Positions 1 through 42,089 of a stretch of DNA of 42,089 bases are shown piece after piece (the stretch's first letter is position 1; each line of letters begins with the position of its first letter). The notes under the pieces were generated by a model that worked only from the letters and a program-made list of their open reading frames with translations, had not been told where the DNA came from and searched no databases. The position numbers were made by a program, and so were the translations under genes. The DNA is from Actinomycetes bacterium (GTDB lineage: Bacteria; Actinomycetota; Acidimicrobiia; Acidimicrobiales; Bog-793): contig JAJYVX010000006.1 of the NCBI GenBank assembly GCA_021791795.1, positions 1-42,089 on the forward strand, given 5' to 3'.

Positions 1-2
1 CC

Positions 3-383
3 GGTGAGTACGGTTGGGTACCCGTCGACCGCCACAGCCTGCGCCACGTCACCTACCCGGAGGTCTTCGCCCTCGGCGACGTGTGCGACGCCCCCACCTC
101 CAAGACCGGCGCGGCCATCCGCCGCCAGGCTCCGGTGGTTTCTCGAAACGTCCTCGCCGTGCTCTCAGGGCGCGAGCCGGTGGCTCGCTACGACGGCTAC
201 GCGGCGTGCCCGTTCACCACCGCTCGAGGCAAGATGGTCCTCGCCGAGTTCGACTACAGCCTCTCTCCGCACCCGACGCTGCCGTTCATCGACACGGAGC
301 GCGAGCGCTACGACATGTGGCTGCTCAAGCGCTTCGGATTGCCGGCGTTCTACTGGAACGTCATGTTGCGCGGTCTCGGTTGA
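3..383 (+). CDS. Sulfide:quinone oxidoreductase-like FAD/NAD(P) oxidoreductase, C-terminal part (5' end outside window)
   Basis: Frame 3 reads GEYGWVPVDRHSLRHVTYPEVFALGDVCDAPTSKTGAAIRRQAPVVSRNVLAVL...; the ALGD motif and C-terminal region are typical of SQR-like flavoproteins. Open at window edge. Confidence 0.75.
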   Translation, partial: GEYGWVPVDRHSLRHVTYPEVFALGDVCDAPTSKTGAAIRRQAPVVSRNVLAVLSGREPVARYDGYAACPFTTARGKMVLAEFDYSLSPHPTLPFIDTERERYDMWLLKRFGLPAFYWNVMLRGLG

Positions 384-616
384 ACCGTTGCCGGTTTGCT
401 CCCCCGATGGACGTGCCGGGTGCGATTCCTGCACCCGAACCCGCCCTGCTCGCAGGTCACGTCCGTCTCAGGCTGACTCCCGGTCCGCAAAAGACGCGGG
501 GCTTGGTGTTGACGGCCTGAGGCACTCAGCCTCAGACGGCGACGAAGAGGAGCAGATCTACCGGAGCGATCGCTCCAACTCCCTTTCCGTACATCGAGCG
601 AGGGATATCGCGTCGG

Positions 617-2342
617 TCAGGGACGTGTCTGCCCGGTGAGGGTGTAGGCAGCGGCCGGGACCCCCGGCAGGCTGAGGACCTGCAGCTGGAGGCGGTGAGC
701 TGTGGCTCAGACACCTTGAGGGTGCGTCCGGTGCCGTCGTGAAGCGCGTGGCGTGAGACACCGGCGAAGATCTCGAGGACCCGCTCCGCACTCGGCGCCG
801 GGCAGTCGCGTAGCTCCGGGTAGAGCGGTATCGAGGAAGTGTTGGCTGCCTTCATCGCGCAGCGGATCTCCCGCTCGATGAGCGCCTGGACGAGCAGCGC
901 GAAGAACTGGCAGCACAGCAGTCCCTCGATGCGCACAGGGTCCTTCAGGTACACCGGGGCAACTGCCTGGTGGCTCTTCAGCTGTTCGTGGCGGCGTTCG
1001 AGGTTCGGTTGGTACTTGTAGGCGACGAGGACCGCCGCTGGCGTCATCGCCCTGTCGTTGGTGATGAGCAGGAACGTGCCGTCCAAGCGGGCATCGTCGG
1101 CGACGATCTCGGTGCGCACCGCAAAGGACAGTTCGAAGCGGGTGGTCGTGGTCTTGTAGTAGCGGGTGTTGGCTCCGGGCCGTCCCCGGCGCTCCTGGCG
1201 GAAGTCGTCGTCTTTGACCTCGGCGACGTGCACCGCGAAGAACCGGGCGGCGCCGGCCTCGCCCAACGCGTCCGCGGCCGCCTTCTCCACGGCGGGGACG
1301 CTCTTCATCCGGCAACGGGGCCCGGCGAGCTTGGCGGACAGCCTCGAGGGCCGCCTGGCCGGCCTCGATCCGTGACTGGCGACTGGCGGCGTCCCGGCCT
1401 CTTTCGTGCTCGAGTGCGCCCAGATGACGCGAAAGCCGCCTTCTGAAGGAAGCGGCGACTCGAAGGTCTGCCAGATCTCCGCGGGATCCCCGATGCGCCT
1501 GTCGGGGCGGCGCATGGCCTCGGTCCACTGCGGGGCATGGGTCTTCACCCAGTCGGCGAACCAGGTGACCTCCTTGCGCCCCACAGGCAGCACGGTCACG
1601 AAGCGCCCGCCGTTGCGGTCGATGTGGCCCATCGCCCCGGCGGAGGCGAGCTTGCAATCGGCGACGTACAAGAAGTTGGCCCTGCCGACGAGGCGGCGCA
1701 GCTCGTTCCAGGTGGGCACGTGGGTCACGTCGTCTGCGGTGTTGCCCGATGCCACCCGGTAGGCGATCGGCACTGCCCCGTCGGCTGACACGGTCAAGAT
1801 CCACACCAGCTGGCGAAGATCTGGGCGGAAGTCCTTGTTGTGACCGAAGGTCGGCTTCGCGACCGCCTTGCCGGCCCGGGTGCCGCCACCTCCTGGATAG
1901 TCGCTGCCGGTCAAGGTGATCGACGTCGAGTCGTTGTGCAGCTGGGTGAGCTCGACATCGAAGGCCCGCAGTGCACTACGACGCCGGTGAGCAGGCTCGC
2001 CCGATCGGCGTCGAAGAGACGGGCGAGCATCCGGCCGACCCGGTCGTCGTTCAGCGCAGAGACATCCTCGGGCTCGAGCCCGAGCAGTTCCGGCTCGTAG
2101 GTGGCGGCCCACTCGCCCATCGCGTAGACCGGGCCGTGGCGCACGCAGAGGTTGCGCACCACGACACCGAGCACCTTGGCTGGAGCGAGGCGCAGCCTCG
2201 CGTCGTCGTGGGGCACGGCCTCTTCGAGGGCGGCGTCGAGCTCCAAGCGAGCGATGAGGTGGTTCACGATCGGCATGGCGCCGACGAGGCGGCTTTGGAG
2301 CCGGAGGTCCGCCAGGTCGGGCGGAGGGCTTGACTCGGCCAT
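617..2342 (-). pseudogene. IS1634-type (IS4 superfamily) transposase, disrupted by several frameshifts
   Basis: N-terminus MAESSPPPDLADLRLQSRLVGAMPIVNHLI... is in one frame (1911..2342). The core FDVELTQLHNDSTSITLTGS...KPTFGHNKDFRPDLRQLVWILTVSADGAVPIAYRVASGNTADD is in another. The apparent true C-terminus LQVLSLPGVPAAAYTLTGQTRP* is in a third. Confidence 0.8.
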
Positions 2343-2700
2343 GCCGGACGCCTATATACGTCCGGTTCATGGAGGGTGGATGGTGACCCGCGGGCAACTC
2401 GAACCGAGCCCGGCCGAGCGCCGTGCTCAAGAGCAGATCGCGCGTCGCCTCGCTGAGATCGGGTTAGTCCTGCCTGGCAGCGTCAGCTCACGCAGGAGCC
2501 GCTGTGGCAACCCCGGCTGCATCTGCCACGTCGACGAGACACGCCAGCACGGGCCTTATCTCACCTGGACCCGCAAGTTCGAGAACAAGACCCTGACCCG
2601 GGCGCTGAGTGCCGAACAGATCGAGCGCTACCAACCCTGGTTCGACGAGCACCGACGCCTACGGCAGCTCACGAAGGACCTCGAGGTCACCCCAGAGAGC
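617..2700. mobile_element. Degenerate IS1634-type insertion sequence remnant with DUF6788-like accessory ORF
   Basis: Transposase remnant plus divergent DUF6788-like ORF, a neighbourhood often seen with IS1634-type transposases. Terminal inverted repeats not identified; boundaries approximate. Confidence 0.5.
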
Positions 2701-2715
2701 GCTCAAGCAGGCTGA
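2380..2715 (+). CDS. DUF6788-like small protein, probably altered at the C-terminus
   Basis: MVTRGQLEPSPAERRAQEQIARRLAEIGLVLPGSVSSRRSRCGNPGCICHVDETRQHGPYLTWTRKFENKTLTRALSAEQIERYQPWFDEHRRLRQL...; Cys-rich CGxPGCxCH plus HGPY signature. Confidence 0.65.
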   Translation: MVTRGQLEPSPAERRAQEQIARRLAEIGLVLPGSVSSRRSRCGNPGCICHVDETRQHGPYLTWTRKFENKTLTRALSAEQIERYQPWFDEHRRLRQLTKDLEVTPESAQAG

Positions 2716-3204
2716 GGCGCCGTGGAAGTGACCGTGCAGCTGGGGGTCCGGGCTGAGTGCCGACCGCGTGACGCCCACCAACTCGTCGGCCCAAGCCGAC
2801 GCGAGGTCCTTCGATCCGCAAAGCTCGCCCCAGTAATCCGCCAACACCTCGATGTAGGGCATCTCGTCAGCTTCGTGCGCTGCCCAGAGTCGGTCGAGCC
2901 ATTTCCTGCGCGTGCTCGGGTCGGCTGGAGCTCTCGCGATGATCGGCACGAGCTCCTCGACGGCGTGGCTGACGGCCGTCCCGATGGCTCCGGAGGAACT
3001 GTCGACGTGCTCGAGCGCCGGCGACACACGCTCGAGGAACAGCACGGCACCCTCGGCACCGAGCACCGGGTCGCGCCGGGTGATGCTCTTGATCTCCGTC
3101 ACCGCCTGGCGCACCCGCTGGACAGCGGGCTGCGACCGCCAGCCGAAAGCATGGCGACGAAAGCGGGCCCGGAACTCGAAGCGGTGGGTGTCTGCTGCGC
3201 TCAT
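2659..3204 (-). pseudogene. Conserved protein of unknown function, apparently 3'-truncated at about 2697
   Basis: MSAADTHRFEFRARFRRHAFGWRSQPAVQRVRQAVTEIKSITRRDPVLGAEGAVLFLERVSPALEHVDSSSGAIGTAVSHAVEELVPIIARAPADPSTRRKWLDRLWAAHEADEMPYIEVLADYWGELCGSKDLASAWAD... resembles the N-terminal part of a longer conserved family. The last ~12 aa are antisense to the DUF6788-like ORF. Confidence 0.6.
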
Positions 3205-3351
3205 GCGTGCGAACCGGAGAGAGCCTCAGCATTTGCAGCAGAGTGTGATCCGATGGCATCAAGAGAGCCCGTCGGTGAACAAGGCTCCGCCCCGACCAAG
3301 GGCAACCGCGCGACCTGGCATCGGGGCGCACGCGAAGGACAGACTGGTGGC

Positions 3352-3441
3352 GTGAACGACGTTCTTCTCGAATTGCTCCGACACAAGACGTGGGCCAGGC
3401 GGATCGAGGGAGACGGCGCCGGCGGCGAGCAACCCGCCTGA
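3352..3441 (+). pseudogene. Possible DinB-family N-terminal stub
   Basis: GTG start, VNDVLLELLRHKTWARRIEGDG...; the first ~15 aa resemble DinB N-termini, then the reading is lost. Confidence 0.3.
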
Positions 3442-3626
3442 GGGACCGCGCCGCGGCCGACACCGTGAGCCGGTGGGACAGTTCCGCTGCGGGTCCGAGT
3501 GCGCCGAATGGCGATTAGTCTGGGACACGACGTCGCTCCGACGCCACCGCTTTCGCGGCGACCGATGAGTTCCGCTCGCGCAGGCCGTCTCCACCATGAG
3601 GAGCTTCCGACTGACAAGGACGAGCG

Positions 3627-4406
3627 ATGACGAAACGAGAGTCCGCCCCGATCGGGGCACCGTGTTGGGTCGACTTGTGGACGTCCGACGTCGAGGGCAG
3701 CCGCCGGTTCTACGCCGAATTGTTCGGCTGGGAAGCAGAGCCGCCGAGCCCAGGGCACGGCAACTACTTCATGTTCACCAGGGAAGGCGTACCGATCGCC
3801 GGTGGGATGGGCGACATGGGCGAGATGCGCGCAGACGACACCTGGAAGCCGTACCTCGCCACGGACGACGTCGAGGCGACGCTGAAGGTCGCAACCGAAG
3901 AGGGCGCAACGGTGATGGCGCCAGCAATGGTGGTCGACGACCTTGGTGTCCAGGCGGTGATCACCGACCCGCAGGGGCTCGTCGTCGGTGTCTGGCAACC
4001 CGGCGGCTTCCCCGGTTTCACCGTGATCAACGAGCACGGCGCGCCGCTCTTCTTCGCCTTTGACACCGACGACTACCGCGGCGCGGTCGACTTCTACCGG
4101 CAGGCGTTCGGCTGGGACCCGCTCGAGGAGGCGACGGAGGACGGCCACCACTACGCCGGATACATGGACCCCGAGACTGACCGACCCCTCGCCGGCATCG
4201 GCGACGAGGTCGAGAACCTGGAGCAAGGCGAGAGGCCGGCCTGGTGGGTCTTCTGGCAGAGCGACGACGTCGACGCTTCCATCGAAACGGTGCTCGCCCT
4301 CGGCGGGACGGTGCTCGCAGCCGTGAGGGACGGTGGGCTCGGCCGGGCCGCTCGCGTGGCCGACCCCGCCGGCGCGCGCTTCTGGTTGTGCCAGCCGAAG
4401 CGCTAG
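3627..4406 (+). CDS. VOC family protein (two glyoxalase/bleomycin-resistance-like domains)
   Basis: MTKRESAPIGAPCWVDLWTSDVEGSRRFYAELFGWEAEPP... and a second module GAPLFFAFDTDDYRGAVDFYRQAFGWDPL... Confidence 0.9.
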   Translation: MTKRESAPIGAPCWVDLWTSDVEGSRRFYAELFGWEAEPPSPGHGNYFMFTREGVPIAGGMGDMGEMRADDTWKPYLATDDVEATLKVATEEGATVMAPAMVVDDLGVQAVITDPQGLVVGVWQPGGFPGFTVINEHGAPLFFAFDTDDYRGAVDFYRQAFGWDPLEEATEDGHHYAGYMDPETDRPLAGIGDEVENLEQGERPAWWVFWQSDDVDASIETVLALGGTVLAAVRDGGLGRAARVADPAGARFWLCQPKR

Positions 4407-4841
4407 CGGGATGGGGCTCATCGCGATCGGAGCTTGGCAGCGCGCCCTTTCCGCCGACCCGTGGACTGGCTCGCCCATCCTGTTGCCTCACGTCAAGACC
4501 TCCGGGAAGGCTGAGTCGTTGCCTCACCGAAGATCTCCGGATGGTTCGAGGAGTTGAACCCTCGGTTTACCCGTGGCTTGACCGGCGCTGGCGCCTTGGA
4601 GAGGCGATCCGCTCGAGGTGAGTGGCGAGCTCGGCAATGGCTCGGGACAGCTCGCCTGGGCGGACGGCGTCCATGTCTTGGTGAGTGCCCACCGCTCCTC
4701 GGCGTCGAGGAGATCTGAACCAGAGCAAGGGATCGACGACGACATCAGCGAGCATCCCCCACTCGCGACGACCACCGCACCAACCTTCGGAGAACCGACG
4801 AAACCGAGGGCAGTCGCCACTGCCGGGAGCGCCGATCCTGG

Positions 4842-5050
4842 ATGGCAGTCCTGGTCGGACCGGCAGCTCTCGGTGCGTTCCCCGGCGACAACCTCTCCTA
4901 CCTGGTCGGTCGCCGCCTCGGTCCGCTGACCACGCGCCGCTTCTTCTCCACCGAGAAGGGTGTGAACCGGCGGCGCCTGGACAGAACGTGCCCTCCGGGT
5001 CTACGGGCTCGTCTCATCCTCGCGTGTCGGGTCATCCTCGGCGAGCGGTG
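4842..5050 (+). pseudogene. DedA-family membrane protein remnant
   Basis: AALGAFPGDNLSYLVGRRLGPLTTRRFFSTEKG...RARLILACRVILGERW resembles the internal DedA block GDNxSYLxGRR...RRFF...GxRLIxxxRFIPG, but flanks are missing and the frame is disturbed. Confidence 0.5.
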
Positions 5051-5233
5051 GAGGGCCGACGAAGATGAAAGGCGGCGTGACAGCGTCCGTGTTCCACCTA
5101 CCCGCCACGACGTGCAATCGTGTCCCGATATGGCAACGGAACCCGACCACCGAGACCGGAAGCCGGCCGGGCGGGCCGTGCTGACGCTGACCGAGCCGGG
5201 CGTGCGGAAGCCGGCCGGGCGCCGGCGCGGCCG

Positions 5234-6283
5234 ATGACCGCCGGATCGGTCGACTCCGTGCTCGGACCGGTTCCGGGCGAAGAGCTCGGACCGACCCTCG
5301 TGCACGAGCACCTGCTCGTCGACACGCGGACCACCGAGCACAAGGAGGCCAGTCATCGCGCGACGCCGCTCGGTCCGCACAACTACTACCTCTCGCGACG
5401 CCGCGACGACCATCCCCACGCCCTCGTCCTCGACTCGGTGAGCGAAGCCGTGGACGAGCTGCGGCACTTCCGCGATCTCGGTGGCCGCACTCTCGTCGAG
5501 GTCACCCCCCGCTGCCTCGCACGCAACCCGGCCGGGCTCGTCGCCATCGCGCGGGAGAGTGGTGTGAACGTCGTCATGGGCGGGGGCTTCTACGACCACC
5601 ACTACCACCAAGACGTCGTCCACCGCGCGTCCGTCGACGCGCTGGCCGAGCTCCTGGTGCACGACTGCACCGAGGGCGTCGACATCGGTGAGAGAAAGAC
5701 CGTCCGCTCGGGCGTGATCGGGGAGATCGGCCTCAGCTGGCCGGTGCTCGACTGCGAACGCAAGGCCCTCGTGGCTGCCTCCATGGCACAGGCGGCAACA
5801 GGCAAGGCGCTCGTGATCCATCCCGGACGGAACCCTGAGGGGCCTCGCTTCGCCCTCGACGAGGCAGAGCGCGCCGGTGCCGATCCCTCGCGGGTGGTCC
5901 TTTCTCACATCGACCGCACACTGGACGAGGCGGCGCCGATCGTGGAGCTGGCGCGGCGCGGCGCCTTCGTCTCGTTCGACCTGTTCGGAAACGAGTCGAG
6001 CTTCTACCCGTACTCGGACTTCCACATGCCGAACGACGGGGCACGCCTTCTTTTGATCCGGTCCGTGGCCGACCTGGGGGAGCTCGACCAGGTGGTCGTA
6101 TCTCAGGACATCTACCGCAAGACACATCTCCTCCGCTATGGCGGCGAGGGTTACGGTCACATACTCCGCGACGTAGTGCCGGTGATGGACAGGTTCGGGC
6201 TGGACGCCGGGATGCAACGGAGTCTGCTGACGGACAACCCCGCTCGTGCCCTCACAGGTCAGCCGGCGGCCACGCCGAAGTAG
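5234..6283 (+). CDS. Phosphotriesterase-family metal-dependent hydrolase
   Basis: MTAGSVDSVLGPVPGEELGPTLVHEHLLVDTR...; HxH motif (VHEH), GVIGEIGLSWPVLDCERKAL (Glu at the usual carboxy-Lys position), VIHPG and VLSHIDRT motifs. Confidence 0.85.
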   Translation: MTAGSVDSVLGPVPGEELGPTLVHEHLLVDTRTTEHKEASHRATPLGPHNYYLSRRRDDHPHALVLDSVSEAVDELRHFRDLGGRTLVEVTPRCLARNPAGLVAIARESGVNVVMGGGFYDHHYHQDVVHRASVDALAELLVHDCTEGVDIGERKTVRSGVIGEIGLSWPVLDCERKALVAASMAQAATGKALVIHPGRNPEGPRFALDEAERAGADPSRVVLSHIDRTLDEAAPIVELARRGAFVSFDLFGNESSFYPYSDFHMPNDGARLLLIRSVADLGELDQVVVSQDIYRKTHLLRYGGEGYGHILRDVVPVMDRFGLDAGMQRSLLTDNPARALTGQPAATPK

Positions 6284-7095
6284 GCGCGGCACTCCTGCGG
6301 TCCGGCCGGCCGCCGTCCTACCAGCTCGCACAGAACGACTGCCTGCTCGACGCGCTCGGCGTTCGAACCGGCGAGCACGCCGCGGCGCAGGTCGACGTCG
6401 TCCTCGAAGCCCACTCGGATCCCCGGCGCTCCGAGTGAGAGGGCGGCCATAAGCATCCGGGTCTGGTGGCGGCCCACCGCCGTGACGGTGAAGGGCGATC
6501 CTGCCGGTACGTGAGCCGCCATCGCGCTGAGCGCCGCCGTGGTCGGAGGCGCTCCGCCCACCACCCCGAAGACGAGGTTGAAGGGGGTGCTTGTGGGCAG
6601 CTCACCACGGGCGATCAGCTCGGCTGCGGCCACGACATGGCCGAGCTCGAACGCCTCGACCTCGAGCGGCTTGCCGAAGCCCCGCGCCACCTCGATCACC
6701 CTTGCGGTCTCGGCGCCGCTCGTGACGAAGGGGACGGCGCCGAAGTTCAAGGAGCCGGTCTCGACGCCGACGGCGTCCGGATCGGCATAGGCCCCCGCCA
6801 GGCGTTCCTCGAAGGTCATGCCGCTGCCTCCGCCCGTCGACACGCAGCAGAGCATCTCGGAGGCTCCGTGGACGCCCGCGATGACACCCTCGAACAGCCC
6901 TCGTTCCGCGCTCGGGCGACCGTCGACGTCGCGCACGTGCACGTGCACGACGCCCGCCCCGGCCGATCCCGCCCGCACCGCCTCGGCGACGATCTCCTCG
7001 ACCGTGTAGGGCACGTTCGGGTTGTCCTTCTTCGTCGGCTCGCTCCCCGTCGGCGCGACGGTGACCACCACCGCATCTCCTGTGACACTTCCCAT
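6259..7095 (-). CDS. kce: 3-keto-5-aminohexanoate cleavage protein (BKACE/DUF849 family)
   Basis: MGSVTGDAVVVTVAPTGSEPTKKDNPNVPYTVEEIVAEAVRAGSAGAGVVHVHVRDVDGRPSAERGLFEGVIAGV...; adjacent to a kdd-like gene. Confidence 0.85.
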   Translation of the reverse strand: MGSVTGDAVVVTVAPTGSEPTKKDNPNVPYTVEEIVAEAVRAGSAGAGVVHVHVRDVDGRPSAERGLFEGVIAGVHGASEMLCCVSTGGGSGMTFEERLAGAYADPDAVGVETGSLNFGAVPFVTSGAETARVIEVARGFGKPLEVEAFELGHVVAAAELIARGELPTSTPFNLVFGVVGGAPPTTAALSAMAAHVPAGSPFTVTAVGRHQTRMLMAALSLGAPGIRVGFEDDVDLRRGVLAGSNAERVEQAVVLCELVGRRPAGPQECRAYFGVAAG

Positions 7096-7157
7096 GCCCA
7101 CAGCCTGCTTGCTCCCCGCCGGCGGCGCCACTACCGTGCGGCGGACCCGGAGGACCT

Positions 7158-8219
7158 GTGCAGGCGAGACATCCGCATCCGTTGGGCGCCGATCCTGCGG
7201 TGCTCGGCAGCTGGCGAGCGCTCGCGCCACCGGGGACGATGTTGCACATCGCCGACCGGGTCGACGCCGACTCGGCGGCAAACGAGCACGAGGCCGAGAT
7301 CGAGGTCGAGCTGCTCAACATCGACGCTGCGAGCTACCGCCAGATCCGCGAGGGCTGCGGGGGTGAAGCGGTGGCGATGGCATCCGCGATCAGAGAGGTC
7401 GTGACGCGGCGGGGGAAGATGCAGAACCCCACGACCGGCTCGGGCGGAGTCCTCATGGGGCGCCTCTTGAGTGTCGGGTCGGCTCGGCCCGAGCAGGGAG
7501 AGGACGCTCCGATCGGCGGCCGGGTCATCCCGCTTGCCTCGCTCATCTCCACGCCGCTCCGGCTCGACTCCGTCGGGCCACTCGACCCTGCCGACCCGCA
7601 GCTTCCCGCGAGCGGCCGCGCCATCGTCACCGGTCGGATGTCCTGGGCAGTGGTCCCCGACGACCTTCCTTTGTCGGCCGTCGTGACGGCGATCGACGTC
7701 TATCCGGCGGCCTCGCACACGAGGGCGCTCGCTCGCGATGGCGCCCACGTCGTCGTGCTCGGCTCTGGCCACTCCGGGCTTGCCGCCGTCGCGGCTGCCC
7801 GGGAGGGAGTCGGCCCGGCCGGCACCGTGACCGTGGTCGATCTGAGCGAAACGGCGCTCGAGCGCGCCAACCTCGTCGACCCCCGGGCGACCACCGTCGT
7901 AGGAGATGCCACGCAGCCCGTAGCAGTGGCGCAGAGTCTTGCTGCGCTCGGACTCCCGCCGTCCGACCTCACCCTTCTCTGCACGACGATCCAAGGTTGC
8001 GAGGGGGCGGCGATCCTCCTCACCTCGGACGAAGGGACGATCCTCTTCTTCTCGACAGCCACGTCGTTCGCGGCTGCAGGACTCGGCGCCGACTCGGTCA
8101 GCTCGCTGGCGTCGCTCTCGATCCCGAACGGCTACACGCCGGATCGGGGACGCTACCTTCTCGACCTCTTGCGGCGCACGCCTCCGCTTCTCGACTCCTT
8201 CACGCGGCACAGTCGCTGA
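7158..8219 (+). CDS. kdd: L-erythro-3,5-diaminohexanoate dehydrogenase
   Basis: GTG start; ...VELLNIDAASYRQIREGCGGEAVAMASAIREVVTRRGKMQNPTTGSGGVLMGRL... is the diagnostic KDD block (xxRGKMQNPxTGSGGxLxG); Rossmann motif VLGSGHSG. Confidence 0.85.
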   Translation: MQARHPHPLGADPAVLGSWRALAPPGTMLHIADRVDADSAANEHEAEIEVELLNIDAASYRQIREGCGGEAVAMASAIREVVTRRGKMQNPTTGSGGVLMGRLLSVGSARPEQGEDAPIGGRVIPLASLISTPLRLDSVGPLDPADPQLPASGRAIVTGRMSWAVVPDDLPLSAVVTAIDVYPAASHTRALARDGAHVVVLGSGHSGLAAVAAAREGVGPAGTVTVVDLSETALERANLVDPRATTVVGDATQPVAVAQSLAALGLPPSDLTLLCTTIQGCEGAAILLTSDEGTILFFSTATSFAAAGLGADSVSSLASLSIPNGYTPDRGRYLLDLLRRTPPLLDSFTRHSR

Positions 8220-8220
8220 C

Positions 8221-8596
8221 GTCCTCGGGGTCGGGCAGCCATGAGCCTCGTCGGCGGGGACGTCGATCGCAGGCACTCCCGGATCGAGCGAACGTAGCGG
8301 TTCACCTCGTCCTCGCCCAGCACGGCCATCTCGCTCGCGATGACTTTCGCCACTCGTGCTCCCGAGCAGACGCGAACACCTTTCACCGTGGCCACGCCTG
8401 ACCAGTGCTTGGTCTCCACGACGAAGGCCCCGCTCGGGCTGTTCGCGCGGCGCGCATCCATCCCCTTGAGATGGCGACTGATTGATACTTGTACGCCTTC
8501 AAGGAACACGTCGGTTCGGCCTCGCAGCAACTTTCCAGGACTCGGGCCGGTGACGCCGGTCGGCCCGCGACGAAGCGCAAGAAAGCCGCTCCGCAA
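8221..8596 (-). pseudogene. NERD-domain protein remnant
   Basis: ...SPSGAFVVETKHWSGVATVKGVRV... matches the NERD core (GPSGVFVVETKxWSG); flanking sequence is not recognisable. Confidence 0.4.
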
Positions 8597-8619
8597 AAGG
8601 TATCCTTGTCATCCGGGAG

Positions 8620-9897
8620 GTGCGCGTGTCCAGGACTGGGCCCGGGACAAGCAGATCCGGCGGCTTCACGGCCGCAGCCGCGAGGTCGCGACCGAACACG
8701 ACACGATGGATGCTCCTCGTGTTCATGTTCCTGAGCGGTTGCACTCAGATCGCCGTCGCTCCCCTTCTCCCGACATACGCGCACCAGTTCGGTCTCTCGC
8801 GCTTCGGGCAGGGCCTCCTGCTGGCGGCCACGGGGCTCGCCACGCTCGCCGTCGCCCTCCCGTCGGGCGCGCTGTCCGACCGGCTCGGATCACGCCGCGT
8901 CACGATCCTCTCCGGCGGCCTCATGGCGGGCGCCTCCTTGCTCCAGGCATTCGCTCCCTCGTTCGAGATGCTCCTCATCGCCCGCCTCATCTTCGGAGCC
9001 GGTTACGGCATCACCTGGACGTCTGGCCTCTCGTGGCTCTCCGACGTCACGCCGGCACGATCGAGCATCGGAGGTTCGGTGGCGAGCGCAGGCCTCGGCA
9101 ATGTCGTCGGCCCGGTGCTCTACGCCCTGCTCGTGGAGCACTTCGGGCTGTCGCTGCCGTTCATGGGTACGGCCTTCTGTCTTGCCGCGGTCACCGCCCT
9201 CCTCATGGGGCTCCGTGGTACCGACGCTCCGGCGGAGATGCCGGCCCCGATGCGCGCCGGCATCCTCCTCGCGGCTCAGGACCGGCTGACGCTCTCGGCT
9301 ACTGCCGCGATCGTGGTCGCCGGCGTCAGCTCAGGGGTCGCCTACCTCCTCGTACCCGGAGCTCTTCATGCCGACGGCGCCTCGACCGGCATGATCGGGC
9401 TCGTCTTCTCCGGGGCGGGGTTGCTCTTCGTAGCCGGGAGCGCGGTGACGTCGTGGTTCGGGCATGCCGCCATACGCCTTCGCGTCGCGATAGGCGGGAT
9501 GCTCGTCCTCGCGCTCGCCATCTCGCCGGCGGCAGCAAGCTCTGCCTCGCTGGCCATGATCGGGATGCTCTTCGCGACCTCGGCCGCTCGCTCGGTCGTC
9601 TGGACCGTCGCCTACCCGCTCGGAGCCGTAGGGGCTGAGGAGAGCGGCGCCGGCATAGGGCTTGTGATGGGGTTGCTCAACGGCGTCTGGGCCGCGACCG
9701 CAGTCGTCACCCCTTTGCTCGCGAGCGTCATCGCCGAGCACTCGAGCTTCCGTGCGGTGTTCGGGCTCGCCGAGATCGCGAGCGTCGTCCTCGCCGGCAT
9801 GCTCGCCGTGTTCGTCCTCAAGACGCCGGAGTCCCCGTACCGGACACTGCCCGCCAAGGCGATCCGGGCGCTTCGGGGGCTGCACCCGCACGACTGA
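8620..9897 (+). CDS. MFS transporter
   Basis: About 12 hydrophobic segments; LSGCTQIAVAPLLPTYAHQFGLSRFGQGLLLAATGLATLAVALPSGALSDRLGSRRVTILSG (MFS motif A). Start could lie downstream, near 8706. Confidence 0.88.
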   Translation: MRVSRTGPGTSRSGGFTAAAARSRPNTTRWMLLVFMFLSGCTQIAVAPLLPTYAHQFGLSRFGQGLLLAATGLATLAVALPSGALSDRLGSRRVTILSGGLMAGASLLQAFAPSFEMLLIARLIFGAGYGITWTSGLSWLSDVTPARSSIGGSVASAGLGNVVGPVLYALLVEHFGLSLPFMGTAFCLAAVTALLMGLRGTDAPAEMPAPMRAGILLAAQDRLTLSATAAIVVAGVSSGVAYLLVPGALHADGASTGMIGLVFSGAGLLFVAGSAVTSWFGHAAIRLRVAIGGMLVLALAISPAAASSASLAMIGMLFATSAARSVVWTVAYPLGAVGAEESGAGIGLVMGLLNGVWAATAVVTPLLASVIAEHSSFRAVFGLAEIASVVLAGMLAVFVLKTPESPYRTLPAKAIRALRGLHPHD

Positions 9898-9990
9898 TTC
9901 GCGGTCACCCGGCCCGGAGCCTCTCGTCCGGCGGCGCCGCTCCCCCGGTCCGACGCCTGCCCACCGGTGGCGCCACCTCGCAAGACCTTC

Positions 9991-10028
9991 AAAGAAATGG
10001 AACGGGCACCCCGAGGGGCGCCCGTTCC
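9991..10028 (-). terminator. Rho-independent-like terminator for the SBP gene
   Basis: GGAACGGGCACCCC-GA-GGGGCGCCCGTTCC hairpin (14-bp arms, one mismatch) at 9999..10028, followed on the minus strand by ATTTCTTT; 24 bp past the stop of the minus-strand SBP gene. Confidence 0.75.
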
Positions 10029-10052
10029 AGTCGGCAACTTGAGCTCAGAACG

Positions 10053-11720
10053 TCAGGTCAACCACATCATGCGGAAGCGGTACTCGATCCAGGGGTCTCC
10101 TGTCTTCTGGGCGATGACGCCGGCGAGGTTCGTCGCCTGGCCCACGATGACCGGGTTGAACGCGGGGATGATGTAGCCGCCTTCGTTGTAGTCCATGGTC
10201 ATCATCTCGTGGACGAGCCCCGTCTGCTTGGCCTGGTCCGGCTGGGCAAGCGCCTGCTTGTAGAGGTTGAGGTACGACGTCCCGTACTGGCTCGTGTCCC
10301 AGTGGGTCTCGTCCCACGGGGCGCCCGGGACCATGGAGTAGCCGGCCTGGCGCAGGTACGGGTACCCGCTCCACCAGTCCTGCGCGAACGTCCATTGCAG
10401 GTAGTTCGGGCCGAAGAACTCGCCGGAGGTCACTTGGTTGAGGTTGATGGTGATGCCGGCGGCGGAAGCCTGCTGCTTCAGCAGCTGGGCCATCTGCACC
10501 GCCCCGGTCTTGATCGGCCCGGTGGTGAGCGTCACCGTGAGACCGCTCCCGAAGCCCGCCTTCTTCAAGAGCGACTTGGCCTGCGGGATGTCCTGCACGC
10601 GCTGGGGGAGCGAGTGGTCGTACTCCGGGTCCGTGATGCTGAAGATGTCGTTGCCGAGGAAGCCGAAGCCCCCGTAGACGACCTTCTGCATCTGCGGGCG
10701 GTCGACCACGAGCCGCATCGCCTGCCTGACGTTCACATCGTTGAAGGGCGGCTTGTCGAGCCGCATGGTGAACGGGACCCAACCCGGGCCACCCCACACG
10801 TTCGCCACCTGGCCGCCGCCCCTCACCTCGGCGACGCTCGAGATCGACAGCTGGTCGCAGCACGTCGCCTGGTTCGACAGGAGCGCGTTCACCTGGCTCT
10901 GCTCGTCCGAGTAGTCCTGGATGACCAGCGTGTCGACGTAAGGCTCGCCCGTCACGAAGTAGTTCTTGTTCGCCGAGAACGAGCTCGACACGCCGGGGGT
11001 GAACTTGTCGCCCGCTGCCGGGTCGTACTTGAACGGACCGGTCCCGACGGGCAGCTTCGGGTTGTAGCCGACCGGCACGATGCTCATCTCGCCGTTGCCT
11101 ATGAGCGAGATGGGCAGGATCGAGTACGGCGAGCTGCAGGGGATCTGCACCGTGTAGTCGTCCAGCTTCTTCGCGTTCTTCAGCTCCAACGCCGCGAGCC
11201 CGGAAGCCGCCGAAAGCTTGTTGCTCACGATGCGGTTGAAGGTGTAGAGCACGTCGTCGACGGTGAGCGTCTTGCCGTTGTGGAACTCGATGCCCTTGCG
11301 CAGCTTGATGGTCCACTCGGTGGCACTCGGGTTGGCCGTCACCTCCTCGGCGAGGTGCGGCTGGATGACGTTGTCCTGGTTCAGCTCGAGGAGTGTGTCG
11401 TAGAGCTGAGGGGCACGTGCGAAGTCGAGGTTGGTGACCGCCTTGTTGCCGTCGAGCGTGTCGGCCGAGCCGCCGCCCGTGCTGGCGAGCGTGATCGTCC
11501 CGCCGCGCTTCGGCTTGCCTGCTCCCGATGTCGTCGTGCTGCTGCTGCTGCTGCCGCTGCTGCTCGGGGACGACCCGCACGCTTCGAGGGTGCCGCCCAT
11601 ACCGAGGACAGCGAGGCCACCGCCGGCGCGGATGAGGAAAGCGCGCCGAGAGTGCGGACCCAACAGACCGCCGCCCTCCGAACTACCTGGCTCCTGTTCC
11701 GGGCTCTTGTCTCGGGCCAT
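10053..11720 (-). CDS. ABC transporter substrate-binding protein (family 5, peptide/nickel type), Tat-like lipoprotein signal
   Basis: SRRAFLIRAGGGLAVLGMGGTLEACGSSPSSSG... (twin Arg, lipobox) followed by SBP_bac_5-like sequence (ATEWTIKLRKGIEFHNGKTLTVDDVLYTFNRI). Confidence 0.92.
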   Translation of the reverse strand: MARDKSPEQEPGSSEGGGLLGPHSRRAFLIRAGGGLAVLGMGGTLEACGSSPSSSGSSSSSTTTSGAGKPKRGGTITLASTGGGSADTLDGNKAVTNLDFARAPQLYDTLLELNQDNVIQPHLAEEVTANPSATEWTIKLRKGIEFHNGKTLTVDDVLYTFNRIVSNKLSAASGLAALELKNAKKLDDYTVQIPCSSPYSILPISLIGNGEMSIVPVGYNPKLPVGTGPFKYDPAAGDKFTPGVSSSFSANKNYFVTGEPYVDTLVIQDYSDEQSQVNALLSNQATCCDQLSISSVAEVRGGGQVANVWGGPGWVPFTMRLDKPPFNDVNVRQAMRLVVDRPQMQKVVYGGFGFLGNDIFSITDPEYDHSLPQRVQDIPQAKSLLKKAGFGSGLTVTLTTGPIKTGAVQMAQLLKQQASAAGITINLNQVTSGEFFGPNYLQWTFAQDWWSGYPYLRQAGYSMVPGAPWDETHWDTSQYGTSYLNLYKQALAQPDQAKQTGLVHEMMTMDYNEGGYIIPAFNPVIVGQATNLAGVIAQKTGDPWIEYRFRMMWLT

Positions 11721-11877
11721 AGGGCATCCCCCCTCTCAGCGCGCGGGCCTCGGCCCGACACGCGATCGTCAAGTATGCCTCACACTAGGAAAGGCTCGTA
11801 GGCTCTGCAAGAGCACCCTTTGCCTTGCATATCCTCCAGGGGACACTGAGGCAGGGTGACCTGCTCTTTCCCACGAG

Positions 11878-14800
11878 GTGGAACTGATGGTGCACGAGTG
11901 CGACGGACACGACCACCGCTTCGAGCAGTACGCAACCTCTGATCGACGCCTGCTCGCTCTCGTGCGGGACTTCGACGAGCGCCTGGCCCAAGCCGCGGCA
12001 CGGGGCGCCGATCTCTCGAAGGTACTCGCCGCGCTCGATCCCGACCCCGCCCGGTACACCGACGTCGGGGAGGGCGGAGGCATCGTCGACGAGGTGCTCG
12101 CCGAGGCGGAGGAGGCACTCGCGACGGCCCCCGACATCCCGGGCTTCGCGAACCTGCGCAGCCTCCTGCTGCCGACATCTCGGCCGGCCAATCGCCCGGC
12201 GATCGCCTCGTGTCCCGACGGGCGGCTGCTCGCATCCTGGATCGAGTGGACGGAGCACGAAGGCGAGCAGGTGCACGCCGTCCTGCTCGACCGTGACGGC
12301 CGGCCACTTGCCGAGCCCCGGGCGGTGTCGGGGCAGCTCGCAGACTGCCTGCGGCCCTCTGTCGTCTTCGACGGTGACGGCACCGGATGGGTCTTCTTCG
12401 GCCTGCGCGCAGCAGAGGGTGTGGCGGTCTTCGCCACACGCGAGGAGGGCTCGGGCTGGCTGCCTCCTTTCCCGGTGAGCACGACGGCGCACCCGTCGTT
12501 CAACCAGGAGGTGGCGCTCCGCTGCGACGGCGCGCTCGAATGCTGCTGGCAGGGCTACGCCGGCGGGCGATTCCGCATCTACACAAGGACGGTCGGCCGT
12601 TCCCGCCTCGGCGACACCCGCCTCGTGAGCGCGGAGGACGAGCGCAACGTCTGGGACCCGGCGGTGGCCTGCGACTCGAGCGGCCGAACCTGCTTCGGGT
12701 GGACCACCTACGGCGAGCGAGGCTACGAGACCGCTCTCCGCATGAGAGAGACAGGCGGTGCCGAGTCGAGCAGGCTGATCGTCGCGCCTGAGGCTTATTC
12801 GCTGCACCCGAGCCTCGCCTTCACGCCCGACGGGGCCCTCTGGTGCGCATTCGACACGATCGCCCTCGGCGGCCACGCTGGATCCGGCCCGACCCGGCTC
12901 CGCACCCGCGAGGAGATGGCGTTTCCTCTGAGGACCGGTCGCAAGGCGGACGGGAGGGCGGTCCCCGCCGACCTCGCACCGGACGTGACCGCAGAGGTGA
13001 CGGTCGTGCGCATCGGCGACTTCGGCCACGCCGCGGAGCCAACAGGTCCGATCGGCGTGTCGACCCACGTGTCGCCGGCCGGACTGCCGCGGATAGCCGC
13101 GACCCCAGAGGGTTCCGTGGCGGTCGCATATCGCGCCATGCGCCGCCTGCCGTTGATGCTCTACTTCTGGGAGACCGTGCTCGAGTGGCACACCCCGAGA
13201 GGTTGGGGCAACCTCACGACCTTCGACGAGACGGACGGACCGCTCGAGGAGCCGGCCGTCGCCGCCCGGGAAGACGGAGTGGTCGCCTCGTGGCAGCAGG
13301 ACGGCCGGCAGGCGCGCGGCCTCGCGTGGACCGAGGGTTTCGGGGGTGAGGAGTGCCTCGCCCTTCGCGAGCACTACGGCGAAGTCGTCTGGCACACCCT
13401 CCACACGGGTGGGCACATACGCCTCGGCGCGGTTGACGTTCCTTTCGGGACGAGCACGGCTGCCGAGGGCTCATCGCCGGCGGCAGCCGGGGCGGCGGAG
13501 CCTCGATCGGCCACCGCGACGACGGCGGCGGACGCCCCGCACAGCGAGAGCCGTCCCTGGGCCGTGGCGCGGCGAGGCGGCCGGGGACACGACCGCTCCT
13601 GGCGCTACCGCACCACCGCGGACGGGCGCGACTACGGGCTCTACTGGGGCGACCTCCACCGCCACTCGCTCATAAGCAGGTGCACCGCCGGCGACGAGCC
13701 TGAGCTCGACGACTTCTACCGCTACTCCTTCGACGTCTGCGAGTACGACTTCTGGGCGGTCACGGACCACGCGGAGAACACATCGTCGTTCCAGTGGTGG
13801 TCAATCCAGAAACTGGCCGATGTGCTCAACGTCGAAGGCAGGTTCGTACCGTTCTACGGCTTCGAGTGGACTGCCGCCACCGGCCACCAGAACGTCATCT
13901 ACGAGTCGACGAGACGCGACGCACCCATCTACTCCTCGACGGCCGAAGCCACCCGCAACCCTGCCCAGCTCTGGTCGCACCTGCGCAGAGCCGGCCAGCG
14001 CAGTCTCACCATCCCGCACCACCCGGGATCGGCGATGGTGCCCTTCGACTGGTCCTACCGCGACGAGGAGATGTGCCGCCTCGTCGAGGTCTTCCAGGCC
14101 TGCCGGGGCAACTACGAAGACGACGGCTGCTTCCGGCAGTACTCCGACTGCACGCTCACCGGGACCTTCGTCGCCGACGGGCTGCGGGCCGGGCATCGCT
14201 TCGGCCTCATCTCGTCGTCGGACCACGGGAACGGGGCGAGCTTCGTAGGCGCCTTCGCGACGGATCTGACGCGAGCAGCCGTCTTCGACGCGCTCCACGG
14301 CCGCCGCACGATCGCCGCCACGACCCGCGACGTCATCGTCGACTTCAGGCTGAACGGCTGCTTCATGGGCTCGGAGGCACCCCCCGCCGAGAGCGTCTCG
14401 ATCGCTGCCGCGGCCGAGGGCTACTGCGACGTCGCCCGCTTCGACCTGCTGCGCAACGGCGAGGTCGTGCACCGCATCGAAGCCGACCTCGGCCTTGCTC
14501 CATCCGAGACCGCCTTCCCCCTCCGCGTCGAGTGGGCGGCGGGCGAGACCGGCCGCAGCGACTGGACCGGGAGCCTCCGTGTGGGCGGTGGTCGCATCCT
14601 CGAGACGAAGTACTGGTCGCCCGAGATAGTGGAGGTGTCGCACGACACCATCCGTTGGACCGCCGAGACGCGCAACTTCCGCTCGCAGTACGGCTTCCAG
14701 CGCGGCGGCGTGGAACTGACGGTTCTCGGCACGCCCGGCACGACGGTCGACATCGTCACAGCCTCGATGGGCGGGCGGACAACCCTGGGCGACGTAGCGC

Positions 14801-15006
14801 GTGACCGGAAGATCGAGATCGGGCACACCGCGGCCGGCACGCTCGCCCTGCAGCTGGCGACGGGCGGCCTCGTGAGCCTCGGCACCTCCACTGTCCGCAT
14901 GGACTACGAGGAGCCGCTCTCGCAACCCGGGTGGTACTACGCCCGGGTCATCCTGGAGGACGGGGAGATGGCCTGGTCCTCTCCCGTGTGGGTCAGTCCT
15001 TCCTGA
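11878..15006 (+). CDS. Large DUF3604/PHP-like protein with N-terminal propeller-like repeat region
   Basis: YGLYWGDLHRHSLISRCTAGDEPELDDFYRYSFDVCEYDFWAVTDHAENT...GFEWTAATGHQNVIY...IPHHPG...ISSSDHG; N-terminal half has repeated RPAIA..DGRLLASWIEW-like sialidase/propeller modules. Confidence 0.8.
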   Translation: MELMVHECDGHDHRFEQYATSDRRLLALVRDFDERLAQAAARGADLSKVLAALDPDPARYTDVGEGGGIVDEVLAEAEEALATAPDIPGFANLRSLLLPTSRPANRPAIASCPDGRLLASWIEWTEHEGEQVHAVLLDRDGRPLAEPRAVSGQLADCLRPSVVFDGDGTGWVFFGLRAAEGVAVFATREEGSGWLPPFPVSTTAHPSFNQEVALRCDGALECCWQGYAGGRFRIYTRTVGRSRLGDTRLVSAEDERNVWDPAVACDSSGRTCFGWTTYGERGYETALRMRETGGAESSRLIVAPEAYSLHPSLAFTPDGALWCAFDTIALGGHAGSGPTRLRTREEMAFPLRTGRKADGRAVPADLAPDVTAEVTVVRIGDFGHAAEPTGPIGVSTHVSPAGLPRIAATPEGSVAVAYRAMRRLPLMLYFWETVLEWHTPRGWGNLTTFDETDGPLEEPAVAAREDGVVASWQQDGRQARGLAWTEGFGGEECLALREHYGEVVWHTLHTGGHIRLGAVDVPFGTSTAAEGSSPAAAGAAEPRSATATTAADAPHSESRPWAVARRGGRGHDRSWRYRTTADGRDYGLYWGDLHRHSLISRCTAGDEPELDDFYRYSFDVCEYDFWAVTDHAENTSSFQWWSIQKLADVLNVEGRFVPFYGFEWTAATGHQNVIYESTRRDAPIYSSTAEATRNPAQLWSHLRRAGQRSLTIPHHPGSAMVPFDWSYRDEEMCRLVEVFQACRGNYEDDGCFRQYSDCTLTGTFVADGLRAGHRFGLISSSDHGNGASFVGAFATDLTRAAVFDALHGRRTIAATTRDVIVDFRLNGCFMGSEAPPAESVSIAAAAEGYCDVARFDLLRNGEVVHRIEADLGLAPSETAFPLRVEWAAGETGRSDWTGSLRVGGGRILETKYWSPEIVEVSHDTIRWTAETRNFRSQYGFQRGGVELTVLGTPGTTVDIVTASMGGRTTLGDVARDRKIEIGHTAAGTLALQLATGGLVSLGTSTVRMDYEEPLSQPGWYYARVILEDGEMAWSSPVWVSPS

Positions 15007-15757
15007 GGAACCGGCCGATGCGGCTCTGCGACTCCCCTCCTTGCACCAGCGTCGCGTAGGCGAGCTGCTCGATGAACAGCGCGGTGGCGCGGGACGACTC
15101 CGCCGCGGCGTCGATCGCCCGCCTCGCGAGTGTCACCGCCAACGGCGGCAGCTCGGCGAGCGCAGCGGCCATCTCCATCGCCCGGGCGAAGGACTCGCCC
15201 TCGGGGACGAGCTCCGTGACGAGCCCGCAGGCGTGCGCCTCGCCGGCCGGGATTCGGCGCCGGAGAAGGACGAGCTCGCGCGCCTTGGCCGCTCCGACGA
15301 AGCGCGCCAGGCGCATGGTCCCCCCGGAGCTCGGCACTATGCCGATGTCCAGCTCGGGCAACCCGAACGTCGCCGTCTCTTCTGCAACCCGGAAGTCCGT
15401 CGCGAGCGCCAGCTCGAGACCGCCGCCGAGGCAGTAGCCGGCGATGGCGCTCACGGACGGCTGCGACAGCGAAGCGACGGCCTCGTACGCCGCGCCGCTC
15501 GCGGCGTAGTAGGCGAACACGCTTTCCGCGTCGACCGCCCTCATCTCCGACACGTCCGCCCCGGCGGAGAACGCCTTGGCGCCGCCGGTGACGACGACAC
15601 ACCGGCTGCTCGACACCTCGGGGCGCGAAATCGCCGTCTGCAGTGCCCCCTCGAGCGCCGAGGAGATGGCGTTGAGCTTCGAGGGCCTGTTCAGCCTGAG
15701 GACGGCGACGGGACCGTCCCTGGCGACGAGAACGAGCGGGTTGTCGGTCTCCACCAC
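14993..15757 (-). CDS. Enoyl-CoA hydratase/isomerase family protein
   Basis: GTG start; VLVARDGPVAVLRLNRPSKLNAISSAL...FSAGADVSEM...GYCLGGGLELALATDFRVAEETATFGLPELDIGIVPSSGGTMRLAR. Confidence 0.92.
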   Translation of the reverse strand: MVETDNPLVLVARDGPVAVLRLNRPSKLNAISSALEGALQTAISRPEVSSSRCVVVTGGAKAFSAGADVSEMRAVDAESVFAYYAASGAAYEAVASLSQPSVSAIAGYCLGGGLELALATDFRVAEETATFGLPELDIGIVPSSGGTMRLARFVGAAKARELVLLRRRIPAGEAHACGLVTELVPEGESFARAMEMAAALAELPPLAVTLARRAIDAAAESSRATALFIEQLAYATLVQGGESQSRIGRFLRKD

Positions 15758-15789
15758 GGAGGAACGTACTCGCCGCGTAAGGTTGCCGC

Positions 15790-16590
15790 ATGCACCGGTC
15801 TTCGCTCGCGCCCGACGCCCACGCGGGTTCGGTGGCGCTCGTCTCGGGCGGAGGTACCGGGATCGGCCGGGCGGCGGCGCTCGAGCTCGCGAGGACCGGA
15901 GCAAGAGTCGTCGTCTGCGGGCGCCGGGCCGATCTCCTCGAGGAGACGGTGGCCGCGATCGCCGCCGTCGGGTCCGAGGCACTCGCCGTACCGGCGGACC
16001 TCCGGGAGCACGCGGCGGTCGCACAGGTGGTCGACGCCGCCCTCGAGCGGTTCGGCGCCGTCGACGTGCTCGTGAACAACGCCGGCGGCCAGTTCGAGGC
16101 GGCCGCGGAGGACATATCCCTGAATGGCTGGCGGGCGGTCCATCGGATCAGTGTCGACGCTGTCTGGGACATGACGCACGAGGTCGCCACCCGCTCGATG
16201 ATCCCGAACCGCCGGGGCGTCGTCGTCTTCGTCGGGTTCAGCCCGCGCCGGGCAGTGCCGAAGATGGCGCATGCCGCGGCCGCTCGGGCGGCGGTCGACA
16301 ACCTGGCGGCGGGTCTCGCGGCGGAGTGGAGCCGGTACGGGATACGCGCGGTCTGCGTCTCGCCGGGCAACATCGACACCGAGGCCATCGTCGCCTACGG
16401 CGAGGAGGAGATAGACGGCTGGCGACGCTCGGTGCCCCTCGGCCGCCTCGGTACAGCCGAGGAGGTTGCAAGCGTGATCGCCTTCGTCGCCTCCCTCGGC
16501 GCGAGCTACGTGACCGGCGCCACCATCCTCGTCGACGGCGGCCTCGACGCCTGGGGTCAGGGCTCTCCCCCGCCGGCGCCCGAGGCATGA
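15790..16590 (+). CDS. SDR family oxidoreductase, dienoyl-CoA-reductase-like active site
   Basis: VALVSGGGTGIGRAAALELARTGARVVVCGRR (TGxxxGIG), NNAGG, MAHAAAARAAVDNLAAGLAAEWSRYGIRAVCVSPG. Confidence 0.88.
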   Translation: MHRSSLAPDAHAGSVALVSGGGTGIGRAAALELARTGARVVVCGRRADLLEETVAAIAAVGSEALAVPADLREHAAVAQVVDAALERFGAVDVLVNNAGGQFEAAAEDISLNGWRAVHRISVDAVWDMTHEVATRSMIPNRRGVVVFVGFSPRRAVPKMAHAAAARAAVDNLAAGLAAEWSRYGIRAVCVSPGNIDTEAIVAYGEEEIDGWRRSVPLGRLGTAEEVASVIAFVASLGASYVTGATILVDGGLDAWGQGSPPPAPEA

Positions 16591-18683
16591 GCCACGACCA
16601 TCCGGGCGTCCAGCCCCACCACCTCCGACGCCTCGACGACGAGCGGGTTGACTTCGAGCTCCAGCACCTCAGGGTGGGCGGCCGCCACCTCCGACAGAAC
16701 GGAGAGGGCTCGGGCCGCCTCCCCCACCGCCAGAGCCTGACGCCCCCGTGCGCCGAGCAGCAGCGGGGCGGCCCGTAGCCGGCCTATGAGCTCGAGCGCC
16801 TCATGCTCGTCGACAGGCGCGAGAGCCACGGCGGTGTCGTCGAGCACCTCGGCATAGATCCCGCCGAGCGCCACGAGAGCCACCGGCCCGAAGCGCGGAT
16901 CGCGCACCGCTCCGACGAGGAGCTCGACTCCCGACACGTTCGCCATGGGCTCCACAGAGAGGCGCGACTCACCGAATCTCTCGGCGAAACCCGCCACCGT
17001 CCTCCGCACCTCCCCCTCCCCACTCACGTCGAGCGCCACCCCGCCGGAGTCCGACTTGTGCTCGAGCTCGGCCGCCTTGATCACGACCGGATAGCCGACG
17101 GTCTCTGCCGCGAGGACGGCTTGCTCGACGGTCCTCGCCTCTTGCGCCGGCAGGAAGGGGAAGCCTGCTTCGGCGAGCAACGCCCTCGCTGCGAAGTACC
17201 CGCCCTCGGCGACCCGGCGGCCCGCCGGTCTCTCGACTCCACCAGCAGGGCGCGGCCGCCGCCTCTTGTGGAGGGACTCCGCCCGCCGCGTGAGACGGAC
17301 GAGCGCCTCTGCTGCGTCCTCCACGTTGGCATAGACCGGTACCCGCCCGTCGCGCAGCTTGCCGAGAGGACCCGCCTCCTCCCCCACCTTCTCCTCGTCG
17401 ACGAGCCGGTGCATCGAGTGCACGACCATGGGCTTCTCCGACGTCTGCATGATCGAGGCGAGGAAGCTGCCCACCTCGGCCTCCGCCTTCGCCATCTCGG
17501 GGCTGTACTGCCCGTAGCCGCCGAAGTAGCCGGTGAGGAGAACCGAGTCCACCTCGTCCGAGGCGGCGAGCGCCAGAGCGACGCGCGTGAACGACCAGAT
17601 GTCCTGCTCCCCCGCGCCGGCGAGGTCGACCGGGTTGTCCGTACCTCCCGCCGTCCCCGTCGCGCCCGCAAGCTCCTTCGTGAGAGCCGGCGAGAGCTCG
17701 GGCACCTCGAGGCCGCGCATCGCCACCGCGTCGGACGCGATGGCGCCGTGGCCGCCGCCGTCCGCCACCACGCCGACGCGCGGCCCTTTCGGGAGGAGCC
17801 CGAGGAGGAGCGACTGACAGGCGTCGATGAGCTCCTTCGGCGTGGAGACACGCTCGATGCCCGCCGCCCGGCAAGCCGCTTCGACGGCCGTCTGGGACGA
17901 CACGAGCGCCCCCGTGTGCGAGCGCGCGGCCCGGCGCGAGGCGTCGCTCTCCCCCGGCGCCAGGAGGACGACCGGCTTTCCCGCCTCTGTCGCCCTCGAG
18001 GCCACGTCGACGAAACCGCGACCGTCCCTGAAGTCTTCGCAGTACACGCAGATCACCTCCACCGACGGAGCATCGGTGAAGTCGTGGAGCAGATCTGATA
18101 CGTCGAGATCGGCCTGGTTGCCCACCGAGGCGAAACGGGCCACGCCGAGCCCGGCCTCCACCGCCTTCTGACCGAGCTCCAAGGCGAGGTTGCCGCTCTG
18201 GGAGATGAGACCGATCGGCCCAGGGGCGAGCTTGTTCGAGGAGAGGAAGAGGGACGCGGCGGCGTCGCTCAATCCGAGGCAGTTGGGCCCGAGGAGGACC
18301 GCGCCCGCCTGCCGCACCTTTGCTACTGCGGCTTCCTCTCGCGCCCTTCCTTCTCGTCCGGTCTCGGCCAGACCGGCCGTGATACCGACGAGCGCCCGCG
18401 CCCCTGCCGCAAGGGCGTCTTCGAGCGCCTGCTCGAAACCGGCCTCCGGCACGCACAGCGCCACGAGGTCGGGCGGCTCGGGCAGGTCGGCGACGGACTC
18501 GTAGGCCCGGTGGCCGAGGACCTCGCCGCCCCGCCGGTTCACGAAGTAGACCGAGCGCAGGTGGTCGCCTTCGAGGGAGCCGCGTGCGAGCCAGTGGCCC
18601 CACTTGTCCGGGTCGTTCGAGGCCCCGACGATGGCCACCGACGACGGGTTGAACAGGGGGCGCAGGTCCCTCTTCTCGGACAC
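16557..18683 (-). CDS. Acetate--CoA ligase family protein (NDP-forming acyl-CoA synthetase)
   Basis: LFNPSSVAIVGASNDPDKWGHWL (CoA-binding), GPNCLGLSD, ARSHTGAL, C-terminal ATP-grasp GYPVVIKAAELEHKSDSGGVALDVSGEGEV. Confidence 0.92.
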   Translation of the reverse strand: MSEKRDLRPLFNPSSVAIVGASNDPDKWGHWLARGSLEGDHLRSVYFVNRRGGEVLGHRAYESVADLPEPPDLVALCVPEAGFEQALEDALAAGARALVGITAGLAETGREGRAREEAAVAKVRQAGAVLLGPNCLGLSDAAASLFLSSNKLAPGPIGLISQSGNLALELGQKAVEAGLGVARFASVGNQADLDVSDLLHDFTDAPSVEVICVYCEDFRDGRGFVDVASRATEAGKPVVLLAPGESDASRRAARSHTGALVSSQTAVEAACRAAGIERVSTPKELIDACQSLLLGLLPKGPRVGVVADGGGHGAIASDAVAMRGLEVPELSPALTKELAGATGTAGGTDNPVDLAGAGEQDIWSFTRVALALAASDEVDSVLLTGYFGGYGQYSPEMAKAEAEVGSFLASIMQTSEKPMVVHSMHRLVDEEKVGEEAGPLGKLRDGRVPVYANVEDAAEALVRLTRRAESLHKRRRPRPAGGVERPAGRRVAEGGYFAARALLAEAGFPFLPAQEARTVEQAVLAAETVGYPVVIKAAELEHKSDSGGVALDVSGEGEVRRTVAGFAERFGESRLSVEPMANVSGVELLVGAVRDPRFGPVALVALGGIYAEVLDDTAVALAPVDEHEALELIGRLRAAPLLLGARGRQALAVGEAARALSVLSEVAAAHPEVLELEVNPLVVEASEVVGLDARMVVAHASGAGGGEP

Positions 18684-18696
18684 CTCCGGCGTGCGG

Positions 18697-20490
18697 CTAG
18701 TAGCCGCTCAGCACCGGCTCGTCGGCCGGTGCCAGCTTCGGCACGTCCTCTATGAGCTTGATCGTGTAGGGGTCCTCGGGATGCTCGAGGACCTTCTCGA
18801 CCGAGCCATGCTCGACGATTCGTCCCTCGTTGAGGACGACGACCTTCTGCGCGACGGAACGGACAAGGGCGAGGTTGTGCGTGATGAAGACCATCGAGAG
18901 GCCATGCTCTCGCTGCAGGCGGCGCAGCAGCTCGACGATCACGGCCTGGACGGAGACGTCGAGGGCGGAGGTCACCTCGTCGCAGACGAGGACGTCCGGC
19001 TCGACGACTATCGCCCGCGCGATGGCGACGCGCTGGCGCTCGCCACCCGAGAGCTGGTCCGGGTAGCGGCCGAGGAAGTCCTCGCCGAGCGAGACCTCCT
19101 GCAGCACCTTCGCAGCCCGATCGCTCATCTCCCGCCGCGACATGTCGAAGTAGTGGTCGAGCGGCTGGGCGAGGATCTGGCCGATCGTCTTGCGCGGGTT
19201 GAGCGAGGTGTAGGGGTTCTGGAAGATGTACTGGATGCGCCGGAGCACGTCCTTCGAACGCCTGCGCGTGCCTCGGGCGAGGGGGTTGCCCTCGAAGCGG
19301 ATGTCGCCCTCCCAGTTCGAGTGGAGGCCGACGATGCAGCGGGCGAGCGTCGTCTTGCCCGAGCCGGACTCCCCGACGACAGCGACGCACCGCTCGGGCG
19401 CGAGGTCGAGGCTCACGCCGTGCAACACGGGCTGGCTGCCGTACTTCGCCGAGATGTCCTTCAGGGAGAGCGACGGCTCGGCGATGCTGTCCGGCAGTGG
19501 GGTGAGAACGACCCGCTCCCTCTCGGCGTGGACGATCTCGGACGCCCGGAAACAGCGTACGACCTGCGAGCGCACCTGTACGGGCGCGGGCGTCTCAACC
19601 CGGCATCGGTCGATGGCGAAGCTGCACCTCGGAGCGAAGAAGCATCCCTGCGGCCTGCGACCCGGCCGGGGTGGCTGCCCGTCGATGCCGGTGAGCACCT
19701 CCGCCCTCTCGGGCGAGGGCGCGGCGGCGAGGAGACCCCGCGTGTAGGGGTGAACCGGGGTGTTGAAGACGGGGTAGGTCGCTCCGAGCTCGATCACGCG
19801 GCCGGCGTACATCACAGCCACCTTCGAGACGAGACCCCCGACGACGGCGAGGTCGTGGCTCACGTACACGGCGGCGACGCCGTAGGTCTTGCAGAGGTTG
19901 CGGATGGTCTCGAGGACGTGGCGCTGCGTCGACACGTCGAGGCCTGTCGTCGGCTCGTCGAGGACTATGAGCGAGGGGCGGCAGCAGAACGCCATGGCGA
20001 TGGCCACCCGCTGCTGCTGGCCGCCGGAGAGCTGGTGCGGATAGCGCTTCATCATCTCCGGCTGGGCGTCGAGGCGTACCTCCGCCAGCACCTCGGCCAC
20101 CCGCGAACGGACCTCGTCCACGGCGCCCGGGTGCGAGGTGAGGCACTCGGTGAGCTGGGAGCCGATCTTGAGGGTCGGGTTGAGGGCGGCGGAGGGGTCC
20201 TGCGGCACGTATGCCACCTTGGCGCCGCGGAATTCGCGCATCTCTTGGGGCGAGAGCGTGAGGAGGTTCACGCCGTCGAGCGCGATCTCGCCCCGCGTGA
20301 TCTCGAGGCCTCGGCGGGCATGACCGAGAAGGGCGAGGGCGACCGTCGTCTTGCCCGAGCCGGACTCGCCGACGAGCCCGAGCACCTCGCCTGCGCCGAC
20401 GGTGAGAGACAACTCGCTCACGACGTCCCTGCCGGTACCGGCGAGGCAGATCTCGAGGTCCTTCACCTCCAGGCGTTCGTAGGCCCTCAT
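18697..20490 (-). CDS. Dipeptide/nickel-type ABC transporter, fused dual ATPase (DppD-DppF-like)
   Basis: Two Walker A motifs (GESGSGKTTVA, GESGSGKTTLA), two signatures (LSGGQQQR, LSGGERQR), two oligopeptide-transporter C-terminal type segments. Confidence 0.94.
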   Translation of the reverse strand: MRAYERLEVKDLEICLAGTGRDVVSELSLTVGAGEVLGLVGESGSGKTTVALALLGHARRGLEITRGEIALDGVNLLTLSPQEMREFRGAKVAYVPQDPSAALNPTLKIGSQLTECLTSHPGAVDEVRSRVAEVLAEVRLDAQPEMMKRYPHQLSGGQQQRVAIAMAFCCRPSLIVLDEPTTGLDVSTQRHVLETIRNLCKTYGVAAVYVSHDLAVVGGLVSKVAVMYAGRVIELGATYPVFNTPVHPYTRGLLAAAPSPERAEVLTGIDGQPPRPGRRPQGCFFAPRCSFAIDRCRVETPAPVQVRSQVVRCFRASEIVHAERERVVLTPLPDSIAEPSLSLKDISAKYGSQPVLHGVSLDLAPERCVAVVGESGSGKTTLARCIVGLHSNWEGDIRFEGNPLARGTRRRSKDVLRRIQYIFQNPYTSLNPRKTIGQILAQPLDHYFDMSRREMSDRAAKVLQEVSLGEDFLGRYPDQLSGGERQRVAIARAIVVEPDVLVCDEVTSALDVSVQAVIVELLRRLQREHGLSMVFITHNLALVRSVAQKVVVLNEGRIVEHGSVEKVLEHPEDPYTIKLIEDVPKLAPADEPVLSGY

Positions 20491-21458
20491 GCGGTCTCCC
20501 CGAGCGTCGTCTCCGCCACCGCCGCCTCGTTGAGGACGAGCGCCTCCTGCGGGCGCCCCTCGATGCCGATGGCGACCCGGGCGACGGCGTCGGTGAAGGT
20601 GTTCGTCCCGATCGTGAGCAGAGCTATGAGGATCGTCGGCGCCACGACAGCCCACACGTTCCCCCCGATGAGGCCGCCGCGGTTCTCGTTGATCATGTAG
20701 CCCCACTGCGGCGAGGGTGGCGGCTGGCCGAAGCCGAGGAACGCCAGCCCCGCCATGACGACGATCGAGTAGGTGAGCCTGAGGCCCGCCTCGACCATGA
20801 GGGGTGTGATGAGGTTCGGGAGGATCTCGGACCACATGACCTTCACCGGCTTCACGCCCTGGAGCTCGATCGCCTTCACGTAGTCGCGCTCCGAGATGTC
20901 GAGCGTGGCCGACCGGAGCACCCGGGCGACCGCCGGGGCCTGGGTGAACCCGACGACTATGACGATCAGCCAGAGCTTCGGGCCGATGATGCTCACGAAA
21001 AGGAGGGCGAAGACGAGCTGGGGGAAGGCAAGGACGACGTCGACGGTCCTCATGATGATCCCGTCCCACTTGCCCCGCAGGTAGGCGGCGGAGATACCGG
21101 CTGCGCCTCCGACCACGACGCCGAAGACCGTCGAGCACAGGGCCATGACGAGCATGACCCAGCCGCCGTCGAGCACCCTCGAGAGCACGTCGCGGCTGAG
21201 GACGTCGGTCCCGAGGAGGTACTGGGCGCTCGGCTTGGCGAAGGGGAGCCCGCTCCCCACTATGGCCGTCGAGGAGTACGGCGTCACGAACGGACCGATG
21301 ACCGTGACGAGCGCGATGAAGAGCATGATGCCGAGGCCGACTCTCCCCCGGGTCGTGCGCGCGGCCGCGCCGAGAACGGCGAGCCACTGCCTGCGTGGTG
21401 TCCGGGGCGACCGGACGGCCGGTTCCTGCGGCTCGGTCGGAGCCGCGAGAGCGGTCAT
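20487..21458 (-). CDS. ABC transporter permease (DppC-like)
   Basis: MTALAAPTEPQEPAVRSPRTPRRQWLAVLGAAARTTRGRVGLGIMLFIALVTVIGPFVTPY...; 4-bp overlap with the ATPase gene. Confidence 0.92.
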   Translation of the reverse strand: MTALAAPTEPQEPAVRSPRTPRRQWLAVLGAAARTTRGRVGLGIMLFIALVTVIGPFVTPYSSTAIVGSGLPFAKPSAQYLLGTDVLSRDVLSRVLDGGWVMLVMALCSTVFGVVVGGAAGISAAYLRGKWDGIIMRTVDVVLAFPQLVFALLFVSIIGPKLWLIVIVVGFTQAPAVARVLRSATLDISERDYVKAIELQGVKPVKVMWSEILPNLITPLMVEAGLRLTYSIVVMAGLAFLGFGQPPPSPQWGYMINENRGGLIGGNVWAVVAPTILIALLTIGTNTFTDAVARVAIGIEGRPQEALVLNEAAVAETTLGETA

Positions 21459-22465
21459 CGTGCGATCCTCCGGCGCGGGGTCGCGAGGAGGGCGATCACG
21501 TCGGTGAGGATGTTCATGAAGACGTAGAAGGCGGCCAGGATCACGACGGTGAACTGGATGATCGGGATGTCGCGGTTGGTCACGGCATAGACGAGGCCCT
21601 GGCCGATGCCGGGGAAGTTGAAGATGTACTCGACGACCACGATCCCGCCGGCAAGGTAGAGGAAGTTGAGACCGATCACCTGGATCGTCGGGGCGATTGC
21701 GTTCGGCAAAGCGTGCACGAACACCACCCGCCATGCCTTGAGCCCCTTCAACCGGGCCATCTCGACGTAGTCGGACTCGAGCGCCTCGATCATGGCGGCT
21801 CTCATCATCCGCTGTATGTAGGGCACGATCACGATGACGAGCGTCGCCACGGGGAGCACGAGCATCTTCGGGTCGTTCCAGGCGTAGCTGCCCGGCGGGA
21901 TGAGGGACACGGCAGGGAGCACGTGCGAGACCGTCGTTGCGAACAGGATGATGAGCGCGATGGCGATGACGAACTCGGGGAGGGCGGTGATGCCGAGCGC
22001 CGCGACGGCCGAGATGTGGTCGAACCAGCCGTCCTTGCGCAGGGCCGCCATCGCGCCGAGGACGATCCCGAGTACCGATCCGATGATGCCCGCCACGAAG
22101 ACGAGGACGGCGGAGTCGATGAGGCGGGGCTCGATCTGCGCCCACACGCCGAGCCCGTTCGAGGTCGAGGTCCCCAGGTGTCCCGTGAACAGGCCCGTGA
22201 ACCACACCCAGTACTGGTCGACGAGCCCTCGGTCGAGGCCGAGCTGCTGCTCGAGCGCACGCACCCGGGCCGGAGTCGACGTCTTGCCGAGGATGGCGTA
22301 GGCGGCGTTCCCCGGGAGGACCTCGGTTGCGAGGAACACGATGATCGAGACGATGACGAGCGTGAGGAGGCCGACGAGCGTCCGCCGGATCACGAGGGCG
22401 AAGAGAGGATGCTGCTGGCTCCAGCGCAAAGAGCGCGCCGGCGGTGGAGCAACCGCTACCGCCAT
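21455..22465 (-). CDS. ABC transporter permease (DppB-like)
   Basis: MAVAVAPPPARSLRWSQQHPLFALVIRRTLVGLLTLVIVSIIVFLATEVLPGNAAYAILG...; 4-bp overlap with the DppC-like gene. Confidence 0.92.
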   Translation of the reverse strand: MAVAVAPPPARSLRWSQQHPLFALVIRRTLVGLLTLVIVSIIVFLATEVLPGNAAYAILGKTSTPARVRALEQQLGLDRGLVDQYWVWFTGLFTGHLGTSTSNGLGVWAQIEPRLIDSAVLVFVAGIIGSVLGIVLGAMAALRKDGWFDHISAVAALGITALPEFVIAIALIILFATTVSHVLPAVSLIPPGSYAWNDPKMLVLPVATLVIVIVPYIQRMMRAAMIEALESDYVEMARLKGLKAWRVVFVHALPNAIAPTIQVIGLNFLYLAGGIVVVEYIFNFPGIGQGLVYAVTNRDIPIIQFTVVILAAFYVFMNILTDVIALLATPRRRIAR

Positions 22466-22604
22466 GTCACACCTCCCCCTCGACAAGGACGAGCGGCAAC
22501 CTGCTGCCGCTTTGCGAGGAGCGGATTGTAGGCGACGGTCTCTTGTCCCGACAGAGCGAGCGACCCACCTCGTGCATCACCTGGTGAGAGTGGTCGTTCT
22601 GCCA

Positions 22605-23774
22605 CTAGTCCGAGAAAACGGCCCGCGAGATGACGAGGCGCTGGATGTCGGAGGTTCCCTCCTCGATCTCCTCCAACTTGGCGTCGCGCATCCACTTCTC
22701 GACGAGATGCTCACGCGAGTAGCCCCAGCCTCCGAGTGTCTGGACGGCCGCCCAGGTGGAGAACATCGCCGTCTCGGAGGCGAAGAGCTTTGCCATGGCC
22801 GCCTCCCTCGTGGCCTTCTCGCCGGCGTCGAGCCGCCGGGCGGCGCGCCACACCATGAGACGTGCGGCTTCGATGCGGGTCGCCATGTCGGCCACACGGA
22901 ACGCCACTGCCTGGTGCTTCGAGATCGACACCCCGAATTGCTTGCGTTCGGAGGCATAGTCCACGGCGTACTCGAGCGCCGCCCTCGCCACACCGGTCGC
23001 CGCGGCGGCGAGTATCACCCTCGAGGCGTCGAAGGTGTGCATGAGGCCGAGGAAACCCTGGCCCTCCTCGCCCAGCCTGTCCTCGACGGGCACGGCGACG
23101 TCGTCGAGGAAGATCTCCGTGTTGAGCAGTGCGCGCTGACCCATCTTCTTGAGCGGCGGACCGAACTGCATCCCCGCTCTCTCCTTCTCGAGAAGGAATG
23201 CGGTGACGCCCTTCGCCCTCTTCGTGGGGTCGACCGTGGCGAACACGACGTAGAAGCGCGCCACGCCGCCGTTCGAGATCCAGGCCTTCGTGCCCGAGAG
23301 CCGGTAGCCGTCGGCGGTGCGTTCTGCCCTCGTCGCCACGGCGGCCGCGTCTGATCCGACGTCCGGCTCGGTCACCGCGAGGGCGGTCAAGGGCGGCGGG
23401 TTCTCGCAGAGCGGCCTCAACCAACGCTCCTTCTGATCGGCCGTGCCGAGCTCGAGGAGCGGGTGGGCGAAGAAGCCGTTCGAGGTAAGCAGGTTGCCGA
23501 GGGCGAGATCGCCGGCGCACAGCTCCTCCTGCACGAGGCACTGGGTGAGCACGTCGGTGAAGCCGCCACCTCCGAGCTCGGCCGGGAGCATGAACGACGT
23601 GATGCCGGCGTCCGCCGCCTTCTCCCAGATGCCCCAGTGCATCTCGGTGTCGGCCTCGTCGACCTCACGGGCCACGGGGCGGATCTCGGTCTCGGCGAAG
23701 TGGCGACACATCCGGACGATCTCGTGCTGCTCTCCTGTGAGCGGTACCAGTTCCTCGGGCAACGAGGGGTGCAT
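22605..23774 (-). CDS. Acyl-CoA dehydrogenase
   Basis: LAVTEPDVGSDAAAVATRAERTADGYRLSGTKAWISNGGVA...GGWGYSREHLVEKWMRDAKLEEIEEGTSDIQRLVISR. Confidence 0.94.
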   Translation of the reverse strand: MHPSLPEELVPLTGEQHEIVRMCRHFAETEIRPVAREVDEADTEMHWGIWEKAADAGITSFMLPAELGGGGFTDVLTQCLVQEELCAGDLALGNLLTSNGFFAHPLLELGTADQKERWLRPLCENPPPLTALAVTEPDVGSDAAAVATRAERTADGYRLSGTKAWISNGGVARFYVVFATVDPTKRAKGVTAFLLEKERAGMQFGPPLKKMGQRALLNTEIFLDDVAVPVEDRLGEEGQGFLGLMHTFDASRVILAAAATGVARAALEYAVDYASERKQFGVSISKHQAVAFRVADMATRIEAARLMVWRAARRLDAGEKATREAAMAKLFASETAMFSTWAAVQTLGGWGYSREHLVEKWMRDAKLEEIEEGTSDIQRLVISRAVFSD

Positions 23775-23838
23775 GGACGCATAGTAGGGCGCACCGCCCA
23801 GCCCGGCACAAAGCGCCCTCGGTGTTGCAGACTGTGGC

Positions 23839-24807
23839 GTGGCCACCGCTCGGAACCTCGCCGTCATAACCGACCCGGACGAGATCGACCCCTCTCCGGC
23901 GGTGTCGGCGCTCGAGGAGGCCGGGTATGCCGTGGAGGTGCTCGGCAGCCGCGAGCCGTCGTTGATCGCCGCGGCCGCAGCCGAGGCGACGGCTCTCGTC
24001 GTCGGATACGCCAGGGTCGACTCCGGGCTTCTCGATCACCTCCCTCGGCTGCGCATCGTCGCGACGATGTCCGTCGGCGTCGACACGGTGGATCTCCGCG
24101 CAGCCGAGGAGCGCGGCGTCTGGGTGTCCAACGTGCCGGACGCCGCGACCGAGGAGGTCGCAGTCCACGCTCTCGCCCTGGCACTCGGGCTCGTGCGCCG
24201 CATCACCTTCCTCGACCGCCATGTGCGCTCGGGCGGTTGGGGCGTGGATGCCGCGGAGACGATGCGCCGGCCATCGCGCCTCTCGCTCGGGGTGGTGGGG
24301 TTGGGGCGGATAGGGCGCCGTTTTGCCGCTCTTGCGGGTCCGGCGTTCGGGGACGTGAGGGGATACGACCCGTTCGTGGCCCCGTCTGCCTGGCCGGCGG
24401 GCGTCATGGCCTGCGACCTCGACGAGCTGCTGGCGCGCTCCGACGTGGTGTCGCTCCACCTGCCCGGCGAGGCGGGTGCCCCGCCGCTTCTTCACCGCGG
24501 CAGGCTGTCCCTCCTGCCCGAGGGTGCCGCGCTCGTCAACGTGTCCCGCGGCAGCCTCGTCGACACCGAGGCTCTCGTCTCCCTGCTCGATGCCGGCCGC
24601 CTCTCGGGGGCGGGGCTCGACGTCCTCCCGGTCGAGCCGCCCGCGGCCGACGACCCCCTGCGGCGGCACCCGCGCATCGTGCTCACGCCTCACCTCGCCT
24701 ACCTCTCGGAGGAGAGCGCGATCGATTATCCCCTCAAAGCTGCGGAGAACGTCGTGGCGTGGTCGACTGGGGGAGAACCGCGGGACGTCGTCGTGCGCGG
24801 CCGATGA
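23839..24807 (+). CDS. D-2-hydroxyacid dehydrogenase, NAD-binding
   Basis: LGVVGLGRIGRRFAALAGPAFGDVRGYDPF, VNVSRGSLVDTEALVSLLDAGRLSGAGLDVLPVEPP, LTPHLAYLSEES. Confidence 0.92.
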   Translation: MATARNLAVITDPDEIDPSPAVSALEEAGYAVEVLGSREPSLIAAAAAEATALVVGYARVDSGLLDHLPRLRIVATMSVGVDTVDLRAAEERGVWVSNVPDAATEEVAVHALALALGLVRRITFLDRHVRSGGWGVDAAETMRRPSRLSLGVVGLGRIGRRFAALAGPAFGDVRGYDPFVAPSAWPAGVMACDLDELLARSDVVSLHLPGEAGAPPLLHRGRLSLLPEGAALVNVSRGSLVDTEALVSLLDAGRLSGAGLDVLPVEPPAADDPLRRHPRIVLTPHLAYLSEESAIDYPLKAAENVVAWSTGGEPRDVVVRGR

Positions 24808-24864
24808 GCCGGCGCCACCCGGCGGCCCGGTGCAGCAGAGAGCGATGAGGAGGAGGAAGAGCCG

Positions 24865-26562
24865 ATGGAAGAGATGACCGGGGGCAAGGTCGTCGTGGAG
24901 TCGCTTCTGGCGAACGGCGTGGAGGTGGCGTTCGGCATCCCCGGCACGCACAGCCTCCCCATCTATCAGCACCTCGCCGCGAGCTCGATCAGACACGTCA
25001 CGCCACGTCACGAACAGGGCGCCGGCTACGCGGCGGACGGCTACGCCCGCTCGAGCGGACGGATCGCCGCTTGCCTCGTCACGACCGGCCCGGGAGTCAC
25101 GAACATCGCGACGGCCATCGGGCAGGCCTACTCCGACTCGATACCGCTTCTCGTCGTCTCGCCGGGGATGCCTGCTGCCATCGAGGGAGGCGACCACGGC
25201 TTCCTGCACGAGGCGAAGAACCAGAGCCTTCTCACCTCTGCCATCGCCGCCTGGAGCCACCGGGCGAGCTCGCAGCAGGACCTGGCGGACGCCCTCCGCC
25301 GGGCGTTCGCCCACCTGTCGGGCGGGCGGCCGAGGCCCGTCCACATCGAGGCGCCCATCGAGGTGCTGGCAGAGCAAGGCCCGGTCGACGAGATCCGGCC
25401 GGCCGAGCACGCGGCGCCCGTCTCGCCTGCCCCCGATGCCGTGGCCCGAGCCGCGCAGGCGCTCGCCTCGGGCCGCAGGCGTGCGCTCGTGCTCGGTGGA
25501 GGTGCCCGTGGCGCCGCCGCGGAGGCCACAGCCCTCGCCGAGCTGCTCTCCATGGCGGTCGTGACGACGACGAACGGGAAGGGGGTCGTGTCCGAACGGC
25601 ATCCGCTGTCCCTCGGCGCCACGGTCATGGCACGCTCCACGCGTGACCATCTGGCCGACTGCGACGTGGTGCTCGCGGTCGGTACCGAGCTCGGCGACTC
25701 GGACCTGTGGGGCGAGCCGCTCCGGGTGAACGGGACCGTCATCCGCGTGGACGTCGATCCGCAGCAGCTCGACAAGAACCTCGCCGCGGCGGTGAAGGTG
25801 CACGGCGACGCCGCGCTCAGCCTGCGGGCGCTCGCCGATCGCCTCGGGGGCTCGGCCGGGACCGGTGTGACCGCCGGGGCCGGTGTGACCGCCGGGGCCG
25901 GTGTGACCGCCGCGGGGGGCTCGGACGGCGTGGGGGGCGCCGGGCGGGCGGACGTCTGGCAGGATGCCTCGCTCGCCCTCGTGGCGGAGCAGGAGGTCGC
26001 ACGGGTGCGTGCCGGCGTCGCCACCGACCTCGCGGCCGACGTTCAACCGTTCGGTCCCCTCATGGCCTCGCTCGAGAAGGTCCTCGCCCCTGACGCCGTC
26101 GTCGCGGGCGATGCCGCGATGGCCTGCTACTTCGGGGTGCAGTACCTCCTCCCCTTCGAGCGGCCGTCACGGTGGCTGTTCCCGACCGGCTTCTGCACGC
26201 TCGGCTACGGTCTGCCGGCTGCGATCGGTGCGAAGCTCGCCGCGCCCGATCGCCAGGTCATGGCGATCATGGGCGACGGCGGGGTGATGTTCACCATCGG
26301 CGAGCTGGCGACTGCCGTGCAGGTCGGCCTCTCACTCCCTCTCGTCATCGTGACGAACAACGGCTACGGCGAGATCCGCAAGGAACTGGCCGCCATGGGC
26401 GTCTCGCCGCTCGGCACGGACTTCCCGGCGCCGGACTTCGTCGCTCTCGCAGGGGCGTTCGGCGCCCACGGCGTCCGGGTCGAGCCGGACGAGGTGGGCT
26501 CGGCAGTCGAGGAGGCCTTCGGGCGACCCGGCCCTACGGTCGTCGAGACCGCGGTCGGCTGA
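24865..26562 (+). CDS. Thiamine pyrophosphate-binding protein (acetolactate synthase/benzoylformate decarboxylase-like)
   Basis: VAFGIPGTHSLPIYQHLAASSIRHVTPRHEQGAGYAADGYARSSGRIAACLVTTGPGVTN; C-terminal ThDP motif MGDGGVMFTIGELATAVQVGLSLPLVIVTNNGYGEIR. Confidence 0.92.
   Translation: MEEMTGGKVVVESLLANGVEVAFGIPGTHSLPIYQHLAASSIRHVTPRHEQGAGYAADGYARSSGRIAACLVTTGPGVTNIATAIGQAYSDSIPLLVVSPGMPAAIEGGDHGFLHEAKNQSLLTSAIAAWSHRASSQQDLADALRRAFAHLSGGRPRPVHIEAPIEVLAEQGPVDEIRPAEHAAPVSPAPDAVARAAQALASGRRRALVLGGGARGAAAEATALAELLSMAVVTTTNGKGVVSERHPLSLGATVMARSTRDHLADCDVVLAVGTELGDSDLWGEPLRVNGTVIRVDVDPQQLDKNLAAAVKVHGDAALSLRALADRLGGSAGTGVTAGAGVTAGAGVTAAGGSDGVGGAGRADVWQDASLALVAEQEVARVRAGVATDLAADVQPFGPLMASLEKVLAPDAVVAGDAAMACYFGVQYLLPFERPSRWLFPTGFCTLGYGLPAAIGAKLAAPDRQVMAIMGDGGVMFTIGELATAVQVGLSLPLVIVTNNGYGEIRKELAAMGVSPLGTDFPAPDFVALAGAFGAHGVRVEPDEVGSAVEEAFGRPGPTVVETAVG
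25861..25914 (+). repeat. Three tandem copies of an 18-bp unit inside the ThDP enzyme gene
   Basis: (a/g)ccggtgtgaccgccggg at 25861, 25879 and 25897 (last copy ends ccgcg); encodes TGVTAG/AGVTAG/AGVTAA. Confidence 0.95.
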
Positions 26563-26605
26563 AGCACGGGCCCGGGCCGGCCCTGGGCAGCTCGCCGGGC
26601 GGGCC

Positions 26606-27775
26606 TCAGTCGGCCCAGGGCGTGAGGATGCCGTCGAGCCCGCGCTTCGAGATCTCGTTCGCGATGACGAGCCGCTGGATCTCGGAGGTGCCCTCCCATA
26701 TCCGGTCGACGCGGATGTCCCGGTAGAGCCGCTCGACGGCGTACTCGCGCATGTAGCCCCGGCCCCCGAAGATCTGCACCGCCCGGTCGATGACACGGCC
26801 GGCGGCTTCTGATGCCGAGAGCTTCACCATCGACGCCTTTGCGTGGAGCAGCTTGCGTGGTACGCCGGCGTCGGCTTCGGCACCCACCTGGTAGACGAAC
26901 GCACGATTCGTCGCGATCTCGACGGCCGAGTCGGCGAGCATCGCCTGGATCATCTGGTTCTCGATGAGACGCTTGCCGAACTGCTCCCGGGACGAGGCCC
27001 ACTCGGTCGCCTCCCGCAGTGCGCGCTCTGCTCCGCCGAGCGCCCGCGCGGCGATCATGAGCCGTTCCTCGACGAACCACTCCTGGGTCAGGGCGGCGCC
27101 CCCGCCGATCTCGCCGAGCACGCTGTCGGGGCCGACCTCGACCCCATCGAAGGTGAAGATCGGATGCTTGAAGACGAAGGTGTGCATGTAGGCCGGGGTG
27201 CGGAGCACGCTCACCCCAGAGAGGTCCCGGTCGACGAGAAAGAGCGTCGGGCGCTTGGCCGGCATCACCTGGGCGAGGACGATGAGGAAGTCGGCGACGT
27301 CCCCAACGGTCACGAACCACTTCTCGCCGTCGATCCTGAACCCCTCGCCCGAGGGAGTCGCCGTCGTCACGATCGCCGTGTAGTCCGAGCCCGCATCGGC
27401 CTCGGTCACCGCATAGGCGTCACGCCTCTCGCCGGCGATGCCCGGAAGCAGGTAGCGCTCGCGCTGTCCCTCGCTGCAGGCCTTGAGCGCGTTGGCCGGC
27501 CGCCACACGGTGTCCCAGAGCGCGTTCGTCAGCTGGCCGAGCTCCTCTTGCACGAGCACCTGCTCGAGGATGGATAAGCCCGCGCCGCCCCACTCCGCCG
27601 GCATGTTGACGGCGTTCAGGCCCGATTCCAGGACGGCCTTGGCGATGAGGGCGAGCGACTCGGCGGGCAGACCGTCGCCGGTCTCGCACTGATCCTCGTA
27701 GGTCTTGATGGTCGAAGCAAGGTCGCGGGCGCGCGCCTTCAGTTCGAGTTGACGTGACGTGTAGTTCCAATCCAT
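26606..27775 (-). CDS. Acyl-CoA dehydrogenase
   Basis: MDWNYTSRQLELKARARDLASTIKTYEDQ...YAVTEADAGSDYTAIVTTATPSGEGFRIDGEKWFVTVGDVADF...GGRGYMREYAVERLYRDIRVDRIWEGTSEIQRLVIANE. Confidence 0.94.
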   Translation of the reverse strand: MDWNYTSRQLELKARARDLASTIKTYEDQCETGDGLPAESLALIAKAVLESGLNAVNMPAEWGGAGLSILEQVLVQEELGQLTNALWDTVWRPANALKACSEGQRERYLLPGIAGERRDAYAVTEADAGSDYTAIVTTATPSGEGFRIDGEKWFVTVGDVADFLIVLAQVMPAKRPTLFLVDRDLSGVSVLRTPAYMHTFVFKHPIFTFDGVEVGPDSVLGEIGGGAALTQEWFVEERLMIAARALGGAERALREATEWASSREQFGKRLIENQMIQAMLADSAVEIATNRAFVYQVGAEADAGVPRKLLHAKASMVKLSASEAAGRVIDRAVQIFGGRGYMREYAVERLYRDIRVDRIWEGTSEIQRLVIANEISKRGLDGILTPWAD

Positions 27776-27803
27776 GGCAGCCTCCAACCTCCGTTACATA
27801 ACA

Positions 27804-27817
27804 TCACAGCGCTGTGA
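27804..27817. promoter_or_regulatory. Perfect palindrome TCACAGCGCTGTGA, candidate operator
   Basis: 14-bp perfect inverted repeat in the ~49-bp gap between divergent starts at 27775 (-) and 27825 (+). Confidence 0.55.
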
Positions 27818-27824
27818 GGACCAG

Positions 27825-28925
27825 ATGGACAATTCGGTGAGAATTCGCGCGGCCGTGTGCCACGGCTTCAAAGAGGTCCTCATGGTGGAGGAGCTGGACC
27901 TGCGCCGGCCCGGGCCGGGCGAGGTCACGGTCGCGGTGAGCGCGTGCGGCGTGTGCCACAGCGACCTCACGTACTGGAGCGGCGCCTGGGGCGGCGGCGT
28001 TCCCGCCGTCTACGGTCACGAGGTGGCGGGTGTGGTCGAGGAGCTTGGGCCTGGGATCGTCGGCATCTCGGAGGGCGACCACGCCGTCGTGACGCTCATC
28101 CGGGCCTGCGGGCGATGCCGTCTCTGCCAGAAGGGCCTGCCGGCGCTCTGCGAGCAGATGGGGGCGTTGCCGCTCTCTCGCAACTCGCCTCTCACCACCG
28201 TCGGGGGTGGAGGTGTGGTGCAAGGTTTGCGGACGGCGGGTTTCGCCGAGAAAGTCACCGTCCACGAGTCCCAGGTGGTCCCCATCGCCAAGCACCTGCC
28301 CCTCGACGTCGCCTGCATCGTCGGCTGCGGGGTCGTCACCGGTGCAGGCGCGGTTCTCAACACCGCAGGCGTCGAGCCGGGCTCGTCGGTGGCCGTCATA
28401 GGTGCCGGCGGGGTCGGCCTCAACGTCGTGCAGGGGGCCGTCGTCGCGGGAGCGAGCGACGTCGTGGCGATCGACGTTCTCGCAGCAAAGCTCGCCGCCG
28501 CCCGCACCTTCGGCGCCACCTGCACGGCCGACGCCCGCTCAGGGGAGGTGGAGGCCGTGGTGACGACCGTCACGGCGGGAAGGGGCTTCGACTACGTCTT
28601 CGTCGCCGCCGGGTCGGTACCGGCAGTAGAACAGGGCCTCGGCCTCGTGGCAAAGGGCGGCACGGTCGTCATCCTCGGCATGCCCGAGGGCATGCGTGCG
28701 TCCTTCGACCCCGAGGCGATCGCAGACCGCGGCGTCCGGGTGCTCGGCAGCAAGGTCGGGTCCGTGCGCCCGCAGGTGGACATACCGGCACTGCTCGGAC
28801 TGTACGAGCAAGGGCGGCTCAAGCTCGACGAGCTCGTCACCCACCGCTTCGCTCTCGACGCCGTCAACGAGGCCTTCACAGCTGCGGCGAGCGGAGAGGC
28901 GCTGAGGGCCGTTGTCCAGCTCTGA
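27825..28925 (+). CDS. Zinc-dependent alcohol dehydrogenase (MDR family)
   Basis: CGVCHSDLTYWSGAWGGGVPAVYGHEVAGVVEELG...CGRCRLCQKGLPALC; Rossmann VIGAGGVGLNVVQGAV. Confidence 0.94.
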   Translation: MDNSVRIRAAVCHGFKEVLMVEELDLRRPGPGEVTVAVSACGVCHSDLTYWSGAWGGGVPAVYGHEVAGVVEELGPGIVGISEGDHAVVTLIRACGRCRLCQKGLPALCEQMGALPLSRNSPLTTVGGGGVVQGLRTAGFAEKVTVHESQVVPIAKHLPLDVACIVGCGVVTGAGAVLNTAGVEPGSSVAVIGAGGVGLNVVQGAVVAGASDVVAIDVLAAKLAAARTFGATCTADARSGEVEAVVTTVTAGRGFDYVFVAAGSVPAVEQGLGLVAKGGTVVILGMPEGMRASFDPEAIADRGVRVLGSKVGSVRPQVDIPALLGLYEQGRLKLDELVTHRFALDAVNEAFTAAASGEALRAVVQL

Positions 28926-30039
28926 CCCTGTCGTCACCGCAGTCGAGACCTACTCGACGCCAGACGTCTGCGTGGTGCGCGTCGCCACCGACTCGGGCGA
29001 GGAGGGCTTCGGCCAGACGGCGCCCTACAACGCCGACATAACCGCCGCCGTGATCGAGCGGCAGGTCGCGCCGCACGCGCTCGGCGCTGCGGTCACGGGG
29101 CCGGGCGATCTCGACGCCCTCGGCACCCGGATACTCGAGCGCGAGTTCAAGTTCCCGGGCTCCTACGTCTGCCGGGCGCTTGGCGGAGTCGACACCGCGC
29201 TCTGGGACCTCCTCGGCAAGAGGGAGGGCAAGACCGTCGCCGGGATGCTCGGGTCATCGGCCCGCTCCTGTCCCGTCTACGCCTCGAGCATGCGCCGGGA
29301 CATCGCGCCCGCCGAGGAGGCAGCCCGCCTCGTCGAGCTGAGGGACCGCTTCGGCTACCGGGCGTTCAAGGTGCGGGTCGGCTCCGAGTGCGGGCACGAC
29401 CGTGACGAATGGCCCGGGCGCACCGAAGAGCTCGTCCCCACCATGAGACGCGCCCTCGGGGACGAGGCGATCATGCTCGTCGACGGCAACAGCTGCTACA
29501 CGCCCGCAAAGGCGATAGAGGTCGGCCGGCTCCTCGAGCAGCACGGCTACGCCCACTTCGAGGAGCCCTGCCCCTACTGGGAGCAGGAGTGGACCGCCGA
29601 GGTCACCGCTTCACTGGCGCTCGACGTGGCCGGCGGCGAGCAGGACTGCCTGATGGCCACGTGGCGACGCATGATCGAGCTGCAGGCCGTCGACGTCGTC
29701 CAGCCGGACGTGTGCTACGTCGGTGGTCTGAGCCGGGCGCTTCGCGTCGCCGGCCTCGCCGTCGAGGCCGGTCTCCCCGTGACCCCGCACTCGGCCAACC
29801 TGAGCCTCGTCACGGTGTTCTCGCTCCACCTGCTGGCCGCGATCGAGAACGCCGGGCCGTACGCGGAGCTCTCGATAGAGCCCGACGAGTACTACCCGTG
29901 GCAGAGCGGGATCTTCGAGCCGGCCCTCGTCGCCCACGACGGCGTGCTCGACATCCCCGACCTCGGCCCGGGCTGGGGGGTCGAGATCAGGCGTGACTGG
30001 CTGGAGAGGGCCACGAGGACGGTGATGGCGCGGGGTTGA
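28912..30039 (+). CDS. Mandelate racemase/muconate lactonizing enzyme family protein
   Basis: TTG start overlapping the ADH gene; FKVRVG, MLVDGNSCYTP, YAHFEEPCPYWEQ, VAGGEQD, VQPDVCYVGG, TPHSANLS (MR-subgroup motifs). Confidence 0.88.
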   Translation: MSSSDPVVTAVETYSTPDVCVVRVATDSGEEGFGQTAPYNADITAAVIERQVAPHALGAAVTGPGDLDALGTRILEREFKFPGSYVCRALGGVDTALWDLLGKREGKTVAGMLGSSARSCPVYASSMRRDIAPAEEAARLVELRDRFGYRAFKVRVGSECGHDRDEWPGRTEELVPTMRRALGDEAIMLVDGNSCYTPAKAIEVGRLLEQHGYAHFEEPCPYWEQEWTAEVTASLALDVAGGEQDCLMATWRRMIELQAVDVVQPDVCYVGGLSRALRVAGLAVEAGLPVTPHSANLSLVTVFSLHLLAAIENAGPYAELSIEPDEYYPWQSGIFEPALVAHDGVLDIPDLGPGWGVEIRRDWLERATRTVMARG

Positions 30040-30062
30040 CCACCGCGTCGCCGCGTCCGCCC

Positions 30063-32522
30063 TCAGACGAGGACGTTCACGATCTTCGGCGGCCGGGCGA
30101 TCACCCGCGTGGGCTCCTTCCCGCCGAGGAAGCCCTGCACCCTGTCGGAGGCGAGCGCCGCGGCGACAGCGCCCTCCTCGCTCACGTCCGGGTCCACCTC
30201 GACCACGTCGCGGGTCTTCCCGTTCACCTGCACGGGCATCTTGACCCGCTCGGCCCGGAGGAGCGCCGGGTCGGCGACCGGCCACGGCTGGATGTGCACG
30301 TGCTTGCCCGTGCGGCGCTCGTAGGCCTCGGCCGCCAGGTGGGGGGCGAACGGTGCGAGCAATTCGAGCAGCGTGTCGATCGCATCTTCGACCGCGACCG
30401 GGTCGGCTCCCCCGCCTCGATGCTTGTAGATGGAGTTCGTGAGCTCCATCAGTGCGGCCACGGCGGTGTTGAAGGCGTAGCGCTCGATGTCGTCGGACAC
30501 CCGGGCGATCGTGCGGTGCACCTCGCGGCGGAGGTCGGACGACCCGACGCTCGAATCGTCCGTCTCGACCGGGCGGCTCCCCGCTGCCTCGCCGACAGCG
30601 AGCCGCCACACGCGCGCGAGGTAGCGCGAGCAGCCCTCGATGATGTCGTCGCTCTGGTCCGTCCAGTCGACGTCCTCGACTGCCGGGCCGATGAAGAGAT
30701 GGAAGAGCCGCAGCGCGTCGGCGCCGACCGTCTCGAAGTACTGGTCGGGCGACACGACGTTGCCGCGCGACTTCGACATGGCGCTCCCGCCGAGGCGGAT
30801 CATCCCCTGGCAGAACAGCTGGGAGAACGGCTCCCGCAACTCGGCCGGCGACAGGCCGACCTCTCCGAGGGCGCGGGTGTAGAAACGGGCGTAGAGCAGG
30901 TGCAGGATGGCGTGCGTGATCCCGCCGATGTAGCGGTCGACGGGCATGAAGCGGCGAGCGGCGGCCTTATCCACCGGTGCGTACTCGTCGTGCGGATTGG
31001 CGAAACGCAGGAAGTACCACGACGAGTCCACGAACGTGTCCATCGTGTCCGTCTCCCGGACGGCCGGTCCGCCGCACGTCGGGCAGGTCGCACGGCGGAA
31101 CCCCTCGTGGAACCTGAGGGGCGACTCCCCCGTCGGCCTGAACTCGACGTCCTCCGGCAGGAGGATCGGGAGCTCCTCGGCGGGCACGGGAACCATGCCG
31201 TCGGCCGGGCAGTAGACGACGGGGATCGGGCAGCCCCAGTAGCGCTGCCGGCTGATGAGCCAGTCCCGCAGGCGGTAGTTGACGGTGCGGTGGCCTATGC
31301 CCTCGCGCTCGAGCCACTCGATCGCCTTGGCTTTGGCCGCGTCGACGTCGAGCCCGTTCATCCACTCGCTGTTCACGTGGGCGCCGTCGCCGGTCCACGC
31401 CTCTCCGTCGAAGTCGCCAGGCGGCTCGACCGTCCGCACGATCGGGAGGCCGTAGGCCTTGGCGAAGTCGTAGTCGCGCTGGTCCTCGGCGGGTACGGCC
31501 ATGATCGCCCCGGTGCCGTAGCTCCCGAGCACGTACTCGGCGACGTATACGGGCACGGGCTCGCCCGAGAACGGGTTGACGCAGTGGGCGCCGGTGAAGG
31601 CCCCGCGCTTCTCGAGGGCTCCCTCGGCGGACAGCCGCTCGAGGTCGGTCGAGTGGCGGGCGTGCTCGAGGATCCGCTCGACGTCCTCGCGCTGCTCGGG
31701 CGTCGTCACGACGTCGGCGAGCGGGTGCTCCGGTGCGAGCACGGCATAGGTCATGCCGAAGCCCGTGTCCGGCCGCGTCGTGAACACCTCGACCTCGAGG
31801 TGCTCGTGCCCCACGAGAGGCATGCGGAACTGGGCGCCTTCTGAGCGGCCGATCCAGTTGCGCTGCATCGTCTTCACCCGCTCGGGCCAGTCGAGCGCGT
31901 CGAGCGACTCGAGCAGCTCGTCGGCGTACTTTGTGATGCGGAGGAACCACTGCTCGAGGTAGCGCCGCTCGACGACGTCGCCCGAGCGCTCGCAGGTGCC
32001 GTCGGAGAGGACCTGCTCGTTGGCGAGCACCGTCTGGCAGCCGGGGCACCAGTTGACCGGCGCCTTGGCGCGGTAGGCGAGGCCGGCTCGGAGCAACTCC
32101 TCGAAGATGACCTGGTTCCACTTGATGTAGTCCGCGTCGTGGCTGCGCAGCTCGCGGCGCCAGTCGTAGACGGCGCCGAGGCGCTGCACGGAGCGCTTCA
32201 GCTCGGCGATCCGCTTCTCGGTGTAGACGCGGGGATGCTCGCCGCCCTTGATGGCGGCGTTCTCCGCCGGCAGGCCGAAGGAGTCGAAGCCGAACGGGGT
32301 GAGGACGGCGTCGCCCTTCATCGTCCTGTAGCGGACGAGCACGTCGCCGAAGGTGTAGTTGCGCACGTGGCCCTGGTGCGCCGGCCCGCTCGGGTACGGG
32401 TACATGCACAGGACGTAGTACTTGGGCCGCGGGTCGTCGAGGTCGACCTGGTACGTGCCTTCGTCAGCCCAGCGCCGTTGCCAGCGCTCCTCTACCTCCC
32501 TGAAGTCGTACGCGTCGGACAT
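30063..32522 (-). CDS. leuS: Leucyl-tRNA synthetase
   Basis: [57 protein letters not shown]...[28 protein letters not shown]. Confidence 0.97.
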
Positions 32523-32531
32523 ACATCAAGG

Positions 32532-33551
32532 TTAGTTGCCCGCTCCCTTGCCGAATCCCCCGAGCGCGGCCGCCCACTGCTCGGGAGAGAGCCCGTATGG
32601 GGCGTAGAAGGAGAACCTGTCCACGAGGTCGCCGAAGCGCTCGTGCACCTTCGCCGCCACCTGTGCCGGCGGTGCGACGACGGCGAAGGCATCGAGCATC
32701 TCGTCGGTGACGAGCTCGCCCATCTTCGCCCACTCGCCCCGCTTCGAGAGGGCGTTGAGCTCCGGTTGAGCGTCTCCCCAGCCGTGTGTCTCGAGCACGC
32801 CACGGTAGGCGGGCGTGGAGGCGTAGAAGGCGATCTGCGCCTTTACCGCCGCTGCGGCAGCCTCGAGCTGCTCGTCGCCCTCGCCTGTCACCACGAAGCC
32901 CGCATAGCTCACCTCGAAGGCATTCCTCTCCCTCGAGGCCTTCGCGAGCCCCCGGGACAGAGACGGCACCGTCACCTCACGGATGTAGCGCTCGGTCGTG
33001 AAGCCGTGGACGAGGAGGCCGTCGCAGACCTCACCCGCCACCTCGGTCATGAGTCCGCCGACGGCGGCGAGGAAGACCTTGGGGGCGCCGTACGGGTTCG
33101 GCCCGGGGGAGAAGAAGGGCGTCATGAGCGTGTGGGTGTAGAACTCGCCCCGGAACTCGAGCTTCGTGTTCTCGTTCCAGGCCTGCCATATGGCCCGCAT
33201 CGCAAGGACGTACTCACGCATCCTCGCCGCCGGGTGCGACCAGGGCATCGAGAACCGCTTCTCGATGTGGGGCTTGATCTGGGAGCCGAGGCCGAGCATG
33301 AGCCGCCCCTTCGAGAGCAGCTGCACGTCGTTCGCCATGGTGGCGGTGATCATCGGGCTCCGCCCGAACGCGACGACGATGCCGGTGCCGAGCATGATCC
33401 GGTCCGTCTCCTGTGCCGCCAGGGCGAGCATGAGGAGGGGGTCGTGTCCGGTCTCGGTCGCCCAGGCGCCGTCGTAGCCGGTCTCCTCCGCCTTGCGGGC
33501 CTGCTCTCCTATCCCTTCAGGGTCGAAGCCGATCGCACCGTCTACGAGCAT
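32532..33551 (-). CDS. LLM class F420-dependent oxidoreductase
   Basis: EETGYDGAWATETGHDPLLMLALAAQETDRIMLGTGIVVAFGRSPMITATMANDVQLLSKGRLMLGLGSQIKPHIEKRFSMPW. Confidence 0.92.
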   Translation of the reverse strand: MLVDGAIGFDPEGIGEQARKAEETGYDGAWATETGHDPLLMLALAAQETDRIMLGTGIVVAFGRSPMITATMANDVQLLSKGRLMLGLGSQIKPHIEKRFSMPWSHPAARMREYVLAMRAIWQAWNENTKLEFRGEFYTHTLMTPFFSPGPNPYGAPKVFLAAVGGLMTEVAGEVCDGLLVHGFTTERYIREVTVPSLSRGLAKASRERNAFEVSYAGFVVTGEGDEQLEAAAAAVKAQIAFYASTPAYRGVLETHGWGDAQPELNALSKRGEWAKMGELVTDEMLDAFAVVAPPAQVAAKVHERFGDLVDRFSFYAPYGLSPEQWAAALGGFGKGAGN

Positions 33552-33579
33552 CCCCGGAGGCTAGCCGGGGGCTGTGTCG

Positions 33580-34473
33580 TCAGTTCTCGCCCGTCTCGCC
33601 TCTGAGGTAGCGCTCGAGCTCGGCCGCGATCTCGTCGCCTGAGGGCACCTCGTGAGTGCTGAAGGCTTCGTCCGGTCCCTCGACGGCGTCTATCGCCCGC
33701 TCCAGCTGGCGCACCATGGCGGCATGCTCGGCACTGCCGGCGATCGTCTCGTCGACCTTCGCCCTCGCCGCCTCGGCCGCTTCGTTGAGAACGGACGTGT
33801 CGATGACAAGGCCTGACAGCGATGCCAGGCCGTCGAGGAGGGCTATCGAAGCGGCGGGGAACGGCATGGCCGAGACGTAATGGGGCACCCGCGCCCAGAG
33901 CCCGACGGACGGAATGCCGACGCCCTCGAGCGCCTCCTCGAGGACGGCCTGGATGCCGGCGGGCACCTCGATGGCCCCGCCCACGAAGCCGACCTGCTGG
34001 GCCTGTTGGGCGTTTCCCGCCGTCGTGGCGAGTTTGACGGCCCTCGTATGAGGCGCGGGCGCCGGGAAGCCGCCGAAGCCGACCATGAGGCGAACCCCCA
34101 TGCCGGCGGCAAGCTCAACGATGGAGGCTGCGAAGGCCCGCCAGTGGAAGTCGGGCTCCGGGCCGCTCAGCACGGCGATGCCCGAGCCGATGCGATCGCG
34201 GCCGACCCGGACGACAGGCTCGGGCCAGGCGAGTGCCGTTCGCACGCCGTCCTCGATCATGAGGTGCGGGCGTCTCGCCCGCTGGTCTATGAGGTCCTCG
34301 CCATCGAAGAGCGCGTACGGCTCGAGGTCGATCGCCTCCTCGAGGGCCGTAAGAGCGGTCGCGGCCGCGAGGCCGGCGTCGATCCAGCCGTCCACCACGA
34401 CGACCAGCACGGGGTCGGGCGGTGCCGGCGCTCCCGTCAGGCGGAAGAGCGGTCGCTCTCCGGGAGAGCTCAT
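33580..34473 (-). CDS. PAC2 family protein
   Basis: VLVVVVDGWIDAGLAAATALTALEEAIDLEPYALFDGEDLIDQRARRPHLMIEDGV...VGFVGGAIEVPAGIQAVLEEAL. Confidence 0.85.
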   Translation of the reverse strand: MSSPGERPLFRLTGAPAPPDPVLVVVVDGWIDAGLAAATALTALEEAIDLEPYALFDGEDLIDQRARRPHLMIEDGVRTALAWPEPVVRVGRDRIGSGIAVLSGPEPDFHWRAFAASIVELAAGMGVRLMVGFGGFPAPAPHTRAVKLATTAGNAQQAQQVGFVGGAIEVPAGIQAVLEEALEGVGIPSVGLWARVPHYVSAMPFPAASIALLDGLASLSGLVIDTSVLNEAAEAARAKVDETIAGSAEHAAMVRQLERAIDAVEGPDEAFSTHEVPSGDEIAAELERYLRGETGEN

Positions 34474-35534
34474 GCGGCCATTCCCCTCTCCGCTCTGTCG
34501 GCCGCCTCGGCGAGAGCCTTCACCTGGTTCGCGAAGAGGTCCACCCCTCCGCTCCGGTCGCCGCCGGCGGCACCGCCGAGGTAGCGGTACATCACTCCCT
34601 GCAGGATGCAGGCGAGCTTCCAGTAGCCGAACGCCACGTAGTAGTCGAGGCTGTCGATGCTTCGGCCGGTGCGCTCCGAGTACCAGTCCCTGAGCTCGGC
34701 CCTGCTGGCAAAACCCGCTGCCATCGTCGGCGCCGGACCGAGCGCCGTCATCGGGTCGCCCGGCTCCGCCCAGTAGACCATGAGCAGCCCGAGGTCGGCG
34801 AGAGGGTCGCCGAGCGTGCAGATCTCCCAGTCGAGCACCGCCCGGACGGCGCCGTCGTCGCCGAGCAGCGTGTTGTCGAGCCTGTAGTCGCCGTGCACGA
34901 TCGCCGTCTGTCGCTGGCGGGGAGCCGAGGCCGAGAGCCGCTCGTAGAGCTCGTCGACGAGTACGACCCGTTCGAAGCCGGAGCCTGCTGGCTGCATCTT
35001 GTCGAACTGCCCGTGCCAGCGCTCGAGCTGGCGGCTCAGGTAGCCCTCCCGCCGGCCGAGGTCGCCGAGCCCGACCGCGTCGACATCGACCAGGTGGAGC
35101 TCGGCGAGCACGCGGGCGAGCGACTCGCTCGCCCGTTGCCTGGCCGCTTCGTCGAGGGCGCCCTCGGCCGAGGCCGAGTCGCGGATCACGTGGCCGGGGA
35201 CGAAGTCCATGACGTAGAAGGGCGCGCCCGTGACGTCATGCTCGGTGCAGAGCGCTCGCGTCTTCGGGACCGGCACGGCCGTCGGGCTGAGGGCGCTCAG
35301 CACGCGGTGCTCCCGGACCATGTCGTGCGCCGTCGGGAGGACGTGCCCGGTCGGGGGGCGGCGAAGGACCGCCTGCTCGCCTGTGGCGTCTGTCAGCTTG
35401 TAGGTGAGGTTGGACCGGCCGCCGGCGATGAGCTCGAAAGTGATCGGCGGACGAAGGCCGACCTCTTCCTCGAGCCACTCCGCCGTGCGTAGCGCGTCGA
35501 TGCCCTCGACGGCTCCGTCGCCGCTGCCCTCCAT
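34470..35534 (-). CDS. Phosphotransferase family protein (APH-type kinase fold)
   Basis: ELIAGGRSNLTYKLTDATGEQAVLRRPPTGHVLPTAHDMVREHRVLSAL...IVHGDYRLDNTLLGDDGAVRAVLDWEICTLGDPLADLGLLMVYW. Confidence 0.93.
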   Translation of the reverse strand: MEGSGDGAVEGIDALRTAEWLEEEVGLRPPITFELIAGGRSNLTYKLTDATGEQAVLRRPPTGHVLPTAHDMVREHRVLSALSPTAVPVPKTRALCTEHDVTGAPFYVMDFVPGHVIRDSASAEGALDEAARQRASESLARVLAELHLVDVDAVGLGDLGRREGYLSRQLERWHGQFDKMQPAGSGFERVVLVDELYERLSASAPRQRQTAIVHGDYRLDNTLLGDDGAVRAVLDWEICTLGDPLADLGLLMVYWAEPGDPMTALGPAPTMAAGFASRAELRDWYSERTGRSIDSLDYYVAFGYWKLACILQGVMYRYLGGAAGGDRSGGVDLFANQVKALAEAADRAERGMAA

Positions 35535-35616
35535 CCGAGGGAGGCTAGCCAGCAACCTGCCCGTCCCGTCTACAGCGGCCGGGGCGCGGTGGCGACCCCC
35601 AGCATCGGCTACGGCC

Positions 35617-36729
35617 TCAGGCCTCCACCACGTGGAGTGCGTGGTCCACCATGTTGCACGGGATCGGGCCTTCGTCGGCCGCCACCACGATGTCCTCGAT
35701 GCGTGCCCCGAAGCGCCCTCGGAGATAGATGCCCGGCTCGACCGAGAAGGCGTGCCCACTGACGAGCACCTCGTCGTTGCCCGCCACCATGTAGGGGTCC
35801 TCGTGCTCCTCGATGCCGATCCCATGCCCTATCCGGTGGATGAATGCCCCGCCGAAACCGGCGGCATCGATGATGCGCCGCCCGATGGCGTCGACCTCTT
35901 CACATGATGTCCCGACTGTGGCGCCCTTCGATGCGGCTGCCTGCGCCTCTTCGAGGACGTCGTAGAGGTGGCGGAATTCGGGATCGGGCTCGCCGGTGAC
36001 GACGGTCCGGGTGATGTCCGAGCAGTAGCCGGCCGCGTCGTCCAGATGGAGCGTCCCGCCGAAGTCGCAGACGACCGCCTCGCCCGGCCCTATCAACCGG
36101 GAACCCGGCTCGTGGTGCGGGCTCGCCGAGTTCGGCCCGCTCCCGACTATGGCGAAGTTGACCTTCGCATGCCCCTCGTCGACGAGCCGGCGTCCCAGCT
36201 CGGCCGAGACGTCCGCCTCCGTCCGCCCGATGAGTCGGATTTCGCCGCCGAGCAGCGCCGTGGCAACCCGGTCCGCTGCCGCCCCAGCAGCCTGCAGGGC
36301 CGCTATCTCCGTCCGGTCCTTCACGGCACGAAGCGGCGACGTCACCCGACTCGCAGGCAACCACTCGGACCCAGGCAGGAGAGACCGCAGCGCGAGCAGG
36401 TGGACAGCCCACGTCCGGTCGGAAACACCGATGCGGGACGGGGAACCTGCTGCGTGGGCGATCAAGGCGAGCGGGTCCTCCGTCTCTTTCCAGGGCCGCA
36501 TCCGAAAGAGGCTCCCGTCGGTAGCGACACGAGGTGCCTCCAGCTCGGGCACGAAGAGCGTCGCTTCCTCGTCACGAGGGAGCACGAGCATCGTGATGCG
36601 CTCGAGCGGCATCGCCTCGTAGCCGGTCAGCCAAGGCAGGTCCGCACCGAGCGACAAGAGCAGGCAGTCAACCCTGAGCTCGCCCATCCGCCGCCTGACA
36701 CGATCGAAGCGCGCACGCCGCTCGCTCAC
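35617..36729 (-). CDS. M24 family metallopeptidase (Xaa-Pro peptidase-like)
   Basis: VCDFGGTLHLDDAAGYCSDITRTVVTGEPD...IHRIGHGIGIEEHEDPYMVAGNDEVLVSGHAFSVEPGIYLRGRFGARIEDIVV. Confidence 0.94.
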   Translation of the reverse strand: MSERRARFDRVRRRMGELRVDCLLLSLGADLPWLTGYEAMPLERITMLVLPRDEEATLFVPELEAPRVATDGSLFRMRPWKETEDPLALIAHAAGSPSRIGVSDRTWAVHLLALRSLLPGSEWLPASRVTSPLRAVKDRTEIAALQAAGAAADRVATALLGGEIRLIGRTEADVSAELGRRLVDEGHAKVNFAIVGSGPNSASPHHEPGSRLIGPGEAVVCDFGGTLHLDDAAGYCSDITRTVVTGEPDPEFRHLYDVLEEAQAAASKGATVGTSCEEVDAIGRRIIDAAGFGGAFIHRIGHGIGIEEHEDPYMVAGNDEVLVSGHAFSVEPGIYLRGRFGARIEDIVVAADEGPIPCNMVDHALHVVEA

Positions 36730-38474
36730 GCCGTGCCTCCTCCACCACCTACCGCCGCGCCGGCCACGACCACCTCAGCAGCGGAAGCCGGCGCCGGCAC
36801 CGGCACCGGCACACCGGCCGAGGAAGCGGCCCGCCGGGCGTGATAGCTGGAGCGCGTGAGCGGGGAAGCCTCGACGTGGCTGAACCTCATGGCCTCGGCC
36901 GCCTCGCGCAAGGCCACGAACTCGGCAGGTGTCCACCACTTCGCTACTGGCAAGTGCCGCGAGCTCGGCCGGAGGTACTGGCCGATGGTGAGGATGTCGA
37001 CACCGACGGACCTGAGGTCGGCAAAGGTCGAGAGGAGCTCCTCGTAAGTCTCGCCGAGGCCGACCATGATGCTGGACTTGGTGACGAGGCTGGCGCGTTT
37101 CGCCCTGGCGAGGACTGCCAGGCTGCGGGCATAGGACGCCGACGGGCGCACGGCTCTCTGCAGGCGGCTCACCGTCTCGACGTTGTGGTTGAGCACGTCC
37201 GGCCTGGCGGCGAACATCGAGTCGAGCGCAGCTTCGTCACCCTTGCAGTCGGGGATGAGCACCTCGACGGACGTCCCCGGGCACTCCGCCCTCACGGCCT
37301 CGATACACGCCACGAAACCCGCCGCTCCCCCATCGACCAGGTCGTCCCGTGCGACCGCTGTGATGACAGCGTGAGCCAGCCCCATCCGCTTCACGGCAGA
37401 GGCGAGACGTCGAGGCTCGTCGGGATCCGGTGGCAGCGGATGCCGGGTGTCCACCAGGCAGAACCCGCAGGCACGGGTGCAGCGCTCGCCGTTGATCATG
37501 AACGTGGCCGTCCCGTCCGACCAGCACTCCGAGCGGTTCGGGCAGCCCGCCTCCTCGCACACGGTGACGAGCTCGAGGCCCTTCAGCATCGAGCGAAGGC
37601 CGAGCACGTTCGAGCCGAGCCGGACAGGGGCGCGCATGTAGTCGGGCTTGCGCTCCCGGAACGAGATCCCCTGAGCTGCGTCCACCCCGGCGGCGCTGAG
37701 TCGGCGCTCGAGTGGCGTCGCAGGCGGAGGAGGGTTGGGGGAGGGAGTTGGCATCGCTTTGCTGCTCGGACCGCTCTGCGATCTCGAGAAGGCGACGTCC
37801 CTCCGGTCGACCGGCCTCGCCCGGCCGCCGAAGCTGAAGGCCTCCCCGGCGTGCCGTGCGACGAGATCGACGACGTCGCGCATCGCCGCGTCGACCCTCT
37901 CTCTCGCGAGCGAGGTCACCGGCTTGTCCGGGATGCCGCACGGCACGATGTGGCCGAACATCGAGAGGTCCGGATCGACGTTGAGGGCGAAGCCGTGCAG
38001 CGACCGCCCCCGGTCGACCCTCACTCCGATCGCACATATCTTGCGTGGCTCTTCGGCCGAGCCGACCCAGACGCCCGGGTAACCGGCGAGCCGGCCGGCC
38101 GCCAAACCGAGATCGGCGAGCACGTCGACGACGAGCTGCTCGATCCGATGGACGAAAGCCGGTATGGAGCCGGAGGTGACCGGCACGTCGAGCACGGGGT
38201 AGCCGACCAGCTGTCCCGGTCCGTGGTACGTCACATCACCGCCGCGGTCGGCCTTCACGACAGCCGCCCCGGATGATGCGATGGAAGGCAGCAGGTTCGC
38301 CGCCCGCGTCCTCACCCCGCAGGTGTAGACGGGCTGGTGTTCGAGGAGGAGGAGGTAGTCGCCCGAGCGGTTGTCGTGCATCGCCCGCTGCAGCACGGCG
38401 GCCTCTTCGTAACGGACCCGTCCGAGCCAGCGGAGCCGCAGCGGCTCGGGCTCGGGCTCCGGCTCGCGTGTCAC
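36726..38474 (-). CDS. lipB-lipA: LipB-LipA fusion: octanoyltransferase domain followed by lipoyl synthase (radical SAM)
   Basis: One ORF: LipB motifs RGGDVTYHGPGQLVGYPVLDV, KICAIGVRVDRGRSLHGFALNV, PCGIPDKPVTSL; then LipA motifs CEEAGCPNRSECWSDGTATFMINGERCTRACGFC, GLGET, PLTRSSYHA. Both catalytic sets look intact; no stop between them. Confidence 0.93.
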   Translation of the reverse strand: MTREPEPEPEPLRLRWLGRVRYEEAAVLQRAMHDNRSGDYLLLLEHQPVYTCGVRTRAANLLPSIASSGAAVVKADRGGDVTYHGPGQLVGYPVLDVPVTSGSIPAFVHRIEQLVVDVLADLGLAAGRLAGYPGVWVGSAEEPRKICAIGVRVDRGRSLHGFALNVDPDLSMFGHIVPCGIPDKPVTSLARERVDAAMRDVVDLVARHAGEAFSFGGRARPVDRRDVAFSRSQSGPSSKAMPTPSPNPPPPATPLERRLSAAGVDAAQGISFRERKPDYMRAPVRLGSNVLGLRSMLKGLELVTVCEEAGCPNRSECWSDGTATFMINGERCTRACGFCLVDTRHPLPPDPDEPRRLASAVKRMGLAHAVITAVARDDLVDGGAAGFVACIEAVRAECPGTSVEVLIPDCKGDEAALDSMFAARPDVLNHNVETVSRLQRAVRPSASYARSLAVLARAKRASLVTKSSIMVGLGETYEELLSTFADLRSVGVDILTIGQYLRPSSRHLPVAKWWTPAEFVALREAAEAMRFSHVEASPLTRSSYHARRAASSAGVPVPVPAPASAAEVVVAGAAVGGGGGTA

Positions 38475-38487
38475 CGCCGCAACCCAG

Positions 38488-40029
38488 TCACAGCTCGGCC
38501 GACCAGTCCCGCATGGCGATCTCGTCGGCCAGGGCACGGAGGAATGCGGAGGCATACGCCCCGTCGACCGCTCGGTGGTCGAAGGAGAGGCCGAGCATCC
38601 CGACCGAATGGATGGCGATCGCCTCGCTCCCGTCCGGACCGCTGACGACGACCGGCCGGCGCTTCACGCCGTCAGTCGAGAGGATGGCCACCTGGGGCTG
38701 GCTGATGATCGGTGCCGTGAGGAACGTGCCGAACGGGCCCGGGTTCGTGACGGTGAAGGTCCCTCCCACCACGTCGTCGGGAGAGATCCGCCTCGTGCGA
38801 GCACGGGCGGCAAGGTCCGCCATCGCCCGGGCGAGCCCCCTCAGCGACTGCCCGTCCGCATTGCGCACGACCGGGACGATGAGACCTTGGCGGTCGAGGT
38901 CGACGGCGATGCCGAGATGGACGTCACGGTGGATGACGAGCGAGTCCTCCCCGACCGAGGCGTTCATGTGGGGGAAGTCACGAAGCGCGTCGACCAGGGC
39001 CCGCGCCACGAAGGGCAGGTAGGTGAGGCTGATCCCCTCCTCCTCCTTGAAGCGGTCCCTGTACTCCCGCCGCACCTTCTCGATCGCTTCGTAGTCTGCT
39101 TCGACAGCCACGAGCGTGTGTGCAGATGTGGCCTTCGAGCGCACCATGTGCTCGGCGGTGAGCCGGCGGATGTTGGTGAAGGGGACGACCTCGTCCCGCT
39201 CCCCGGGAGCGCTCGGCGGGAACGCCCGCGCGGCGACCGCCGCCGGGGGCGCTGCTGAAGCGCCCGATCCCGGCGCGGGCGCCGGGCGCCCTGTGGAGGT
39301 CGAGGTCGGCGCCCCAACTTGGGCTTGGGAGGCAGGGGACGCCGCGGTACCCCCCGAAGCAGCACGCTGGTCGAGGTACGTGAGCACGTCGCCCCGCGTG
39401 ATGCGGCCGCCCTGACCGGTTCCCGGAATCTGCGAAGGATCGAGGTCGTGCTCGTTGATGAGCTTGCGCACGACCGGCGAGAGCAGCAGAGCCCCACCGC
39501 CGCCTGCACCTCCGGCCTGGGGCTGCGACGCCCGGCCGTTGCCGCCGGGCACGGTGCGGGCCGGTTGTGCGTTGGCGGGAGCCGCTCCGGTGTCCGGGGT
39601 CCGGGCCCCTGTCCCGACGGGAGCAGGCACCGAGTCAACCGCCGCCTCGGGCGGCGGCTCCTCGTTCGCCGCCTCCGCCGTGGCGGGTGCGCCGGCGGCA
39701 GGCGCCGGCTCGGTCGGCTCGGCAGGCTTGGCCGGCTCGAGAGGCGCGGCCTGCTCGACCGCAGGCGTTCCCGCGGCAGCACCCTCGCTGCCAGCCTCCT
39801 CTCCGATGACGGCGAGGCGCGTGCCCACGTCGACGGTCTCGCCCTCGTCCACCAGTATCTCGGTGAGATAGCCGTCCACAGAGGAGGGAACCTCCGAGTC
39901 GACCTTGTCCGTCGAGACCTCGAAGAGCGGCTCGTCCTGTGCGACGGGCTCGCCGACCTTCTTCAGCCAGCGGATGATCGTGCCCTCGGTCACGGTCTCG
40001 CCGAGCTGAGGCATCGTTATGTCAGCCAA
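38488..40029 (-). CDS. sucB: 2-oxoacid dehydrogenase E2 component (dihydrolipoyl acyltransferase)
   Basis: ADITMPQLGETVTEGTIIRWLKKVGEPVAQDEPLFEVSTDKVDSEVPS (one lipoyl domain), PSBD LLSPVVRKLINEHDLDPSQIPGTGQGGRITRGDV, catalytic GLSFDHRAVDGA. Substrate (2-OG vs pyruvate/branched-chain) not certain. Confidence 0.9.
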   Translation of the reverse strand: MADITMPQLGETVTEGTIIRWLKKVGEPVAQDEPLFEVSTDKVDSEVPSSVDGYLTEILVDEGETVDVGTRLAVIGEEAGSEGAAAGTPAVEQAAPLEPAKPAEPTEPAPAAGAPATAEAANEEPPPEAAVDSVPAPVGTGARTPDTGAAPANAQPARTVPGGNGRASQPQAGGAGGGGALLLSPVVRKLINEHDLDPSQIPGTGQGGRITRGDVLTYLDQRAASGGTAASPASQAQVGAPTSTSTGRPAPAPGSGASAAPPAAVAARAFPPSAPGERDEVVPFTNIRRLTAEHMVRSKATSAHTLVAVEADYEAIEKVRREYRDRFKEEEGISLTYLPFVARALVDALRDFPHMNASVGEDSLVIHRDVHLGIAVDLDRQGLIVPVVRNADGQSLRGLARAMADLAARARTRRISPDDVVGGTFTVTNPGPFGTFLTAPIISQPQVAILSTDGVKRRPVVVSGPDGSEAIAIHSVGMLGLSFDHRAVDGAYASAFLRALADEIAMRDWSAEL

Positions 40030-41479
40030 CGTGCAGGCCCCTTCCGGTGAGTGCGAGAACTGTCTCGCCGAACGTCTCGGACAGAGTCGGGTGCGGCTGG
40101 ATGAACGCGGCCACCTCTTCGGGCGTCGCCTCCCAGTTGACGGAGAGATACGCCTGACCCAGCTGCTCGGTCACCCACGGCCCGACCATGTGCACCCCCA
40201 ACAGACGGCCGGCCGACCCGTCGGGGCGCTTCTCGCAGATGACCTTAACCATCCCCTCGGTCTCACCGAGGATCTTCGCCCGGGAGTTGCCGCCGAAGGG
40301 ATCCTTCTTCACGACGACGTCGATGCCGGCGGTGCGGGCGTCCTCCTCCGTCAGACCGACGAAGGCGACCTCGGGGTGGCAGTAGATGCCCCACGGCACC
40401 GCCCCGTAGTTCACCGGCGTGACGCTCTCTGAGAGGATCTGCTTCACGATGACGATGGCCTCGGCAAAACCCACATGAGCCAGCTGTGGCGTAGCGACCA
40501 GGTCGCCCGCCGCGAACACCCCGTCTGGCCCGGTGCGCATCCACTCGTCCACCTTGACGAAGCCCCGCTCGTCGACCTCGACTCCGGTCCCCTCCCCGAG
40601 GAGGTCTTCCGAGAGTGGCCGGCGCCCGACCGAGACGATGACGGTGTCGACGACGACCTGCTCGCCGTCGCCGAAGCGCACCGTCGTGCCGCTCTCGTGG
40701 GGCTCGTGCCCGGAGACGGCGACTCCCGTGCGCACGGTGATGCCCCGCTTCTTGAAGGAGCGGGCTACGACGTCGGCGACGTCCCGGTCACAACCGGGGA
40801 GGAGCTTCGGCAGTGCCTCGAGCACCGTCACCCGGACGCCGAGGTCGGACATCATCGAGGCGAACTCGCAGCCGATCGCCCCGCCGCCGATGACGACCGC
40901 GGAGCGGGGGAGGGACGTGAGCGACAGCACCTCGTCGGAGGTGAGCACGTAGCGGCCGTCCACCGCGAAACCCGGGATCGTCCGCGGCACCGATCCTGCC
41001 GCAAGGACGATGTTGCGGCCGCGTATCCGGCGGAGGGAGCCGTCCGTCGCGGTCACCTCGACGACATGGCCCCCGAGCAGGCGGCCGGTGCCCTCGAAGG
41101 TCTGGTTCTTGCGCTGCCTCATGAGTCCGGAGAGCCCCTTGTGCAGCTGGTCGACGACCTTCTGCTTGCGATCCTGGCTGATGGCGAAGTCCACCGTGGG
41201 CTGGCTCACCTGCACGCCGAACTCCTTCGCGCCCGAGACGGTGCGGTAGACGGCGGCCGTCTCGAGGAATTCCTTGGCAGGGATACAGCCCCGGTGGAGG
41301 CACGTCCCGCCGACCTTGTCCTTCTCCACCACGGCCACCGACAGGCCGGCGGACCCGGCGTAGAGGGAGGTCGCGTAGCCGGCGGGCCCGCCGCCGATCA
41401 CCACTACGTCGAACTCGGCCGCGTCGCCGTCCGCCTGTAGAGACTCTTTCCCACCCGCTCCGGCTCTTGGTTCGCTCAC
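40022..41479 (-). CDS. lpdA: Dihydrolipoyl dehydrogenase
   Basis: FDVVVIGGGPAGYATSLYAGSAGLSVAVVEKDKVGGTCLHRGCIPAKEFLETAAVYRT (redox CxxxxC), C-terminal HPHPTLSE-type motif (IQPHPTLSETFGETVLAL). Confidence 0.96.
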   Translation of the reverse strand: MSEPRAGAGGKESLQADGDAAEFDVVVIGGGPAGYATSLYAGSAGLSVAVVEKDKVGGTCLHRGCIPAKEFLETAAVYRTVSGAKEFGVQVSQPTVDFAISQDRKQKVVDQLHKGLSGLMRQRKNQTFEGTGRLLGGHVVEVTATDGSLRRIRGRNIVLAAGSVPRTIPGFAVDGRYVLTSDEVLSLTSLPRSAVVIGGGAIGCEFASMMSDLGVRVTVLEALPKLLPGCDRDVADVVARSFKKRGITVRTGVAVSGHEPHESGTTVRFGDGEQVVVDTVIVSVGRRPLSEDLLGEGTGVEVDERGFVKVDEWMRTGPDGVFAAGDLVATPQLAHVGFAEAIVIVKQILSESVTPVNYGAVPWGIYCHPEVAFVGLTEEDARTAGIDVVVKKDPFGGNSRAKILGETEGMVKVICEKRPDGSAGRLLGVHMVGPWVTEQLGQAYLSVNWEATPEEVAAFIQPHPTLSETFGETVLALTGRGLHVG

Positions 41480-41490
41480 GTGAGCGCAGC

Positions 41491-42066
41491 CTAATGGCCG
41501 CGCGGCGCCGGCTTGCCGAGAAGGCCGCTCTCGTCGAGCACCGTGAGCACTTCCCTCGCGCATTCCTCGGGCGATCGTCCGACGGTCTTCAACACGACGT
41601 CGGGATCGCGCGGCTCCTCGTAGGGCGACGAGATGCCGGTGAAGCGCGGCACCTCGCCCCGCCTCGCCCTCTCGTAGAGGCCCTTCGGGTCGCGCTCCTC
41701 GCAGACCTCGAGAGGCGTGGCGACGAAGACCTCGACGAAGCCCAGTCCGGCCTCCCTGTGCCGGTCCCGCACCGCCTGACGCCCCGCCTCGAAGGGGCTT
41801 ATGACCGTGACGAGCACCACGTGGCCGATGTCGGCGACCAGCATCGCGACCTCGCCCACCCGCCGCACGTTCTCGAGACGGTCCTCCTCGCTGAAGCCGA
41901 GGTCGCGGTTGAGGCCGGTCCGCAGCATGTCACCGTCCAGCAGGAACGACCTGACCGCGCGCTCGTCGAGCATCGCTTTCAGGCTGGAGGCCACCGTCGT
42001 CTTGCCCGCTCCCGAGAGGCCGGTGAACCAGACGGTGGTGCGGTGCTCGCCCTCGGGGCCGGTCAC
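41491..42066 (-). CDS. cysC: Adenylyl-sulfate kinase
   Basis: TTVWFTGLSGAGKTTVASSLKAMLDERAVRSFLLDGDMLRTGLNRDLGFSEEDRLENVRRVGEVAMLVADIG...VFVATPLEVCEERDPKGLYERARRGEVPRFTGISSPYEEP. True start may lie further upstream, near the window edge. Confidence 0.93.
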   Translation of the reverse strand: MTGPEGEHRTTVWFTGLSGAGKTTVASSLKAMLDERAVRSFLLDGDMLRTGLNRDLGFSEEDRLENVRRVGEVAMLVADIGHVVLVTVISPFEAGRQAVRDRHREAGLGFVEVFVATPLEVCEERDPKGLYERARRGEVPRFTGISSPYEEPRDPDVVLKTVGRSPEECAREVLTVLDESGLLGKPAPRGH

Positions 42067-42089
42067 TCGTTCCTCCGCAACAACATCCC

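Follow-up and report, generated by a model that had tools for sequence, protein, structure and literature searches.

The octanoyltransferase LipB transfers octanoate from ACP to a lipoyl lysine, and the lipoyl synthase LipA inserts two sulfurs into the same group. In the window (the whole stretch of 42,089 nucleotides that was analysed), the two enzymes are found in one reading frame. This locus raises the question of whether LipB and LipA are really joined, how far and how anciently the joined form extends in the lineage, and what would be gained by it.

A single frame for LipB and LipA

The minus strand contains an open reading frame of 609 amino acids (36726-38555) with zero stops between the LipB and LipA parts, which bears out the proposal of the first-pass annotation that LipB continues into LipA without a stop. 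The ATG at 38555 would create an overlap of 68 nt with the upstream E2 gene and the homology to relatives starts only near residue 37, so that the GTG at 38474, 13 nt beyond the stop of E2 (38488), is the likelier start, as the annotation had also chosen. The residue numbering is that of protein P0001. The features of the locus are the following:

36726..38474, minus strand: LipB-LipA fusion gene (GTG start 38474, TGA stop 36728-36726, 582 codons plus stop)
37851..38399, minus strand: LipB octanoyltransferase domain (LplA-B_cat), from Pfam and NCBIfam
38040..38042, minus strand: LipB catalytic Lys, K172
37938..37940, minus strand: LipB catalytic Cys, C206
37659..37838, minus strand: linker, residues 240-299; the model shows a short strand after LipB and the helix PLERRLSAAGV before LipA
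37752..37754, minus strand: internal in-frame ATG
36819..37658, minus strand: LipA lipoyl synthase domain (LIAS_N and radical SAM), from Pfam, NCBIfam and structure matches
37524..37559, minus strand: CX4CX5C, ligands C333/C338/C344 of the auxiliary 4Fe-4S cluster, from the alignment of relatives
37458..37481, minus strand: CX3CX2C, ligands C359/C363/C366 of the radical SAM cluster, from the alignment of relatives
36843..36854, minus strand: RSSY motif, serine ligand of the auxiliary cluster (role according to PMC12246082)
38488..40029, minus strand: E2 2-oxoacid dehydrogenase acyltransferase with N-terminal lipoyl domain, directly upstream, likely substrate
40022..41563, minus strand: dihydrolipoyl dehydrogenase (E3, Lpd), upstream of E2
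35617..36729, minus strand: M24 (Xaa-Pro) peptidase, whose GTG start overlaps the stop of the fusion (GTGA)

The gene encodes a complete LipB followed by a complete LipA in one frame. The Pfam domains are located at residues 53-235 (LplA-B_cat), 300-338 (LIAS_N) and 357-513 (Radical_SAM). LplA-B_cat (PF21948) scored 141 bits against a cut-off of 27, whereas LIAS_N remained just below its cut-off of 27 in the protein scan (25.4 bits) and passed it in the genome scan (28.1 bits). The family models assign both halves: 153.5 bits for the lipB equivalog TIGR00214 (cut-off 83.55), 194.3 bits for PRK14345 (cut-off 155) and 345.5 bits for the lipA equivalog TIGR00510 (cut-off 310.25).

The relatives aligned here are 141 non-redundant loci of the same class. 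In the LipB part, K172, C206, the RGG loop (R104-G105-G106) and H111 are invariant in 141 of 141 relatives. The same holds in the LipA part for C333, C338, C344, C359, C363, C366, R568 and S570; this part also holds the sequence RSSYHA. The residues K172 and C206 correspond to the Cys/Lys catalytic dyad of LipB, represented by Cys169/Lys135 in E. coli (PMC9307952), and the serine of RSSY is a ligand of the auxiliary cluster in lipoyl synthase (PMC12246082). Both active-site sets had been claimed to be present: the Lys/Cys pair and CX3CX2C are indeed found, whereas the auxiliary-cluster motif is CX4CX5C and not the CxxxxxC that had been given. Since the catalytic residues are invariant in 141 sequences, both halves have evidently been kept under selection for catalysis.

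Proposed function, linker and domain arrangement

The product of the gene is very probably a single bifunctional enzyme that lipoylates proteins de novo and that arose by a fusion which occurred once in the ancestor of the Acidimicrobiia and was kept. The LipB domain would take octanoate from octanoyl-ACP onto Cys206 by means of the Lys172/Cys206 dyad, and would then pass the octanoyl group to the lysine in the lipoyl domain of E2 or of H-protein. Using radical SAM chemistry, the LipA domain would insert sulfur at positions C6 and C8 of the transferred octanoyl group. The computed evidence consists of the single frame, the intact active sites, the single clade, the dehydrogenase neighbourhood, the linker elements and the confident two-domain models. 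Presumably the protein is translated as one product and both activities are exerted in vivo. The two steps would therefore be held in fixed proportion and close together by one chain. The first-pass annotation had proposed that octanoyl transfer and sulfur insertion are coupled. Physical coupling follows from one polypeptide; a faster or channelled transfer, in which LipB would pass the octanoylated lipoyl domain on to LipA more quickly because the two are joined, is inferred. In E. coli, LipA and LipB reportedly associate with E2.

The genomic context places the fusion beside its likely substrate, since the E2 with its lipoyl domain and Lpd lie upstream. Where 3 kb or more of upstream sequence was available (48 loci), E2 is the immediate upstream neighbour in 43 and Lpd precedes E2 in 42. 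The genome of the window encodes several lipoyl-domain proteins, and its scan gave a single LIAS_N match, so the fusion protein is probably its only LipA. On the downstream side, the M24 peptidase adjoins the fusion in 81 of 151 loci; no link between this enzyme and lipoylation is apparent.

AlphaFold2 with sequences of the class gave a model of the window protein with a mean pLDDT of 92.2 and a pTM of 0.91; values of pLDDT below 50 were limited to five residues (236-240) and to the C-terminal tail. A relative at 42% identity reached a pTM of 0.88. The model matches the LipA of Mycobacterium tuberculosis (5exk) with a TM-score of 0.92 of the target and its LipB (1w66) with 0.79, and no relevant match was found in the viral structure library. 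Together, the two high-pTM models suggest a defined, though not necessarily fixed, arrangement of the domains.

The linker may nevertheless be a passive flexible tether, where the gain is equal dosage or stability of the two enzymes and there is no hand-over between active sites. This variant of the bifunctional enzyme, which does not exclude the explanation given above, has a substantial chance of being right, although one short of even. It agrees with the linkers of the Acidimicrobiales, whose middle varies in sequence and in length (38-122 aa), and with the drop of pLDDT to about 51 in the middle of the linker. However, this variable middle is flanked by the conserved segments RxDVxW (after LipB) and RLxxRLxxAGV (before LipA), and the pTM is high in two distant members. 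Moreover, in a sub-clade of other families the linker measures 61-65 aa in every member and displays the strong consensus AFxRGxGRxxxFxVDxLxxxGTFS...GRLPGEP. This sub-clade comprises the loci L119, L120, L122, L123, L125-L128, L132, L138, L165 and L166, and includes genomes of about 1.1 Mb (f53). A more ordered version of the bifunctional enzyme can be proposed tentatively: in Acidimicrobiia the domains might be held in an ordered arrangement, with the octanoylated lipoyl domain passed from LipB to LipA without release and the conserved linker forming part of the machine.

The Pro-rich character that had been attributed to the linker holds for a stretch in this genome, to which it is peculiar; across relatives, proline represents 6.7% of linker residues versus 5.8% in the domains, a slight excess. 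The GC content of the linker by codon position (0.79/0.59/0.77) displays a periodicity of the coding type.

It is improbable that the fusion is made as, or cut into, two proteins, with an internal start or a linker protease freeing LipA and the joined frame serving as a transcriptional convenience. Some in-frame ATG, GTG or TTG codon does occur in every linker, in 70 of the 141 linkers such a codon (mostly GTG) stands behind a purine-rich stretch, and proteolytic cleavage could also take place after translation. Against this, an in-frame ATG with a Shine-Dalgarno sequence was detected in 9 of 141 linkers, compared with 19 in frame +1 and 5 in the remaining frame, and its position varies. No conserved internal LipA start with a Shine-Dalgarno sequence was found among the 141 linkers. 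The ATG at 37754, for which the first-pass annotation had reported no obvious Shine-Dalgarno sequence, is present and none was found; it is not conserved, and the separate LipA suggested from it finds no support across the 141 linkers. Furthermore, two working products should let stops arise in the linkers of some lineages, yet none is observed in any genome read, and the constant, conserved linker of the sub-clade also speaks for the bifunctional enzyme translated in one piece.

Distribution and origin of the fusion

The class was surveyed from a species-representative collection (80 loci) and from a genome search that supplied many more. At each locus, the domains were placed by tblastn and we asked whether both share one stop-to-stop frame. 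After removal of duplicates, LipB and LipA were found in one stop-free frame in 141 of 141 class loci with both domains readable, a second, split copy in genome G106 being the exception among class loci. Thirty extra genomes were picked because the profile match in them fell into two or three separate pieces, a likely hiding place of split genes; all 30 again displayed one frame, for a total of 171 loci. The fusion is present in single-contig genomes, including G036, G040, G061, G072 and G084. It spans at least 45 family-level groups of the class and is therefore neither recent nor local. No match was obtained in 17 of the 394 genomes of the class, which may be fragmented assemblies or genomes missed in the first look. 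From the named carriers, which include Candidatus Microthrix (Neomicrothrix) parvicella, we infer that the class is Acidimicrobiia, the other carriers being known by code.

That two adjacent genes were joined by an error of assembly or sequencing, including the loss of a linker stop through an indel that had been raised as a possible refutation, has a negligible probability: the assembly of the window does consist of 351 contigs, but the frame is intact in all 171 loci of many assemblies, single-contig genomes among them. A stop-free in-frame linker would arise by chance in one genome with a probability of about 0.28 x 1/3, and the shuffled linker remains open in 32% of trials. A chance open linker is thus plausible in one genome but not across 141 relatives, even when their lack of independence is taken into account.

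The other objection raised beforehand, split homologs in close relatives, comes down to the second copy of G106. This split lipB-lipA pair lies on a 5 kb contig (C83, L200/L141), displays 44-50% identity and accompanies the fusion in the same genome. In the LipA tree, its LipA clusters with sequences from outside the class, so the pair is likely a contaminant contig or the product of a transfer. The fusion is also carried by three public records (L064, L079 and L080) whose names place them in the Acidobacteriota or Thermoanaerobacterales. A transfer beyond the class is less likely for them, since the LipA tree places them inside Acidimicrobiales sequences; they are probably misnamed metagenome bins.

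The genome searches for the fusion covered the Actinomycetota, the phylum of the window. In other Actinomycetota the LipB and LipA matches are separate. Twenty such regions were collected for comparison outside the class, and both genes could be read in 16. All 16 readable split loci, nearly all from outside the class, contain two genes; lipB comes first in 14 of them, 12 of these with lipA adjacent. In the careful tree of the concatenated domains, a single branch separates the fused sequences from the others, with an ultrafast bootstrap of 94 and an SH-aLRT value of 94. The same branch is supported at 95 in the quick concatenated tree, at 92 by LipA only and at 53 by LipB only; the support for a single clade is moderate overall and weak from LipB alone. 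As the fused form lies on one side of one branch, a single fusion event is most likely, and an adjacent lipB-lipA pair is its most likely source because the outside loci are mostly adjacent with lipB first. Such a pair of the Actinomycetota would have fused once in the ancestor of the Acidimicrobiia and been retained since. The trees and the survey support a fusion that is ancestral to the class and spread nearly throughout it.

Comparison with known systems

Unfused lipB and lipA genes, from other Actinomycetota or from E. coli, specify the same two enzymes, in the same order and with the same reactions as the fusion. They display no counterpart of its conserved linker segments, which were not found by eye in split LipB or LipA relatives. 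The lipBA operons, for example in Shewanella (PMC4398509), also have the same enzymes and order, but there a stop and a new start separate the two polypeptides. Among solved structures, the closest are the LipA (5exk/5exi) and LipB (1w66) of M. tuberculosis, each of which matches its own half with 46-50% identity in the fold search and also strongly by sequence. These two structures were solved apart, and no PDB chain spans both domains.

The NCBIfam family NF053790 (LplA_LipA_fuse), a model of 606 positions, resembles the fusion in that lipoyl synthase follows an LplA/LipB superfamily member, but its N-terminal part is a lipoate-protein ligase, unlike the LipB of the window. Membership of this family was ruled out on score and on domain: the window protein obtained 347 bits against a cut-off of 800 and aligned from model position 330 on, through LipA only. 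The Lpl(AB)/Lpl(BA) ligase fusions and LipS1/LipS2 also belong to prokaryotic lipoate assembly and include a gene fusion within the same pathway; in the passages on fusions in that survey, ligase domains are joined to each other, not a transferase to a synthase, and a LipB-LipA fusion was not found there (PMC10332631). A look-up of terms in a broad survey of lipoate assembly did not find one either (PMC3904984). No description was found in the open-access literature, most subscription journals being outside the scope of the search. The class-wide LipB-LipA architecture is apparently unreported, while its chemistry is ordinary; it may be listed without comment in domain-architecture databases (InterPro and UniProt were outside the search).

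LipB and LipA act in turn on one protein-bound lysine. A class-wide natural fusion with a conserved linker is therefore an experimental object for asking whether the two enzymes cooperate on the lipoyl domain, and it could yield a single-chain structure of both steps as well as a one-gene tool for protein lipoylation. The fusion may also serve as a shared derived marker for this class, which is largely known through metagenomes; databases with one function per protein will overlook one of the two activities there.

The genome of the window also contains a second lipoate assembly system in an sHdr-like cluster (L198, contig C84:15000-28641, 561-12338). The cluster is composed of HdrC, HdrB and HdrA-like proteins, an LplA-like protein, a GcvH-like lipoate-binding protein, LipS1, a lipoate-protein ligase and LipS2, followed by two open reading frames that resemble by eye an electron-transfer flavoprotein pair. 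The scores of LipS1 (220.8 bits) and LipS2 (179.8 bits) are below the NCBI cut-offs of 230 and 270, respectively. The fused LipB-LipA and this predicted LipS1/S2 system coexist in one genome.
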